From assembly GCA_017481885.1 (NCBI GenBank), contig JAFUOM010000068.1, forward strand, positions 1 through 59,119: a stretch of 59,119 nucleotides of DNA. The letters run 5' to 3'. The DNA is from Ruminococcus sp. (GTDB lineage: Bacteria > Bacillota > Clostridia > Oscillospirales > Acutalibacteraceae). The translations under genes and the position numbers were made by a program. Shown here in pieces: positions 1-59,119 of this stretch. The notes below the pieces were generated by a model that was given only the letters and a program-made list of their open reading frames with translations, was not told the origin of the DNA and ran no database searches. The number at the start of each line of letters is the position of its first letter. The first letter of the stretch is position 1.

Positions 1-2619
1 ACAGCTCTCTCGCTGAGCTTCAACAACCTGCTTACAAAAAAAGCACGAACACTTTTGACGTCTTTTGCAGGGTCAATCGGCATCATCGGTATCGCCCTCA
101 TTTTGGCTCTGTCAAATGGTGTTAACCTGTACATTGACTCGCTGGAGCAGGACACACTCTCCGAGTACCCACTCCAGATTTCAAAAAGCGAAATGGACTT
201 CACCGCAATGATGGCTGACCAAGCAGAGCTTATGGTCAACTCAAGCGAAGTCACAGCAGAAGTTCACGAATACAAGTCACTTAACTCAATGTTGGCAGAA
301 AACAAAGAAAACGACCTGAAATCTTTAAAACAGTACATCGAAAGCGGTAACAGCGATATTGACAAATACACTAATGCCGTTGAGTACAAATACAACGTAA
401 CTCCAAACATTTTCAGAATGGTTTCAGACGACGAATTCCGCCAGATTAACCCCGACAAAACGCTCAGCTCTGCATCAGGCACTATGCCCGAAATGACAGC
501 AATGATGATGTCAATGAGCTCATCATACTTCAACGCAATGCCGGAAAACAAAGATTTGTACGAAAACCAGTACGAAGTTATGGCGGGCAAATGGCCGGAA
601 AACTACAACGAATGTGTAATGGTTCTCTCTCCCGACGGTAGCGTGTACGACCTTGTACTTTACGCAATCGGTCTTAAGGATATCCACGAGCTTGACGATA
701 TTCTGAAAGCCTACGCCGAAAAAGGCGAAACAAACCTTACAACCGATATTTCAACCTATAAGTACGAAGACTTCCTTGATATCGAGTTCAAGCTGGTTGA
801 CCCGTCACAGATGTATGAGTACGACAAAGAAAACAAACTTTACGTCAACAAAGCTGGCGACAAGAAGTTTATGCTTGATAAAATCAAAAAAGGCGAAGAC
901 CTTAAAATCGTCGGCGTTGTAAAACCAAGCGAGAGCGCTAATGCCGCAATGCTTATGCCTGGTATCGGATACCCGTCGTCGCTTACAATGCACATCATTG
1001 AACAAGCACAAAACAGCAAAATTGTTGAAAAGCAGAAAAAGAATCCCGACATAAACGTTTTCACAGGTAAAAAGTTTACAGACGAAGACACATCGTTCAA
1101 TATGGAGTCGATGTTCAAATTTGACAAAGATGCTCTTGATTTATCTTCTTTGTCAGGCTCTATGGATATGTCCTCTGCGTTCCAAAACATGGATATGTCC
1201 TCAATGATGGGTGACTTTGACTTGTCATCTGCTATGGGCGATATAGACCTATCCGAAGCATTCAAAGATATGGATATGTCAGCTGTAATGGAAAGCATCG
1301 ATTTAGCGGAAATACTCAAAAACATCGATAGCTCTACACTTATGGAAGGTGTCGATATAGAAGCCGCTTTAAAAAGCGTTGACTTATCAGAGGTTATGGA
1401 AACCCTTGATTTCAGCGACATTGATGTAAGCATTTCGCAAGAAGATTTACATCAGCTTTTTGACATCTTGCTTGCAAGCTACACAGCCCAGTTACCTGAA
1501 GGCGAGCTGCCAAACTTTGACGGATTTTTTGCTTACATTCACAGTGAAGCAGGACAGCAGATTGTAAAAGATAACATCAGCAGTCTTATCGACACCGAAG
1601 CTCTCAAGCAAAAACTTGAAGCTATAGTAAATGGCGAAGTTTACAACGCAGTAACACAGGCTCTGGGGGAAGCAATGGCTCCTGTTGTACAGCAAGTCAG
1701 TAGCAACTTTGTCAAAGCAATATCAGAACAGCTTGCTCCTGTTTTTGCACAGACAACACAGCAATTTGTTGAGGCTATAGCAGGTGCTATGGGAGAACAG
1801 TTCTCAACTGCATTACAGCAAATGATAGGCTCCACAATGGGACAGTTTGGCTCACAGCTTGCAAATACAATCACCGGTGAGCTAACTTCAGCCATGGGTA
1901 GTATTCAGGATTCCTTAGCAGACGCTTTCAGCGAAAGTATGGATTCAGAAAGCTTAAAGGAACTGATGACATCAATGATGAATCCAACAGCAGGCTCCTA
2001 CGACGAAGTTCTTGCGACCTTGAACTATGCTGAGTTTGACGACCCGTATATGCTGTTGATTTACCCTAAGGACTTTGAAAGCAAAGAGCAGATTGTTGCT
2101 ATCCTCGACGATTACAATGCAAAGATGGACAAAAACGGAGAAATCGAAAAAGTAATCACCTACACCGATATGGTTGGCACACTGATGTCGTCAGTAACTA
2201 CAATTATCAACATCGTGTCATACGTTCTGATTGCTTTTGTTGCAGTTTCGCTTATTGTATCGTCAATTATGATTGGTATCATCACCTACATTTCTGTGCT
2301 TGAGAGAACAAAGGAAATCGGTATTCTTCGAGCTGTGGGTGCTTCAAAGCGAAACATCTCGCAGGTATTCAACGCCGAAACGTTCATCATCGGTCTGTGT
2401 TCGGGTATAATCGGCATCGGCATCACTTTGCTACTGCTCATCCCTGGAAACGCACTCATCCACCACCTTGTGGAGTCAACAGATGTAAACGCAGTTTTAC
2501 CTGTTGCAAACGCAGTATCGCTCATTATCCTGAGTGTTGTACTAACGCTCATCGGCGGTCTTATCCCATCCAAAAAGGCTGCAAAGAAAGACCCTGTTAC
2601 AGCTTTACGTTCAGAGTAA
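1..2619 (+). CDS. ABC transporter permease (FtsX/MacB type), 5'-truncated
   Basis: The reading frame is open from base 1, so the true start lies outside the window; 872 residues are visible. A transmembrane helix sits at about residues 21-45. Three more are at the C-terminus (about 725-755, 775-800, 820-845), the last ending in a basic tail with KKAAKKDPVTALR, the signature end of FtsX-type permeases. The family couples an ATPase to export or mechanotransmission at the membrane; the ATPase would be expected just upstream. The long extracellular loop is unusual: residues 380-478 are eleven tandem nonapeptides (D-L/M-S-x-A/V-M/F-x-x-hydrophobic), followed by a Gln/Ala/Met-rich amphipathic stretch to about residue 640. 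The substrate cannot be told. Family call is firm, role is not. Confidence 0.88.
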   Translation, partial: TALSLSFNNLLTKKARTLLTSFAGSIGIIGIALILALSNGVNLYIDSLEQDTLSEYPLQISKSEMDFTAMMADQAELMVNSSEVTAEVHEYKSLNSMLAENKENDLKSLKQYIESGNSDIDKYTNAVEYKYNVTPNIFRMVSDDEFRQINPDKTLSSASGTMPEMTAMMMSMSSSYFNAMPENKDLYENQYEVMAGKWPENYNECVMVLSPDGSVYDLVLYAIGLKDIHELDDILKAYAEKGETNLTTDISTYKYEDFLDIEFKLVDPSQMYEYDKENKLYVNKAGDKKFMLDKIKKGEDLKIVGVVKPSESANAAMLMPGIGYPSSLTMHIIEQAQNSKIVEKQKKNPDINVFTGKKFTDEDTSFNMESMFKFDKDALDLSSLSGSMDMSSAFQNMDMSSMMGDFDLSSAMGDIDLSEAFKDMDMSAVMESIDLAEILKNIDSSTLMEGVDIEAALKSVDLSEVMETLDFSDIDVSISQEDLHQLFDILLASYTAQLPEGELPNFDGFFAYIHSEAGQQIVKDNISSLIDTEALKQKLEAIVNGEVYNAVTQALGEAMAPVVQQVSSNFVKAISEQLAPVFAQTTQQFVEAIAGAMGEQFSTALQQMIGSTMGQFGSQLANTITGELTSAMGSIQDSLADAFSESMDSESLKELMTSMMNPTAGSYDEVLATLNYAEFDDPYMLLIYPKDFESKEQIVAILDDYNAKMDKNGEIEKVITYTDMVGTLMSSVTTIINIVSYVLIAFVAVSLIVSSIMIGIITYISVLERTKEIGILRAVGASKRNISQVFNAETFIIGLCSGIIGIGITLLLLIPGNALIHHLVESTDVNAVLPVANAVSLIILSVVLTLIGGLIPSKKAAKKDPVTALRSE
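1138..1434 (+). repeat. Eleven tandem 27-base (nonapeptide) repeats inside the permease
   Basis: Eleven contiguous 27-base units encode nonapeptides such as DLSSLSGSM, DMSSAFQNM, DLSSAMGDI, DLSEAFKDM, DMSAVMESI, DIEAALKSV and DLSEVMETL. Asp leads every unit and a hydrophobic residue closes it. The units are diverged at DNA level, so this is an old protein-level solenoid or helical repeat and not a recent tandem expansion. Confidence 0.9.
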
Positions 2620-2657
2620 GCATAATATAAAACTACAATTCATTGTAAACAATGCAC

Positions 2658-2690
2658 AAACAGCGTGTAGAAAATTCTACACGCTGTTTT
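2658..2690 (+). terminator. Terminator after the ABC permease
   Basis: A 13-base-pair stem (AAACAGCGTGTAG / CTACACGCTGTTT) with a six-base loop, ending in a short T run, lies 38 bases after the permease stop. Confidence 0.85.
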
Positions 2691-2701
2691 CTGTTATCGC
2701 A

Positions 2702-2729
2702 TTGTCTGCCCAAAAATAAAATGTATAAT
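2702..2729 (+). promoter_or_regulatory. Sigma-A-type promoter upstream of the first dockerin gene
   Basis: TTGTCT (2702-2707), a 16-base spacer, then TATAAT (2724-2729). The same pair recurs in the duplicated block at 3535-3562. Confidence 0.55.
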
Positions 2730-2770
2730 AAATACAGAGGGTTAATTTTTCTGTAATTTTTTTATTTTGT

Positions 2771-2800
2771 TGAAACCAAAACGCCCTCTCATAGCGTTTT
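2771..2800 (+). promoter_or_regulatory. ECF-sigma-type promoter candidate
   Basis: TGAAAC (2771-2776) and CGTTTT (2795-2800) are 18 bases apart, 36 bases before the start codon of the first dockerin gene. The TGAAAC...CGT layout is typical of extracytoplasmic-function sigma promoters. Very similar sequences lie at 3610-3638 and, on the other strand, at 36845-36874. Confidence 0.5.
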
Positions 2801-2835
2801 ATTTATGAAAGACTTTTTAAGAAAGGATTGATATT

Positions 2836-3441
2836 ATGAAAAAATCAGTTAGTCTATTATTAGCGGTAGTTCTGCTTTTGTCGGTAGGAATAGTTTCTGC
2901 TTTTGCCGAAGAATCTGCATATATGTACAAATCCGCTTTTGAAACTGAGTATGGCGAGGCTTTGTACTACAGAGAAGTATGCTACTATCCTGAGGATTTG
3001 GACGAATATTATTTAGAATGGATTCTTGTAAAAGGCGCAGTTACAATGGCAATAGTTGACCCGTTGCCAGGCACTAACATAACCAGATGTTATGAAAATA
3101 GTGGTATTCTGTTCTACGAAAAGGATTTATTCCAACCATTCAATACAGCAAACTGTGTATACGATGTAAAGCACGGCGAATTCATTGATATTACCGAAGT
3201 TGATTTTGATAAGTATCCGGGACTGAAAGAAGCTGTGTTAATGAACGATGTGGGTTACTTAATTGGCGACATGGATAGTGACAAGGAAGTTTCTATCATT
3301 GATGCTACTGAAATTCAGCGTATTCAAGCAAAAGTAACCAGCAGTCGTGTTGATGAAAATATTGCTGACTTTGACCGTGACGGCAAACGTACTATTCTCG
3401 ACGCAACAGCAATCCAGCTCAGCCTTGCAAAACACACTTGA
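2836..3441 (+). CDS. Secreted dockerin-domain protein, 201 aa
   Basis: The N-terminus (MKKSVSLLLAVVLLLSVG...AFAEE) is a clear signal peptide. Residues 26-137 form a small domain of unknown function containing EWILVKG. The C-terminus (about 138-200) is a type I dockerin with two calcium loops (DMDSDKEVSIID and DFDRDGKRTILD), each followed by ATEIQ or ATAIQ. Dockerins bind cohesins on scaffoldins, so the protein is probably displayed in a surface complex. There is no catalytic domain. Its N-terminal domain resembles that of the next gene (DWVLVAG...), and the upstream regions are duplicated, which points to paralogues from a local duplication. The ATG follows AAGGAT with good spacing. Confidence 0.85.
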   Translation: MKKSVSLLLAVVLLLSVGIVSAFAEESAYMYKSAFETEYGEALYYREVCYYPEDLDEYYLEWILVKGAVTMAIVDPLPGTNITRCYENSGILFYEKDLFQPFNTANCVYDVKHGEFIDITEVDFDKYPGLKEAVLMNDVGYLIGDMDSDKEVSIIDATEIQRIQAKVTSSRVDENIADFDRDGKRTILDATAIQLSLAKHT

Positions 3442-3473
3442 TAATGTGCAGCTTATTAATCAGCTTTTAGCTA

Positions 3474-3564
3474 CATTGTAAACAATGCACAAACAGCGTG
3501 TAGAAAATTCTACACGCTGTTTTTTGTTATCGTATTGTCTGCCCAAAATTAAAATGTATAATAA
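3474..3564 (+). repeat. 91-base intergenic duplicate, copy 2
   Basis: Second copy of 2641-2731 (three differences). It holds the terminator of the first dockerin gene (hairpin 3491-3523) and a TTGTCT-N16-TATAAT promoter (3535-3562) for the next gene. Confidence 0.9.
3491..3523 (+). terminator. Terminator after the first dockerin gene
   Basis: Same 13-base-pair stem as at 2658-2690, followed here by a longer T run (TTTTTTG). Confidence 0.85.
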
Positions 3565-3609
3565 AGTTAAGGCAATATCCAAGAAGATAAAAAATTTTTT
3601 TATTTTCGA

Positions 3610-3638
3610 TGAAACCAAATACCCTTTTCAAGTGTATT
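3610..3638 (+). promoter_or_regulatory. ECF-sigma-type promoter candidate upstream of the second dockerin gene
   Basis: TGAAAC (3610-3615) followed after 17 bases by TGTATT (3633-3638) and then ATTTAT, closely matching the site at 2771. The distance to the ATG is about 118 bases, longer than for the other two copies. Confidence 0.4.
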
Positions 3639-3756
3639 ATTTATAGAGACTATTTTACAATTACATCAAAAAGCATACCGATTATTTCAGATTAACGGCT
3701 TTTGACAAAATTGTGATAGACTTTAATTGAGAAAACTATTTCAAGGAGGAGATTTT

Positions 3757-6057
3757 ATGAAAAAGTTATTATGCATTATTCTGGCTATCACTATACTGAC
3801 AGGTATTTTAATCCTGCCTGTTTCGGCTGTATCACAGAATGAAAGCGGAAAGTATGTCGAACAGTTTGAGCAATATCTGACTAACCTTGGCTATAACCCA
3901 TATTACGAAGGCGAAAAACAGTATATGTATTCTGAGCTTTACGAGTATTACTCAGATACAAACACCTCAGATACACCTGACTGGGTGCTTGTGGCAGGCG
4001 GTTCAAATATGGTGTCGCCTGCAGGATGCAACGGCATTTTTGACGAATACAATCTTACTTTAAACAATATTTATCATCCATACTCCCTTTTGTATCACGT
4101 CTATGTTCCGTCACAGAATAAGTTCTACACACTTAGTGACGCTTGGACAGAAAGACTCGAAGGATTGGACAACGCATTCACAGAATATCTCGTTCCAAAT
4201 AAGCGTGCAGAGCTTATAAAAGACTCTGACGGTGATGGTGTCATCACCGAAAAAGATGCCGAAAAGTACGGAGGATATTTCGCTTATTACAACTCATTTG
4301 AAGCATACAAAGGGAACATTTATTTCGATGCCACTAACTGTGGCTGGCAAGACTTCGAAAAAGTGTACTGCAACTTCCAAACAAAGGACGGCTCTTACAT
4401 ATTCGAAGTCAACTCCGCTGATACCGAGTGTACAAACTTCAGCAATAACAGTATTTACAGATATGATTTGAAGAACATCCTTCCTGAGTTTGATAAAGCT
4501 CCTACACTAACGGTTACATTCTCAAACGAAAACGGAGATACCACAGAGCCTATCACGATGGCTAAAGGCAACCGTGGCGATATCATTTACTGCACAGGAG
4601 AGTTTACTGATGATGAAAACAAAAAGCCTGTGCTTTCGTGGACAAAAGAAGCCGATTACGAGATGCCAAAACTGAAATCAGTAAAAGAAGCACTCAAGGA
4701 TGCTGAAGAAGAAAAAGGCGACATCGAAACAAACCGCTACTACTTCCTTATGCCAAACGGCAAAAATGGTGAGCGTGGAAAGCAACCTGACCAAAATCAC
4801 TACAACGAGTTTTCCCCTAGTTGGTACAATAAATATACAAGCAGTGCAGGCATCTGGTGGGGATACTCAGAACAAATGAGCGCTGGTAACTGGCCTGGTT
4901 TGGCAATGGAGACAACATCTTACAACGATATTTTCTACGCCTATGTTCCAAAAGATGTTTCGTCTTTGATGTTCAACAATACTATTGAAGACGGCTTTTT
5001 CAACGACGATTCTCTTAAGGAATACGAACACTTCACCACCGATGTTCCCGCTTGCGGATATGAAGAAGGTCAAAGCGACCTCTACCCTGATGGACTTGAC
5101 AGCTTTGACAATATGATTTTTGTTATCGAACCGTATACTCCTTCTATTATAGAACTTTCCGAAAATGCACTTAAGGAATGTCATGGCGAATGGTATTATT
5201 ACTACGGAAGCGGCTGTTACGGCACTGACAAGGACGGTATCAAAACTTATGACTGCATCAGAGATGACCACAACCACACCCAGAAATCTGCAAAAGATAT
5301 TATCGCTGAATACGAAGCAAAGACAGGCGAAAAGGTTGAAACCAATCGCTACTACTTCCTTATGCCAAATGGTTCAAACGGTAAAAAAGGTGCTGAGGGT
5401 TACGCAGAAAACTGGTACAACAAATACTCCAAAGGTGCGAGCATAAGCTGGTGGGATTCTAAAATTATCGACTCCAGCAACTACCCTGGAAATACAATGG
5501 AACACGACACAGCCACTGACGTATACTACGCCGATGTTCCAAAAGATGTAACGATGATTTCGATTAACAACTCACTGAACCGTGGTTATGACAAAGAAGC
5601 TCTTATACACAGCCTTGCAAAACAGATAGACCCGGTGCCTTGTGAGTATTATGACCCTGGTGAAAGCGAGCTATACCCTGAGGGCGTTGACAGTTTTGAC
5701 AATATGATTTACGTTATCGACCCTGACAGATACTCTGAACGTAGCTCATCTAAGTTTTACGAGGGCGAGTGGTATTACTACTACGGTGATGGTTGCTACG
5801 GCACAGTAAAAGACGGAAACACTGACAACTGCATCCGAGGTGACCACTGTGATGAAAACGGCAAGCATATCGCAACTGATTTTATCATTGGCGATGCTGA
5901 TGGTGACGGTGAGCTATCAATTATGGACGCAACCGAAATTCAACTTATTGTTGCAAAACTTAAGGAAATGACTGCTGACATAAAAACAACTGATGCCGAC
6001 AAAGACAACGAAGTTACCATTCTGGACGCAACCGCAATTCAGCTCAAGCTCGCTTGA
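3757..6057 (+). CDS. Secreted dockerin protein with two starch-binding-like modules, 766 aa
   Basis: The start is the ATG at 3757, behind a strong AAGGAGGA (3743-3750). A signal peptide covers residues 1-25. An N-terminal domain shared with the preceding gene (DWVLVAGG) follows, then a single EF-hand loop (DSDGDGVITEKD, about 156). Two repeats of about 160 residues (326-495 and 530-688) each run NRYYFLMPNG...WW...WPG..ME...Y.DVPKDV...NN...GEWYYYYG.GCYGT. A C-terminal dockerin has loops DADGDGELSIMD and DADKDNEVTILD. The WPG...VPKDV...NN pattern resembles CBM26-type starch-binding modules of ruminococcal amylosome proteins; this is by recall and not proven. There is no hydrolase domain, so substrate capture on the cell surface is the likely role. 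Confidence 0.85.
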   Translation: MKKLLCIILAITILTGILILPVSAVSQNESGKYVEQFEQYLTNLGYNPYYEGEKQYMYSELYEYYSDTNTSDTPDWVLVAGGSNMVSPAGCNGIFDEYNLTLNNIYHPYSLLYHVYVPSQNKFYTLSDAWTERLEGLDNAFTEYLVPNKRAELIKDSDGDGVITEKDAEKYGGYFAYYNSFEAYKGNIYFDATNCGWQDFEKVYCNFQTKDGSYIFEVNSADTECTNFSNNSIYRYDLKNILPEFDKAPTLTVTFSNENGDTTEPITMAKGNRGDIIYCTGEFTDDENKKPVLSWTKEADYEMPKLKSVKEALKDAEEEKGDIETNRYYFLMPNGKNGERGKQPDQNHYNEFSPSWYNKYTSSAGIWWGYSEQMSAGNWPGLAMETTSYNDIFYAYVPKDVSSLMFNNTIEDGFFNDDSLKEYEHFTTDVPACGYEEGQSDLYPDGLDSFDNMIFVIEPYTPSIIELSENALKECHGEWYYYYGSGCYGTDKDGIKTYDCIRDDHNHTQKSAKDIIAEYEAKTGEKVETNRYYFLMPNGSNGKKGAEGYAENWYNKYSKGASISWWDSKIIDSSNYPGNTMEHDTATDVYYADVPKDVTMISINNSLNRGYDKEALIHSLAKQIDPVPCEYYDPGESELYPEGVDSFDNMIYVIDPDRYSERSSSKFYEGEWYYYYGDGCYGTVKDGNTDNCIRGDHCDENGKHIATDFIIGDADGDGELSIMDATEIQLIVAKLKEMTADIKTTDADKDNEVTILDATAIQLKLA

Positions 6058-6083
6058 TTGAGTAACACAAATCGTAATTAAAC

Positions 6084-6118
6084 ACACAAAAAGGGCAACC
6101 AAAACGGTTGCCCTTTTT
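6084..6118. terminator. Bidirectional terminator, first copy of a 32-base direct repeat
   Basis: GGGCAACC/GGTTGCCC hairpin with A5 on the left and T6 on the right, so it can end both the + strand dockerin gene and the - strand membrane-protein gene. Bases 6084-6115 are identical to 8290-8321. Confidence 0.88.
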
Positions 6119-6134
6119 TAATTAAAGTTTATTG

Positions 6135-6893
6135 TTATTCTTCGAGAAGTGATTCGTAAAAAGACTTAAACCACTCAGAATTTGATTGTCTTTTTTTCCA
6201 TAACACATCAAAAGTCATACAAACCTGAGAACCTTCATTATACAGCTTTTCGAATTTCTCGAGTTCATTCAGCTCTGTCATTTCATTGATTTTTAGTAAC
6301 GTCCAGTATAAAACGCCACTAGCTCTTAAAAATTCCATATACACAGCATTTATCTTATCAACATCATTCTTAATATAAAATGCGAACTCAACAACTGAAG
6401 ATGATAAGTATTTGCCCTTTTTTATTACCTCGTCCATTATTTCTCTGAGAGATTCCAGATAATCAAGTATTTGTTTTTCTGCAATTTTTATCGACTGCTC
6501 ACCCTCATACATATCCATAAATTTACTACGTAATTCATTAAGTTCCAAATCAGTATATGTAGGATAATCATCACAAACGCCATATGGAATCTGAACATTA
6601 ATTATCTTGTTCATTCTATCTTCTACAAAAGATTTAAGCTCGCTTTTTACTTTATGGCTGTATTCTTTTTTATTGTATTCATCCTTTTCGGATTTGTTCA
6701 ACTTTACGAGTTCAACAGTTGAAAAAGCACAGGCTATCAAAGAAAAAACAAGTGTACACATAAAGTTTGCTATATCGAAAACCTGTACACTGTCACTAAT
6801 AATTTCGTTAACCACTAGCACAATAGATATTAATAGCATTAATATCAGCGTTGAAAGTCCAATGGTAAGTAGAACTGATGTATTTTTTCTCAT
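6135..6893 (-). CDS. Two-helix membrane protein of unknown function, 252 aa
   Basis: I do not recognise a family. The N-terminus has two transmembrane helices (about residues 8-27 and 38-58) with a short loop between them. About 190 residues of charged, helical, probably cytoplasmic sequence follow. No catalytic motif is visible. It starts 45 bases after the stop of the CARF-nuclease gene on the same strand, behind AAAGGAGA, so the two are almost certainly cotranscribed. Base composition is clearly AT-rich relative to the flanking ftsZ and dockerin genes. The arrangement suggests a partner of the nuclease, such as a membrane effector or anchor; that is inference from context only. Confidence 0.7.
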   Translation of the reverse strand: MRKNTSVLLTIGLSTLILMLLISIVLVVNEIISDSVQVFDIANFMCTLVFSLIACAFSTVELVKLNKSEKDEYNKKEYSHKVKSELKSFVEDRMNKIINVQIPYGVCDDYPTYTDLELNELRSKFMDMYEGEQSIKIAEKQILDYLESLREIMDEVIKKGKYLSSSVVEFAFYIKNDVDKINAVYMEFLRASGVLYWTLLKINEMTELNELEKFEKLYNEGSQVCMTFDVLWKKRQSNSEWFKSFYESLLEE

Positions 6894-6938
6894 AAAAAAT
6901 CTCCTTTTTATTATATTTCATAGGGTATCCCCTAAAAA

Positions 6939-8168
6939 TTAAATAGTTATTTCACTACACAGTTCCAGAAAAAACTCCTGCCACTGTGACTGAGTAAACG
7001 AGTCAACATTAGGAACAAAAATTATATCCATATCTTTCATACGCCTGAAAAAAGCGTCCTCAGATTTTTGGCTGCTACGTTCGAAATCTGATGCTATAAT
7101 AACCTTCTTGGCGTAACATCCGCCAAAACGAGCTGCCACCGTGTTAAGCTTATACGGCTCGGCATCGTTGATGTTTCCGTTCTTACACGAAATAAATACC
7201 GGCGTAAGACCTTTCATCAGTATAACATCCACTTCGTTCTTTGTATCGACCATATTGGTTTTCTCTTTAGCTGAACAATCCCAGTCAATCGTCACACTCA
7301 TATGGCAACTGTCAAAAAACGGTTTTCCGTTTTCTTCCAGTTTTTTTGCTTCCATAGCAACTTTCATTTCCAGAATGTTACCTGCTTTATTCAGTGCTGA
7401 ACGAACACTTTCGCTTTTGTACTTATACGAAACAATCGACCCGTGCTTGTGATAATCCTTTATCAACCCTTTTGAAATTAGAAGATTAACAAAATTATGA
7501 TATGTAACACTTTTTGAAGAAAAATCCACCACCGCACTCTTAAGATGGTTCATATCCAATACCACGTTAATTTTATCGTAACGGCTGTTAAACTTTTCGA
7601 ATTCATTTAGAGTAGAAATTACTTTATTCCAATCCTTAGGTGATTTGCGTGAAATATCCCATAATTTATCCACACTCTTGATACTGCAATGATTACAATC
7701 TGCTTCATCAGAAATAATGCCTGAATGAAGCGAGATAAGCTCTTTTACAGTCAGCGAAAAAGCTTTTGTAAATACAACCTCGTTATCGCAGTCACAATCA
7801 ACAATTTTCCCAGCAGGAATGTTAATCTTCTGAATTTTAAAAGGATATTTATCCTTGTACCTTTCAAAGACAATTCCTAAAGCAAGAATCACCGTATCTT
7901 CACCACCACCAATATCAAAAACACAATCTTTCTCGTTTTTGATGATGTCAGTTATTACGCTGATAATATTCTCAAGGTTGTTTCTGTCAACACCTCTGGT
8001 TGACACTTTAGTTTTTATCCCCTTTGATTTCAAAAAATTCTTGTACAACAGTACTGAATCCTGCATTTGATTTTCAACTCCTATAAAAATCAACTTATCA
8101 GGTTTCACTGTCAACGTGCTAATCATATTTTCAAAAGGCGATTTTTCAAAACATTCAACGATAGTCAT
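6939..8168 (-). CDS. CARF-domain nuclease, DUF1887 / Card1-Can2-like, 409 aa
   Basis: Residues 20-150 form a Rossmann-like CARF region (LIFIGVENQ start; STRGVDRNNLENI helix; FDIGGGEDT loop at 84-92). Residues 220-260 look like a winged helix. Residues 262-400 carry the DUF1887 restriction-enzyme-like nuclease: NILE (E267), NEVDV (D314), FISCK (K329), then ARFGG and KKVIIAS. In Card1/Can2 enzymes, cyclic oligoadenylate from type III CRISPR complexes binds CARF and switches on DNA/RNA cutting. Here the usual TGGTK-like CARF loop reads GGGED, and no cas gene or CRISPR array is in the window. It is the first gene of a two-gene, AT-rich unit with its own promoter. Family call is firm; ligand and target are unknown. 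Confidence 0.85.
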   Translation of the reverse strand: MTIVECFEKSPFENMISTLTVKPDKLIFIGVENQMQDSVLLYKNFLKSKGIKTKVSTRGVDRNNLENIISVITDIIKNEKDCVFDIGGGEDTVILALGIVFERYKDKYPFKIQKINIPAGKIVDCDCDNEVVFTKAFSLTVKELISLHSGIISDEADCNHCSIKSVDKLWDISRKSPKDWNKVISTLNEFEKFNSRYDKINVVLDMNHLKSAVVDFSSKSVTYHNFVNLLISKGLIKDYHKHGSIVSYKYKSESVRSALNKAGNILEMKVAMEAKKLEENGKPFFDSCHMSVTIDWDCSAKEKTNMVDTKNEVDVILMKGLTPVFISCKNGNINDAEPYKLNTVAARFGGCYAKKVIIASDFERSSQKSEDAFFRRMKDMDIIFVPNVDSFTQSQWQEFFLELCSEITI

Positions 8169-8232
8169 AAGCTACCTCTGTTCAAAAAACTGAACTCAAA
8201 CAATTTATATTTAATATGTCTATTATAGATGA

Positions 8233-8262
8233 ATTATAACACAGTATAAAATATATTGTCTA
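8233..8262 (-). promoter_or_regulatory. Promoter of the CARF-nuclease gene
   Basis: On the minus strand TAGACA (8257-8262), an 18-base spacer, and TATAAT (8233-8238), 65 bases before the start codon. A second TATAAT occurs slightly downstream (8222-8227). Confidence 0.55.
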
Positions 8263-8289
8263 TACCAAAACAAGTTAGATGTATTTTAT

Positions 8290-8321
8290 ACACAAAAAGG
8301 GCAACCAAAACGGTTGCCCTT
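8290..8321 (-). terminator. ftsZ terminator, second copy of the 32-base direct repeat
   Basis: Same hairpin as at 6084-6115 with a T5 run on the minus strand. It lies 20 bases after the ftsZ stop and closes the dcw cluster. Confidence 0.88.
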
Positions 8322-8341
8322 AAATTTTGATATTAACTTAA

Positions 8342-9427
8342 TCAGCTGTTGAAGATTGACATAATGTCGTAGAATGAATCGTCATCGTCAGAAGAGTCAA
8401 CCTCAACTGTTGGAGCAGCTTCCACCTTCTCTGGAGAAGAGCTTGGGAAAGCCTTAGAATTGTCGTTGTGTGAGCCACAACCAGCAGCGATAACTGTAAC
8501 GCTGATTTCGTCCTTCATATCCTCGTTGATAACAGCACCCCAGATGATGTTTGCTGTTTCACTTGCTTTCTGTGAAATCATTGTTGAAGCAGCATCGATA
8601 TCGTCGAGTGTGATATCAGGAGAAGCTGTGATGTTGATGATAACGCTCTCAGCACCGTCGATAGAAGTCTCGAGCAATGCAGAAGATATAGCCATCTCAG
8701 CAGCAACAGCAGCCTTGTCCTTACCAGTAGCCTTACCAATACCCATATGAGCGTAGCCAGCGTCCTTCATAACAGCAGTAACGTCAGCAAAGTCAAGGTT
8801 AACAAGACCAGGAACAACGATAAGGTCAGAAATACTCTGAACACCCTGTCTTAATACATCGTCAGCGATTGTAAACGCATTCTGTAAAGTAATAGACTGG
8901 TCAGAAACATACTTAAGTCTTTCGTTAGGAACGATAATAAGAGAGTCAACGCAAGCAGCGAGCTCAGCAATACCCTGCTCAGCCTGAGCCATACGCTTTT
9001 TGCCCTCGAATGCAAATGGCTTTGTAACAACAGCTACTGTGAGGATGCCCATATCCTTTGCGATTTTTGCAACGATAGGAGCAGCACCTGTACCTGTACC
9101 GCCGCCCATACCGGCAGTAACAAATACCATATCAGTGTCCTTGAGTAAAGCTGCGATTTCTTCTCTGTTTTCTTCAGCAGCAGCCTGTCCAACTTCAGGC
9201 TTGGAACCTGCGCCCTTACCTCTTGTTGACTTTTCACCAATCTGAATTTTCTGGTCAGCCTGTGAAAATCTTAAGACGTGCTCATCTGTATTTACAGCGA
9301 TGAACTCAACATTCTTAACGTCCATCTTAATCATACGATTAACAGCGTTACCGCCGCCACCGCCGACACCGATTACCTTAATAACAGGTAAATAATCAAT
9401 CATTTCCTTCTCTAACTCAAAAGCCAT
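8342..9427 (-). CDS. ftsZ: Cell division GTPase FtsZ, 361 aa
   Basis: Tubulin-like GTPase that polymerises into the Z ring at midcell. The N-terminal nucleotide fold starts [18 protein letters not shown], the tubulin signature [12 protein letters not shown] is at about 105, and the T7-loop region NLDFADV lies near 205. After about residue 315 comes a short acidic linker and the C-terminal peptide [11 protein letters not shown], in place of the more familiar DIPAFL form; this peptide normally binds FtsA, SepF or ZapA-type partners. Slightly short for the family because of the short linker. The start follows GGGAGGA. It is the last gene of the dcw cluster with its own upstream region and terminator. 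Confidence 0.97.
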
Positions 9428-9577
9428 ATTTAAATCCTCCCTAACGGAATTTTTACAAAATTAAAATCACGCACTTAGAGTATTATACTCTAGCACCTTA
9501 TAACTTAACACATATTTGGCACAAATTCAATATTTTTTTGAAATATTCTAAAAAAATATACACAAGGTAATTTTTTA
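9428..9577 (-). promoter_or_regulatory. ftsQ-ftsZ intergenic region with likely ftsZ promoter
   Basis: A TATAAT box lies within the palindrome AGAGTATTATACTCT (9477-9491) on the minus strand. A weak -35 (TGTTAA) sits 17 bases upstream. The 150-base gap and this box suggest that ftsZ has a promoter separate from the cluster. Confidence 0.4.
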
Positions 9578-10834
9578 CTATAAGTACCAATCGTCCTGAG
9601 AAATAGGAGCCTGAGTTTCCTCTTCCTCTTCTTCTATCGGGATAATCTCGCCTGTGATATCATCGTATCCGTCGTAATCCTCGTCGATGTACTCATTCTC
9701 AACAGTTTGTCCGTTTTCATTATCGCCGTCAACCTCCGTCGGCTGTGTTTCAGCCTCAATGAGCGACTGCTCTTTGAAGTAAGACTTCTTTGTTGTATTG
9801 CAACTTGACACGTCAAGCTCACCTTCGGTTGTTGTTGTGCCGTTAAGGTCAAGCTTCTCTAATATAATCGTCATTGCTGTTCTAACCTTGTAGCTGATGT
9901 CCTCAGGTAAGCCGAGTTTGACTTTTATTCTGCCGTCATATGTAAAGCTGATGTTTCCAGGGTCGGTTGCATCAAGCTCTGTGATACCGGTGTAACCGTT
10001 GTCAACAAAAACAGAAACTATCTCATTGATTATCTCAAGAGTTTTCTTTCCTTCAAACTCAACATATTCGCCAACCACAGCGTTAGAAACATCAGGTCCC
10101 AAAAACAGCGGAATGTCATAGCCTTTTGTTGCTCCCACCTGCTCGAGAATTCTGCCCTGTGACGATACAATCAAAAACTGAGAATCCGTCACCTTTACAA
10201 TGTAAGCAGGCACAGCCTCGATAACATCAATTGTAATTGTATCGGGAATAGCAAAAGACACATCAACAGCCTCTATATACGGATAGGCTTTCATCAGCTT
10301 TTTCTCTGCTGAGCGCTTGTTCGCCAGAAAAATATTCTCATTCTTTGTTATACCACAAGTTGTGATAATCTCATTTTGGTCGTATTTTGTATTGCCCGTA
10401 ACTGTGTAGTTCTGGGTCTTGAAAAGCACCGTGAGTGACAGCACCACGCACACAATGAGCACAATCGCTACAATAACACAGCATGCAATGATGTTGCGGA
10501 TTTTTCGCATCAGCGGAGTAACAGGCTTTTTAATCTTAGTTTTTTTGCTCTTTTTCTTCTTAGTAAGAGCCTGTTTTACAGGTGGTTTAGCTGACTTTTT
10601 GACCGGCTTTTTAGTCGGTTTCTTAGTAGTCTTTCGCCTTGCACTCTCGTCAACAAAAAAGTCATCCCTGCCCTTTTTTGAAAACTCGTAAAGTGCATCG
10701 TCCGCTTTTTCATTCTCACGGGACCTGCGTGAAAATGCAGATGTAAAGCTATCGCCGATTCTATCCATAACATCTGGTCTGTCAAAAGAATCGTAACCGT
10801 CGCGATAATCTCTGCTACGTTGTTTCTTACTCAC
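9578..10834 (-). CDS. ftsQ: Division protein FtsQ/DivIB, 418 aa
   Basis: Bitopic membrane protein of the septal complex, partner of FtsL and the DivIC/FtsB class. It has a long basic, Lys/Arg/Ser-rich cytoplasmic region (1-110), one transmembrane helix (about 112-135), then a POTRA-type domain starting YTVTGNTKYDQNEI and the FtsQ beta domain. The acidic C-terminal tail (about 365-418, Glu-rich) is low complexity and unusually long. It sits between murA and ftsZ as in most dcw clusters. No catalytic activity is expected. Confidence 0.9.
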   Translation of the reverse strand: MSKKQRSRDYRDGYDSFDRPDVMDRIGDSFTSAFSRRSRENEKADDALYEFSKKGRDDFFVDESARRKTTKKPTKKPVKKSAKPPVKQALTKKKKSKKTKIKKPVTPLMRKIRNIIACCVIVAIVLIVCVVLSLTVLFKTQNYTVTGNTKYDQNEIITTCGITKNENIFLANKRSAEKKLMKAYPYIEAVDVSFAIPDTITIDVIEAVPAYIVKVTDSQFLIVSSQGRILEQVGATKGYDIPLFLGPDVSNAVVGEYVEFEGKKTLEIINEIVSVFVDNGYTGITELDATDPGNISFTYDGRIKVKLGLPEDISYKVRTAMTIILEKLDLNGTTTTEGELDVSSCNTTKKSYFKEQSLIEAETQPTEVDGDNENGQTVENEYIDEDYDGYDDITGEIIPIEEEEEETQAPISQDDWYL

Positions 10835-10865
10835 GCAAATCCCTCCTTTTTTACTTCTTTTATTC

Positions 10866-12119
10866 TTAAATTCTCTTTATATCAGCACCAAGACTCTGAA
10901 GCACAACCTCAAATTCGTCGTAACCACGCTCGAGGTGGTGAATACCCGAAATCTGTGTATTGCCTTGTGCTGAAAGCGAAGCGACAACCAATGCCGCCGC
11001 ACCGCGTAAATCAAGGGACTGAACATTTGCACCCGAAAGCTGACGCACACCGTCAACCACCGAGACCTTGCCCTCAACTTTTATATTTGCACCCAAGCGG
11101 TTGAGCTCGTCAACATGCTTGTATCTGCTTTCAAATATATTCTCTACAAAAACGGTCAGCCCGTTTGATTTACAGGTCATCGCCATAACAGGCGCCTGTG
11201 CGTCTGTCGGGAACCCCGGATAAGGCATTGTGCGTATCAGCTTTGGTGAACACAACCTATACGGAGCATCAATGGTCAGCTTTCCATCTTTGCAGTTTAT
11301 GTCACACCCTGCCTGTTCAAACACAGGAACAATAGAAGACAGGTGGTTTTGCACCACGCCATCAAGAGTGATTTTTGACCCTGTACATCCTGCACAAGAC
11401 ATAAGCGTCGCCGCAACAATTCTGTCAGGGATAATTGTATGAGTGCAACCGCTTAGAGTCTTAACACCCTCAATGATAATCGTGCTTTCTCCGGCACCTG
11501 AAATTTTCGCACCACAGCTATTAAGAAAATCAGCCAAATCTTCAATCTCAGGCTCTTTAGCCGCATTTGTGATTATGGTAGTTCCCTTTGCTTTGACTGC
11601 TGTGAGCATTATGTTCTCGGTTGCTCCGACACTCGGAAAAGAAAGAGCAATTTTTGACGGATTAATTCCATCCGTTGCAACACAAAGGAGTTCTCCGTGT
11701 TGTTCAGTTATGTCAATTCCCATTTGTCTGAGAGCAGACAAATGCAAATCTATAGGACGCGGGCCCAGCTCACAACCGCCGGGTAGTGACAGCTTTGCTC
11801 TGCCGCATCGCGCAATAAGCACTCCAAGGAAAATTATCGACGACCGCATCTCACGCATTAAGTCGTGAGGGATGTCGCTTCTTGCAATGCTTTTTGTATC
11901 AACAACAAGGGTTGAGTCCGTCCGCGTTGCTTTACAACCAAGATAACGCAAAATTCTTATTGACGCGTCAACATCTGAAAGTTTCGGACAATTGAATAAA
12001 ACACATTCGTCCTCACACAGTATCGTCGCCGCCAGTATTGGAAGTGTGCTGTTTTTACTGCCCTGTACTTTAACTTCTCCGCTTAGCTTTCTGCCACCGC
12101 TGACAAGAAATTTAGCCAC
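10866..12119 (-). CDS. murA: UDP-GlcNAc 1-carboxyvinyltransferase MurA (dcw-cluster copy), 417 aa
   Basis: Transfers enolpyruvate from PEP to UDP-GlcNAc, the first committed step of peptidoglycan synthesis. The N-terminus FLVSGGRKLSGEVKVQGSKN and the catalytic-Cys segment LPGGCELGPRPIDLH are intact. A longer frame extends 40 codons upstream, but I choose the GTG at 12119 because the family motif begins right after it, GAAAGG precedes it, and the length becomes standard. A second full MurA is encoded at 39995-41290. The two differ clearly, as in other Firmicutes with MurA1/MurA2. Confidence 0.93.
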   Translation of the reverse strand: MAKFLVSGGRKLSGEVKVQGSKNSTLPILAATILCEDECVLFNCPKLSDVDASIRILRYLGCKATRTDSTLVVDTKSIARSDIPHDLMREMRSSIIFLGVLIARCGRAKLSLPGGCELGPRPIDLHLSALRQMGIDITEQHGELLCVATDGINPSKIALSFPSVGATENIMLTAVKAKGTTIITNAAKEPEIEDLADFLNSCGAKISGAGESTIIIEGVKTLSGCTHTIIPDRIVAATLMSCAGCTGSKITLDGVVQNHLSSIVPVFEQAGCDINCKDGKLTIDAPYRLCSPKLIRTMPYPGFPTDAQAPVMAMTCKSNGLTVFVENIFESRYKHVDELNRLGANIKVEGKVSVVDGVRQLSGANVQSLDLRGAAALVVASLSAQGNTQISGIHHLERGYDEFEVVLQSLGADIKRI

Positions 12120-12196
12120 AACAAACACCCTTTCACAAAATATTCTACTCGCAGATATTCTATGAAAAAAGTGGTTGTACTGTGCATGTAAAAAGC

Positions 12197-13312
12197 TTAT
12201 TTTACTATATCTTTTACAATTTTGTAAATACGCTCGCAAGCATCGGTGATAGCCATATTCTGAGCGTTTTTGGAGTACTCTTTCAAGAGTTCTTTGTCGC
12301 TGACCATGTCGTCAACAGCTTTAATCAGTTTATCCTCAGTCAAATCTTTTTCTTCGATAACTGATGCCGCCTTTTTATTAACTAGCGCCATAGCGTTGTG
12401 GTACTGATGGTTCTCAGCAACGTATGGTGACGGAATGAGCACCGCAGGCTTACCCTTTGCCTGAAGCTCAGAAAGAGTAATAGCACCTGCACGGCTGACA
12501 ATTACATCGCAAGCCGCAAGACAAGTAGGCATATTGTCAATGTACTGTCTTATATCAAGATTCTTATATTCATTTATATCAACGCCTTTTTCTTTGACAA
12601 GTTCAGGGAACCAAGTGCCCTGCTGTCCGTAAGCGTGAATATGCTGGTATTTCTGGTCTTTTGCAGAACGAACCACCAAGCCTGCCATAGCTTCGTTGAT
12701 GCATCTTGCACCGAGTGAACCGCCAAAAGAAAGCACAACAGGTCTTTCGTCAAGTTGGAGTTCTTTTCTTGCGTCCTCTTTGCTGACTCTTAAGATTTCC
12801 TCTCGGATAGGGTTACCTGTTACAACGAAGTTTACATCGCTGTCAAGGTGTTTTTTTGCATACTCAACCGCAAGCATAACTTTCTTAGCTTTCTTTGAAA
12901 GCATTTTTGTCGTAACACCAGGAAAAGCATTCTGCTCGTGGATGATACAAGGGATACCCATATTAGCAGCTGTTCTAACAACAGGACCGCTTACATAACC
13001 ACCCGTACCGATGCAGATATCAGGATTAAACTCAGCGATAAGCTTCTTTGCTTTAACAGAAGAAGTGAACATTCTGCTCACAGTTTTTACATTGTGTACA
13101 ATTGACTGTGGCTTAAAGTTACGCTTGAAACCGCTGATTACGATTGACTTTATAGGAAAACCCGCCTTTGTAACCAAGGTCTGTTCCATACCATCACGAT
13201 TGCCGATAAACAGAATTTCTGTTTCAGGTTCTTTTTCTTTTATATAAGAAGCGATAGCAAGTGCAGGATTAATGTGACCTGCTGTACCGCCACCCGCAAG
13301 TAAAATCTTCAT
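12197..13312 (-). CDS. murG: MurG, lipid II-forming GlcNAc transferase, 371 aa
   Basis: Adds GlcNAc to lipid I to give lipid II on the inner face of the membrane. The N-terminal GGGTAGHINPALAIA loop and the C-terminal donor-binding segment (SRAGAITLSELQA, about 270) are typical of GT28 enzymes. It starts ten bases after ftsW stops, so it is translated in the same operon. Full length. Confidence 0.97.
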   Translation of the reverse strand: MKILLAGGGTAGHINPALAIASYIKEKEPETEILFIGNRDGMEQTLVTKAGFPIKSIVISGFKRNFKPQSIVHNVKTVSRMFTSSVKAKKLIAEFNPDICIGTGGYVSGPVVRTAANMGIPCIIHEQNAFPGVTTKMLSKKAKKVMLAVEYAKKHLDSDVNFVVTGNPIREEILRVSKEDARKELQLDERPVVLSFGGSLGARCINEAMAGLVVRSAKDQKYQHIHAYGQQGTWFPELVKEKGVDINEYKNLDIRQYIDNMPTCLAACDVIVSRAGAITLSELQAKGKPAVLIPSPYVAENHQYHNAMALVNKKAASVIEEKDLTEDKLIKAVDDMVSDKELLKEYSKNAQNMAITDACERIYKIVKDIVK

Positions 13313-13322
13313 AAAGTTCTCC

Positions 13323-14582
13323 TTAAATCTTTTCGATGTTAGCTGAACGAGAAATCGAAAGTATAATACCCATCTGGAAGAGCAGCATCAAAAGCGAACT
13401 GCCTCCGTAACTAAAGAACGGCAAACTGATACCTGTGTTAGGCAACCAGTCGGTAATAACAAGGATGTTGAGTATTACCTGCAAACCAATCTGGGAAATA
13501 AGACCGATACCCAAAAGTTTACCGAAACGGTCTTTAGCTCTAAGCGAAATAACAACGCCACGCCATACTAAAAGTGCGAAAACAAGAAGCACTGCAACCG
13601 CACCGATAAGACCAAGCTCCTCACAAACAATTGCAAAAACAAAGTCGTTCTGAGGTTCAGGCAGGTAGAGGTACTTCTGTCGTGACTGACCAAGACCGAG
13701 TCCGAACAAGCCACCGGAGCCGATAGCATAAAGTGAGTTTCTTGTCTGCCAGGTCTGTTGCCACTGGGTTTCGTCTATATATTCAAGTGCCTTACCCCAA
13801 CCGTCCATACGGTCCATAGCGTAAGTCAGAAGTCCTGTTGCCCAAAGCATAAGGATTGCTCCTGCTAAAATCACACCCGCAATAGCAAGGTATCTGAGTC
13901 TGATTCCTGAAACAAAAAGCATAATGACAGTAAGCAAAGCTACAATTACGATACAGGAATAGTGAGGCTCTAAAAGGAGCAGTATAGCTGTAGAAACAAA
14001 CACCCCAGCACCCGGAAGTACGCCGTATTTCAGCGTGTGCATTTTATCGTAGTATCGGCTACCCCAATGGGCTAAAAACAGGATAATCGCAAATTTACTG
14101 ATTTCCGACGCCTGAATACCATAGTCACCAATACCAATCCATCGTTTGACACCCGTCTCAGACGGAATCAAAAGTACAACGATAAGAGCAAAGTAAGATA
14201 CTCCCAGAATCAAAGCGGAGAATCTGTGAAAATGGTGATAGTCAAAATAGGATACAGCGAGCATAATAGCAATGCCGACTACCGCAAACAAAAGCTGACG
14301 CTTGAGATAATAGTAGCTGTCGCCGATTTCATAAAAGGCAACAGGGTAACTCGCTGAAAACATCATTGTAATACCAATTGCAAGAAGCAACACAATCAGC
14401 ATACAAAACGGAACGTCAAGACCTTTACCAATTGAAAGTATGCTGAACTTCTTTTTTCTTGGTGTTCCTTTGTGCTGTGCAGAGCTACTACGAGATTTGT
14501 GAGAAGATGCACCAGTTGAGCTGTGTCTGTCACTTGTGTATCTTCTGTTTCTGTCAACTGTATATTGACTCAACTGAATCAT
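13323..14582 (-). CDS. ftsW: FtsW, septal peptidoglycan glycosyltransferase (SEDS), 419 aa
   Basis: Polytopic SEDS protein that polymerises lipid II together with a class B penicillin-binding protein, here encoded two genes upstream. About ten transmembrane helices follow a polar cytoplasmic extension of about 50 residues rich in Ser, Arg and His. The family segment NTGISLPFFSYGGSSLL is near residue 385. Position after mraY and before murG is standard for dcw clusters. FtsW is preferred over RodA because of this context. Confidence 0.95.
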   Translation of the reverse strand: MIQLSQYTVDRNRRYTSDRHSSTGASSHKSRSSSAQHKGTPRKKKFSILSIGKGLDVPFCMLIVLLLAIGITMMFSASYPVAFYEIGDSYYYLKRQLLFAVVGIAIMLAVSYFDYHHFHRFSALILGVSYFALIVVLLIPSETGVKRWIGIGDYGIQASEISKFAIILFLAHWGSRYYDKMHTLKYGVLPGAGVFVSTAILLLLEPHYSCIVIVALLTVIMLFVSGIRLRYLAIAGVILAGAILMLWATGLLTYAMDRMDGWGKALEYIDETQWQQTWQTRNSLYAIGSGGLFGLGLGQSRQKYLYLPEPQNDFVFAIVCEELGLIGAVAVLLVFALLVWRGVVISLRAKDRFGKLLGIGLISQIGLQVILNILVITDWLPNTGISLPFFSYGGSSLLMLLFQMGIILSISRSANIEKI

Positions 14583-14607
14583 CCTCCTTTGTTAATGTAC
14601 AAATTAA

Positions 14608-15624
14608 TTAAACCATTACTACGCCGAAAATTACGAGCAAGAGTGCAACAATACCACAAACAGCAGTAACTGTTGAGAAAACAGCAACAATCTTTTTCTC
14701 GCTCCAACCGCCCATCTCAAAATGATGGTGAATCGGGCTCATTCTGAAAAGACGCTTGCCGTGTGTCATCTTGAAATATGATACCTGAAGCATAACCGAG
14801 AACATCTCAACAAGGTACATAACGCCAACTAAAAGCATTATCACGTGCATATCCATAGCAAAAGCCATTGCACACACAATACCGCCTAAGAACAGTGAAC
14901 CTGTGTCGCCCATAAATACCTTTGCAGGGTGGAAGTTCCAAACAAGAAAACCAAGACATCCACCTGCAACAGCTGCAGCAAAAAGAACGTCAGAATCAAA
15001 AACACCCAGTACGTTTGCAATCATCATCATAAAAAGTGCAACAAAGAATGTAATTGAACCGTCAAGTCCGTCGATACCATCTGTCAGGTTAACAGCGTTT
15101 GTGATACCGACAATAACAAGACCCATAATAATGTAGTAGAAAAATCCAAGGTCAACAGGTTGTTTTACAAATGGAATAATAATATCTGTGTTATCGCCCA
15201 AAAGACGCATAACACCGAGGTATCCTGCAACAACAGCAAACTGCAACACAAGCTTCTGGATAGCTGTAAGACCAAGGTTACGCTTTTTTACAACCTTGAT
15301 GTAGTCATCGATAAAGCCGATGCCACCGTAGCACAAAGCCATCACAAGACCTGTAATAACAAACTTTTCGCTTGTGCCAAAACCACCATGGAACACAGAG
15401 TAAACAATAACAGAAACAACTGTAGCAAAAACAATACCTAAAATGAACATCAACCCGCCCATAGTAGGAGTGCCCTGCTTGCTCTTGTGCCACGAAGGAC
15501 CAATATCAAGAATTGTCTGGCCGTACTTCAGCTTGTGAAGAAAAGGCACAAGGTATTTACCTGAAATAGCGGTAATCGCAAATGAAATAAGTGCTGTCGC
15601 AAAAGCCCAAATTCCTAATTCCAT
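14608..15624 (-). CDS. mraY: MraY, phospho-MurNAc-pentapeptide translocase, 338 aa
   Basis: Makes lipid I by moving phospho-MurNAc-pentapeptide onto undecaprenyl phosphate. Ten transmembrane helices; the active-site aspartates appear in FIDDYIKVVKKRNLGL and NLTDGIDGLDG, and the histidine loop is PIHHHFEMGGW. Full length. It lies 33 bases after the PBP gene. The enzymes that make its soluble substrate (MurC-F) are not in this cluster. Confidence 0.97.
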   Translation of the reverse strand: MELGIWAFATALISFAITAISGKYLVPFLHKLKYGQTILDIGPSWHKSKQGTPTMGGLMFILGIVFATVVSVIVYSVFHGGFGTSEKFVITGLVMALCYGGIGFIDDYIKVVKKRNLGLTAIQKLVLQFAVVAGYLGVMRLLGDNTDIIIPFVKQPVDLGFFYYIIMGLVIVGITNAVNLTDGIDGLDGSITFFVALFMMMIANVLGVFDSDVLFAAAVAGGCLGFLVWNFHPAKVFMGDTGSLFLGGIVCAMAFAMDMHVIMLLVGVMYLVEMFSVMLQVSYFKMTHGKRLFRMSPIHHHFEMGGWSEKKIVAVFSTVTAVCGIVALLLVIFGVVMV

Positions 15625-15657
15625 TTTTACACCTCATTTATTTTTTCAAAATATATA

Positions 15658-17967
15658 CTAGTCATTTACACCACTGGAGCTGAATGTAACCGTAATAACG
15701 GAACCAGGACTCACAGTAGTACCCTCAGCAATATCCTGAGAGATTGAAGTACAGTCGCTTGAGCTTACCATACCGGCAAGGCTGACGTTAAGACCATACT
15801 GCGAAGCGATGTAGTTAACATCAGAAACTCCAAAACCGATAAGGTTTGGAACTGTAACCTTTTCGGTTACGCTTGTTTCGTCTGTGTAAAGAACAACAGT
15901 ACCACCCTTAGGTATCTTACTGCCTGCTGAAGGAACCTGAGCAACAACAGTTGTGCCCTCGCCCTTTACTGTTACATTAAAGCCACCTTCGTTTACAAGT
16001 GAAGATGCCTCTGTAACTGAAAGACCTGTGTATGTGCCGGCTGTTGTATCAACATTTACAGCCTCAGCCTCAGTATACTGAGCGTCAAGCTCAAGGTAAG
16101 GAAGAACCTCGCTCATAATGTTAGCAAAAACAGGGGCGGCAACAGCACTACCGTAGTAGTTACCGGAAAGCGGAGTATCAAAGAACACCAGCATCGCAAT
16201 CTGTGGGTCATCTGCAGGAGCAAATCCGCAGTAAGAAGCAATATAGTCCTGCACACCGTCACCGTTAGAGTCATTGAGTTTTTCACTGGTACCGGTTTTA
16301 CCTGCGATTCTGTAGCCTGCTACATAACCGTTCTTACCTGTACCGTCAATAGCATTATGCTCAAGAATGCTACACATCTCTTTTGCAACAGCTGTAGAAA
16401 TAACCTGTCGCTTTGTGTCTGTACTGATGTTCTGAACAACAGAACCGTCAATACCTAAAATCTGCTTAACAACGTGAGGCTGAACAAGGTGACCGCCGTT
16501 AGCAATAGCAGAAGCAGCGGTAACCATCTGGATAGGTGTAATTGAGAAGTTCTGACCGAAAGACGCAACCGCAAGGTCAACAGGACCCATCGAGCCATCC
16601 TCGGTAAAGAACAAGTCGTCAGACTCGCCCGGCAAATCAATGCCTGTTTTTTCAGAAAAGCCGAAAGACTGGTAATACTGCCAGAACTTTTCTTCTCCTA
16701 CAGACTGACCAATCTCAATAAATGCAGGGTTACAGGAGTTACACAAAGCCTGTTCATAGGTCTGTGAACCGTGACCTGCACTGTAGTGACATCCGATGCT
16801 CTTGTCGTAAAGCTGGAACGCACCGCTACAAACGAATCTTGTGTCGTGATTTATTGTAGCTTCTTCAAGTGCCATCGAAAGGGTAATCATCTTGAAAACC
16901 GAACCAGGATAGTAGGTGTCAGAGATAGCTTTGTTTCGCCACATTTTTGTAAGCGCAGCGCTTTCTGCCTCACTTTTTGCCGTAGCAAGAATCTCTTCCT
17001 TTTCCTTAGGTGTAGGGTTTTCATTCTCTTTTATGTAGCCGTTTTTGACGAGATACTCGTCGTCAATCTCGTCGATTTTCTTTTTCTCTTCACGGCTTAT
17101 TGTAAACGGGTCGTTAGGGTCATAACCGCCGATTGTTGCCATTCCCAGAATTTCACCGTTTTTAACATCCATCGCAACACAAACGCCACGGTTGTAAACG
17201 CTGTAATCCTCGATGGCCTGTTTCATATGCTTTTCAATAATGCTCTGGATTGTCTCATCGATTGTGAGCACAACCGAGTTACCGTCCACAGCATCAACAT
17301 TCTGGCTGTAATCAAACGGCATAATAGTTCCGTTTGCGTTAGTAGCTGTTACCAGTCGTCCTGGAGTTCCTGTTAAGTACTCGTCGTACTGATACTCAAC
17401 ACCCGAAAGGCCCTGATCGTCTGAACCCGTAAAGCCGATAACAGAAGCCGCAAGCTCGCTGTAGGGATAGTAACGCTTGTAGTCATCAAGCAAAGCGATA
17501 ACACTAGAAAGCTCATACTTATCCTCTACTTCGTTCATAAGCTCCAAAATCTGTTTTTGCTCTTCGCTCTCGATTTTACGCTTAACAACAGTGTAGTAGC
17601 TGTCCTGCTTTGTTTTTTCTAAAACGTCCTCTTTGTCGAGTTTCAATATCTCAGACAGACGTGTTGCAACAAACTCGCGCTGCTCGTCGGTTTTGAAGTT
17701 AGCAGGAGAAAGTACAACCTGCCACACAGACGCACTCTGAGCAAGAATCTTACCGTTTCTGTCGTAAATAGTGCCTCGTTTTGCACTGATTGTTGTATCT
17801 GAAAGTTGTTGTTGCACAGCTTTTTGCTGGAGATCCTCACCCGCTATGAGCTGAAGATAAGCAAGTCTAGAGATAACAGCACCAAAGCCAAACGCAAGCA
17901 ATATGATAAGCAACCAAACAGTACGCTGTCTGAGTCGTTGATTGGCACCCTTTTGTTTTGAGCTCAT
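15658..17967 (-). CDS. Class B penicillin-binding protein with two PASTA domains (FtsI/PBP2B/SpoVD type), 769 aa
   Basis: Septal transpeptidase. One N-terminal helix (about 14-36) anchors it; a dimerisation domain follows. The transpeptidase domain carries SVFK (about 355), SCN (CNSCNPAF) and KTG (KTGTSEKL). Two C-terminal PASTA domains (about 635-703 and 704-768), which bind muropeptide or beta-lactam-like ligands, end the protein. An insert of about 50 charged residues (EEKKKIDEID...ILATAKSEAE) sits just before the SxxK motif. Neighbours ftsL and ftsW are its expected complex partners. Whether it is the vegetative or a sporulation-specific enzyme cannot be told. Confidence 0.93.
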   Translation of the reverse strand: MSSKQKGANQRLRQRTVWLLIILLAFGFGAVISRLAYLQLIAGEDLQQKAVQQQLSDTTISAKRGTIYDRNGKILAQSASVWQVVLSPANFKTDEQREFVATRLSEILKLDKEDVLEKTKQDSYYTVVKRKIESEEQKQILELMNEVEDKYELSSVIALLDDYKRYYPYSELAASVIGFTGSDDQGLSGVEYQYDEYLTGTPGRLVTATNANGTIMPFDYSQNVDAVDGNSVVLTIDETIQSIIEKHMKQAIEDYSVYNRGVCVAMDVKNGEILGMATIGGYDPNDPFTISREEKKKIDEIDDEYLVKNGYIKENENPTPKEKEEILATAKSEAESAALTKMWRNKAISDTYYPGSVFKMITLSMALEEATINHDTRFVCSGAFQLYDKSIGCHYSAGHGSQTYEQALCNSCNPAFIEIGQSVGEEKFWQYYQSFGFSEKTGIDLPGESDDLFFTEDGSMGPVDLAVASFGQNFSITPIQMVTAASAIANGGHLVQPHVVKQILGIDGSVVQNISTDTKRQVISTAVAKEMCSILEHNAIDGTGKNGYVAGYRIAGKTGTSEKLNDSNGDGVQDYIASYCGFAPADDPQIAMLVFFDTPLSGNYYGSAVAAPVFANIMSEVLPYLELDAQYTEAEAVNVDTTAGTYTGLSVTEASSLVNEGGFNVTVKGEGTTVVAQVPSAGSKIPKGGTVVLYTDETSVTEKVTVPNLIGFGVSDVNYIASQYGLNVSLAGMVSSSDCTSISQDIAEGTTVSPGSVITVTFSSSGVND

Positions 17968-17995
17968 AAGAGTTTTCTCCTTTCATAGGAATTTC

Positions 17996-18024
17996 GGTAT
18001 AAACGTTATTCACGATAAAAACAA
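17996..18024 (-). promoter_or_regulatory. Possible promoter for the penicillin-binding protein gene
   Basis: Minus-strand TTGTTT (18019-18024), 17-base spacer, TATACC (17996-18001), just upstream of the RBS. Its position right after a terminator-like hairpin supports a new transcription start here. Confidence 0.4.
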
Positions 18025-18081
18025 TCAAAAAATCCGAATTCTGCAATATTCGGGTCAAAAATAACAACCCATAGAATAGCA

Positions 18082-18112
18082 GAAAAAGAGTTAAGACAAA
18101 ATCTCAACTCTT
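18082..18112 (-). terminator. Terminator between ftsL and the PBP gene
   Basis: On the minus strand, AAGAGTTGAGA / TCTTAACTCTT forms an 11-base-pair stem (one G-U) with loop TTTTG and a T5 tail. It would split the dcw cluster into two transcription units. Confidence 0.75.
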
Positions 18113-18144
18113 ATCTTCTACATACTATTATGCCTGTTGAAAAG

Positions 18145-18693
18145 TTATGACCAAAGTGAGGAAAAAGCATCGGCAATAGTATCGAAGATTGTGTCATTTT
18201 TGCTCACTGTAAGCTCAACCTTATCGCCTTCACTGAGGCTTACGAACTCTTTTTGAGCGTTTGACACCTTTGACATGCCTAGATTTTCCTGTGCATACTT
18301 TTCAACAACAGCTGTTGATATGCTCGCATCAACCTTCATTTCGAGCTGTGTGTACAGACTCTTCTGTTCTTCAAGGTTTTTCTGTGCTGCACTGATTTGC
18401 TGGTTCAGCTCAGTGAGCTGAACCTGACCGTGGATGATTAGTCCAACAACTGCCATAATCACTGCCGCAAAAACAACTACCATAGAAATACTCAAGAAGT
18501 TGTTTTTTCTGCGTTTGATGCGTTTCACAGAACCATTTTCGTCCTTGCTTTTGGCATCGACTTTTGTATTCTGTTTTTTCTTTGTCGGCTTAACCTCTTG
18601 TTCTTTTTCGGGGGTCTTTACAACAGAAGAGCGAATCTCTTCCTGTTCGAACAAGTGCAGGTCATAAGCCAGGTTACGATTGTCGTAATACAT
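18145..18693 (-). CDS. ftsL: FtsL-like division protein, 182 aa
   Basis: Small bitopic protein in the FtsL position of the dcw cluster, between rsmH and the septal PBP. A charged Lys-rich cytoplasmic part (1-68), one transmembrane helix (about 69-90) and an extracellular coiled coil (LNQQISAAQKNLEEQKSLYTQLE, about 97-120) match the family plan. FtsL sequences are poorly conserved, so the assignment leans on topology and order. It scaffolds the FtsQ-FtsL-DivIC subcomplex that activates FtsW-PBP. Confidence 0.8.
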   Translation of the reverse strand: MYYDNRNLAYDLHLFEQEEIRSSVVKTPEKEQEVKPTKKKQNTKVDAKSKDENGSVKRIKRRKNNFLSISMVVVFAAVIMAVVGLIIHGQVQLTELNQQISAAQKNLEEQKSLYTQLEMKVDASISTAVVEKYAQENLGMSKVSNAQKEFVSLSEGDKVELTVSKNDTIFDTIADAFSSLWS

Positions 18694-19095
18694 AAATGCA
18701 CCCCATGTCCTGTCTTTTCGGTTTCTGTCTGATGTTTTGGTTTCTGTTTTTCAGGCGATATATATAAAATAACTGATTATTGTAAATAAAATGCAGAAGT
18801 AAAAATTACATTGCTGACACAATTGTTAAAAATCCAACAAAAATCAACTGTCAAAAGTTCATATCTCAACACTTCGGGCATCCACAATATAGGGTTATAT
18901 TGTGGTGTTTATCACAATTTGTAGTGTTGTAAAGATATTTGTAACACTGTTTACAAGTTTGTTATCATTTTACCACACGCTATGTACAAAGTCCATAGTA
19001 AATAACTACAAATATAGGTATTATTTGCCCATTCATATAGATGTTTTGACAACTGTTATTCTGCATAAGAATTAAAGACGTTTTTTGTGGAAAAC
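18694..19095. other. 402-base gap in the dcw cluster with a perfect 10-base inverted repeat
   Basis: No coding sequence is supported. It holds CCACAATATA-GGGT-TATATTGTGG (18882-18905), a perfect hairpin or operator-like palindrome without a T run, and AT-rich sequence with a weak minus-strand TTGACA-N17-TTTTAA promoter candidate. Two ACAGAAACC direct repeats lie just before ftsL. Confidence 0.6.
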
Positions 19096-20019
19096 TCACA
19101 GCTTTTCGCAGACCCTCAACTTTGCACTACGAGAGCGGACGTTAATCTCAAGTTCCTCGTCGGTAGCAACAATCGGCTTGCGGTTTACAAGCTTAGCTTT
19201 AGGTTTGTTGCCACAAACGCACACAGGGAATTCCTTTGGGCAGGTGCAACCAACACACCACGAAGCCATTTTTTTCTTTACAATTCTGTCTTCAAGCGAA
19301 TGGAAGGTGATAACTGCAAGTCTACCACCACTTTGTAACAAATCGAACGCACCGTCGAGCCCTTTTTCAAGAACCTCAAGTTCACGATTGACGGCAATTC
19401 TCAAAGCCTGAAAGGTTTTTCTTGCAGGATGGCCATCACGTCTGACCTTTTGCGGAACGCTGTTTTTGATAATCTCAGCAAGCTCAAGAGTGGTTTTGAT
19501 TTGCTTTTCTTCTCTTGCCTTAACTATATTTCTCGCAATTGAGGAAGCAAACTTTTCCTCACCGTAGTTGTTAATAATCTGAGCTAACTCAGCGTAAGAC
19601 AAAGTGTTAACTAAATCAGCCGCCGAGAGTCCCTCCTGACTCATTCTCATATCAAGCGGTGCATCCTCGTGAAACGAAAATCCTCGCTCTGAGCAATCGA
19701 GCTGGTGCGAAGAAACGCCAATGTCGAGCATAACACCATCAACACAGTAGATACCCCTGTCATTTAACAGCTCTTTCATATCAGAAAAGTTACCCTTAAC
19801 GATAATTGAGTTAGGGTTGTCTTTAAAACGCTCTTTAACGTGACGGATAGCATCTGGGTCCTGATCAATAGAAATCAGCTTGCCATTCTTAAGGTGCGAC
19901 AAAATCTCGGCAGAATGACCGCCACCGCCGGCGGTGCCGTCAACATAGATGCCGTTTTCCTGGATGTTAAGTCCGTCAACTGTTTCGTGCAAAAGCACAG
20001 GAATGTGAGAAAAGCTCAT
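19096..20019 (-). CDS. rsmH: RsmH (MraW), 16S rRNA m4C1402 methyltransferase, 307 aa
   Basis: SAM-dependent methyltransferase acting on C1402 in the ribosomal P site. SAM-binding glycine motif DGTAGGGGHSAEIL (about 27-40), the internal helical domain, and the motif FHSLEDRIVK near residue 235 are present. Near the C-terminus a CVGCTCPKEFPVC stretch could bind metal. It starts seven bases after mraZ stops, the standard arrangement. Confidence 0.97.
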   Translation of the reverse strand: MSFSHIPVLLHETVDGLNIQENGIYVDGTAGGGGHSAEILSHLKNGKLISIDQDPDAIRHVKERFKDNPNSIIVKGNFSDMKELLNDRGIYCVDGVMLDIGVSSHQLDCSERGFSFHEDAPLDMRMSQEGLSAADLVNTLSYAELAQIINNYGEEKFASSIARNIVKAREEKQIKTTLELAEIIKNSVPQKVRRDGHPARKTFQALRIAVNRELEVLEKGLDGAFDLLQSGGRLAVITFHSLEDRIVKKKMASWCVGCTCPKEFPVCVCGNKPKAKLVNRKPIVATDEELEINVRSRSAKLRVCEKL

Positions 20020-20026
20020 TTTATCC

Positions 20027-20446
20027 TCACAGTCTCAGAAGTTCAAGAGCCTCTTTGACAGACTCTCTCTTCTGCTTTTCAATAAATGCTTCGAAGTTGT
20101 CCTTATCCCAAACTTCGATTCGAGTATCCATACCTACAACAACAATGTCTTTTGTAAGCGAAGCATCTTCTCTGAGTTTCTGGGCAATCATAACTCTGCC
20201 CTGAGAGCTAACCGATACTTCTGTAGCAGGAGAAATCAAAATGTACTGCAGTGACAACGCCTTATCAGCAGGGAGCTGTCTTATCTGCTCGCGCAAACGG
20301 TCAAACTGTTCACAAGACAAAATCTGCACACAGTTCTCAAAGCCCGAAGTAACATAAACTGTTTCGCCGAGCTGTTCGCGGAATTTGGACGGCAGAATAA
20401 TTCTGCCCTTTGAGTCGATAGTCTGATTGGTTGTACCTGAGAACAT
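20027..20446 (-). CDS. mraZ: MraZ, transcriptional regulator of the dcw cluster, 139 aa
   Basis: AbrB-like protein with two tandem MraZ folds; DSKGRIILPSKFR near residue 10 and SSQGRVMIAQKLR near residue 85 are the two DxxGR/SxxGR signatures. MraZ binds short direct repeats before its own gene and represses or tunes the cluster; a matching four-unit repeat lies at 20468-20507. The start follows GGGAGGTGG. Confidence 0.96.
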   Translation of the reverse strand: MFSGTTNQTIDSKGRIILPSKFREQLGETVYVTSGFENCVQILSCEQFDRLREQIRQLPADKALSLQYILISPATEVSVSSQGRVMIAQKLREDASLTKDIVVVGMDTRIEVWDKDNFEAFIEKQKRESVKEALELLRL

Positions 20447-20467
20447 TCTGCCACCTCCCTTGAAATT

Positions 20468-20507
20468 ATGAATACAAAGTTACACAAAATGACACTTAGT
20501 GCCACTT
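20468..20507 (-). promoter_or_regulatory. Candidate MraZ box: four direct repeats at 10-base spacing
   Basis: Read on the minus strand: AAGTGGCACT, AAGTGTCATT, TTGTGTAACT, TTGTATTCAT. A GTG core recurs every ten bases in the first three units, the spacing known for MraZ operators. The array lies between the mraZ -10 box and start codon. Confidence 0.6.
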
Positions 20508-20516
20508 TATAGAACG

Positions 20517-20545
20517 ATTATATACTATGTATGTCAGAAAATCAA
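20517..20545 (-). promoter_or_regulatory. mraZ promoter
   Basis: Minus-strand TTGATT (20540-20545), 17-base spacer, TATAAT (20517-20522), 71 bases before the mraZ start. Confidence 0.75.
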
Positions 20546-20630
20546 GGCAAAAGTTACGATTTATAACAGAAAATTTACAATTTGAAATTTTCTGCTTTGG
20601 AAATTTGCACAAAAATTGTAACCAAGGTGC

Positions 20631-20660
20631 AAAAAAGCACTGCGATTTTCACCGCAGTGC
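20631..20660 (-). terminator. Terminator of the N-terminal-dockerin gene
   Basis: GCACTGCG / CGCAGTGC stem with loop GTGAAAAT, then T6 on the minus strand. Confidence 0.88.
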
Positions 20661-20678
20661 CGATTATTAACAAAATTA

Positions 20679-21578
20679 TCAAATTCTCACCGGAACAATC
20701 GTTACAGGGACATTCCTGAAATAAACGTTGCCATCTCCCGTGTTCACGATAACTCTCGTTGTGTACTCGCTGTATCTGTATCCTTTTAATAATTTGTGAG
20801 GATTCATAAGAAATGTATTGTCAGTAGACATCTCCTGAGAGGCTACAAGTGTTTCGCCATCGTAAATCTCAAAACCATATTCACACTCACCAGTGTTTCC
20901 AATAACCACAACGTTCATCAACGCTGTTCTATCTGCACTGCTGAGTTCCCAGTAATTACGCAAATTAGTGTAATAAACTCCAATCTCAGGCTTTGTACGG
21001 AGCTCATCTCCAATACTCGTAACGTAAAGATACGCCTCTTCAACAACGCCAAGATTACTCTGTGCAACGAGCTTAACCTTATACTCACCAGCCTCTTCAA
21101 AGCAATAAGCAAAGCCAGGGTCTTCTGATTTTTTAACAAGCTCACCATTTACATAAAAGCTGCATTCAACACTTACACCATCATCCACATCAACGTTTGC
21201 GTAAAAAGTGACAATCTCCTGAGAGCTCACCACAGCGTCACCGTAATTACTGTAAAACTCTCGGATGCTCATATCAATCGAAATTCCTCCTCCTGCTTTA
21301 TAGCCATCAATCAACCCTGCAAGGTACTGCTGGATTATTGTTGCATCAATAACAGAAATATCACCGTCATCATCAACGTCAGACAATTCAAACTGGAGTT
21401 TATCCATAACATCAATCTGAGCTAAACAACGCTGGATGAACGTTACGTCAATAATATTTTCGTCACCATCCGCATTTGCATCGCCATAATACATTGGCTC
21501 CATGGCAGCACTTGTGTTAAAAACGCAAACAGACATCATCATAACTGCACAAAGCAAAATAGAAATAATCTTTTTCAT
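20679..21578 (-). CDS. Secreted protein with N-terminal dockerin, 299 aa
   Basis: Signal peptide at 1-25. Unlike the two dockerin proteins at 2.8-6.1 kb, the dockerin comes first (about 30-92), with loops DANADGDENIID and DVDDDGDISVID. The remaining 200 residues are beta-rich and read as one or two Ig-like domains (ECSFYVNGELVKKSEDPGF...GEYKVKLVAQSN). No enzyme motif is present. It is a single-gene unit with its own sigma-A promoter and terminator, inserted between mraZ and the coaD operon. Likely a scaffold-attached adhesin or structural protein; function unknown. Confidence 0.82.
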   Translation of the reverse strand: MKKIISILLCAVMMMSVCVFNTSAAMEPMYYGDANADGDENIIDVTFIQRCLAQIDVMDKLQFELSDVDDDGDISVIDATIIQQYLAGLIDGYKAGGGISIDMSIREFYSNYGDAVVSSQEIVTFYANVDVDDGVSVECSFYVNGELVKKSEDPGFAYCFEEAGEYKVKLVAQSNLGVVEEAYLYVTSIGDELRTKPEIGVYYTNLRNYWELSSADRTALMNVVVIGNTGECEYGFEIYDGETLVASQEMSTDNTFLMNPHKLLKGYRYSEYTTRVIVNTGDGNVYFRNVPVTIVPVRI

Positions 21579-21609
21579 ATCTTCACCAAGTTTCTACTGT
21601 AGTGACCCT

Positions 21610-21638
21610 ATTGTATCATCCACCTGTGCTCCTGTCAA
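21610..21638 (-). promoter_or_regulatory. Consensus promoter of the N-terminal-dockerin gene
   Basis: Minus-strand TTGACA (21633-21638), exactly 17 bases, TACAAT (21610-21615), 32 bases before the ATG. Confidence 0.8.
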
Positions 21639-21644
21639 CAAACA

Positions 21645-21675
21645 AAAAAGCTGTCCCACAAAAGTGAAACAGCCT
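21645..21675 (-). terminator. Terminator after the coiled-coil gene
   Basis: Minus-strand GCTGTTTCAC / GTGGGACAGC stem (ten pairs, two G-U) with loop TTTT and a T6 tail. It ends the uvrC-rsmD-coaD unit. Confidence 0.85.
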
Positions 21676-21714
21676 GTAATTTGCAAAATATTAACTTACC
21701 GCAAAAGTTAAGTC

Positions 21715-22173
21715 TTAGTTAGACTTCTTTGTGATTCTAAGATTCTGGCGAGTTTTTCTGAGCTCTGTGAGCTGTGCTGTAATAGCGTCGTCAGTCTTTT
21801 TCATAATATTCTCAACATAGTCGTTTGCAGCCTTACGCATCTCAGCAGACTTAGACTTAACTTCGTTAAGAAGCTCTGTAGCCTCAGCCTTAGCCGCACG
21901 CATAATCTCAGACTCCTCAATCATAGCCTTCTTGCGCTCTTCAGCAGCTCTGATGATGTCCTCAGACTCTTTTTTAGCCTCCGCAATAATCTGACCTCTG
22001 TCAGCAACGATGTTCTTAGCCTGTCTTACTTCAGCAGGCAATGTGTCCTGTAGCTCCTCAAGTGCATCGAAAAACTTCTCAGCATCAACCATAACCTTAC
22101 CACCTGTAAGCGGAACAGCCTTAGCATCAGCAATCATATCGTGCAACTCGTTGATTAGTTCATCCACTCTCAT
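21715..22173 (-). CDS. Coiled-coil protein of the coaD neighbourhood, 152 aa
   Basis: Almost wholly alpha-helical and charged (EAKKESEDIIRAAEERKKAM, KAEATELLNEVKSKS), with no membrane segment. Such proteins next to coaD in clostridia are often labelled ATPase or related to ATP synthase subunit b, but there is no nucleotide-binding motif; the resemblance is only the coiled coil. A DivIVA-like role is possible but unproven. It starts one base after coaD stops, so it is coupled to it. Confidence 0.75.
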   Translation of the reverse strand: MRVDELINELHDMIADAKAVPLTGGKVMVDAEKFFDALEELQDTLPAEVRQAKNIVADRGQIIAEAKKESEDIIRAAEERKKAMIEESEIMRAAKAEATELLNEVKSKSAEMRKAANDYVENIMKKTDDAITAQLTELRKTRQNLRITKKSN

Positions 22174-22174
22174 T

Positions 22175-22675
22175 TTACTTTTCCTTTCTAGTTCCTGTTT
22201 TTAAACGCTCATAAACCTGTTCATGAATACACTCGGGCACAAAGTAGCTTATATCTCCGCCCAATGACGCAATCTGTTTCACCATACTGGAACTCAGGTA
22301 CATATACTGTGAGTCCGATGTAAGAAACACCGTATCAAGTTCAGGGTTAAGTTTCTTGTTTGTGAGTGCCATCTGAAATTCATACTCAAAATCCGACATA
22401 GCTCTCAGACCCTTGACTACCGCTTTTGCATTTCGCTCCTTTGCATAATCAGCAAGAAGTCCCGAAAAACCGACAATCTCAATGTTGTCCACTCCACTCA
22501 ACGCTTTCTCTAAAAAAGCGATTCGTTCATCAATTGTAAAACTAGGAGTTTTTGACATATTGACAAGCACCGCAACGATAACCTTGTCGAACATCTTGGA
22601 CGCTCTTTTGATAATGTCAATGTGACCGAGCGTAACCGGGTCGAAACTGCCGGGGCAGATAACCGTATTATCCAT
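22175..22675 (-). CDS. coaD: Phosphopantetheine adenylyltransferase CoaD, 166 aa
   Basis: Fourth step of coenzyme A synthesis: 4'-phosphopantetheine plus ATP to dephospho-CoA. The nucleotidyltransferase motif GSFDPVTLGHIDII opens the protein, and LSSSMVKQIASLGGDI, the usual C-terminal segment, is present. Standard length. Between rsmD and the coiled-coil gene, a frequent clostridial order. Confidence 0.96.
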   Translation of the reverse strand: MDNTVICPGSFDPVTLGHIDIIKRASKMFDKVIVAVLVNMSKTPSFTIDERIAFLEKALSGVDNIEIVGFSGLLADYAKERNAKAVVKGLRAMSDFEYEFQMALTNKKLNPELDTVFLTSDSQYMYLSSSMVKQIASLGGDISYFVPECIHEQVYERLKTGTRKEK

Positions 22676-22712
22676 AACAGCCCCCTATTAATTCACAAAA
22701 CACCATATGTTG

Positions 22713-23258
22713 TTACACATAGTCTTCGTGACGGTATATGCTTACCTTTATTTTACCATAGGTACGTTCTCTGTCAAGAGTAAAATTGTAATATTTTTGT
22801 AATATTTCATCATTTAATGCACTTTCACAAATAATAACTCCGGTTTTCTTCATTCTTTGTGCAACAAGTGGCATAACTTCCTGTAAAATCCCCTTATTAT
22901 ACGGCGGATCAAGGAAGATAATGTCAAATTCTTCCATAGTATTTCTGATAAAATTAACTGAATCGGCGTTGTAAACCTTTGCAAACTGTTTCAAGTTTGT
23001 AACCGATAAGTTACTCTCTATCACCTTAACAGCCGCTCTGCTCTTATCAATAAATGTAGCTTTTTCGCATCCTCGTGACAGCGCCTCAATACCCATTTGT
23101 CCGCAGCCTGCAAACAAATCAAGGAAGTGTCTGCCCTCAAGTTCAAACTGAATCGCAGAAAAAATCGCCTCTTTCACCTTGTCGGTTGTAGGTCTTACAT
23201 CGTCGCCTTTTAAGGTTTCGAGTATTCTGCCTCTTGCTTTTCCCGTAATAACTCTCAT
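22713..23258 (-). CDS. rsmD: RsmD, 16S rRNA m2G966 methyltransferase, 181 aa
   Basis: SAM-dependent methylation of G966 in 16S rRNA. N-terminal RVITGKARGR, the SAM loop LDLFAGCGQMGIEALSRG and the catalytic IFLDPPY are all present. It starts 12 bases after uvrC ends. Confidence 0.95.
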   Translation of the reverse strand: MRVITGKARGRILETLKGDDVRPTTDKVKEAIFSAIQFELEGRHFLDLFAGCGQMGIEALSRGCEKATFIDKSRAAVKVIESNLSVTNLKQFAKVYNADSVNFIRNTMEEFDIIFLDPPYNKGILQEVMPLVAQRMKKTGVIICESALNDEILQKYYNFTLDRERTYGKIKVSIYRHEDYV

Positions 23259-23270
23259 TTTTATCCTCGC

Positions 23271-25112
23271 TTATTCTTCGTGAAAATATCTATACACAGC
23301 TTTTGCGCTGTCTTTTGTCATACTCGGAGCTAAAGACAACTCCTCAAGACTGGCGTTCTTTATATTCTCTAGAGTGCGGAAATACTTGAGCAAGGCTTTC
23401 GCTCTGACCTCCCCTATACCCTCTATTTTTGTAAGCGTCGATGATTTCATCGACTTCTTTCTGCTTTGGTGGTGATAGCCTATCGCAAAGCGGTGCACCT
23501 CGTCCTGAATTGATGTGACAAAGCTGAACACACTCTGGTTCGGTCTTATTGCAATTTCACCGCTGTCTGACACAATTGCACGGGTGCGGTGTTTGTCGTC
23601 TTTGACCATACCGAAAAGCGGAACATCAATTCCCAACTTCAAAAGAACAGGCTTAACCGCTCCAACCTGACCTTTACCACCGTCAAGAAGTATGAGGTCA
23701 GGGAGCTTTTTGAAACCTTCGTCAACATCGCCGTCACCGTTTTTAGCTTTCTGATATTCAGTAAATCTTCTGGTCAGCACTTCTTCCATTGAGCCATAGT
23801 CATCCTGACCTGAAAATGTTTTTATCTTGAATTTTTTATATGCAGCTTTCTTTGGTTTTGCATTTTCAAACACAACCATACCTGCGACATTCTCAGCTCC
23901 TGCTGTGTTTGAAATATCGTAGGATTCAATATAATACGGAACCTTATTAAGTCCCAGAATATCTTTTAAATCATCAAGCACAGCCGCTTGTCTGCCGTGC
24001 ATTCCCTGAAGCTGGCCGAGCGTTTCAAAAGCATTTTGCTTGCACATATCAACAAGGTGCTTTTGCTCGCCGATTTTAGGCACGCTGATATACGCACGCT
24101 TACCTCGTTTTTCAGAAAGCCACTGCTCCAAAACAGGTGCATCTTCAAGCTCTGCATCGAGCACTATGTTACGAGGGATGTCATCTCTGATTGTGTAATA
24201 TCTGAGCACAAATTCACTTCTTGCAGAAAGCTCATCGCCCGGGTCATCAACAACAAAATTCTCTCTGTCAAAAAGTCTGCCACCTGAAAAGCGGAAAACT
24301 TCAAAAGAGCCTTTCTTGCCGTTTCCTGCAAAAGCGATAACGTCCTGTTCCTCTACAACTGCGTTGACAACCTTTTGCTTGTCACGCATCTTTTTGATTG
24401 AATTAATCTGGTCGCGGATTTTTGCCGCACGCTCAAAGTCAAGGTTGTCTGATGCTTCCATCATTTTTTCCGTTAAAAGCTTGATAGTCTTAGCATCTCC
24501 GCCCTTAAGAAAGCTAAGCGCTTCCTCAACCGACTCGTTATAATCCTTGAGCTTGACTCTACCTGTACACGGAGCACAACACTGCTTTATATGGTAATTA
24601 AGGCACGGTCTGCCTTTTCTGAAATCCTGTGGGAATTTTCTGTTACAGGTCGGAAGTTTAAAAATCTTCTGTGCCTGTTCAACGCTGTTTTTTACATAAT
24701 AACTGCTTTTGTACGGACCGATGTAGGTGGCATCATCGTCAGCTTTCTGCAACACATACGAAATGCGTCGCCAGTCCTCGTTTGTAACTCTGACATAGCT
24801 GTAGCCTTTGTCGTCCTTCAAAAGAATGTTGTACTTTGGTGTGTGCTGTTTAATCAAACTGCACTCAAGTATCAACGCTTCAAACTCAGAGTCAGTAATG
24901 ATGTACTCAAAATCAAAAACGTTTTCAACCATTCTTCGTACTTTTTCGGGATGATTGTTTTGCGAACCAAAGTACTGGCTGACACGATTTTTGAGCGCTT
25001 TTGCCTTGCCGATGTAGATAATCTCTCGGTTTTTGTTTTTCATAATATACACGCCGGAAGAAAGTGGCAATGCCATTGCTTTTTTCCTCAACTCTTTGAG
25101 CTTTTCGTTCAC
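23271..25112 (-). CDS. uvrC: UvrC, nucleotide excision repair endonuclease subunit, 613 aa
   Basis: Makes both incisions around a lesion once UvrB is loaded. In order: GIY-YIG domain (GVYIMKNKNREIIYIGKA, 20-37), a Cys cluster (PCLNYHIKQCCAPC), the UVR motif for UvrB contact (about 205-240), an RNase H-like nuclease, and helix-hairpin-helix repeats at the C-terminus (IEGIGEVRAKALL). The start is a GTG behind GGAGG with a seven-base gap. First gene of uvrC-rsmD-coaD. Confidence 0.97.
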   Translation of the reverse strand: MNEKLKELRKKAMALPLSSGVYIMKNKNREIIYIGKAKALKNRVSQYFGSQNNHPEKVRRMVENVFDFEYIITDSEFEALILECSLIKQHTPKYNILLKDDKGYSYVRVTNEDWRRISYVLQKADDDATYIGPYKSSYYVKNSVEQAQKIFKLPTCNRKFPQDFRKGRPCLNYHIKQCCAPCTGRVKLKDYNESVEEALSFLKGGDAKTIKLLTEKMMEASDNLDFERAAKIRDQINSIKKMRDKQKVVNAVVEEQDVIAFAGNGKKGSFEVFRFSGGRLFDRENFVVDDPGDELSARSEFVLRYYTIRDDIPRNIVLDAELEDAPVLEQWLSEKRGKRAYISVPKIGEQKHLVDMCKQNAFETLGQLQGMHGRQAAVLDDLKDILGLNKVPYYIESYDISNTAGAENVAGMVVFENAKPKKAAYKKFKIKTFSGQDDYGSMEEVLTRRFTEYQKAKNGDGDVDEGFKKLPDLILLDGGKGQVGAVKPVLLKLGIDVPLFGMVKDDKHRTRAIVSDSGEIAIRPNQSVFSFVTSIQDEVHRFAIGYHHQSRKKSMKSSTLTKIEGIGEVRAKALLKYFRTLENIKNASLEELSLAPSMTKDSAKAVYRYFHEE

Positions 25113-25141
25113 ACAATCACCTCCGTGCTATAACAAACTAT

Positions 25142-25179
25142 CTCAGTTTAAATATAAATTAAACCGAGGATTTTGTAAA
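25142..25179 (-). promoter_or_regulatory. uvrC promoter overlapped by an inverted repeat
   Basis: Minus-strand TTTACA (25174-25179), 17 bases, TATATT (25151-25156). CTCAGTTTAA...TTAAACCGAG (25142-25168; arms of ten with one mismatch) overlaps the -10 and looks like an operator. It is not a LexA-type box. Confidence 0.5.
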
Positions 25180-25256
25180 GTGGAAATATCAAGCCTCGTT
25201 TGTTCTCGCTTCTCTTTCAAATCTCTTTTGTAAGGCTTTGTACTTACTACCAAAAC

Positions 25257-25284
25257 AAAAAAGGCGAAGTATACACTCCGCCTT
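25257..25284 (-). terminator. ptsH terminator
   Basis: Minus-strand AAGGCG...CGCCTT hairpin followed by T6, 22 bases after the ptsH stop. Confidence 0.8.
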
Positions 25285-25306
25285 AATGCATTAAAATATA
25301 TTGAAA

Positions 25307-25570
25307 TTATTCAGCAAAACCTGACTCAACAAGAGCAACAAGACCCTCAACAGCCTCAGTCTCGTCTGAACCATCAGCATAGATAGTGATAGTTGTGCCA
25401 CCGATGATGCCGAGTGAGAGTACGCCGAGAAGGCTCTTAGCGTTAACCTTTCTCTCGTCCTTCTCTACCCAAACAGTTGCCTTGAACTCATTAGCTTTCT
25501 GAATGAAAAATGTTGCTGGACGAGCATGGAGACCAGCTTTGTTCTGAACTAATACTTCCTTAGTGTACAT
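25307..25570 (-). CDS. ptsH: HPr phosphocarrier protein, 87 aa
   Basis: Transfers phosphate from enzyme I to sugar-specific EIIA. His15 lies in KAGLHARPA and the regulatory serine Ser46 in NAKSLLGVLSLG, so both PTS transport and HPr-kinase/CcpA catabolite control are possible. Stand-alone gene: enzyme I is not next to it. It has its own promoter and terminator. Confidence 0.97.
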   Translation of the reverse strand: MYTKEVLVQNKAGLHARPATFFIQKANEFKATVWVEKDERKVNAKSLLGVLSLGIIGGTTITIYADGSDETEAVEGLVALVESGFAE

Positions 25571-25615
25571 TCTTAAACCCTCTCTTTTATTTGCAAAATA
25601 ATATATTAACGTTTT

Positions 25616-25633
25616 GAACAGGGGATTCTGTTC
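25616..25633. promoter_or_regulatory. Inverted repeat in the ptsH 5' UTR
   Basis: GAACAG-N6-CTGTTC lies just downstream of the ptsH promoter. It could be an operator or an mRNA hairpin; no binding protein is identified. Confidence 0.4.
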
Positions 25634-25642
25634 GATGTTAGT

Positions 25643-25671
25643 ATTATATCTACAAAAAACGCGTTGGTCAA
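25643..25671 (-). promoter_or_regulatory. ptsH promoter
   Basis: Minus-strand TTGACC (25666-25671), 17-base spacer, TATAAT (25643-25648). Confidence 0.8.
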
Positions 25672-25823
25672 CCGTGAAAAGGCATTTTTGTTTTGATAGA
25701 TAACAAGTAATTTTTTACAAACTCGTTTCTTGTGCAAAACTGCTAAAATGTTGATAACTTTTTGTACTTACCATACAAGCCAAAAAGCGTCAGATTCGCA
25801 AAAACATAGATATAAACAGGGTT

Positions 25824-26570
25824 TTAGTCGTCTTTGGTCGAATCTATAATCTGTTGTGCCAAAGCTCTTTCTTTATCCGTGAGCTGTGCTTTTTCTATCA
25901 TATCAGGTCTTTTTTTTGCAGTATTCACAACAGACTGCTCTCGTCTCCATTTGTCAACGTTTTCGTGATGTCCCGACAAAAGCACCTGCGGCACCTCTTT
26001 GCCACGCCACACCTGCGGACGTGTGTACTGCGGATATTCAAGCAAGCCGTCGTAGTGGCTTTCCTTAGTAAAACATTCATCTTCAGAAAGCACACCCTTT
26101 TCCATTCTTGCAAGTGCATCTACAAATACAAGTGTCGGCAATTCGCCACCAGTTAATACATAATCGCCAATGGAAATTTCTTCATCAACAAGTTCGTCAA
26201 TAACACGCTGGTCAACACCTTCGTAGTGACCGCAAAGCACACAGATATTCTTGTGCTTTGAGCTTATGTCAATCAGCTTTTGCTGATTAAGCACATTTCC
26301 CTGTGGTGACATATACACAAAGTACGGCTTTTCGTCCAATGACTCGCAAATATTCTCGTAACACAAAGCAATCGGTTCGGTCATCATAAGCATACCCTTA
26401 CCTCCGCCGTATGGTGCATCGTCAACGTGGCGATGCTTGTCAAACGCAAACTCTCTGAGCTGGTGACAATTGATTTCAAGCACACCTTTTTTCTGTGCTC
26501 TGCCGATAATCGACTCGTTGAGCACGGTTTCCATCATCTCAGGAAACAATGTTATAACATCAATCCTCAT
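25824..26570 (-). CDS. trmD: TrmD, tRNA m1G37 methyltransferase, 248 aa
   Basis: SPOUT methyltransferase that methylates G37 next to the anticodon and prevents frameshifting. It contains GGGKGMLMMTEPI, the knot segment SIGDYVLTGGELP and the C-terminal domain. It overlaps the end of rimM by 11 bases. The usual downstream neighbour rplS is not here; ptsH follows after a 250-base gap. Confidence 0.97.
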   Translation of the reverse strand: MRIDVITLFPEMMETVLNESIIGRAQKKGVLEINCHQLREFAFDKHRHVDDAPYGGGKGMLMMTEPIALCYENICESLDEKPYFVYMSPQGNVLNQQKLIDISSKHKNICVLCGHYEGVDQRVIDELVDEEISIGDYVLTGGELPTLVFVDALARMEKGVLSEDECFTKESHYDGLLEYPQYTRPQVWRGKEVPQVLLSGHHENVDKWRREQSVVNTAKKRPDMIEKAQLTDKERALAQQIIDSTKDD

Positions 26571-27072
26571 CAGAGAACAATCCTTTCATCGGTGTAATCC
26601 TGATAACGCCTTTATCTACATCAACTTCGTCTACAATATCAGGAATAGCAGGGATGTAGTAAAGTTTTGAGTCTGCACCTGTCATTTCGTACACATCGTT
26701 TGAGCCTGTTCTCAAAACATCCTTGACAGTGCCGTAAACCTCGTTTGTCTGGGCGTCTGTCACCTCAAGACCGATTAAATCCTGCACAAAGTGAACACCC
26801 TTATCGAGCTTCATATCACTGCGCTTGATATAAACGATTTTGCCTCTGAGTAAATCAGCCTGCTCAATTGTATCAACGCCCGGGATTTTCATCAGTACCA
26901 TATTTTTGTGTGCACGTGACTGCACCTTGATTTTCTCGTTACCCTCGTCAAAGTAAAGGGTCTTGAACTTTGCGAGCACCTGCGGTGAATCACACCAGCA
27001 CTCAACACGCATTTCGCCACGCACACCGTGAGTGCCGACGATTTTTCCGCCTTCTAAAAACTTTTTAACCAT
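26560..27072 (-). CDS. rimM: RimM, 16S rRNA processing factor, 170 aa
   Basis: Assists maturation of the 30S head by binding S19 and the 3' domain of 16S rRNA. N-terminal KIVGTHGVRGEMRVE and C-terminal PRC-barrel (about 95-165, with IPAIPDIVDEVDVDKG) are typical. I start it at the ATG at 27072, preceded by AGGTGA at six bases; a TTG five codons upstream lacks a site. Confidence 0.94.
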   Translation of the reverse strand: MVKKFLEGGKIVGTHGVRGEMRVECWCDSPQVLAKFKTLYFDEGNEKIKVQSRAHKNMVLMKIPGVDTIEQADLLRGKIVYIKRSDMKLDKGVHFVQDLIGLEVTDAQTNEVYGTVKDVLRTGSNDVYEMTGADSKLYYIPAIPDIVDEVDVDKGVIRITPMKGLFSDED

Positions 27073-27175
27073 AATTTTCACCTGCAAATTTATTTCAAAA
27101 CGATTTTATCACATCTGTGCAAAATAGTAAAGCAAAAAGAAAAGCGGTGCTTTACGCACCGCAAATTCTCTGTGT

Positions 27176-27409
27176 TTAGTCGATTTCGACCATAATTTTC
27201 TCGTTGCTTCTAATAGCTGCAGAGCGAGCAACAGTACGGATAGCCTTAGCAATTCTGCCCTGTTTGCCGATGATTCTGCCCATATCGTTTTCAGCAACGT
27301 GAATGTGATACACGATTGTGCCCTCTTCGTTTGGTTCGTCCTGTGTAACAGTAACCTCTTGTGGCTGTTCAACAAGACCCTTTGCAATCGTTAAGAGTAA
27401 ATCTTTCAT
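27176..27409 (-). CDS. khpA: KH-domain RNA-binding protein KhpA, 77 aa
   Basis: Single KH domain with the GxxG loop in RIIGKQGRIAKAIR. KhpA pairs with KhpB/Jag and binds many RNAs, affecting cell division and shape in Gram-positives. The position between rpsP and rimM is its standard place. Confidence 0.94.
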   Translation of the reverse strand: MKDLLLTIAKGLVEQPQEVTVTQDEPNEEGTIVYHIHVAENDMGRIIGKQGRIAKAIRTVARSAAIRSNEKIMVEID

Positions 27410-27431
27410 GAAAACAGTTTCCTTTCAAAAA

Positions 27432-27671
27432 TTAGAGAATACCGTTCTTCTTGAAAAGATTCTTAACAGTATCTGTTGGCTGTGCACCCTTAGCGATCCA
27501 CTCCTTAACCTTGTCAGCGTCAACCTTAACCTCTGATGGCTCTGTGAGTGGGTTGTATGTGCCGATTTCCTCGATGAAACGGCCATCTCTTGGGTATCTT
27601 GAGTCAGCAACTACGATTCTGTAGAAAGGTGATTTCTTAGCACCCATTCTTCTTAATCTGATTTTTACCAT
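27432..27671 (-). CDS. rpsP: Ribosomal protein S16, 79 aa
   Basis: 30S subunit protein. It starts [20 protein letters not shown], the family signature. The ATG at 27671 follows GGAGGAAAACACA; a longer in-frame GTG upstream is rejected. A CCAAT...ATTGG hairpin lies in the 80-base gap to ffh. Confidence 0.97.
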
Positions 27672-27754
27672 TGTGTTTTCCTCCAATAAATATAGTAGTT
27701 TTATATATATTACCAATGTAAATTATTGGCATTTAAGACTAAAGTTCTGCGTTT

Positions 27755-29125
27755 TTAAAATCCAGGGAAACCGCCGTTACCGCCCATTGGTGGTCCGCCA
27801 AGTCCCGGGAGATTAGGCATACGCTTGCCTCGTTTTGCTTTTGAAGTGAACTGCTTCATCATCTTCTGTGTCTGCTCAAGCTGTTTTATCAGTCTGTTGA
27901 CCTCTTCAACTGAGCGACCACTACCTGCGGCAATTCTCTTTTTACGTGACGGATTGATAAGCGAAGGCTTTGCTCTTTCTTCCTTTGTCATTGACAGGAT
28001 GATAGCCTTGCACCAGTCAATCTGACGTTCATTAATATCAACATCGTCAAGCTTATTGCCGATACCAGGGATTTTTGAAAGCAGACCTTTAAGCGGTCCC
28101 ATATTCTGAATCTGCTCAAACTGGTCGTAAAGGTCATTGAAGTCCATTTTGTTTTTGAGCATCTTATCAGCGAGCTGTTCAGCCTTTTTAGCATCGAGCT
28201 TCTGCTCAGCCTCTTCGATAAGAGTGAGCACGTCGCCCATACCGAGGATTCTGCTAGCCATTCTGTCAGGGTGGAAAGCCTCTAAATCTTCGAGCTTTTC
28301 ACCTGTACCGGAGAACTTAATCGGACGGCCTGTAACTTCCTTAACCGAAAGCGCCGCACCGCCACGGGTGTCACCGTCGAGCTTTGTAAGAATAACACCT
28401 GTGATGTCTAAAAGCTCGTTGAATGTCTTTGCAACATTTACAGCGTCCTGACCTGTCATCGAGTCAATAACGAGGAGAATCTCGTCAACCTTGACCTCAG
28501 CTTTGATGTTTTTAAGCTCGGTCATCAACGCTTCGTCAATATGGAGTCGACCTGCAGTATCGAGGATAACGATGTCATTACCGTAATCCTTTGCACGCTT
28601 GATAGCTTCTTTAGCGATTTTTACAGGATTTTCCTGACCCATTTCAAATACAGGAGTGCCTGCTTTTTCGCCGACTACCTTTAACTGCTCTATAGCAGCT
28701 GGACGATATATATCACAAGCAACCAAAAGTGGTCTGTGATTCTGCTTTTTTAAGTGAAGTGCAAGCTTTGCTGCGTGGGTTGTTTTACCTGCACCCTGCA
28801 AACCGCACATCATAATAACGGTTGGTGGTTTTGATGAAAAGTTGAGCCTTGAATTTTCAGAGCCCATTAAAGCTGTGAGCTCTTCATTTACGATTTTGAT
28901 AACCATCTGTGCAGGTGTTAAGCTCTCTAAAACATTGGAACCAACCGCACGCTCTGTTACTTTCTTTGTAAAATCCTTTGCAACCTTGTAGTTAACGTCA
29001 GCCTCAAGTAAAGCGAGTCTGACTTCTCGCATCGCTTCTTTAACATCAGCCTCTGTTAACTTACCTTTATTCTTAAGTTTTTTAAACGCTTTGCTAAGCT
29101 TTTCGGATAAACCTTCGAACGCCAT
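27755..29125 (-). CDS. ffh: Ffh, signal recognition particle GTPase, 456 aa
   Basis: Binds signal peptides and 4.5S/6S SRP RNA and delivers ribosomes to FtsY. N domain, G domain (GLQGAGKTTHAAKLA; DTAGRLHID; TKLDGDTRGG) and a Met-rich M domain ending in a Gly/Pro tail are complete. It starts two bases after ylxM ends, so the two are translationally coupled. Confidence 0.98.
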   Translation of the reverse strand: MAFEGLSEKLSKAFKKLKNKGKLTEADVKEAMREVRLALLEADVNYKVAKDFTKKVTERAVGSNVLESLTPAQMVIKIVNEELTALMGSENSRLNFSSKPPTVIMMCGLQGAGKTTHAAKLALHLKKQNHRPLLVACDIYRPAAIEQLKVVGEKAGTPVFEMGQENPVKIAKEAIKRAKDYGNDIVILDTAGRLHIDEALMTELKNIKAEVKVDEILLVIDSMTGQDAVNVAKTFNELLDITGVILTKLDGDTRGGAALSVKEVTGRPIKFSGTGEKLEDLEAFHPDRMASRILGMGDVLTLIEEAEQKLDAKKAEQLADKMLKNKMDFNDLYDQFEQIQNMGPLKGLLSKIPGIGNKLDDVDINERQIDWCKAIILSMTKEERAKPSLINPSRKKRIAAGSGRSVEEVNRLIKQLEQTQKMMKQFTSKAKRGKRMPNLPGLGGPPMGGNGGFPGF

Positions 29126-29127
29126 TT

Positions 29128-29487
29128 TCAGACCTCCTGTTCGTAAAGGCTTTGCGCTGTCATTTGAATCTGTGCCGACAGCAATTTGATTTTTTCATCG
29201 TTTGTAAGCTCAGTGAGTGTCTGGGCTTTGTCGATGATACTTTTGAGTCCCTGCTGAGTTTTCGAAAAACGCTCGCAGAGCTTCAGGTTTTCTTCAAAAG
29301 TGTAAAGACTTTTTTTAGCACGATTGAGTGCATCTCTGACACCCTGTCTAGTCATAGACAAAATCTGGGCAACCTCTAAAAGCGACAAATCGTCGTTGTA
29401 GTAAAGGTTTACAGCCTCCTGCTGAGTCTTTGTGAGCATCTGTCCGTAAAAGTCAAAAAGCAGTGAAATCTCAAGATTTTTCTCCAA
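29128..29487 (-). CDS. ylxM: YlxM/p13-like SRP-associated HTH protein, 119 aa
   Basis: Sigma-70 region 4-like helix-turn-helix protein (FDFYGQMLTKTQQEAVNLYYNDDLSLLEVAQ...TRQGVRDALNRAKKSL). It is found in front of ffh in most Firmicutes and thought to modulate SRP. The start is taken as TTG at 29487, nine bases after AGGAGG; an ATG 12 codons upstream has no site. Confidence 0.9.
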   Translation of the reverse strand: MEKNLEISLLFDFYGQMLTKTQQEAVNLYYNDDLSLLEVAQILSMTRQGVRDALNRAKKSLYTFEENLKLCERFSKTQQGLKSIIDKAQTLTELTNDEKIKLLSAQIQMTAQSLYEQEV

Positions 29488-29542
29488 AAAATTCACCCTC
29501 CTGACCACATTGCTGTAAAGCAAATCACTTTACACTCCTGCG

Positions 29543-29571
29543 ATTATATCAAAGCACCCTGCATTTGTCAA
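29543..29571 (-). promoter_or_regulatory. Promoter of the ylxM-ffh-rpsP-khpA-rimM-trmD operon
   Basis: Consensus TTGACA (29566-29571), 17 bases, TATAAT (29543-29548) on the minus strand. A GTAAAG...CTTTAC hairpin (29516-29534) lies in the leader. Confidence 0.85.
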
Positions 29572-29636
29572 GCATATTAACGATTTTTTGTAACGAAACT
29601 TCGCAAATTTTCTCTATATTATATGTAATATTTTCT

Positions 29637-29665
29637 TTGATTTAGTTGATATTTTGTGTTATACT
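29637..29665 (+). promoter_or_regulatory. phoH operon promoter
   Basis: TTGATT (29637-29642), 17-base spacer, TATACT (29660-29665), 41 bases before the phoH ATG. Confidence 0.7.
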
Positions 29666-29706
29666 ATATTTTGTATAAATTTGTTTACCAAACTTGGAGA
29701 TAAAAA

Positions 29707-30678
29707 ATGGAACAGATTATCAGTATTGACCGTATGGAACACGCAGTTGCGTTGTTCGGAAGCTTTGACGAAAACATCAAGCTCATTGAATCAGAGTTTT
29801 CTGTCAGAGTAAGAGCAAGGGACAGTGAGCTTAAAATCAGCGGTGAGCCTGAGGGCGTTATGAAAGCTGCAAAGGTTATCGACTCACTTTTATCACTCTT
29901 AAACCGTGGCGAACAGCTTTCCGAGCAAAACGTGAGATACTGCATCTCACTTATAAACGAAGGCAGCGAGGAAAAAATTGAACAACTAGCTTCAGACTGC
30001 ATCTGCGTAACAGCAAAAGGCAAACCGATAAAGCCAAAAACAATCGGACAAAAGCACTACTGCAAGGCGATTGAAGATAACACCATCACCATTGGCGTCG
30101 GCCCTGCAGGTACAGGTAAAACCTATCTGGCAGTAGCAATGGCGGTAACCGCCTTTCGAGCTAAGGAAATCAATCGTATAATTTTGACTCGTCCTGCTGT
30201 TGAAGCAGGCGAAAAGCTCGGCTTTCTTCCGGGCGATTTGCAGAGCAAAGTTGACCCTTATTTAAGGCCACTTTACGATGCTCTCTTTGATATGTTGGGA
30301 GCTGAAACTTATCAGAAATATCTTGAGCGCGGCAACATTGAGGTTGCACCGCTTGCATATATGCGAGGCAGAACGCTCGACGATTCGTTCATCATCTTGG
30401 ACGAAGCCCAGAACACAACAAGCGAACAGATGAAGATGTTCTTAACCAGACTTGGCAACGGCTCAAAAATGGTTATCACAGGCGACATCACCCAGATTGA
30501 CCTGCCAAATGGCGCTAAAAGCGGTCTTAAAGAAGCCGTAAAGGTGCTCAAAAACATCAAAGACATAAAGCACATAACATTTTCCGAAAAGGATGTCGTA
30601 AGGCACAAACTGGTGCAGGATATTATCAAGGCGTATGAGAAAAATGAGGAGGCAAAAAGACGACATGACAACAGATAA
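29707..30678 (+). CDS. phoH: PhoH-like ATPase (YbeZ family), 323 aa
   Basis: Cytosolic P-loop ATPase linked to RNA processing with YbeY, which follows. An N-terminal KH-like region precedes GPAGTGKTYLAVAMA (Walker A, about 136) and FIILDEAQNT (Walker B). Full length. The ybeY start lies inside its last codons. Confidence 0.95.
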   Translation: MEQIISIDRMEHAVALFGSFDENIKLIESEFSVRVRARDSELKISGEPEGVMKAAKVIDSLLSLLNRGEQLSEQNVRYCISLINEGSEEKIEQLASDCICVTAKGKPIKPKTIGQKHYCKAIEDNTITIGVGPAGTGKTYLAVAMAVTAFRAKEINRIILTRPAVEAGEKLGFLPGDLQSKVDPYLRPLYDALFDMLGAETYQKYLERGNIEVAPLAYMRGRTLDDSFIILDEAQNTTSEQMKMFLTRLGNGSKMVITGDITQIDLPNGAKSGLKEAVKVLKNIKDIKHITFSEKDVVRHKLVQDIIKAYEKNEEAKRRHDNR

Positions 30679-31165
30679 AATCAGAGTAGTAATCACAAAT
30701 TCACAAAAGGAAGTTAAAATCCCGACAGGTATGAGAATGCTTGTCAGACGTTGCTGTAACGCAGTTCTTAAGATGGAGAAATTCGAAGGTCCTGCTGAAA
30801 TCAGCGTAACATTCGTTAACAACGAACAGATCAAAGAGCTCAACACCCAGTACCGTGACAAGCCAATCGAAACAGACGTGCTTTCATTCCCTATGGGTAG
30901 CGACGGCAAGTACGACACAGACCCGACAACAGGTGCCCAGATTCTCGGCGATGTTGTAATTTCAATGGAAAAAGCTTTAGAACAAAGCGAGCTTTACGGC
31001 CACTCTTTCCAGCGTGAGGTTGGCTACCTTACAGCTCACTCAGTTTTACACCTTTTGGGCTATGACCATATGGAACCTCTCGAAAAGGTAAGAATGAGAG
31101 AAAAAGAAGAATATGTAATGGATATGCTCGGACTCGAAGCAGTTCAGGGCTACATAGGTGAGTAA
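30665..31165 (+). CDS. ybeY: Endoribonuclease YbeY, 166 aa
   Basis: Metal-dependent RNase for 16S 3'-end maturation and 70S quality control. The zinc site HSVLHLLGYDH (H-x3-H-x5-H) is complete. The start is the ATG at 30665, behind AGGAGG; it overlaps phoH by 14 bases. Confidence 0.95.
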   Translation: MTTDKIRVVITNSQKEVKIPTGMRMLVRRCCNAVLKMEKFEGPAEISVTFVNNEQIKELNTQYRDKPIETDVLSFPMGSDGKYDTDPTTGAQILGDVVISMEKALEQSELYGHSFQREVGYLTAHSVLHLLGYDHMEPLEKVRMREKEEYVMDMLGLEAVQGYIGE

Positions 31166-31177
31166 TAAGGACAAGCT

Positions 31178-31669
31178 ATGAAAAGAATCGTTAAACAGAT
31201 ACACAGCTTTTATTACGCTATCAGAGGACTATTGTCCGTACTTAAAACCGAATCGCATATGAGGTTTCACCTTGTTGCGGCTATCTACGTGGTGTTTTTT
31301 GTTTCAAAGTTTTACTCACTCAGCGCTTGTGAGTTTGGCGTGCTGATACTCACTATCTCGCTTGTATTCATCACTGAGATTTTAAACACAGTGCTTGAGC
31401 GTGTGTGTGACACAATCACAAAAGAGTACAACAAAAACATCGAGTTTATCAAAGATGTAGCTGCAGGTGCGGTACTCGTTGCGGCTATCGCATCAGTTAT
31501 CATCGCTTTTGCGCTGTTGTTTGATGTAGCTGTGTTCAAAGAAATCATCGGCTACTATATGAGTAACACCGTACCTTTGATATCCCTCATAGTCTGCACA
31601 ATAGTCGCTTTGTGCTTTGTTGCAATAAAACCCCAGTGGTATCTTGACAAACTCAAAAAATCAAAATAA
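31178..31669 (+). CDS. dgkA: Undecaprenol/diacylglycerol kinase family protein, 163 aa
   Basis: Small membrane kinase that phosphorylates undecaprenol (or diacylglycerol). The signature E-x-x-N-T...KDVAAGAVL appears as ITEILNTVLERVCD and KDVAAGAVLVAAI. Three helices form the DgkA core; a fourth hydrophobic segment (about 130-150) is an extra C-terminal helix. Between ybeY and era, its usual place. Confidence 0.9.
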   Translation: MKRIVKQIHSFYYAIRGLLSVLKTESHMRFHLVAAIYVVFFVSKFYSLSACEFGVLILTISLVFITEILNTVLERVCDTITKEYNKNIEFIKDVAAGAVLVAAIASVIIAFALLFDVAVFKEIIGYYMSNTVPLISLIVCTIVALCFVAIKPQWYLDKLKKSK

Positions 31670-31692
31670 TAACGATTCAAAAAGGACATATT

Positions 31693-32604
31693 ATGAACAC
31701 TAATGATAAATCAGCGTTTATCGCATTAACAGGAAGACCGAATGTAGGCAAATCATCGCTTTTAAACTGTATGTTAAAGCAGAAGATTGCTATCGTTTCT
31801 TCAAAACCACAGACAACACGCACACGCATTATGGGTATCTTAACACAAAACGAGTACCAGCTCGTTTTTATTGATACCCCTGGTATGCACAAACCAAAGA
31901 CAACTTTAGGCCAGTATATGGTTCGTTCAATCAACGAGTCCGTTATGGGTGTTGATGCGTGCGTTTTAGTTGTTGAAGCTGACAAGGAAGTCGGCAAAAC
32001 CGAGCTTATGCTTATCGAAAAATTCAAGAAAAGTAACACTCCTGTTGTTCTTGCTATCAACAAAATTGATATGCTCAAAGATAAGGAACAGCTTTTGGAA
32101 CTTATTTTATCTTACTCAAATCTCTACAACTTCGAAGCTGTTGTACCTGTGTGTGCAGTTGACGGCAAGGGCGTTGACGATTTGATTGACGAACTCAAAA
32201 AGCTATGCAGCGAAGGCGGACACTTCTTCGAGGAAGATGCTCTTACTGACCAGCCTGAAAAAGTTCTCGCCGCTGAAATGATAAGAGAGAAAATCCTGCG
32301 TCTTACAGACAAGGAAATCCCACACGGTACAGCGGTTGTTATTGAGCGAATGAGAACCAGAGAAGGCTCTGACATCTTAGACATTGATGCAACCATCTAC
32401 TGTGAGCGTTCAACTCACAAAGGCATCATCATCGGCAAGGGTGGCTCAATGCTCAAGAAAATCAGCACCTACGCACGTCAGGATATGGAAAAGTTTTTCG
32501 ATTGCAAAGTTAATCTCCAGACCTGGGTTAAAGTTAAAGAAGACTGGAGAAATCGCGAAGCACTTCTTAACAACTTTGGCTTCAACCAGAAGGATTTTGA
32601 CTAA
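31693..32604 (+). CDS. era: Era, ribosome-assembly GTPase, 303 aa
   Basis: Binds the 3' end of 16S rRNA and checks 30S maturation. G1 GRPNVGKSSLLN, G3 DTPGMH, G4 NKID, and the C-terminal KH domain (IIIGKGGSMLKKI) are present. Last gene of phoH-ybeY-dgkA-era. Confidence 0.98.
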   Translation: MNTNDKSAFIALTGRPNVGKSSLLNCMLKQKIAIVSSKPQTTRTRIMGILTQNEYQLVFIDTPGMHKPKTTLGQYMVRSINESVMGVDACVLVVEADKEVGKTELMLIEKFKKSNTPVVLAINKIDMLKDKEQLLELILSYSNLYNFEAVVPVCAVDGKGVDDLIDELKKLCSEGGHFFEEDALTDQPEKVLAAEMIREKILRLTDKEIPHGTAVVIERMRTREGSDILDIDATIYCERSTHKGIIIGKGGSMLKKISTYARQDMEKFFDCKVNLQTWVKVKEDWRNREALLNNFGFNQKDFD

Positions 32605-32927
32605 TATAAGCGTCTGTGCAACACATATCGTATAAACGTATCGCACTGTTTCAGGTACTGCGTACAGCGATATCACGCCTCGTATGCCTACGCAACTCTT
32701 CCGATTTTCTACCGCTCCTCTACCGCTAGCTAAAATCAAGGAGCAAATTATTTCCTTGATTTTTAACGCGCGGTACTCGGTCGCATTGAAAATCGAAAGG
32801 CTACGGCACTCGGACGCCTAATATACAATTTTTGGCTTCTACAATTTTCCCACTATATCTGCCCTGCCTCAAGGTATAATAACCCTACAGGGGTTGAGCC
32901 CGAGTGCTTATGAAAGGCAGATTCAAA
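32605..32927. repeat. Noncoding gap holding a large nested palindrome; era terminator at its centre
   Basis: No gene is supported. Nested inverted arms centre on 32748: CGATTTTC (32702) with GAAAATCG (32788), TACCGC (32721) with GCGGTA (32770), and AAAATCAAGGA with TCCTTGATTTT (32732-32763), the last being terminator-like. Outer parts are only partly complementary. It is richer in G/C and CpG than usual gaps here, so a decayed palindromic repeat or MITE is possible. TATAAT at 32875-32880 may be the -10 for yqzL-recO. Confidence 0.55.
32732..32763 (+). terminator. era terminator candidate
   Basis: Eleven-base-pair stem AAAATCAAGGA / TCCTTGATTTT ending in TTTTT. It lies 128 bases after the era stop, inside the larger palindrome. 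Confidence 0.6.
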
Positions 32928-33101
32928 ATGAACGAAACAGATGCGTGGAATTCTTTTTTAAGCAGTGGAAGTGTATTAGACTACCTCCACTACAAATCCA
33001 TCCAGAACGCAAAGAAAGACCCGTACACCTTGGAGGATAAAGATGAAATTCAAAACAAACGGACTGATAATAAAGGAGCAGATTATAAGGGAGCAAGATA
33101 A
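32928..33101 (+). CDS. YqzL-like small protein, 57 aa
   Basis: MNETDAWNSFLSSGSVLDYLHYKSIQ matches the short WxxFxxTGxxxxYLxYK pattern of YqzL proteins, which sit between era and recO in Firmicutes. The role is unknown. The first 26 residues fit the family; the remainder is Lys/Asp-rich and overlaps the recO start by 59 bases in another frame, which is unusual. The ATG follows AAAGG at ten bases. Confidence 0.7.
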   Translation: MNETDAWNSFLSSGSVLDYLHYKSIQNAKKDPYTLEDKDEIQNKRTDNKGADYKGAR

Positions 33102-33789
33102 GCTTGTTACTGTGCTCACTGCTTCTCACGGTGTTATCCGTGCGTTTGTGCGTCGTGCAAAGAATATCAAAAGCCCGAAGTGTGCATCCACCGGGCTTTT
33201 GTGCTATTCCGAGCTTTCTGTATTCGAAAACAAGGGTACATATTCAATCGACGAAGCAAAAAGCATTGAAATGTTTATGGGACTTAGAAAAGATGTGGCT
33301 AATATGAGTCTTGCTCAGTATTTTTGCGAGCTGTGTATGGACTTGTGTCCAAAAGAACTGGAGTCAACCGAGTTTCTGCGACTTATATTAAACGCTCTGC
33401 ACCTTCTTTCTAACAACAAAAAAGAACCGCTACTTATAAAAGCGTGTGTCGAAATGAGGCTGATGCAGCTATGCGGATATATGCCGGACCTTATTATGTG
33501 CGACTGTTGCGGAGAATACGAGTCCCCTGTTATGACCTTCATCCCAAAAACAGGAAAACTCTTTTGCGAAAGCTGTGCAAAACAAAACGGAGCACTGGGA
33601 GTACCGGCACCACTTAGCGTAATCACAGCTTTGCGACACACAATTTACGCAGATTTTTCTAAACTGTTTTCGTTTTCGCTGAGTGAGGATTCGCTCAGAC
33701 TACTTAACATTATCACAGAAAGCTACCTAAGCTCTGTGACCGAAAAAGACTATATGACACTACAATTTTTTAAAATGATGAGTGATTGA
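33043..33789 (+). CDS. recO: RecO, recombination mediator, 248 aa
   Basis: Loads RecA onto SSB-coated single strands in the RecFOR pathway. An N-terminal OB fold (LIIKEQIIREQDKLVTVLT) precedes a helical domain and a four-Cys zinc site (CDCC...CESC, about 146-180). The ATG follows GGAGG. It ends just before mutS2. Confidence 0.95.
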   Translation: MKFKTNGLIIKEQIIREQDKLVTVLTASHGVIRAFVRRAKNIKSPKCASTGLLCYSELSVFENKGTYSIDEAKSIEMFMGLRKDVANMSLAQYFCELCMDLCPKELESTEFLRLILNALHLLSNNKKEPLLIKACVEMRLMQLCGYMPDLIMCDCCGEYESPVMTFIPKTGKLFCESCAKQNGALGVPAPLSVITALRHTIYADFSKLFSFSLSEDSLRLLNIITESYLSSVTEKDYMTLQFFKMMSD

Positions 33790-33790
33790 T

Positions 33791-36139
33791 ATGAACAGAC
33801 ATTACAGAGCACTTGAACTCGACAAAATATTAACCCTCCTTGCTAAAGAAACCACCATCCCCGATGCTTACGAACAAGCTTTGAAAATCGAACCTGTGTG
33901 GGGACTTTTCGAGGTTGAGGAACTACTCAAACAAACTGATGACGCACATATGCTCATCGGTCGCTTTGGTGCACCGTCATTTGGCGGTGTGTCAAACATC
34001 GCAAACGCTCTAAGACGTGCACAGGCAGGCGGTTGCCTGACAACAACAGAGCTTCTAAAAATCGCCCAGACTTTGCGTGTAATCAGACTTGTCAAAGAAT
34101 GGCGAAATAAATCAGCAGGTGTACAGACTTCTCTTGATAACCACTTTGAAAGTTTATCTACAAACAGATTTTTGGAAGAAAAAATCAACACCTGTATCAT
34201 AGGCGAAGAGGAACTGTGCGACAACGCCTCCCCTACTCTTTACGACATCCGTCGCAAAATCAGGGTTGCCCAGTCAAAGGCAAGGGAAGTTTTAGACAAA
34301 ATCATCCACTCCTCTACATACCAGAAACATCTGCAGGACGCTATCGTAACTCAGCGTGACGGCAGATACGTTGTTCCTGTAAAAGCTGAGTGCAGAGGAA
34401 ACGTCGCAGGCTTAGTTCACGACACATCAGCGTCAGGCTCAACCGTGTTCATCGAACCGATGGGCGTTGTACAGGCTAACAACGACATCCGTGTACTAGA
34501 GAGCAAAGAACAGGCTGAAATTGAACGCATACTTTACGAGCTGTCTGCATCCTGCGGTACTCACGCTGACGAAACTATCGAAAGCTACAACTTCACAGTT
34601 GAGCTTAACGTTATTTTTGCAAAAGCTCAGCTTGCGTACAAAATGAAAGCCGTTAAACCAAAGATGAACGATAAAGGCGAAATTGATTTAAAAGAGGCTC
34701 GTCATCCGCTCATCCCTGACAAAAACGTTGTGCCGACAGATATCACACTCGGCAAAACTTTCGACACACTTGTTATCACAGGACCAAACACAGGCGGTAA
34801 AACAGTATCGCTCAAAACCATCGGTCTCTTGACATTAATGGCTATGTGTGGTCTTATGGTACCATGTGCTGAAAACTCCGAGCTTTCCACATTCAGACGA
34901 GTGCTGGTTGACATCGGTGACGAACAGAGCATCGAACAGTCGCTCTCGACTTTCTCTGCTCATATGACAAACATCATCGGGATTTTAAAGCTTGCTAACC
35001 GCTCAACGCTCGCACTTATCGACGAGCTTGGTGCAGGTACTGACCCTGTTGAGGGTGCGGCACTCGCTGTGTCTATCCTTGAAAAGCTGAGAAGTCGCGG
35101 TGCAAAAATCGCCAGCACAACTCACTACGCTGAGCTTAAAGAATACGCTCTCCGCACCGAAAAGGTTGAAAACGGCTGTTGCGAATTCGACGTAAAAACT
35201 CTGCGTCCTACTTACAAACTGTTAATCGGTGTACCGGGTAAAAGTAACGCTTTCGCTATCTCAAAACGCCTTGGTATGGAAGACGAAATCGTAGACCGTG
35301 CACGAGAGCTTGTTTCAGCAGAAAGCCGTCAGTTTGAAGACGTTGTCGAAACATTGGAAGAACGCAGACAATCACTTGACGAGCTTTTAGCAAAGACAAG
35401 AGAAGAGCTGAACAAAGCCAGAATCGACCGTGAAAACGCACAAAAAGAGCTTGAACGAGCAAAGCGTGATGCTCAGCGTGAGATTGAAAAAAGTAAGCAC
35501 GAAGCGTCGCTCATTCTTTCAAAAACCAAAGCTCAGGCATATGCTCTTATCGACGACCTCGAAAAAGCTCAGAAAGCAAAGGCACTCACTGCTGACGACA
35601 GAGCAAAGCTCAAGAAGAATATGCGTAACCTTGAGGACACAGCCGACCCTGTAAAAGACGCAAAGCAAGGAACGTACAAGCTCCCTCGCGACTTAAAAAT
35701 CGGCGACAGCGTGCTGATTTTCGACATTGACAAAAAGGCAGAAGTGCTTGAACTTCCAGACAAAGGTCAGGTTCTCGTTCAGGCTGGTATCATTAAAACA
35801 CGAGTACCGCTAAGTAACCTCAGACTGCTAAATGACGAAAAGGTAACTGTACCAAAACGTCCTGAACGCAAAATTACAAAGAACGTGTCTGCCCGTGCCG
35901 AAACTGAAATTGATTTAAGAGGACAAACCGCGATTGAAGCTATCATCGCAGTTGACCAGGCAATCGACACAGCAATTCTGACAAACACCCACACTCTTAC
36001 CGTCATCCACGGTAAAGGCACTGGCGTTTTGAGAGCTGAAATTCACCGCCACTTAAAAACACACAAAGCGGTCAAAAAATTCCGCTTGGGTACATTTGGC
36101 GAGGGCGAAGCAGGCGTTACAATCGTTGAATTAAAATAA
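33791..36139 (+). CDS. mutS2: MutS2, ribosome-collision/recombination ATPase with Smr domain, 782 aa
   Basis: MutS-family ATPase that in Firmicutes splits collided ribosomes and/or suppresses recombination. Walker A GPNTGGKTVSLKT (about 332), DELGAGTDPVEG, a long coiled coil (515-620), a KOW-like linker, and a C-terminal Smr domain (IDLRGQTAIEA...VIHGKGTGVLR) are all there. The start is the ATG at 33791, one base after the recO stop; a GTG three codons earlier is possible. Confidence 0.96.
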   Translation: MNRHYRALELDKILTLLAKETTIPDAYEQALKIEPVWGLFEVEELLKQTDDAHMLIGRFGAPSFGGVSNIANALRRAQAGGCLTTTELLKIAQTLRVIRLVKEWRNKSAGVQTSLDNHFESLSTNRFLEEKINTCIIGEEELCDNASPTLYDIRRKIRVAQSKAREVLDKIIHSSTYQKHLQDAIVTQRDGRYVVPVKAECRGNVAGLVHDTSASGSTVFIEPMGVVQANNDIRVLESKEQAEIERILYELSASCGTHADETIESYNFTVELNVIFAKAQLAYKMKAVKPKMNDKGEIDLKEARHPLIPDKNVVPTDITLGKTFDTLVITGPNTGGKTVSLKTIGLLTLMAMCGLMVPCAENSELSTFRRVLVDIGDEQSIEQSLSTFSAHMTNIIGILKLANRSTLALIDELGAGTDPVEGAALAVSILEKLRSRGAKIASTTHYAELKEYALRTEKVENGCCEFDVKTLRPTYKLLIGVPGKSNAFAISKRLGMEDEIVDRARELVSAESRQFEDVVETLEERRQSLDELLAKTREELNKARIDRENAQKELERAKRDAQREIEKSKHEASLILSKTKAQAYALIDDLEKAQKAKALTADDRAKLKKNMRNLEDTADPVKDAKQGTYKLPRDLKIGDSVLIFDIDKKAEVLELPDKGQVLVQAGIIKTRVPLSNLRLLNDEKVTVPKRPERKITKNVSARAETEIDLRGQTAIEAIIAVDQAIDTAILTNTHTLTVIHGKGTGVLRAEIHRHLKTHKAVKKFRLGTFGEGEAGVTIVELK

Positions 36140-36146
36140 TATAAAT

Positions 36147-36186
36147 GTAGGGGCGAGCATTGCTCGTCCGTGTGCGTAGCACCTAC
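36147..36186. repeat. Short palindromic intergenic repeat
   Basis: Outer arms GTAGG/CCTAC enclose two hairpins: GGGCGAGCA/TGCTCGTCC and GTGC-GTA-GCAC. Elements beginning TAGGGGCGA... are, from memory, common between genes in clostridial genomes. It may be a REP/MITE-like element. Confidence 0.6.
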
Positions 36187-36192
36187 AAACAA

Positions 36193-36226
36193 AACGAGCA
36201 CCGAAAGAATCGGTGCTCGTTTTTTA
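36193..36226. terminator. Bidirectional terminator between mutS2 and the membrane-protein gene
   Basis: AACGAGCACCGA / TCGGTGCTCGTT, a 12-base-pair stem with loop AAGAA, then T6 on the + side. Confidence 0.9.
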
Positions 36227-36240
36227 TTAACTGTAACATA

Positions 36241-36813
36241 TTAATATCCGATAAATGTAAACAAATTAAAATACCAGTTAAAGCTGTCCTCTGGTAAGAA
36301 GTAAGTATAAGGTGCTGTGAGAATTGCAAACATCAAAGATGCAATAACTCCCTGTTTTTTAGTCAAACCTGAGTTTTTAAAAACCATAAAATAGTCCATC
36401 AAAAATATAGCAACTGCAGCTACCAGCATTGCAGAAATCATAAATCCCACGCTGTACGCAGTAACTATATCCGAATGATTGAGAGTATCATTCATTCCAT
36501 CCATAAGATTATACATAAAACTGTCAATCGGTTCGTCAAAACGGTTGATATAACTATAGCCTACCGCACCACCGAGGAACAAATATCCTGCACCGATAAG
36601 GTCTGCTAAAAATCCAAGTCCCCAAACTTTTAAAATATTCTTCTTGTAAAATTTGCCGTCAAACTTTTTAAACACCACCAGTGAAGCTAACAGCAGTACT
36701 ATTGAGTCAATAATAAAGTTTCCTGTCAGCGACAAAACCCACATCAGCGGATGCATAGTCAAAAGCATAAATGTTGGCAATATCATATTGTAAAGCTTAA
36801 CGTCTTTTTTCAT
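36241..36813 (-). CDS. Multi-pass membrane protein of unknown function, 190 aa
   Basis: About five hydrophobic helices (9-27, 31-50, 62-82, 120-145, 156-172). No transporter, enzyme or signalling motif is recognised. Single-gene unit with a shared terminator. Upstream it carries the same ECF-type promoter candidate as the dockerin genes, which may place it in a cell-envelope stress or surface regulon; this is inference. Confidence 0.7.
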   Translation of the reverse strand: MKKDVKLYNMILPTFMLLTMHPLMWVLSLTGNFIIDSIVLLLASLVVFKKFDGKFYKKNILKVWGLGFLADLIGAGYLFLGGAVGYSYINRFDEPIDSFMYNLMDGMNDTLNHSDIVTAYSVGFMISAMLVAAVAIFLMDYFMVFKNSGLTKKQGVIASLMFAILTAPYTYFLPEDSFNWYFNLFTFIGY

Positions 36814-36844
36814 AATCTCTCTCCCCTAGAATCCTTATATAAAT

Positions 36845-36874
36845 AAAACGCTTTGTGCCTATGATTTGGTTTCA
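36845..36874 (-). promoter_or_regulatory. ECF-sigma-type promoter candidate
   Basis: Minus-strand TGAAAC (36869-36874), 18 bases, CGTTTT (36845-36850) then ATTTAT, 31 bases from the start codon. Matches the sites at 2771-2800 and 3610-3638. Confidence 0.5.
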
Positions 36875-36885
36875 CTTATAAAAAA

Positions 36886-38592
36886 TTAATTCTGTGGTTG
36901 TGGCAACTTTGGGGTAACATACACAGTGTTGTAAAAGTCGTAAATCACCTTACCAGGTTTTGCACCGCTTGGTTTAGACACGTTTTTGACTATCGTATAA
37001 TCAACAGGAACCTGTGACGAATCCTTGCCTTTGCTGTGGTAAGCACAAATTTGTGCCGCCTCTAAAATCGCTGTATCGGTAATCTCCCTGCCGTTTGTAA
37101 TCACAATTGTGTGCGAACCGGGGATATTCTTTGTGTGGAACCAATAGTCAAATCTACTAGCAGTTTTTAGCGTTAACTGGTCGTTTTGCTTGTTATTTCT
37201 GCCGACCAAAACCGTGAAGCCGTCCGATGTTTCAAACTCAATTGGTGGCAAGGCTTTCGGTGCTTTTTGCTTTGCATTTCTGTGTTCTTTGATGTAGCCC
37301 TGCTCAACAAGTTCGAGTCTGATTTGACTGAGCTCCTTGTCGCTTTGTGCACGACTTAAAAAGTCCTGAACAGTTATCATATACTGTAACTCCTGCTCGG
37401 CTTTTTCAATCTGCACTTTGAGCATCTGCTCGGCTGTTTTTGCCTTGGCATAAGACTTGTAAAACTTCTGAGCATTCTGTGCCGGAGTGATACTAGGGTC
37501 GAGCACAATTCTTAATATTGGTGAATTCTCCTCGTAGTAGTTTTCAACCTCAACGAACATAGCTCCCTTTTCTATTCTGTAAAGATTAGCCTGAAGCAAA
37601 TCGCCCTTGATTCTCAGCTGTTCTCTGTCCTCACACTTTTTGAGCTCAGCTTTCTGGATATTGATTTTCTTAGTCAGTCGCTCAATCATATTAGAAACAA
37701 GCTTGTGCAAGTCCATACTTCTCTGCTTCATTCTCACAGCCATATCACGCTGATAGTAGAAGTTGTCAAGCAGTGATGAATACGTATCAAACGACTTTGT
37801 CAGCATAGCATTGCCGTACTGGTAAACAGGTATAAATGTAATATCAAACGGAGTGCTTATGTCTTTGAGCACCATTGTAGGTGTACTGTTTTTATCTCTC
37901 AAAACACTTGCAATGTTTTCAATTTCACTCTCAAGTGAACTGCCCTCAAACACCCTGTGCTCTACCTCTCGGCAAAGGATAGGTGATATACCCTGAACTG
38001 CTGACAACACAGCTTTATCCAGTGACTTGTCGCTGTTTTCAACAACCGTCACAATACTGCTTGTGCTATCCTCTAAAATATTGAGCTTGTCCTGTTTTTG
38101 AGGAATAGTGTATTCAATTTTTGGGAGCACAACACGTTCACTGGTCATTGTAATATCGATGCGTTTGACAGCATCAACAACCAGACCCTTTTGGTCAATC
38201 AAGATGATGTTTGAGTATCTACCCATAATCTCAATGCACAAAGTAAGCTTTTCCCTGTCGCCTATTTCGTTTGTAGCTTCGAAATCGAAAAACAGAATTC
38301 GCTCAAACTCAATCTGTCTGATATCCAAAAGCTTTCCGCCACACAAACGCTTTCTAAGTAACATACAAAGCATCGGTGGAGTAGGCGGATTTTCAGGAGC
38401 GTGCTCGGTAAAATGAACTCTCGCACAATCAGCCCTACAGCTTAAGAACAGTTTTTTTGCTCCGTTTTTTGTGCGGAAGTTAATAACAATTTCGTCTTTA
38501 CTCGGTTGGTGAATCTGGCTAATATGAGCATCGAGCAATTCTGCTTTCAGCTCATCTTTAATAAGACTTAACATCATTCCGTCAAGTGCCAT
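36886..38592 (-). CDS. rqcH: RqcH (NFACT/Rqc2 family), ribosome quality control, 568 aa
   Basis: Binds stalled 50S subunits and recruits tRNA-Ala to add C-terminal Ala tails. In order: NFACT-N domain, HhH region, coiled-coil arm (about 295-430), and NFACT-R domain with DYWFHTKNIPGSHTIV. The family's Asp97-Arg98 pair reads Glu97-Arg98 here (EFERIL). Older annotations call it fibronectin-binding protein. It is followed upstream by rlmH on the same strand. Confidence 0.94.
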   Translation of the reverse strand: MALDGMMLSLIKDELKAELLDAHISQIHQPSKDEIVINFRTKNGAKKLFLSCRADCARVHFTEHAPENPPTPPMLCMLLRKRLCGGKLLDIRQIEFERILFFDFEATNEIGDREKLTLCIEIMGRYSNIILIDQKGLVVDAVKRIDITMTSERVVLPKIEYTIPQKQDKLNILEDSTSSIVTVVENSDKSLDKAVLSAVQGISPILCREVEHRVFEGSSLESEIENIASVLRDKNSTPTMVLKDISTPFDITFIPVYQYGNAMLTKSFDTYSSLLDNFYYQRDMAVRMKQRSMDLHKLVSNMIERLTKKINIQKAELKKCEDREQLRIKGDLLQANLYRIEKGAMFVEVENYYEENSPILRIVLDPSITPAQNAQKFYKSYAKAKTAEQMLKVQIEKAEQELQYMITVQDFLSRAQSDKELSQIRLELVEQGYIKEHRNAKQKAPKALPPIEFETSDGFTVLVGRNNKQNDQLTLKTASRFDYWFHTKNIPGSHTIVITNGREITDTAILEAAQICAYHSKGKDSSQVPVDYTIVKNVSKPSGAKPGKVIYDFYNTVYVTPKLPQPQN

Positions 38593-38624
38593 AACATCAA
38601 CCTCCTTTTTATTAGTCGTAGTTT

Positions 38625-38657
38625 AAAAGCTTCCTTTCAATAACAATGGAGGCTTTT
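38625..38657 (-). terminator. Terminator after rlmH
   Basis: Minus-strand AAAAGCCTCC...GGAAGCTTTT stem; its first arm includes part of the rlmH stop codon. Confidence 0.65.
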
Positions 38658-39135
38658 ATTTATGATATTTTGCGTTTGCGGTGATTGAAAAAGCGCGGTA
38701 AATCTGTTCCGAAAGCATCACTCTGAACAGCTGGTGTGGGAACGTCATTTTCGAAACCGAGAGTTTAAAATCAGCTCTGCTTTTAACTTCAGGCGAAAGT
38801 CCCCACGAACCGCCGATTACAAAATCAACAGTGCCGTTTGTCATTGAAATATCGCTTAGTTTATTAGCGAGTTCTTCGCTTGAGAGTTGCTTGCCCTCAA
38901 TACACATTGCGATAACATAGTCGCTTTTGCTGATTTTTGAAAGTATCTTTTCGCCCTCTTTTAAAAGCGTTTTGTCAATCTGAGCCTGAGTTTCCTGGTC
39001 GGTGATTTTCTCCTCAGGCAGTTCAACTATATTAAATTTGCAGTATCTTTGTAGTCGTTTTTTGTACTCATTCAAAGCATCGGTAAAGAACTTTTCTTTA
39101 ATTGAGCCAACGCATACTATATTAACATTCAGCAT
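38656..39135 (-). CDS. rlmH: RlmH, 23S rRNA pseudouridine-1915 N3-methyltransferase, 159 aa
   Basis: SPOUT methyltransferase acting on the mature 70S ribosome at helix 69. FVIGGSWGLSPEVKSRAD and the C-terminal FPHQLFRVMLSEQIYRAFSI are the family signatures. Full length. It follows walJ-like gene by ten bases. Confidence 0.96.
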   Translation of the reverse strand: MLNVNIVCVGSIKEKFFTDALNEYKKRLQRYCKFNIVELPEEKITDQETQAQIDKTLLKEGEKILSKISKSDYVIAMCIEGKQLSSEELANKLSDISMTNGTVDFVIGGSWGLSPEVKSRADFKLSVSKMTFPHQLFRVMLSEQIYRAFSITANAKYHK

Positions 39136-39145
39136 AATAATTACC

Positions 39146-39934
39146 TTAAAAAATCACTGACTTTCCGTTTGTTTCAACGGGTGCAGTCATAATTGTATAG
39201 TCACTGTCACGCACCGCTTTGAATATATTGAGTGTTGCAACAGAAGTATCCAGTGCAATACGTGGAGTGTTGTTTTCCTGACTAAGGTGAGAAAGCACAA
39301 AATGTGTAACACCGCTTTCTAACAGCTGTGGCAACACCTTTGCACAATCAGCGTTTGAAAGATGACCCGTCATAGACAACACACGCTGTTTCAGTATATA
39401 CGGATACGGACCACGTTTTAACATATCGACATCGTGGTTTGACTCAATAACAACAGCGTTTGAGTTTTTTAAAGCTGTTAAAGCGTCATTGGTCAGAAAA
39501 CCCGTATCTGTCACAACCGAGCATTTGCGACCATCAGCGGTTGTGATATGGTACCCGCAACTCTCTATAGCATCGTGAGATGTAAGAACTCTCTTTATAA
39601 GTGTATCGCCAAGTGTCACCTCGTCTGCAATCTCGACAAGCCTTGCGTTTTTGTCAACCTTACCGCCATTAACCAAAGCTTCAAGCGTACCCTTGCTTGC
39701 GTAAATCGGCAAATCGTAGCGTTTTGCAAAAACTTTCAGCGCTGAACAATGGTCGGTGTGCTCGTGGGTCACAAAAATCGCCTTGATAGTCTTTGTGTCG
39801 ATTTCATTTTGGCGCAGAGAAAGTTCAAGCTGTTTGCAGTTTCTGCCTGCATCCACAAGTATCGCTTCGTCGTTGCCTTTTATATAATAACTGTTACCTC
39901 TGCTTGAAGAAAAAAGCGGAACAATTTTTGCCAT
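39146..39934 (-). CDS. WalJ/YycJ-like metallo-beta-lactamase-fold hydrolase, 262 aa
   Basis: MBL fold with the metal motif THEHTDHCSAL, SSRGNSYYIK near the N-terminus and LSHLSQENN near the C-terminus. YycJ/WalJ proteins are exonuclease-like and often lie beside the WalRK system and rlmH; here rlmH is next, but no walRK is adjacent. The substrate is probably DNA or RNA, unproven. Confidence 0.88.
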   Translation of the reverse strand: MAKIVPLFSSSRGNSYYIKGNDEAILVDAGRNCKQLELSLRQNEIDTKTIKAIFVTHEHTDHCSALKVFAKRYDLPIYASKGTLEALVNGGKVDKNARLVEIADEVTLGDTLIKRVLTSHDAIESCGYHITTADGRKCSVVTDTGFLTNDALTALKNSNAVVIESNHDVDMLKRGPYPYILKQRVLSMTGHLSNADCAKVLPQLLESGVTHFVLSHLSQENNTPRIALDTSVATLNIFKAVRDSDYTIMTAPVETNGKSVIF

Positions 39935-39964
39935 AAAAACTCCTTAAAATACTCTATAAAAACA

Positions 39965-39987
39965 AAAGGGTACTGACTGTACCCTTT
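39965..39987 (-). terminator. Terminator after the second murA
   Basis: AAAGGGTAC / GTACCCTTT stem with loop AGTCA and a T-rich tail on the minus strand. Confidence 0.8.
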
Positions 39988-39994
39988 AGAAAAC

Positions 39995-41290
39995 TTATGC
40001 TGTTGTAGCTACCTCGTCGTTATCAGGAACGTAAATCTTCTTGATGTCAGCCCCAAGAGCTCTGAACTTTTCAATAACATCCTCGTAGCCACGCTCGATG
40101 TAACTGATTGAGGAAATGTATGTTGTGCCCTCAGCAACGAGTGCCGCAATAATCATCGCCGCACCGGCTCTGAGGTCAGTAGCTTTTACAGGAGCACCTG
40201 TAAGAATCTGTCCACCCTCAATAATAGCAAGTCTGCCTTCAACTGAAATTTTAGCACCCATTCGAACAAGCTCTGCAATATACTGATAACGGTTATCCCA
40301 AACACTTTCGTTCATGATAGATGTGCCGTTTACTGAACAAAGCAGTGCAGCAAACTGAGGCTGACAGTCGGTTGGGAAACCAGGGTGAGGCATAGTCTTA
40401 ACGTTAACTCTGTTGAGCGGACGCTTTGTAGCGTCTACAACAACAGCCTCATCGTACTCCTCAATCTCAACGCCCATCTCTCTTAACTTTGAAGAAATGC
40501 TGTCCAGATGCTTTGGTGTGATGTTTTTAACAGTAATCTTGCCTCTTGTTGCAGCAGCTGCAGCCATATATGTTCCTGCCTCAATCTGGTCAGGAATGAT
40601 TGAATATGTAATACCCTTGAGATACTCAACACCACGGATTTTGATAACGTCTGTACCAGCACCACGGATGTTAGCACCCATAGAGTTCAAGAAGTTCGCT
40701 AAATCTACGATGTGTGGCTCTTTAGCCGCATTTTCAATGATAGTCTGACCCTCAGCTTTAACAGCAGCAAGGATGATGTTCATTGTTGAACCAACAGAAA
40801 CCGTGTCAAAGTAAATCTTCGCACCGTGAAGTCTGCGGTCAGAAGTTGACTCAATAATCGCACCGTTAATGAGCTCGTTTTTAGCACCCATAAGCGCAAA
40901 ACCCTTTAAATGCTGGTCAATCGGACGTACACCGAAGTTACATCCGCCAGGGAGTGCAACTTTTGCGTTGTGGAATCTGCCAAGCAATGCACCAAGCAGA
41001 TAGTAAGACGCACGCATACCTCTTACCGAGTCCTGAGTTGCAACAAATGTGTTGATAGGACGTGGGTCGATATCAAGGGTTGATTTATTCACTCTTGTAA
41101 CAACAGCACCAAGCTCCTGCAAAATAGTTGCAATGAGGGTTACGTCGCTGATGTTAGGTATATTTTCAATACGGCAAGGCTCGTCGCACAAAATAACCGC
41201 TGGGATAATAGCTACCGCCGCGTTTTTCGCACCACTGACAGTTACTTCACCAAAAAGTTTGTTGCCACCATTAACTACAAATTTCTCCAA
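39995..41290 (-). CDS. murA: UDP-GlcNAc 1-carboxyvinyltransferase, second MurA, 431 aa
   Basis: Same reaction as the dcw copy. N-terminus FVVNGGNKLFGEVTVSGAKN and catalytic-Cys segment LPGGCNFGVRPIDQH are intact, so it should be active and fosfomycin-sensitive. It starts at TTG (41290) behind AGGAAG with a ten-base gap. It forms its own unit in front of the walJ-rlmH genes. Two MurA paralogues are common in low-GC Gram-positives. Confidence 0.95.
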   Translation of the reverse strand: MEKFVVNGGNKLFGEVTVSGAKNAAVAIIPAVILCDEPCRIENIPNISDVTLIATILQELGAVVTRVNKSTLDIDPRPINTFVATQDSVRGMRASYYLLGALLGRFHNAKVALPGGCNFGVRPIDQHLKGFALMGAKNELINGAIIESTSDRRLHGAKIYFDTVSVGSTMNIILAAVKAEGQTIIENAAKEPHIVDLANFLNSMGANIRGAGTDVIKIRGVEYLKGITYSIIPDQIEAGTYMAAAAATRGKITVKNITPKHLDSISSKLREMGVEIEEYDEAVVVDATKRPLNRVNVKTMPHPGFPTDCQPQFAALLCSVNGTSIMNESVWDNRYQYIAELVRMGAKISVEGRLAIIEGGQILTGAPVKATDLRAGAAMIIAALVAEGTTYISSISYIERGYEDVIEKFRALGADIKKIYVPDNDEVATTA

Positions 41291-41695
41291 AATCTGTACA
41301 CTTCCTAAAATTTATATATGCTATATCTCGTAATCTAAAACCAACTTGCCACACAGTTGAAATATGGCAAAATATAACAGATTTTCGGTAAACTACCCGA
41401 AACTTAATTCTACACCAAGGCAGAAGATTCCATTATCTATGTATAAGATAATACAAATATGACTCAAAGTCAACTGAAAATGCCGTTTGTAAAAAAATTT
41501 GGTCAACTTGTATGTAAAAACTAAATTAAAAGCATTGAAATTTTTATAGTTATTTTTCCACGATGGAAATATTCTTTCGTTTTGGCGAAAGTCCCCCACT
41601 GTTTTTACAATTTCTGGTAAAATCCTCGCTTTCAAAAATGAGAGCATCGCATCAGCACAGCAGATATATCACTGCAATGTCAAAGACATTGTTAC
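41291..41695. other. 405-base gap between comM-like gene and second murA
   Basis: AT-rich and without a supported gene. It holds a repeat hairpin at 41660-41691 (see separate entry). No strong promoter for murA was identified. Confidence 0.5.
41660..41691. repeat. 32-base structured intergenic repeat, copy 1
   Basis: GCAGATATATCACTGC followed by hairpin CAATGTC-AAA-GACATTG. The copy at 49258-49289 differs at three positions, two of which are paired bases that change together (T-A to A-T). Confidence 0.75.
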
Positions 41696-43231
41696 CTACC
41701 TTCCCCAGTACTTCCTGTCGAGTGTTCGATACTGAATAGCTTCTGTGATATGGTTGCTCTTTATAATTTCACTACCATCTAAATCGGCGATTGTTCGCGC
41801 AACTTTCAGTATTCTGTCGTACGCTCTAGCAGTAAGTCCTAGTTTGTCAAAAGCATTTTTAAGCAACATATTTGCTCTATCATCAACAACACATACTTTC
41901 GAGAACATCGAAGCATCAAGATTTGCGTTACAGTTGATTGAAGTTCCCTCGTATCTTTTTATCTGCACTGCTCGTGCTTTATTAACACGCTCACGTATAC
42001 TTTCTGAGCTTTCTTCCTGAATTTTTGAAGTCAAATCATCGTACTCCACAGCAGGCACCTCAACGTGTATATCAATACGGTCAAGCAACGGTCCCGAAAT
42101 ACGACTGAGATATCTTCGAACAGCATCCTCCGTGCAAGTGCACTCTCGTACAGGATGATTGTAAAAACCGCAAGGACACGGGTTCATTGCAGCAATCAGC
42201 GTAAACGAGCTTGGATATGTATATCTCCCCATTGCTCGGCTGATGGTTACTTTTGAATCTTCCACAGGCTGACGTAAAGCTTCAAGCGAGTTGCGGTTAA
42301 ACTCAGGGAGTTCATCCAAAAACAGTACGCCGTTGTGGCACAGCGAAATCTCTCCCGGACGAGGAATCGTTCCACCACCTGTAAGTCCCACAGCCGAAAC
42401 CGAATGGTGAGGTGAACGGAAAGGTCTGGTTGTAATAAGTCCCTGATTTTCAGGCAACAAACCTGCAACCGAATGAATTTTTGTTGTCTGTATCATTTCA
42501 TCAAAAGTCATTGAAGGCAGTATGGTTCCCATTCGCTTTGCAAGCATACTTTTACCTGAACCCGGAGGTCCGATAAGCAAAACATTGTGTCCTCCTGCAG
42601 CGGCAATTTCGAGCGCTCGCTTCGCTTCGTATTGACCCTTTACCTGAGAAAAATCAAGCAACTGAGAAACGCTATTCTTATGCTCAAAGTTGTACTGAGT
42701 TTTCGCTATTTCTGCTCTGCCTTTTAAATGGTCAACGAGCTCAAAAACACTTTTAACCGGGTAGATATCCACACCTTTTACAACCGCCGCTTCAAGTGCG
42801 TTGTCAAAAGGCACAAACAAGCTTTTTATGTTACATTCTTTTGCTTTAATCGCCATTGACAGCACACCATTGATACGCCTTACATCTCCCGAAAGCGACA
42901 ATTCACCAACAAATGCACAGTCAGACAAATCAGCGTTTATCTGCCCTGTCGCCTGCAAAAGTGAAACCAATATCGGCAAGTCATACACTGGTCCTTCCTT
43001 TCTTCTGTCAGCAGGTGCAAGGTTAATAATTATCCTTGCAGGTGGGAATTCAAGACCGCAGTTTAAGAGTGCAGAACGCACCCTGTCCTTACTTTCCTTA
43101 ACCGATGCATCAGGCAGACCAACTATATCAAAGGACGGCACACTTCTACTGACGTCTGCTTCAACCTCAACACAAAAACTATCTATGCCAAACAGACCAA
43201 AGCTGTTACATTTTACTACCAAATCCGACAT
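41696..43231 (-). CDS. YifB/ComM-like AAA+ ATPase, 511 aa
   Basis: Magnesium-chelatase-like ATPase; ComM proteins are helicases that drive branch migration during natural transformation. The N-terminal Lon-like fold (FDIVGLPDASVKESKDRVRSAL), Walker A GPPGSGKSMLAKRM, Walker B-like NGVLFLDELPEF and the C-terminal Mg-chelatase domain are complete, with a Cys cluster MNPCPCGFYNHPVRECTC. I start at ATG 43231; a TTG six codons upstream is an alternative, since neither has a well-spaced site. Confidence 0.92.
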   Translation of the reverse strand: MSDLVVKCNSFGLFGIDSFCVEVEADVSRSVPSFDIVGLPDASVKESKDRVRSALLNCGLEFPPARIIINLAPADRRKEGPVYDLPILVSLLQATGQINADLSDCAFVGELSLSGDVRRINGVLSMAIKAKECNIKSLFVPFDNALEAAVVKGVDIYPVKSVFELVDHLKGRAEIAKTQYNFEHKNSVSQLLDFSQVKGQYEAKRALEIAAAGGHNVLLIGPPGSGKSMLAKRMGTILPSMTFDEMIQTTKIHSVAGLLPENQGLITTRPFRSPHHSVSAVGLTGGGTIPRPGEISLCHNGVLFLDELPEFNRNSLEALRQPVEDSKVTISRAMGRYTYPSSFTLIAAMNPCPCGFYNHPVRECTCTEDAVRRYLSRISGPLLDRIDIHVEVPAVEYDDLTSKIQEESSESIRERVNKARAVQIKRYEGTSINCNANLDASMFSKVCVVDDRANMLLKNAFDKLGLTARAYDRILKVARTIADLDGSEIIKSNHITEAIQYRTLDRKYWGR

Positions 43232-43386
43232 CTCCCCACGTAGTAACAAGATTTTTTATCTTCGCTTTTCAGTATACCACAATTCATATCTCGTCACATA
43301 GCAAAAGATTTCGACAAATTATTGTGTATTTTGCATAATAATTATTATCATCTTTTGCATTTTTGTTAAGAAAAACTAATTTTCTG

Positions 43387-43415
43387 TTGACATTTTCTGT
43401 AAGTCCTTATATACT
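43387..43415 (+). promoter_or_regulatory. Promoter of the sigma-factor gene
   Basis: TTGACA (43387-43392), 17-base spacer, TATACT (43410-43415), 36 bases before the ATG. Confidence 0.8.
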
Positions 43416-43450
43416 ATACTGTAGATATGTGTACTTGTGAGGTGACGACT

Positions 43451-44044
43451 ATGAACGAAGGTTTTTGCTCATTTGATAAGTTTGATGACACTGTTCTTGT
43501 CGGCTTCATAAAGTCGGGAGGAACGCTTTGTGATGAAGCGTTTGAAAATATGTGTGCCAGATATATGGGACTCATCTCGTCTATCGCGTCCAAATTCAGG
43601 AATTGCTTTGAGTTTTACGAGCACTCTGACATTATGCAGGAAGGCTTAATCGGTCTTATGTTTGCGTGCAGGACTTTTGACACAAACGGCGGAATGTCTT
43701 TCAAGAACTACGCTATGCTTTGCGTTGAAAATCGTTTCCGCACCATCCGTCGTCACACTCAGGCAAAGTCCCGTGTTCCCGAAAACAACATCGAACCTAT
43801 TGACGATTCTTTGAATGTGGTTGAGGACATCACCTCTATGTCAATGCAGGAAACTCTTGAGATAAAAGAGTTTTTGAACAGCGTTTACGCTAAAATCGAG
43901 GACTTGCTCTCTCCTTTTGAAAAGAACGTTCTGTCGCTTCACCTGTGCGGTTACTCATACAAAGAGTCTGCAGAAAAGCTCTCGGTTTCCGACAAAGCTG
44001 TTGACAACGCTTTGTATCGCATCCGCAAAAAGCTGTCGCAATAG
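43451..44044 (+). CDS. SigH-like RNA polymerase sigma factor, 197 aa
   Basis: Sigma-70 family without region 1. Region 2 (DIMQEGLIGLMFACRTFDTNGGMSFKNYAML, about 63-95) and region 4 HTH (YSYKESAEKLSVSDKAVDNALYRIRKKL) closely follow the layout of SigH, the stationary-phase/early sporulation factor of Bacillus and clostridia. It lacks an anti-sigma neighbour. The start is ATG 43451 with GAGGTGA five bases before it. Whether this species sporulates is not shown. Confidence 0.82.
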   Translation: MNEGFCSFDKFDDTVLVGFIKSGGTLCDEAFENMCARYMGLISSIASKFRNCFEFYEHSDIMQEGLIGLMFACRTFDTNGGMSFKNYAMLCVENRFRTIRRHTQAKSRVPENNIEPIDDSLNVVEDITSMSMQETLEIKEFLNSVYAKIEDLLSPFEKNVLSLHLCGYSYKESAEKLSVSDKAVDNALYRIRKKLSQ

Positions 44045-44063
44045 TCGCAATAAACGGTAATAT

Positions 44064-44119
44064 ATCCCGAAAAGTGTTCGGCGGTGCAACTCCGTCGCGG
44101 GATTTTATAAATTTTTTTA
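44064..44119 (+). terminator. Terminator-like structure after the sigma-factor gene
   Basis: ATCCCG pairs with CGGGAT and CGGCGG with CCGTCG around loop TGCAACT, with a nine-base bulge (AAAAGTGTT). A T7 run follows at 44113-44119. Confidence 0.6.
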
Positions 44120-44133
44120 AGTGAGGTTACACT

Positions 44134-44418
44134 ATGTACGAAGACAAAACTCTGGTTTGCAAAGATTGTGGTGCTGAATTTGTATTCACAGCAGGCGAAC
44201 AGGAATTCTATGCAGAAAAAGGGTTCGTAAACGAACCACAGCGTTGCAAGGCTTGCAGAGTTGCTCGCAAAAATGCTGTTAAATCAGCTCGCGAGATGCA
44301 CACTACAACATGTGCACAGTGCGGTGGTGAGGCTACCATTCCATTCAGACCAATGGAAGGTAAGGACTACTATTGCAGCGAATGCTTTGCAAAGAAGAAA
44401 GAAGCAGAAGAAGCTTAA
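44134..44418 (+). CDS. Zinc-ribbon protein, 94 aa
   Basis: Two CxxC pairs (CKDC...CKAC and CAQC...CSEC) make two treble-clef or ribbon zinc sites; the start VCKDCGAEFVFTAGEQEFYAEKGF matches the zf-trcl-type probable zinc-binding domain. No catalytic part. Function unknown; such proteins are frequent small stand-alone genes in clostridia. Confidence 0.85.
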   Translation: MYEDKTLVCKDCGAEFVFTAGEQEFYAEKGFVNEPQRCKACRVARKNAVKSAREMHTTTCAQCGGEATIPFRPMEGKDYYCSECFAKKKEAEEA

Positions 44419-44518
44419 GATATACCGCACAACACCATAATATCGCTTTTTCACGGCGTCCGATTGTCGGACGCCTTTTTTCTTTATGAATGTGTTTTGA
44501 CAATAATAATCTTTGATA

Positions 44519-44547
44519 TTGTTTTTTATGCCGTTTTGTGGTATATT
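44519..44547 (+). promoter_or_regulatory. Promoter of the DUF1858 gene
   Basis: TTGTTT (44519-44524), 17-base spacer, TATATT (44542-44547), 40 bases before the ATG. Confidence 0.5.
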
Positions 44548-44586
44548 AGTCTAAAATATTACAACATACTTCACGGAGGTTTTACT

Positions 44587-44781
44587 ATGGATAAGGTTAC
44601 AAAATTTGATATCATCGGCGATGTACTTGACAAGTACCCACAGACTGCTCAGTTTTTCCTTGAAATGGGTATGCACTGCCTTGGTTGCCCTTCCGCAAGA
44701 GGCGAGACCATTGAGCAAGCTTGTATGGTTCATTCTGCTGACTGCGATGCTCTGATTGAAAAAATCAATTCTGTTATCTGA
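44587..44781 (+). CDS. DUF1858 redox-disulfide protein, 64 aa
   Basis: Single DUF1858 domain: ILDVL-like start (IIGDVLDKYPQTAQFFLEMGMHC) and the CLGC disulfide. Related domains occur fused to ScdA or hybrid-cluster proteins and are thought to act in redox or Fe-S repair. The ATG at 44587 follows GGAGG with correct spacing; an upstream in-frame ATG is ignored. Confidence 0.88.
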   Translation: MDKVTKFDIIGDVLDKYPQTAQFFLEMGMHCLGCPSARGETIEQACMVHSADCDALIEKINSVI

Positions 44782-44787
44782 TAAGCT

Positions 44788-45447
44788 ATGAGACTTTTTT
44801 CTCTTGATAACAGGCTCTCTCTTTGTGCATCATTTGTCCGCAGTGGAGTAAAACTTGCTGACATCGGCACAGACCACGCTTATCTTCCTGTGTGGCTTGT
44901 AAAAAACGGCGTTGTCAACACTGCTCTTGCTTGTGATATAAACGAAGGACCACTCTCTTTTGGTCAGGAAACTGTCAACCGATATGAGCTGTGTGACAAC
45001 ATAGAGTGCCGACTTTCTGACGGACTTAAAGTAGTTAATGAGGACGAGGTTGACGACATCGTCATTGCCGGTATGGGCGGTGAACTGATTGCTAAGATTC
45101 TGAGTGACTGCACTTGGGCAAAAAACAAAGACAAGCACTTCATTTTACAGCCTATGACAAAGTGCGAGGTGCTCATTGAATACCTGTACGAAAACGGCTT
45201 TGAAATTTTGGAGCAAAAGGCTTGTGAGTGCGACAAAAAACACTACACAGTTATGCTCGTAAAACACACAGGACACCACTGCGATATTGACAAAAGCTTT
45301 CTTTTTGTCGGCAAGCTCGACCTTTCAGATGAAAATTCGAAGCTCTATCTTTCACACGTACTGTCACATCTTAAAAAGCGTTCTCTGTCCGACAAATCAC
45401 TTTTGCCTGTTATAGAAAAAATCGAAGGAGAACTCCAAAATGATTAA
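44788..45447 (+). CDS. trmK: TrmK, tRNA m1A22 methyltransferase, 219 aa
   Basis: Methylates A22 in tRNA. RLSLCASFVRSGVKLADIGTDHAYLPVWLV and IVIAGMGGELIAKIL are the family's SAM and catalytic segments. In Firmicutes it is nearly always followed by the Nif3-like gene, as here, with an 8-base overlap. Confidence 0.93.
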   Translation: MRLFSLDNRLSLCASFVRSGVKLADIGTDHAYLPVWLVKNGVVNTALACDINEGPLSFGQETVNRYELCDNIECRLSDGLKVVNEDEVDDIVIAGMGGELIAKILSDCTWAKNKDKHFILQPMTKCEVLIEYLYENGFEILEQKACECDKKHYTVMLVKHTGHHCDIDKSFLFVGKLDLSDENSKLYLSHVLSHLKKRSLSDKSLLPVIEKIEGELQND

Positions 45448-46201
45448 TATAAAAGACGTTGTTGCTGTTGCTGACAAGTACGCTCCGTTTGACACTCAGG
45501 CTGAATTTGACAATTCAGGTTTTCTCGTTGGCGATGTAAATATGGAGATTGATAAAGCCCTGTGTTGCCTTGATATTACAGACGAAGTTATTGAAGAGGC
45601 AAAAGCAAAGGGTTGTAAGCTTATTATAAGCCACCACCCTGTCATTTTTGCTCCGCTTAGAAAAGTAAGCTCACAAAGCATTGTGTACAAGCTGATTAAA
45701 AACGACATCGCGGCACTTTGTCTGCACACCAATTTTGACAGAGCAAAGGTGCACGGCGTTAATGAGAAACTTGCTGGCGCTTTGAATTTACAAGATACGG
45801 TTTTGTATCCTGAGGACTTTTTGTGCATCGGTACTTTGAGCGAAGAATTAAACGACGAAGACTTTGCAAATCTTGTTAAAAAACAGCTTAATGCACAGGC
45901 TGTGAAGTTTACCCAAAACAACGGTAAAATGATTAAAGTAGTTGCGGTAAGCTCAGGTGCAGGAAGTGAAGCTGTTGAACTTTTCAAACAGTACGGCTTT
46001 GATGCACTGGTCACAGGAGAGCTTAAACATCACCACCTGCTTTATGCAAAGGAGAACTCCCTTTGTGCTGTTGAAGCAGGACATTTCGAAACAGAAAACA
46101 TCGCTGTAAGCTCAATTGTTGCTATGTTACGTCAGGATATAGGCGAAAACGAACTTGAGTTTTTTGTATCAGACAGCCTCTCACCTGTTCAATTTGTGTA
46201 A
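45440..46201 (+). CDS. Nif3-like dinuclear-metal protein (YqfO type), 253 aa
   Basis: NIF3 family with two-metal site residues in ISHHPVIF, LHTNFD and a C-terminal GHFETE. Proposed to be a GTP cyclohydrolase-like or regulatory protein; no function is settled. Its RBS lies inside trmK. This is the short form without the middle PII-like insert of Bacillus YqfO. Confidence 0.92.
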   Translation: MINIKDVVAVADKYAPFDTQAEFDNSGFLVGDVNMEIDKALCCLDITDEVIEEAKAKGCKLIISHHPVIFAPLRKVSSQSIVYKLIKNDIAALCLHTNFDRAKVHGVNEKLAGALNLQDTVLYPEDFLCIGTLSEELNDEDFANLVKKQLNAQAVKFTQNNGKMIKVVAVSSGAGSEAVELFKQYGFDALVTGELKHHHLLYAKENSLCAVEAGHFETENIAVSSIVAMLRQDIGENELEFFVSDSLSPVQFV

Positions 46202-46228
46202 GTTTTTTAAAAATTAATAACACTCCAC

Positions 46229-46268
46229 GCGGAAAATCAGTTTCAAAAATGCTGATTTTCCGCTTTTT
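46229..46268 (+). terminator. Terminator after the Nif3-like gene
   Basis: GCGGAAAATCAG / CTGATTTTCCGC perfect 12-base-pair stem followed by T5. Confidence 0.92.
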
Positions 46269-46353
46269 ATTGCACATTTTGTCGTATTTTGAGCGTTTAT
46301 ATCTCAAATATGTATTAAAAATAAATATTTTGTATTATATATGTAAAAAAGAA

Positions 46354-46382
46354 TTGCAAAAGCATAGCTTGTTTGTTATAAT
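46354..46382 (+). promoter_or_regulatory. trmB promoter
   Basis: TTGCAA (46354-46359), 17-base spacer, TATAAT (46377-46382). The leader then holds TGTGGTTT...AAACCACA (46414-46432), a small hairpin before the RBS. Confidence 0.75.
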
Positions 46383-46456
46383 ATTGTAATGTAAATAACT
46401 ATATGTGGTAATATGTGGTTTTTTAAACCACAAAATGAAGCAACTAAAAGGTGACT

Positions 46457-47113
46457 ATGAGAATCAGAAAAAAGAAGTGGGCACAACCCGAACTTGATAT
46501 GTGTCCGTATTTTGTAAAAGACCCTAAATCCCACTTTGGAAAGTGGAAAGAATTCTTTAATAATTCAAACGAAATCGAGCTTGAAGTCGGTTGTGGCAAG
46601 TGTAGCTTTGTAGCTCAAAAAGCACTCCTCAATCCCGACAAAAACTTCATCGCTGTTGACATCAAAAGTGATATGCTCGGCGTTGGCAGAAGAAACATTG
46701 AAAAACTTTTTGCTGATAACGGCAAAAAAGTTAACAACATCGCACTTGTTGCATTTAATGTTGAAAACATTGATGAGCTCATCAGCAAGGATGACAACAT
46801 CAAGCGTATGTACATCAACTTCTGCAATCCGTGGCCAAGAGAAAAGCACAAAAAGCGCAGACTCACTCACACTACAAAGCTCAACAAGTACCGCAGCTTT
46901 TTGAGTGATAACGCACAGATTCACTTTAAAACCGACAATGACGAGTTGTTTGAAGAAAGTATCCCTTACTTTGAAGAATGTAACTTCTCGATTGACTACA
47001 TCACCCGTGATTTACACAACAGTGATGTTACTGACAACATTATGACAGAGCACGAAACAATGTTTTCTGCCGAAGGTATTAAAATCAAGCATTTAAAAGC
47101 GACTATGCTTTAA
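46457..47113 (+). CDS. trmB: TrmB, tRNA m7G46 methyltransferase, 218 aa
   Basis: Methylates G46 in the tRNA variable loop. The SAM site ELEVGCGKCSFV, the signature NFCNPWPREKHKKRRL and HFKTDNDELFEES are present. The start is ATG 46457 after AAAGGTGACT. The lipoprotein gene follows by 35 bases. Confidence 0.95.
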   Translation: MRIRKKKWAQPELDMCPYFVKDPKSHFGKWKEFFNNSNEIELEVGCGKCSFVAQKALLNPDKNFIAVDIKSDMLGVGRRNIEKLFADNGKKVNNIALVAFNVENIDELISKDDNIKRMYINFCNPWPREKHKKRRLTHTTKLNKYRSFLSDNAQIHFKTDNDELFEESIPYFEECNFSIDYITRDLHNSDVTDNIMTEHETMFSAEGIKIKHLKATML

Positions 47114-47148
47114 GATGACTTAAACTTAACAAAAAGGAGGATGCCGTT

Positions 47149-48462
47149 GTGAAAAACTTCAAAGTGATTCTGGCTGTTATGCTGACGCTGTTACTATCAG
47201 GATGCACTGCTTTTTCCTTTGATGGTTCAGCGATTATGTGTCCTCCGAAAGCCACAGGAAGCAAAGCAGAAATCCAGAAACTTATCGACAAACAAACAAA
47301 AGGTGACTACACGTTAAAGTATCCAAAAAACGGTACCAACCGCAGTTCGATAGTTCAAAAAGATTTTGACAACGACAACGAAGAAGAAGCTGTTGCTTTT
47401 TACGCCGACAAGGATAACTCAACGGTTCACGCTTTGTTTGTCGAATGTAAAAAAGGCGACTACTCAATCATCAGCGACATTGTTCTGGACGCCACAAGCG
47501 TTGACCTTGTGGACTTTGCTGACTTAAACGGCGACGGCACTTACGAAATCCTTATCGGATGCTCAACTGCTACATCTTCAAAAAACTCTCTTTGTGTTTA
47601 TGACTATTTTGAAACCATTGAGCAGCTCGACATCACCGCTACTTATTCAAGTCTTGTTGCGGGGGACTTCAACCTCGATAAAGCTGACGACATTCTTCTC
47701 ATCTCGCTTTATTCAAGCGACGTTACCGCTAACGCAAAACTGCTCAGCTATACAAAAGGAACTCTCAGCGAAGTAAGCACAGCAGAGCTTGACCCTGATG
47801 TCACTTCGCTTTCGAAAGTTCAGTACGGTCAGATTGCCTACGGCGTATATGGTGCTGTTATTGACGGCATCAGCTCAACAGGCGACTACACCACACAGGT
47901 TGTACTGTTTGATTCTTCCCGTCCTGCACTTTTAAATCCGCTTTACACCTACTCCGGCTACAGTGCAACACGCCGTTCAACTCAGCTTTGTTCTTTGGAT
48001 GCTGACAACGACGAGTTGATTGACGTTCCTGTGTGCAAGCTCATGCCTTATAGCGAAAACGAGGCTGTGTCCACAGTAGCAATACAGGTTGACTGGTCAA
48101 ATTTCGACACAACATCCTACACACTCAAAACAAACTTTTCTTCTATTCTTTGCCCTAAGGACGGCTACAGCCTGACTATCCCGCAAAAATGGACCGACGT
48201 TGTTACAGCAAGATACAACGAAAAAGAACACGAAACTACTGTTTCTGCGTTCAAGTATGTCGGCAACACTTTTAAACTCGCCGAAAAAATAGTTTCAATC
48301 AAAGCTTATAAAGAGGAAGATTTTGACAAAAACAGTTCGGGTTACATTGAATTTTTACGTTCCGGCTCTACTGTTTACGCTTACTCTATTGGAAAAGCCG
48401 GCGATTACTTGTCAATATCGGGTGATGAACTAAAAGCTATGTTCACACTCGTTAATCAATAG
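47149..48462 (+). CDS. FG-GAP/VCBS-like lipoprotein, 437 aa
   Basis: The signal ends in the lipobox LLSGC (Cys at about 19), so it is a membrane-anchored lipoprotein. Repeated segments such as DFDNDNEEEAVAFY, DLNGDGTYEILIG, DFNLDKADDILLIS and DADNDELIDVPV look like blades of an FG-GAP/VCBS-type beta propeller, each with a calcium-type loop. The start is GTG behind AAGGAGG. It lies directly before a two-component system and may feed it an envelope signal; that is inference. Confidence 0.82.
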   Translation: MKNFKVILAVMLTLLLSGCTAFSFDGSAIMCPPKATGSKAEIQKLIDKQTKGDYTLKYPKNGTNRSSIVQKDFDNDNEEEAVAFYADKDNSTVHALFVECKKGDYSIISDIVLDATSVDLVDFADLNGDGTYEILIGCSTATSSKNSLCVYDYFETIEQLDITATYSSLVAGDFNLDKADDILLISLYSSDVTANAKLLSYTKGTLSEVSTAELDPDVTSLSKVQYGQIAYGVYGAVIDGISSTGDYTTQVVLFDSSRPALLNPLYTYSGYSATRRSTQLCSLDADNDELIDVPVCKLMPYSENEAVSTVAIQVDWSNFDTTSYTLKTNFSSILCPKDGYSLTIPQKWTDVVTARYNEKEHETTVSAFKYVGNTFKLAEKIVSIKAYKEEDFDKNSSGYIEFLRSGSTVYAYSIGKAGDYLSISGDELKAMFTLVNQ

Positions 48463-48506
48463 ATTTAATTCAACTTATAACACTATTCATAAACGGAGGT
48501 TTTGTT

Positions 48507-49208
48507 ATGAAAAAGATTCTTGTTTGCGAAGACGAGGCTGCTATCCGCGATTTTGTGGTAATCAACCTTCGCCGTGCAGGCTATGAGGTTGTAGAAGCCG
48601 ACTGCGGTGAGATGGCTCTGCAAAAGTATGAAGAAAGCAACGGCGATTTCGATGTTGCAATCCTTGATATCATGATGCCTGGTATCGATGGCTTACAGGT
48701 TTGTAAGGAACTTCGAAACAAAAACTCAGGTATCGGCATTATTATGCTTTCAGCAAGAACTCAGGAGATGGACAAGGTTACAGGTCTTATGCTCGGAGCT
48801 GACGACTATATTACAAAGCCATTCTCACCATCTGAGCTTACAGCACGAGTTGACGCTCTTTACAGACGTGTAGCTTTAGCTGAACAGAAAGCTGAGAACA
48901 ACTTTAAAGAAGAGCTTAAGTCAGGTATCTTCACACTCAATCTCAGAAACCGTGCTTTAATGAAGAACGGCAAGATGATTGAACTCACACAGGTTGAATT
49001 CCAGATTATGGAGTACTTCTTCTCTAACCCTGGCGTTGCTTTGGACCGTACAGACATCTTAAATCACGTTTGGGGCGAAGCGTATGTTGGCGAAGAAAAA
49101 ATCGTTGACGTTAATATCCGCAGACTCAGAATGAAGGTTGAAGACGAGCCATCTAACCCTAAGTACATTGTGACTGTATGGGGTCTTGGCTACAAGTGGG
49201 ACACATAA
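48507..49208 (+). CDS. OmpR/PhoB-family response regulator, 233 aa
   Basis: Receiver domain with acidic pocket (ED near residue 8-9), phospho-acceptor Asp in VAILDIMMPG (about 54) and Lys in ITKPF. The C-terminal winged helix (LTQVEFQIMEYF...VNIRRLRMKVE) binds DNA. The partner kinase is encoded 99 bases downstream. PhoP/YycF-like in sequence, but the regulon is unknown. Confidence 0.94.
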   Translation: MKKILVCEDEAAIRDFVVINLRRAGYEVVEADCGEMALQKYEESNGDFDVAILDIMMPGIDGLQVCKELRNKNSGIGIIMLSARTQEMDKVTGLMLGADDYITKPFSPSELTARVDALYRRVALAEQKAENNFKEELKSGIFTLNLRNRALMKNGKMIELTQVEFQIMEYFFSNPGVALDRTDILNHVWGEAYVGEEKIVDVNIRRLRMKVEDEPSNPKYIVTVWGLGYKWDT

Positions 49209-49225
49209 TCTGTAAAATTAGCATC

Positions 49226-49246
49226 AAATCAGATTAGCTGATTTTT
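49226..49246 (+). terminator. Weak terminator or attenuator between regulator and kinase
   Basis: AAATCAG-ATTAG-CTGATTT with a T5 run. The short seven-pair stem could lower kinase expression relative to the regulator. Confidence 0.5.
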
Positions 49247-49257
49247 CATCTGCGTTA

Positions 49258-49289
49258 GCAGATATATCACTGCAAAGTCAATGACTTTG
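49258..49289. repeat. 32-base structured intergenic repeat, copy 2
   Basis: GCAGATATATCACTGC then hairpin CAAAGTC-AAT-GACTTTG, directly before the kinase RBS. Compare 41660-41691. Confidence 0.75.
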
Positions 49290-49307
49290 CCAAAAGGAGG
49301 TTTGGGA

Positions 49308-50774
49308 ATGTTTAAAGGTATCACAAAGCGTTGGATTATCAACACATTCGGTGTCATCATCGCTGTAATAACGCTGCTGGTTGTTTGCTTAAGTGTGCTT
49401 GTTCAATCCCTGACCTACTCGTCCATTGAGCAAGCGTTGCTCAACAGAAACAGCGAGCTTTCGTCGGTTTTCCCGGGATACAGATGCGAAAACACCGCAG
49501 ATTTCCAGAACACAGCTTCAAAATATGTCGAAGACTTTATGTTCAAAGAAAATATGGAACTGATGGTTATTAATGCATCCGGCAGAGTAACAATCACTTC
49601 AACCGGCTTTGAACCTGACGAAACGACAGCTATGCCCGACTACGAAGAAGCCCTCACCGAAGACGACGGCTTTTCGCAATGGACGGGAAAGCTCAGCTCA
49701 GGCGAAAAGGTTATGGCTACCACTCACATAATCAAAAATTCAAACTCTACCCCTGTGGGAGCAATCCGCTACGTGGTGTCTTTAAGAAAAGCCAACCTTT
49801 ACACATTCGTCACAACGCTAATAGCAATTTTTATAGGCATTATCATAATCGCTTGTGTTGCCTTTTCGGGAAGCTACTTCATCCGCTCTATCGTTAACCC
49901 TGTAAGAGAAATGAGCGAAACAGCCAAAAAAATCGCTCAAGGTGATTTTGACCAGAAGCTCACCAAAATGTATGATGACGAAATAGGTGATTTGTGCGAC
50001 TCAATCAACGATATGGCTAAGGAGCTCGATGAATCCGAAAAGCTCAAAAACGACTTTATATCCCGTGTTTCTCACGAACTTAGAACTCCGCTGACAGCCA
50101 TCAAAGGCTGGGCTGAAACAATGCAGTACGGTGTACCTGACCGCATCACACTCGAAAAGGGTATGTCGGTCATCGTTTCCGAGAGTTCACGTCTAACAGG
50201 CATCGTTGAGGAACTGCTCGATTTCTCCAAGCTTCAGTCGGGCAGACTGATTATGAATATGCAGAAAATCGACATCCTTGCCGAGGTTGACGAAGCTATT
50301 TATATGTTCAAAGAACGTGCTTTATCCGAAGGTAAACACCTGCTCTACGATGAGCCTGAAATGATGCCTCCTGTTTACGGCGACCGTAACAGATTAAAAC
50401 AGGTGTTCATCAATGTTCTGGATAACGCACTCAAATACACCCCTGAGGGTGGTATGGTAGGCGTTCAGGTTTATCAGGATTTCAAGGAAGATATGATTAA
50501 AATCATCGTCGCTGACAATGGTTGCGGTATTTCTCAGGACGATATTCCTAAAATCAAGGACAAGTTCTACAAGGCTAATCAGAAGGTCAACGGTTCAGGT
50601 ATCGGACTTGCTGTTGCTGACGAGATTGTCAAGCTCCACTCGGGTCATCTCGACATTGACTCAAGTCTCGACGTTGGTACAACGGTAACCGTGAGTATTC
50701 CTACCTACAAAAACCAGATTGAGGAAGAGAACGCCAGATTGATTGCGGAAAATAATGATATAAAAAAGGATTAA
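49308..50774 (+). CDS. Membrane sensor histidine kinase (PhoR/WalK type), 488 aa
   Basis: Two helices (about 12-37 and 163-190) flank an extracellular sensor of about 125 residues. A HAMP domain, HisKA with the phospho-acceptor His in SHELRTPLTAIKGW, and an HATPase with N box (NVLDNALKYT), G1 (DNGCGI) and GSGIGLA follow. No PAS domain is evident. The start is ATG 49308 behind AAAGGAGG. It ends four bases before yqhQ. Confidence 0.93.
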   Translation: MFKGITKRWIINTFGVIIAVITLLVVCLSVLVQSLTYSSIEQALLNRNSELSSVFPGYRCENTADFQNTASKYVEDFMFKENMELMVINASGRVTITSTGFEPDETTAMPDYEEALTEDDGFSQWTGKLSSGEKVMATTHIIKNSNSTPVGAIRYVVSLRKANLYTFVTTLIAIFIGIIIIACVAFSGSYFIRSIVNPVREMSETAKKIAQGDFDQKLTKMYDDEIGDLCDSINDMAKELDESEKLKNDFISRVSHELRTPLTAIKGWAETMQYGVPDRITLEKGMSVIVSESSRLTGIVEELLDFSKLQSGRLIMNMQKIDILAEVDEAIYMFKERALSEGKHLLYDEPEMMPPVYGDRNRLKQVFINVLDNALKYTPEGGMVGVQVYQDFKEDMIKIIVADNGCGISQDDIPKIKDKFYKANQKVNGSGIGLAVADEIVKLHSGHLDIDSSLDVGTTVTVSIPTYKNQIEEENARLIAENNDIKKD

Positions 50775-50777
50775 ATT

Positions 50778-51764
50778 ATGTCAGATACAAATCAAAGAAA
50801 AATCACTTCCATCGGTGGCAGTGCGCTGATTGAAGGTATAATGATGCGTGGTCCTAAGCGTACCACAATAGCCGTAAGAACCGGCGAAAACGAAATTCAC
50901 ACTGAAGATATCAACACACCTTCCATTTCATCAAAAGGCAAGTTTTTCAGACTTCCTTTAATCAGAGGCGTGGTTGGTATTATCGATTCAATGCGACTAA
51001 GCTACAAGGCGCTTTCGGTTTCTGCCGACAAAGCACTTGAAGCAGGCACTGTTGAAGACGAAGAACCATCGAAGTTTGAAAAATGGCTCACAGATAAATT
51101 CGGCGACAAACTGATGAATGTCATTATGGTATTTGCAACCGTTCTTGGCGTAGCGTTGTCGCTTGGCTTGTTCTTCTTTTTGCCATCTTTCCTGTACGAT
51201 ATGCTGGCACTCGCCTTTCCATCAATTACTGAAATAGTGCTTGCTAAATCAATTTTTGAGGGTGTGCTCAAAATCGCTCTCTTCCTGTCTTACATTATGC
51301 TTTGCTCAAGAATGGAAGAAATGAAGCGTGTGTTTATGTACCACGGTGCTGAGCACAAGACTATTTTCTGCTACGAAGCAGAACTTCCGCTCACTGTCGA
51401 AAACGTTAAGAAGCAGAGCAGATTCCACCCAAGATGCGGCACAAGCTTTTTGGTTATCACTCTTTTAGTTGGAATTTTGATTGGTCTGTTGATTCCTGCA
51501 CAGCCATTTGGTATCAGCTTTTTAAGACCTGTATTCAAGCTTTTGCTCTTACCTCTTATGATTGGCTTAGGATACGAAGTAATTAAGCTCTGTGGTAAAT
51601 ACGACAACAAATTCACAAGATTTCTTGCAGCTCCTGGTGTATGGGCACAGCACATCACAACAAAAGAGCCTGACGATAAAATGATTGAGGTTGCAATCAC
51701 AGCAATGACTGCTGTTATCCCTGACGACGGCTCAGACATCATCCAGAACTGCTGTGATAAATAA
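50778..51764 (+). CDS. YqhQ-like DUF1385 membrane protein, 328 aa
   Basis: DUF1385: GGSALIEGIMMRGP start, YHGAEHKTIFCYE motif and RFHPRCGTSFL. About four transmembrane helices. Function unknown in the family. It is usually followed by prmC, as here. Confidence 0.9.
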   Translation: MSDTNQRKITSIGGSALIEGIMMRGPKRTTIAVRTGENEIHTEDINTPSISSKGKFFRLPLIRGVVGIIDSMRLSYKALSVSADKALEAGTVEDEEPSKFEKWLTDKFGDKLMNVIMVFATVLGVALSLGLFFFLPSFLYDMLALAFPSITEIVLAKSIFEGVLKIALFLSYIMLCSRMEEMKRVFMYHGAEHKTIFCYEAELPLTVENVKKQSRFHPRCGTSFLVITLLVGILIGLLIPAQPFGISFLRPVFKLLLLPLMIGLGYEVIKLCGKYDNKFTRFLAAPGVWAQHITTKEPDDKMIEVAITAMTAVIPDDGSDIIQNCCDK

Positions 51765-51772
51765 TTAATACA

Positions 51773-52621
51773 ATGACAGTAAAAGAAGCGTATAACTACA
51801 CTAAAAAACTTTTAGAAAAGGCGGGCGTGGAAAACCCCGCCTTTGATGCTATATATTTGTTTGAACACGTCTTTTCCCTATCCCGCACCGACATCACTGT
51901 TTTCGGTGACAAGGAGATTGACGAAAGCAAGATGGATGCACTTATTGAGTGTGTAAACCGTCGTGCAAACGGCGAACCTGTGCAGTATATCACGGGCGAG
52001 TGGTACTTTATGGGTAACACTTACAAGGTGTCCGAAGGCGTGCTCATTCCTCGTGACGACACCGAGGTACTTGTTTGTGCGTGCCTTGACATTCTGAAAA
52101 ACAAACGAAACTGCAAAATTGTTGACTTGTGTTCAGGTTCAGGCATAATCGCAATAACGCTCAAGCAAAACTTTAAAGATTCAACGGTTTACGCAGTCGA
52201 AAAAAGTCCTGTTGCGTTTAAGTGTCTTTGCGACAATATTAACCTAAACGCAGTTGATGTAATCGGTGTTCACGCTGACTTATACTATTGCGACAACATC
52301 ACTCCTGACAACAGCCTTGACCTGATTGTTTCTAACCCTCCGTACATCATAAGTGACGAAATCAAAACTCTGCAAAGAGAAGTTCAGTTTGAGCCAACTC
52401 TTGCTCTGGACGGCGGAAAAGACGGCTTTGATTTTTACCGAGGTATCATATCTGTATGGTCAAAGAAACTCAAAACAGGTGGTCACATCGCTTTCGAAAT
52501 CGGCGAAAACCAGTTTGAGTACATTAAATCCCTGCTTATTGATGCTGGATTTGAAGATGTAAAAGGCTATCTTGATTTATCTAACACAGTGCGTGCAGTA
52601 ACAGCTATTTACAATCCGTAA
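51773..52621 (+). CDS. prmC: PrmC, release factor glutamine methyltransferase, 282 aa
   Basis: Methylates the Gln of the GGQ motif in RF1 and RF2. An N-terminal helical domain (RRANGEPVQYITG), SAM loop VDLCSGSGIIAIT and catalytic IVSNPPYI are present. It usually lies beside prfA; here prfA is not in view. Confidence 0.95.
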   Translation: MTVKEAYNYTKKLLEKAGVENPAFDAIYLFEHVFSLSRTDITVFGDKEIDESKMDALIECVNRRANGEPVQYITGEWYFMGNTYKVSEGVLIPRDDTEVLVCACLDILKNKRNCKIVDLCSGSGIIAITLKQNFKDSTVYAVEKSPVAFKCLCDNINLNAVDVIGVHADLYYCDNITPDNSLDLIVSNPPYIISDEIKTLQREVQFEPTLALDGGKDGFDFYRGIISVWSKKLKTGGHIAFEIGENQFEYIKSLLIDAGFEDVKGYLDLSNTVRAVTAIYNP

Positions 52622-52636
52622 CCCAAAATTACAATT

Positions 52637-52650
52637 AGAACATATTTTCG
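52637..52650 (+). promoter_or_regulatory. SOS (LexA) box before recA
   Basis: AGAACATATTTTCG matches the Gram-positive consensus CGAAC-N4-GTTCG at most positions and lies just upstream of the recA -35. The lexA gene itself is not in the window. Confidence 0.6.
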
Positions 52651-52657
52651 AAAATTG

Positions 52658-52686
52658 TTGAAATCGCGGAGATTATGTGGTATAAT
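52658..52686 (+). promoter_or_regulatory. recA promoter
   Basis: TTGAAA (52658-52663), 17-base spacer, TATAAT (52681-52686). Confidence 0.8.
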
Positions 52687-52731
52687 GCTGTGGTAATATA
52701 TACGGGACTCATCCCAAAAGGAGAATAATCT

Positions 52732-53835
52732 ATGGCTATTGATAAGAATAAAGCTCTTGAGACCGCTTTGGGTCAGATTGAAAAACAGTTTGGTAAGGGT
52801 GCAGTTATGCGTCTTGGACAGGACTCAGCTCTTAATGTTGGTCACGTTTCAACAGGCTCTCTCTCCCTTGATATAGCTCTCGGTATCGGCGGTTTGCCAC
52901 GAGGCAGAATTATTGAAATTTACGGACCTGAAAGTTCAGGTAAAACAACTCTTTCTCTCCACTGCATCGCAGAGGGTCAGAAAGACGGCGGCAACGTTGC
53001 TTTCATCGACGTTGAACACGCACTCGACCCTGTTTACGCTCAGGCACTCGGCGTTGACGTTGACTCTCTCTTGGTTTCACAGCCTGACACAGGTGAAGAT
53101 GCACTCGAAATTGCCGAGGCACTTATCCGTTCAGGTGCTATCGACGTTATCGTTATCGACTCTGTTGCAGCTTTGGTTCCTAAGGCTGAAATCGAGGGCG
53201 AAATGGGCGACTCACACGTTGGTCTTCAGGCACGTCTTATGTCACAGGCTTTAAGAAAGCTCGCAGGTGCTATTTCTAAGTCAAACTGCGTTGCAATCTT
53301 TATCAACCAGCTCAGAGAAAAAGTCGGCGTTGTTTACGGTAACCCTGAGGTTACTCCTGGCGGTAGAGCGCTCAAGTTCTACTCATCTGTTCGTATCGAC
53401 ATCAGAAGAGTCGAAACACTGAAAGCTAACGGCGAAATGATTGGTTCACGTACAAGAGCCAAGGTTGTTAAGAATAAAATCGCTCCTCCATTCAAAGAGG
53501 CTGAATTCGACATTATGTACGGCAAGGGAATTTCCAGAACAGGCGAGCTTTTAGACCTTGCTGTTAAAGCAGACGTTGTTCAAAAATCAGGTGCTTGGTT
53601 CAACTTTGGCGAAACCCGTCTTGGACAGGGCCGTGACAACGTTAAAGAAATGCTTGAAAACAACGACGAGCTTAGAAACGAAATCGAAAAGCTCCTTTGG
53701 GAGAATATCGACAAATTAAGTCCAAAGCCAAAGAAACCTGCAAAGGCTACACTTGTGTCAAAGGCAGAGCCAAAAGCTGAACCAAAGGCAACAAAAAGCT
53801 CAAAGTCAAACATCGACATTTTAGTTGAAGACTGA
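52732..53835 (+). CDS. recA: RecA recombinase, 367 aa
   Basis: Strand-exchange ATPase and LexA coprotease. Walker [22 protein letters not shown] and loop 2 region ([17 protein letters not shown]) are conserved. The C-terminal tail has a Lys/Ala/Glu-rich stretch (about 340-360) ending NIDILVED. Its stop shares one base with the recX start. Confidence 0.98.
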
Positions 53836-54455
53836 TGACTGTCACAGGCATTGAAAAAAGACGCAAAGGCTTTTGTGCTTTGTACATTGACGGTGAATTT
53901 GCAGTAAAAATCGACACTGAAGTTTTGCTGTCGCACCGCATCGACGTTGGCAATCAAATCGACGACGAAAAGCTCAAAGAAGTCTTAGATGCATCTAACC
54001 TTAAGCGAGCCAAGGACAAAGCGATGTGGCTTGTGTCTTTTCGCGACCACTCACAAAAAGAGCTTTTGGACAAGGTTGCAAAAGACTACGGCTTTGATGC
54101 CGCTCAAAAGGCTGTCGAGCGACTTGTCGAGCTTAACCTTGTCAGCGACGAACGCTATGCAAGCAGGTATGCGAGCGATCTTATCAATATAAAGCACTTG
54201 TCAAAAAGCGGTGCCGTAAGAAAACTGCGTGAAAAAGGCATCGACAAAGATTTGGCAGAACAAGCAGTGGAAGCTGTCGAGTGTGATTTTGAAGACAGCA
54301 TACGAACTGTTATTGAGAAAAAGTACCTGCGATATTTAAACGACGAAAAAGGTCGCAGAAGATGCGTAAACGCTCTTTTGCGACTTGGATACAGCTACTC
54401 GGACATTAACTCGGTTGTAAGAGAATACACCGACACAGACGAGTACGATTACTAA
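53835..54455 (+). CDS. recX: RecX, RecA regulator, 206 aa
   Basis: Binds RecA filaments and limits or reshapes them. All-helical protein with three tandem three-helix units; family stretches RAKDKAMWLVSFRDHSQKEL and LVSDERYASRYASDLI are clear. Co-translated with recA (TGATG overlap). Confidence 0.93.
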   Translation: MTVTGIEKRRKGFCALYIDGEFAVKIDTEVLLSHRIDVGNQIDDEKLKEVLDASNLKRAKDKAMWLVSFRDHSQKELLDKVAKDYGFDAAQKAVERLVELNLVSDERYASRYASDLINIKHLSKSGAVRKLREKGIDKDLAEQAVEAVECDFEDSIRTVIEKKYLRYLNDEKGRRRCVNALLRLGYSYSDINSVVREYTDTDEYDY

Positions 54456-54484
54456 TAAATTCAACTTACATATTGGAGAACAAA

Positions 54485-55813
54485 ATGACTACTGTTGGTT
54501 TTGTGTCCTTGGGTTGTGCCAAGAACAGAGTTGACTGCGAAATGATGATGAGCAAGGTGCGTGAAGGTGGCTTCAAGCTCATTGAAGATGCGGCTATGGC
54601 AGATGTTGCCGTTATCAACACCTGTGGCTTTATTGAGTCATCAAAACAGGAAAGCATCAACGAAATTCTTGAACTTGCTAAACTCAAGGAAGAAGGTAAA
54701 ATTAAAAAGATTGTTGTAACAGGCTGTCTTGCACAGCGTTATGCTGCTCAGATTCGCGAGCTGATTCCTGAGACTGATGTTGTTCTCGGCCTTGGTGCAA
54801 ACTCTGATATTGTCAAAGCAATCAACGACTCCCTTTGTGGCGACACTGTTGAAAGCTTCCCTGACAAAGAGCTTATGCCACTTGACGGCAAGCGTGTTCA
54901 GTCAACATTGCAGCACTATGCATATTTAAGAGTTGCTGACGGTTGCGACAACTGTTGCACCTACTGTGCAATTCCGCTGATTCGTGGCAGATTCAGAAGC
55001 CGTAAGATGGAAAGCATCTTAGAGGAAGCACAGATTCTTGTCAACAATGGCGTTAAAGAGATTAACGTAATCGCTCAGGATACAACTCGCTACGGCGAGG
55101 ATATCTACTCAAAATTGATGCTCCCTACTCTACTCAAGGAGCTGTGCAAAATCGAAGGCTTAGAGTGGATTCGAATTCTCTACTGCTACCCTGAACGCAT
55201 CACTGATGAGCTTATTGAAACCATCAAAACAGAAGATAAAATTGTTAAATACATCGACCTTCCGCTCCAGCATTGTAATGGCGACGTGTTGAACAAAATG
55301 AACCGCAGAGGCGACAAGGACTCCCTCACTGAGCTTATTAATAAGCTCAGAGCTGAGATTCCTGACATCACATTGCGTACAACTCTGATTGCAGGCTTCC
55401 CAGGTGAAACCGAGGAACAGTTTGAGGAACTCTCTCAGTTTGTACAGGATATGAAGTTTGAGCGACTCGGTTGCTTTGCTTATTCTCAAGAAGAGGACAC
55501 AATCGCCGGCGATATGCCTGACCAGATTGACGAAGATGTTAAAGCACATCGCGCTCAGATTATCAATGAACAGCAGGCTATCATTATGCAGGACAACTGC
55601 GAAAACTACATAAACAAAACGCTTGAAGTGCTCGTTGACGGCTTTGACCGTTACGCTGAGTGCTACTTTGGTCGCTCAGTACTTGACGCACCTGAGGTTG
55701 ACCCTTGTGTGTTCTTCACAACAGATGGCGTAAAGCCAAGACAGGGCGACATCGTTAAGGTTAAGATTACTGACTGGCTCGACTGCGATTTAGTGGGCGA
55801 AATGGAGGCTTAA
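54485..55813 (+). CDS. rimO: RimO, ribosomal S12 methylthiotransferase, 442 aa
   Basis: Radical SAM enzyme adding a methylthio group to the Asp of ribosomal protein S12. An N-terminal UPF0004 domain (GCAKNRVDCEMM), the radical-SAM cluster in DGCDNCCTYCAIPLIRG and a C-terminal TRAM domain are complete. The start is ATG 54485 behind GGAGA; a TTG four codons earlier overlaps that site. Confidence 0.95.
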   Translation: MTTVGFVSLGCAKNRVDCEMMMSKVREGGFKLIEDAAMADVAVINTCGFIESSKQESINEILELAKLKEEGKIKKIVVTGCLAQRYAAQIRELIPETDVVLGLGANSDIVKAINDSLCGDTVESFPDKELMPLDGKRVQSTLQHYAYLRVADGCDNCCTYCAIPLIRGRFRSRKMESILEEAQILVNNGVKEINVIAQDTTRYGEDIYSKLMLPTLLKELCKIEGLEWIRILYCYPERITDELIETIKTEDKIVKYIDLPLQHCNGDVLNKMNRRGDKDSLTELINKLRAEIPDITLRTTLIAGFPGETEEQFEELSQFVQDMKFERLGCFAYSQEEDTIAGDMPDQIDEDVKAHRAQIINEQQAIIMQDNCENYINKTLEVLVDGFDRYAECYFGRSVLDAPEVDPCVFFTTDGVKPRQGDIVKVKITDWLDCDLVGEMEA

Positions 55814-55814
55814 A

Positions 55815-56405
55815 ATGAATTTACCAAATAAATTAACAGTTTTAAGAATCATTCTCGTACCATTTATGGTTGCGGCAATGTTGTTGGATTTCCAGTACAA
55901 TTACTTAGTCGCAGGACTGATTTTCGGTGTGGCTTCCATCACCGACTACTTTGACGGCAAAATTGCACGCTCACGCAACTTAATCACAGACTTCGGCAAA
56001 TTCGCTGACCCTATCGCTGACAAAATTCTGGTTATTTCTGCCCTTGTTTGCTTTTTAGCCAGAGGGCTGTGCGACCCAATTATCATAATCATCGTACTTT
56101 TCAGAGAGTTTGTGGTCACTTCAATCCGACTTTCTGCCGCATCAAGTGGCAAAGTTGTTGCCGCCAATATGTGGGGAAAGGTTAAAACTGTAACCCAGAT
56201 GATTGCGATTATCGCTGTATTTGTTTTCCAAGTAGCACTTGAAGTTTATACTGTTTTCCCTTACGCACCAGAATTAGCCATCCAGATGATGGGAAATATT
56301 TTCTTTGTAGTTGGCGAAGTTCTGCTTTGGATTTCAGTTGTGTTCACTATTATCTCAGGTGTGAAGTACGTTATTGATAACAAAGACGCAATTTCCGATA
56401 TGTAA
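55815..56405 (+). CDS. pgsA: PgsA, CDP-diacylglycerol-glycerol-3-phosphate phosphatidyltransferase, 196 aa
   Basis: Commits CDP-diacylglycerol to phosphatidylglycerol. The CDP-alcohol motif DGKIARSRNLITDFGKFADP followed by IADK is intact, and four to five helices follow. One base after rimO, a common clostridial pairing. Confidence 0.94.
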   Translation: MNLPNKLTVLRIILVPFMVAAMLLDFQYNYLVAGLIFGVASITDYFDGKIARSRNLITDFGKFADPIADKILVISALVCFLARGLCDPIIIIIVLFREFVVTSIRLSAASSGKVVAANMWGKVKTVTQMIAIIAVFVFQVALEVYTVFPYAPELAIQMMGNIFFVVGEVLLWISVVFTIISGVKYVIDNKDAISDM

Positions 56406-56408
56406 GTA

Positions 56409-56437
56409 TTGCATTTTTGCGATTAAATGTATATAAT
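56409..56437 (+). promoter_or_regulatory. Promoter of the T-box-cysE-cysS unit
   Basis: TTGCAT (56409-56414), 17-base spacer, TATAAT (56432-56437), just after pgsA. Confidence 0.75.
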
Positions 56438-56444
56438 ACTAGTA

Positions 56445-56697
56445 ATATAAAAAGGCGTTGAGCAGGAGAAGTACTTTAAACAAAACCACCAGAGAGAGGG
56501 ATGTATGCTGAAATTCCCTTTGGTCGAGTCTTTAGGAAATGCACCTGTGAGCTTGTGAGGGGAACTAAAGTATCTTCACACGGGAGCTTCCGTTACAAAG
56601 CACAAAGGGTTGGTGCAAACTTGTTTATATGCACCGACTGAATTTGGGTGGAACCACGACTGCGTCGTCCCTATTGGGATGACGCATTTTTTATTTA
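56445..56697 (+). ncRNA. T-box leader, probably tRNA-Cys specific
   Basis: Stem I contains AGAGAG (56491-56496) and a GGGA...TCCC specifier helix whose loop holds UGC (56506-56508), a Cys codon. The T-box sequence TGGGTGGAACCACG (56645-56658) is followed by terminator GCGTCGTCCC/GGGATGACGC (56662-56685) and a T6 run. Uncharged tRNA-Cys should favour the antiterminator and turn on cysE and cysS. The specifier choice fits the downstream genes but is read by eye. Confidence 0.9.
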
Positions 56698-56735
56698 TAG
56701 CACCCCCACCCTACTTTAAAACAAGGAGAATATGT

Positions 56736-57365
56736 ATGTTCAAAACTTTGATAGCGGACCTTAATTCCGTTATGGAGCGTGACCCTGCCGCAAGGAGTAA
56801 GATGGAAGTTTTCTTCCTGTATTCAGGCTACAAGGCAGTACGGTCTTACAGACGCGCTCACTGGTTTTACAATCATAATATGAAATTTATAGCTCGATGG
56901 ATTTCTCAGCGTGCAAGACACAAAACAGGCGTTGAAATTCACCCTGGTGCTCAAATCGGCAAGGGTCTTTTTATTGACCACGGTATGGGTGTTGTAATCG
57001 GTGAAACTACCATCATCGGTGACAACTGCACACTATACCAGAATGTAACCCTTGGCGGTACAGGTAAGGAACACGGCAAACGTCACCCTACCCTTGGCGA
57101 CAATGTACTTGTTGGCTCAGGTGCAAAGGTCTTGGGACCATTTAGAGTCGGCGACAACGCACGAATCGCCGCAGGTGCTGTGGTGCTCACCGAAGTTCCA
57201 GACAACGCAACCGCTGTCGGCGTACCTGCAAGAATAGTTAAAATCAATGGTCAGAAGCTCGATTACCTAGACCAGATTCACTACAGTGACCCTGTCGCAC
57301 AGGAGCTTTGCAAAATGCAGATTCAAATCGAACAACTCAAAAAGAAACTGGAGGAAAAGAAATGA
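56736..57365 (+). CDS. cysE: Serine O-acetyltransferase CysE, 209 aa
   Basis: Makes O-acetylserine from serine and acetyl-CoA, the precursor of cysteine. An N-terminal helical region precedes left-handed beta-helix hexapeptides (GVEIHPGAQIGKGLFIDHG, GETTIIGDNCTLYQNVTLGG). The start is ATG 56736, seven bases after AAGGAG; longer frames would run into the T-box terminator. Its TGA overlaps the cysS ATG. Confidence 0.95.
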   Translation: MFKTLIADLNSVMERDPAARSKMEVFFLYSGYKAVRSYRRAHWFYNHNMKFIARWISQRARHKTGVEIHPGAQIGKGLFIDHGMGVVIGETTIIGDNCTLYQNVTLGGTGKEHGKRHPTLGDNVLVGSGAKVLGPFRVGDNARIAAGAVVLTEVPDNATAVGVPARIVKINGQKLDYLDQIHYSDPVAQELCKMQIQIEQLKKKLEEKK

Positions 57366-58780
57366 TTCTTTACAATACTTTAGGAAACGAAAAACAGGAA
57401 TTTGTCCCATTTGAGGGTAAAAAAGTCAGAATGTACACCTGCGGCCCTACCGTTTACCACTACGCTCATATCGGCAATTTGCGCACATATATTATGGAGG
57501 ACGTGCTTGAGAAGTACCTTCGTTATTCAGGCTATGACGTTACAAGAGTTATGAACATCACAGACGTTGGTCACCTTAGCTCCGACGCTGACACAGGCGA
57601 AGACAAGATGCTCAAGGGCGCAAAGCGTGAGAAGAAAACTGTTCTCGAAATCGCAAAGTTCTACACAGACGCTTTCTTTGAAGACTGCAAAAAGCTGAAC
57701 ATCAAAACTCCTGACGTAGTAGAGCCTGCTACAAACTGCATTGAAGAATTCATCGAGATGGTTTCTGTTTTACTCGAAAAAGACTACGCTTACATCAGCG
57801 GTGGCAACGTTTACTTTGACACATCAAAGCTCGACAAATACTACGTTTTCGGCAACCAGAAAGAAGAAGACTTAGAAGTTGGCGTTCGAGATGACGTTGA
57901 AGAAGACCTCGCTAAGAAAAACAAAACAGACTTTGTTCTCTGGTTTACAAAGTCAAAGTTTGACGACCAGGAGTTAAAGTGGGATTCACCTTGGGGCATT
58001 GGTTACCCTGGCTGGCACATCGAGTGCAGCTCAATTTCAATCAAGCATTTGGGCGAGTACTGCGACATTCACTGCGGTGGTGTAGACAATGCTTTCCCAC
58101 ACCACACAAACGAAATTGCACAGTCAGAAGCTTACCTTGGTCACGAGTGGTGCAAGCACTGGTTCCACGTGCTCCATCTTCTCGACAGACGTGGCAAGAT
58201 GAGTAAGTCTAAGGGTGAGTTTTTAACAGTATCATTACTCGAAGAAAAGGGCTATAACCCACTTGCTTACCGTATGTTCTGCCTCCAGTCACACTACAGA
58301 AAACCTCTTATGTTTGACTTTGATATCCTTGACAACACAGTTACAGCGTACAACAAGCTTGTAAACCGTATCGCAAACCTCAAGGAAGACGGCGAAGTTG
58401 ATATGGCAGTTGCGAGTGACTACATCGCAAAATTCAAAGAGAATATGGACAACGACCTCAACACTTCTCTTGGTCTTACAAGCCTCTACGATGTATTAAA
58501 AGCTAAGTGTAACGATGCAACAAAGCTCTACCTCATCGCTGATTTTGATAAGGTGTTGAGCCTCGGATTAATCGAAGAAGCAAACAAAATCAAGGCTGAA
58601 AATGAGCAGAAAAACGCAGGCGTTGACACAGCAAAAATCGAAGAGCTCATCGCAAAACGTCAGGAAGCTCGTGCTAACAAAGACTGGGCAACTGCAGACC
58701 AGATTCGTGACGAACTCAATGCAATGCACGTTGTTGTAAAAGACAGTAAAGACGGCATCACTTGGGAAATCCAAGGCTGA
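57362..58780 (+). CDS. cysS: Cysteinyl-tRNA synthetase CysS, 472 aa
   Basis: Charges tRNA-Cys. Class I signatures YTCGPTVYHYAHIGN (HIGH) and KMSKSKGEFLT (KMSKS), with zinc ligands Cys in TCGPTV, Cys in HIECSS and a His in FPHHTNE. Starts at ATG 57362, an ATGA overlap with cysE; shared T-box control links synthesis and use of cysteine. Confidence 0.97.
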   Translation: MILYNTLGNEKQEFVPFEGKKVRMYTCGPTVYHYAHIGNLRTYIMEDVLEKYLRYSGYDVTRVMNITDVGHLSSDADTGEDKMLKGAKREKKTVLEIAKFYTDAFFEDCKKLNIKTPDVVEPATNCIEEFIEMVSVLLEKDYAYISGGNVYFDTSKLDKYYVFGNQKEEDLEVGVRDDVEEDLAKKNKTDFVLWFTKSKFDDQELKWDSPWGIGYPGWHIECSSISIKHLGEYCDIHCGGVDNAFPHHTNEIAQSEAYLGHEWCKHWFHVLHLLDRRGKMSKSKGEFLTVSLLEEKGYNPLAYRMFCLQSHYRKPLMFDFDILDNTVTAYNKLVNRIANLKEDGEVDMAVASDYIAKFKENMDNDLNTSLGLTSLYDVLKAKCNDATKLYLIADFDKVLSLGLIEEANKIKAENEQKNAGVDTAKIEELIAKRQEARANKDWATADQIRDELNAMHVVVKDSKDGITWEIQG

Positions 58781-58804
58781 TTTCAACAGAATAGTGTACT
58801 AATT

Positions 58805-58843
58805 ATCCCCCTGTGAGCATAGGTTTTACAGGGGGATTTTTTT
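58805..58843 (+). terminator. cysS terminator overlapping the next gene's ribosome-binding site
   Basis: ATCCCCCTGT / ACAGGGGGAT, ten base pairs, then T7. The right arm supplies GGGGGA, the apparent Shine-Dalgarno of the next gene. Confidence 0.88.
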
Positions 58844-59119
58844 GAAAGTTATTACCATCACTAAAAAAGGACTAATATCAATATTTGCTTGCTTGCTAAT
58901 AGGTGCTGTTATGTTCACTGTTGCAACCAAAACTGCAACGCAAGCTATACAAACCGCAAATACCGAGCGTATCATTCCGATTTACTACGTTGACACAAGC
59001 GAAAAGGTATGTTCAATCTCATTTGATGCCGCTTGGGGCAACGAGCAAACCAACACCTTGCTTGATATCTTAGACGAACACAAGGTTAAAACCACGTTTT
59101 TCCTTGTCGGTGAGTGGGT
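58842..59119 (+). CDS. Polysaccharide deacetylase (NodB type), 3'-truncated
   Basis: The first 92 codons are visible; the gene runs off the window. A TTG start (58842) follows GGGGGA at six bases. A membrane segment (about 10-30) precedes ICSISFDAAWGNE-type sequence (here VCSISFDAAWGNE), which is the NodB metal motif with Asp, and KVKTTFFLVGEW. It resembles the PdaB-like deacetylases of clostridia and would remove acetyl groups from peptidoglycan or spore cortex outside the membrane. Confidence 0.82.
   Translation, partial: MKVITITKKGLISIFACLLIGAVMFTVATKTATQAIQTANTERIIPIYYVDTSEKVCSISFDAAWGNEQTNTLLDILDEHKVKTTFFLVGEW

Follow-up and report, generated by a model that had tools for sequence, protein, structure and literature searches.

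Organization of the island

The window, that is, the whole 59,119-nt stretch of DNA that was analysed, comes from a Ruminococcus-like gut bacterium and contains an AT-rich island of 2.2 kb at the end of ftsZ. Its placement at the end of the dcw cluster agrees with the reading of the open reading frames. The island consists of a nuclease gene and a membrane-protein gene framed by two identical 32-nt terminators, and is made up of the following features.

6084..6115, no strand: repeat copy 1, a bidirectional intrinsic terminator with stem GGGCAACC/GGTTGCCC and a loop of 5
6135..6893, minus strand: membrane protein, 252 aa; two hydrophobic helices, then ~190 aa predicted to be cytosolic; orphan
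6939..8168, minus strand: CARF-PD-(D/E)XK nuclease, 409 aa; CARF at ~1-155, nuclease at ~260-360; E267, N311, E312, D314, S327, C328, K329
8233..8262, minus strand: candidate promoter, TAGACA, 18 nt, TATAAT, TG before the -10; a consensus match only
8290..8321, no strand: repeat copy 2, the terminator of ftsZ (minus strand), in the same place as the single hairpin of relatives

Both reading frames are intact and are separated by 45 nt, and a purine-rich ribosome-binding site, as judged by eye, lies upstream of each. The GC content of the island is 33.1% (31.4% and 35.9% for the two genes), compared with 40.3% and 43.0% in the flanks, in agreement with the AT-richness described in the initial annotation. 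The promoter proposed there for the unit is a good match to the consensus (11 of 12 positions, with TG before the -10), but such matches are no commoner than in shuffled sequence (14 in the region versus a shuffle mean of 12.4, sd 3.6).

The direct repeat that encloses the unit is exact over all 32 nt at both positions. In the 1.94-Mb draft assembly, its 28-nt core occurs at only two sites, both flanking the island, even with up to 3 mismatches allowed, which rules out a hairpin repeated genome-wide. Folded as RNA, the repeat has an energy of −20.6 kcal/mol (z −5.1), and its 21-nt stem-loop was not matched in 100 shuffles of the window. The position of copy 1 suits termination of both the membrane-protein gene (minus strand) and the convergent dockerin gene (plus strand). 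A lone dockerin gene nearby is also bordered by duplicated hairpins. An integron attC-like site was set aside by eye, as the element is a terminator stem with a T run. No integrase or transposase gene is present in the island, whose two genes take up all the space between the repeats.

A CARF nuclease with an intact active site and an altered ligand pocket

The nuclease is a fusion of a CARF domain and a PD-(D/E)XK domain with intact catalytic residues. Its best PDB profile match is Can2 (7bdv, E 2.2e-8), VC1899 is also matched (1xmx, E 3.5e-6), and the PADLOC model CARF4--CARF_PDDEXK covers its full length (residues 4-383, E 1.5e-22). Its PF09002 score of 15 bits lies below the gathering score of 26.4; among the 12 genus genomes with a nuclease, 7 pass, the window genome not being one of them. 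The earlier description as a DUF1887-type nuclease with E267, D314 and K329 is thus correct in the sense of a Can2/Card1/VC1899-type CARF nuclease, with E312 to be added: E312 and D314 align with the Can2 active-site residues E276 and D278. E312, D314 and K329 are kept in 76/76 aligned family members; because S327, C328 and K329 belong to the peptide pattern used for finding family loci, the conservation of these three residues is partly selected. Within the genus the distribution of the nuclease is patchy (12/150 genomes).

The Can2 residues S19, T42, K99 and Y118, the cA4-contact residues common to Can1 and Can2, correspond to E8, V31, D91 and K114 in the window nuclease, so that none is kept. 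At family position 91, equivalent to the cA4-contacting K99 of Can2, the residue is Asp or Glu in 66/70 members, and at position 114 it is Arg or Lys in 68 of the 74 members that have a residue there. VC1899 is described as retaining Arg96 at the Can2 Lys99 position (PMC7969007). Because the pocket residues are changed, the nuclease probably senses a ligand other than cA4.

Family tree, neighbourhoods and signal sources

In a quick tree, the window nuclease sits with copies from other clostridia, and those copies of its own genus that are in the tree fall elsewhere. It clusters with L110, L112 and L123 (SH-aLRT 99), all three of which have a same-strand gene for a double-AAA–M41 protease (AAA-AAA-M41) within 6 kb. 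At L110, the nearest relative, genes for the protease, a TM-RyR-like protein, a 1193-aa NTPase-like protein and the nuclease follow one another. A family partner (the AAA-AAA-M41 protease, a 3TM-Rossmann-RyR-like membrane protein or a RyR protein) is encoded within ~8 kb of the nuclease at 37/75 loci, or 36/75 at a strict cut-off of E 1e-10; the other 38/75 loci show none, and 7.5 kb on both sides is in view at only 32/75. TM-RyR profile matches occur in 10/12 nuclease genomes versus 18/150 genomes overall (P 2e-9), and in 6/8 versus 14/146 when the four genomes that supplied the profile are removed (P 6e-6). These neighbourhood counts show a clostridial CARF-PD-(D/E)XK family without a regular type III CRISPR connection, whose frequent neighbours are a ClpA-like/FtsH-like AAA-AAA-M41 protease and a 3TM-Rossmann-RyR-like membrane protein. 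Some kin nucleases are neighboured by TIR-kinase and AAA proteins, interpreted as conflict genes. Loci with a clostridial CARF nuclease, AAA-AAA-M41 and a 3TM-Rossmann-RyR-like protein are not known to have an established name, and in the open-licence PMC literature no paper was found that joins CARF domains, or SLATT/SMODS, with RyR domains; the one hit there for RyR domains and phage immunity appears unrelated.

The window genome (88% complete) has no profile match to the TM-RyR protein, and the AAA-AAA-M41 protease gives only partial matches there, of a length that FtsH and ClpB would be expected to give. The window nuclease may therefore differ in role or be decaying. Consistent with the earlier remark that no type III system is in view, the Cas10-palm model (PF22335, the sole cas10 model used) has no match across the 88%-complete window genome. 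A Cas10-palm match is present in 3/12 nuclease genomes, always on a contig other than that of the nuclease, and is not proof of a type III system because the model also rings in the E. coli control. Nor does the window genome have a match to SMODS, on which ground a CD-NTase was set aside as the signal source.

The membrane protein

In line with its initial description as an unrecognised two-helix membrane protein, the 252-aa product has two helices by hydropathy alone (~residues 7-28 and 38-63) and no significant family match; its charges suggest that both termini lie in the cytosol. It has no Pfam match above cut-off and no NCBIfam match, and neither PHROGs nor PDB sequences yielded a credible one. 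A weak match to the PADLOC "2TM effector" (14.3 bits, E 0.0055) spans residues 8-93, that is, only the helices and ~30 further residues. No credible homologue was found in overlapping samples of 150 genomes from the genus, 398 from the family and 394 from the order, or among the open reading frames surrounding other family nucleases. Several candidates were rejected. A truncated TM-Rossmann-RyR partner is not indicated (hhalign probability 0.7%, helices unaligned). The matches treated as chance are G022 (E 8e-4, ~80 aa), whose protein clusters with a neighbour of L027 that is glycosyltransferase-like by reading; a 712-aa protein at L144 (E 0.013); and four matches of 28-31% identity, of which those in G480 and G159 fall in broken frames and those in G240 and G435 cover only parts of larger frames.

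The idea of a conserved nuclease–membrane pair is not borne out, as the membrane protein is seen once and has no credible homologue beside other nucleases. Likewise, its co-occurrence with DUF1887 genes found no footing in the sampled genomes, where it lacks a credible homologue, and the two genes do come apart to the extent that kin nucleases occur without a homologue of the membrane protein, which in part bears out the refuting condition set in the initial annotation. Of the stand-alone defence pair first proposed, a conserved pairing is not supported, and "defence" is read from the nuclease family.

Probable insertion history

All nine of the closest relatives sampled have a single hairpin copy behind ftsZ and lack the island. 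Because these relatives have the single hairpin only, the island looks like a recent insertion that left the ftsZ terminator duplicated. Two hallmarks of an integrated element are present, namely direct repeats at both ends and a one-copy empty site in relatives. The window nuclease shares 30-35% identity with the other full-length copies in the genus, and 26% with that of G145. The recent acquisition put forward in the initial annotation is hence supported by the comparison with close relatives, by this divergence and by the placement in the tree with other clostridia. A search for flanking repeats around 10 further nuclease loci from the genus gave none of at least 16 nt within 4 kb on either side. 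Neither gene matched phage or plasmid records or, in a scan that detects close relatives only, viral contigs, and a viral, phage or plasmid origin was dropped.

Interpretation

The favoured reading, to which we assign a probability of roughly 0.55, is a two-gene cassette gained beside the ftsZ terminator, with a nuclease of a CRISPR-independent clostridial family, a ligand other than cA4 and the membrane protein as a stand-in partner. The nuclease is probably an orphan effector that was moved out of a clostridial locus independent of CRISPR, its membrane partner being putative. Horizontal transfer would have placed the cassette next to the bidirectional terminator that separates ftsZ from the convergent dockerin gene, and the insertion, by comparison with relatives, would have left this terminator in two identical copies. 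The CARF dimer would bind a small nucleotide-like alarm molecule, not cA4; binding would open the PD-(D/E)XK site for metal-dependent cutting of nucleic acids, and an infected or stressed cell would halt growth as a result. In the weakest step, the two-helix protein most likely replaces the membrane protein encoded beside the nuclease in relatives and may serve as an anchor, a sensor or a second effector.

Several other explanations bear on the same evidence. The two genes may be unrelated passengers brought together only by one insertion at a hotspot of gene gain, with a separate function for the membrane protein. This account is somewhat doubtful: no co-occurrence of the membrane protein with nucleases was found and a neighbouring lone dockerin gene likewise lies between duplicated hairpins, but the two genes share a strand, a 45-nt gap, a single candidate promoter, a common terminator and a low GC content. 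A toxin held inactive at the membrane by a two-helix guardian, and released on membrane damage, would fit a nuclease gene that comes first with the membrane gene 45 nt behind it, apparently on a single transcript, and a family whose partners are often membrane proteins encoded nearby. However, the membrane protein is seen only once, no membrane-protein gene adjoins many of the kin nucleases, and common toxin-antitoxin pairs differ from the island pair in gene order and size, which makes this arrangement quite improbable. A false join of the island to ftsZ through the 32-nt repeat is conceivable in a draft of 109 contigs (1.94 Mb, 88% complete), as both junctions fall inside the repeat. Such an artefact is most improbable: false joins at both ends would require a circular or twice-flanked donor that also had this hairpin, all nine of the nearest relatives have this stem after ftsZ, and no further copy of the core was found in the assembly.

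The remaining two explanations concern the nuclease itself. An ordinary cA4-responsive type III accessory (Can2), with its Cas10 complex encoded outside the assembled portion of the genome or recently lost, would account for the CARF-nuclease fold, for Can2 as the best PDB match and for the Cas10-palm matches in 3/12 nuclease genomes, and the assembly is only 88% complete. Nevertheless, it is very unlikely: the window genome has no Cas10-palm match, the three genomes that have one carry the nuclease on another contig, and the cA4-contact residues are replaced, with an acidic residue at the lysine position in 66/70. A housekeeping or stress nuclease of VC1899 type that takes no part in defence, and acts for instance in membrane-located RNA turnover, is unlikely rather than implausible. 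VC1899 is described as a non-CRISPR orphan whose weak RNase activity is not under cA4 control (PMC7969007), and 38/75 family loci have no partner; against this, the patchiness (12/150 genus genomes), high divergence and recent insertion resemble accessory genes, and the TIR-kinase and AAA neighbours of some kin are read as conflict genes.

Beyond the favoured two-gene cassette, a broader proposal is offered tentatively. The family may represent a clostridial immune or stress system, undescribed and independent of CRISPR, in which a CARF nuclease that responds to a ligand other than a cyclic oligoadenylate works with a Rossmann-RyR-like membrane protein and an M41 protease of the double-AAA type. 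The island would then be a minimal two-gene transplant whose membrane partner was replaced and which landed at, and duplicated, an intrinsic terminator. For orphan DUF1887/CARF nucleases such as VC1899, the structure has been solved and the signal is given as not known (PMC7969007). The present family, of which at least 76 members were aligned, combines a conserved active site with a differently charged conserved pocket and recurrent neighbours, and is a defined group for testing ligand and partners. In addition, the duplicated-terminator insertion is a checkable model for how small accessory genes enter the ends of core operons without an integrase of their own.

Comparison with known systems

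With Can2/Card1 (DUF1887, PF09002) of type III CRISPR, the window nuclease shares the order of CARF then PD-(D/E)XK and aligned active-site residues; it differs in that its genome has no detected type III system, its cA4 contacts are replaced and its PF09002 score is below cut-off. VC1899 of Vibrio cholerae (PDB 1XMX) is described as an orphan without a CRISPR system, its RNase activity being weak and not subject to regulation by cA4 (PMC7969007). It resembles the window nuclease as an orphan CARF nuclease outside CRISPR with an NE-x-D...CK core in common, but has Arg96 at the Can2 Lys99 position, where the window family mostly has Asp or Glu. The window nuclease matches the PADLOC CARF4--CARF_PDDEXK group over its full length. 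This group also has _TM and _AAA models, the former weakly matched by the relative at L027 (E 3e-5), whereas the island encodes its membrane part as a protein of its own.

In type III-B CRISPR, the CARF nuclease Cami1 has the gene of the membrane protein Cam3 immediately downstream, and the two are thought to cooperate, as described in PMC11229360. The island likewise has a CARF nuclease with a membrane-protein gene directly behind it; however, Cami1 is a RelE-type nuclease serving type III CRISPR, and Cam3 is likened by description, not by sequence. The 2TM effectors of CBASS share with the membrane protein a two-helix hairpin and a cytosolic part, but the window genome has no SMODS match and the membrane protein no significant family match. 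SLATT proteins also have a two-helix hairpin followed by a cytosolic part. Finally, although the island has the nuclease alone, with a membrane protein dissimilar to the TM-RyR one, its nuclease is of the same family as that of the clostridial AAA-AAA-M41/TM-RyR loci.

A two-gene island between duplicated ftsZ terminators

The window comprises the entire contig C53, a contig with dockerin proteins, from the draft assembly G000 (1.94 Mb, 109 contigs, 88% complete). On the 3′ side of ftsZ, two minus-strand genes are bounded by exact direct repeats.

8342–9427, minus strand: ftsZ, upstream of the island's two genes
6939–8168, minus strand: CARF nuclease, 409 aa
6135–6893, minus strand: two-helix membrane protein, 252 aa
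6084–6115 and 8290–8321: two exact copies of a 32-nt direct repeat
8262–8233: candidate promoter, 11 of 12 consensus bases, TG before the −10
2641–2690 and 3474–3523: second exact direct repeat, 50 nt, hairpin with a 14-bp stem
56449–56675: T-box leader, 129 bits; nothing else in the window passes an Rfam gathering threshold

A strong terminator hairpin lies inside both 32-nt copies (copy 1, −20.6 kcal/mol, z −5.1 by RNA folding). In agreement with the initial annotation, which described an AT-rich unit between identical terminators, the GC content of the island is 33.1%, versus 40.3% and 43.0% in its flanks. No integrase or transposase is found between the repeats, and the 28-nt repeat core has no further site in the G000 assembly at up to three mismatches. 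The separate promoter also proposed there is left in doubt: the consensus match exists, but such matches are no more numerous in the island region than in shuffled sequence.

The ftsZ ends of 12 relatives, picked by ftsZ similarity among 150 genomes of the genus, were compared. In all nine nearest relatives (87–92% ftsZ DNA identity), one hairpin is observed behind ftsZ, with the same stem as in the window (GGGCAACC/GGTTGCCC), and neither island gene is present there; two of these contigs stop 421 and 817 nt beyond ftsZ, with the hairpin and non-island sequence already included. The next gene encodes a dockerin protein in seven of the nine (our own reading; L078 from DNA only), an ABC permease in L075 and, in L081, a 184-aa membrane protein unrelated to that of the island. 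The remaining three relatives (L083–L085) are more distant and have different hairpins at this place. One of the nine, G025, carries a family nuclease on another contig, 33% identical to that of the window.

The two window hairpins share the same loop and flanks, yet eight of the nine relatives have another loop, which suggests a recent duplication. The simplest history would be insertion of the gene pair, which brought the ftsZ terminator along or duplicated it. A misassembly at the repeat is a less likely source of this arrangement; we regard the insertion as real and apparently recent, as previously guessed.

Exact hairpin-bearing repeat pairs number four in 1.41 Mb (105 loci, some overlapping), two of them in the window and the others at L131 1710/3720 (45 nt) and L149 3999/4612 (56 nt). 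The 50-nt pair brackets a dockerin gene (2836–3441). In L082, the same hairpin occurs once, and the ABC permease is followed by the next dockerin gene with no such gene in between; against a simple insertion of the dockerin gene, L076 has one at the same place without the hairpin. Elsewhere in the window, a 190-aa membrane gene (36241–36813) resembles by eye the 184-aa L081 gene directly behind the ftsZ terminator, as if this slot had taken up different small genes in different species.

The nuclease has an intact active site and changed pocket residues

The nuclease scores below the Pfam Card1 cut-off (15 vs 26.4 bits). The PADLOC model CARF4--CARF_PDDEXK covers almost the entire protein (E 1.5e-22), and a profile of 11 relatives matches Can2 (7bdv, E 2.2e-8) and VC1899 (1xmx, E 3.5e-6) in the PDB. 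The earlier assignment as a Card1/Can2-like CARF nuclease is a good one. E267, N311, E312, D314, S327, C328 and K329 are invariant in 76 of 76 aligned family members; S327–K329 fall within one of two peptide patterns that retrieved most loci, so conservation there is selected, whereas that of the remaining residues is not.

The four cA4 contacts common to Can1 and Can2 are S19, T42, K99 and Y118 of Can2 (PMC7969007). In a HMMER alignment, which around the pocket only just reaches detectable homology, these correspond to E8, V31, D91 and K114; where Can2 has K99 and Y118, the window nuclease has D91 and K114 instead. Of the 70 sequences that have a residue at position 91, 66 carry Asp or Glu and none Lys or Arg; position 114 is Arg or Lys in 68 of 74. 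On sequence grounds, a conserved pocket with charges unlike those of Can2 argues for a different ligand.

The earlier statement that no type III CRISPR system is in view agrees with a search of the G000 draft, in which Cas10 palm2 (PF22335) has no match. PF22335 matches three of the 12 nuclease-bearing genus genomes, always on a contig other than that of the nuclease, and also five of 14 control genomes, including E. coli; a match alone is therefore no proof of type III. SMODS (PF18144) has no match in G000 and, among 20 genomes, one below cut-off (G056).

Related nucleases have recurrent large partners

Nuclease relatives occur in 12 of the 150 genus genomes, the window's own counted. Full-length copies are 30–35% identical to the window nuclease (26% in G145); G046 and G091 hold fragments only. 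Genes were called around the best 80 of 304 relatives from a scan of named genomes and around seven genus loci. Removal of six duplicates and six loci without a recognised nuclease ORF left 75, the window excluded; the set likewise lacks L034, L036 and L037 of the genus.

Proteins within ~8 kb of the nuclease in 75 loci (all matches; at E 1e-10)
3TM-Rossmann-RyR-like membrane protein (TM-RyR-like): 29; 25
AAA-AAA-M41 protein, ~1160 aa: 25; 24
RyR match: 18; 12
YbjN-like protein, 158 aa (YbjN below Pfam cut-off): 12; 12
One or more of the top three: 37; 36
Both large partners (TM-RyR-like and AAA-AAA-M41): 16 at E 1e-10

Because L189, with no partner gene listed, was removed as a duplicate of L030, itself absent from the set, 37/76 is the fairer count; 7.5 kb is visible on both sides in just 32 of the 75 loci. 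ClpA-like and FtsH models both match the double-AAA protein, six aligned members of which share an HExxH motif, and the small RyR protein matches PF02026 directly (E 2.5e-36). The large membrane protein has no Pfam match; our own RyR profile matches some members, and its Rossmann motifs were read by eye.

Genome-wide, the TM-RyR-like profile matches 18 of 150 genus genomes at E 1e-3, several remotely; ten of the 12 nuclease genomes belong to these 18 (hypergeometric P 2e-9, ignoring relatedness). Four of the ten supplied the profile, chosen for proximity to the nuclease; with them removed, the figures are 6/8 nuclease genomes versus 14/146 (P 6e-6, likewise ignoring relatedness). A full-length or nearly full-length AAA-AAA-M41 protease is present in 6/12 nuclease genomes versus 1/24 others, the 36 genomes being chosen, not random. 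Neither partner is found in G000.

A recurrent clostridial locus (L110–L189, L027–L035) combines the CARF nuclease with AAA-AAA-M41, 3TM-Rossmann-RyR-like, small RyR and YbjN-like proteins. Singly annotated loci add a TraG-like coupling protein and a TIR-kinase fusion (L111), PP2C (L115) and a weak sigma-70 match (L116). No description of this family with these neighbours was found in the open-licence papers searched, and we consider it a more interesting object than the window's gene pair.

In a quick tree of 76 nucleases, that of the window groups with L110, L112 and L123 (SH-aLRT 99); at all three, an AAA-AAA-M41 gene lies on the same strand within 6 kb of the nuclease. The seven genus copies included in the tree are placed elsewhere. 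The L110 nuclease, from yak colon, is 44–47% identical to the window's, in the gene row protease, TM-RyR-like, 1193-aa protein, nuclease. Loci with partners cluster weakly on the tree (22 changes vs a mean of 25.8 after shuffling, with 42 of 500 shuffles as low), so partners have repeatedly been acquired and lost, or overlooked where contigs stop.

The membrane protein and a proposed mechanism

The membrane gene has an open frame with a codon score of 0.041, versus ≤0.010 in the other five frames. From two hydropathy peaks and the distribution of charges, the protein is predicted to form a helical hairpin, its two termini in the cytosol, with a 190-aa soluble tail. No credible homologue was found in the overlapping genus, family and order samples, in phages, plasmids, viral contigs, PHROGs or PDB sequences, or among neighbours of other nucleases. 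The pair is thus seen once, and its proposal as a conserved unit is not upheld. A common transcript is favoured by gene order, the 45-nt gap, the terminator that both genes share and their joint insertion; this does not necessarily mean a single function.

Sequence comparison shows the insertion, the intact active site and the changed pocket residues, and in the G000 draft neither the usual partners nor a Cas10 palm came to light. We propose that a ligand other than cA4 would activate the nuclease dimer, that the output would be nucleic-acid cutting and growth arrest, and that the two-helix protein may take the place of the membrane partner found in kin. By analogy, a non-cA4 signal fits the behaviour of VC1899, a weak RNase without cA4 regulation according to PMC7969007, which is no proof of defence. 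For a membrane neighbour, PMC11229360 provides a precedent: as in the island, Cam3 lies directly behind the CARF nuclease Cami1, although in type III-B loci. The 2014 CARF survey (PMC4012209) places a VC1899-family gene, free of CRISPR, within another conflict cluster.
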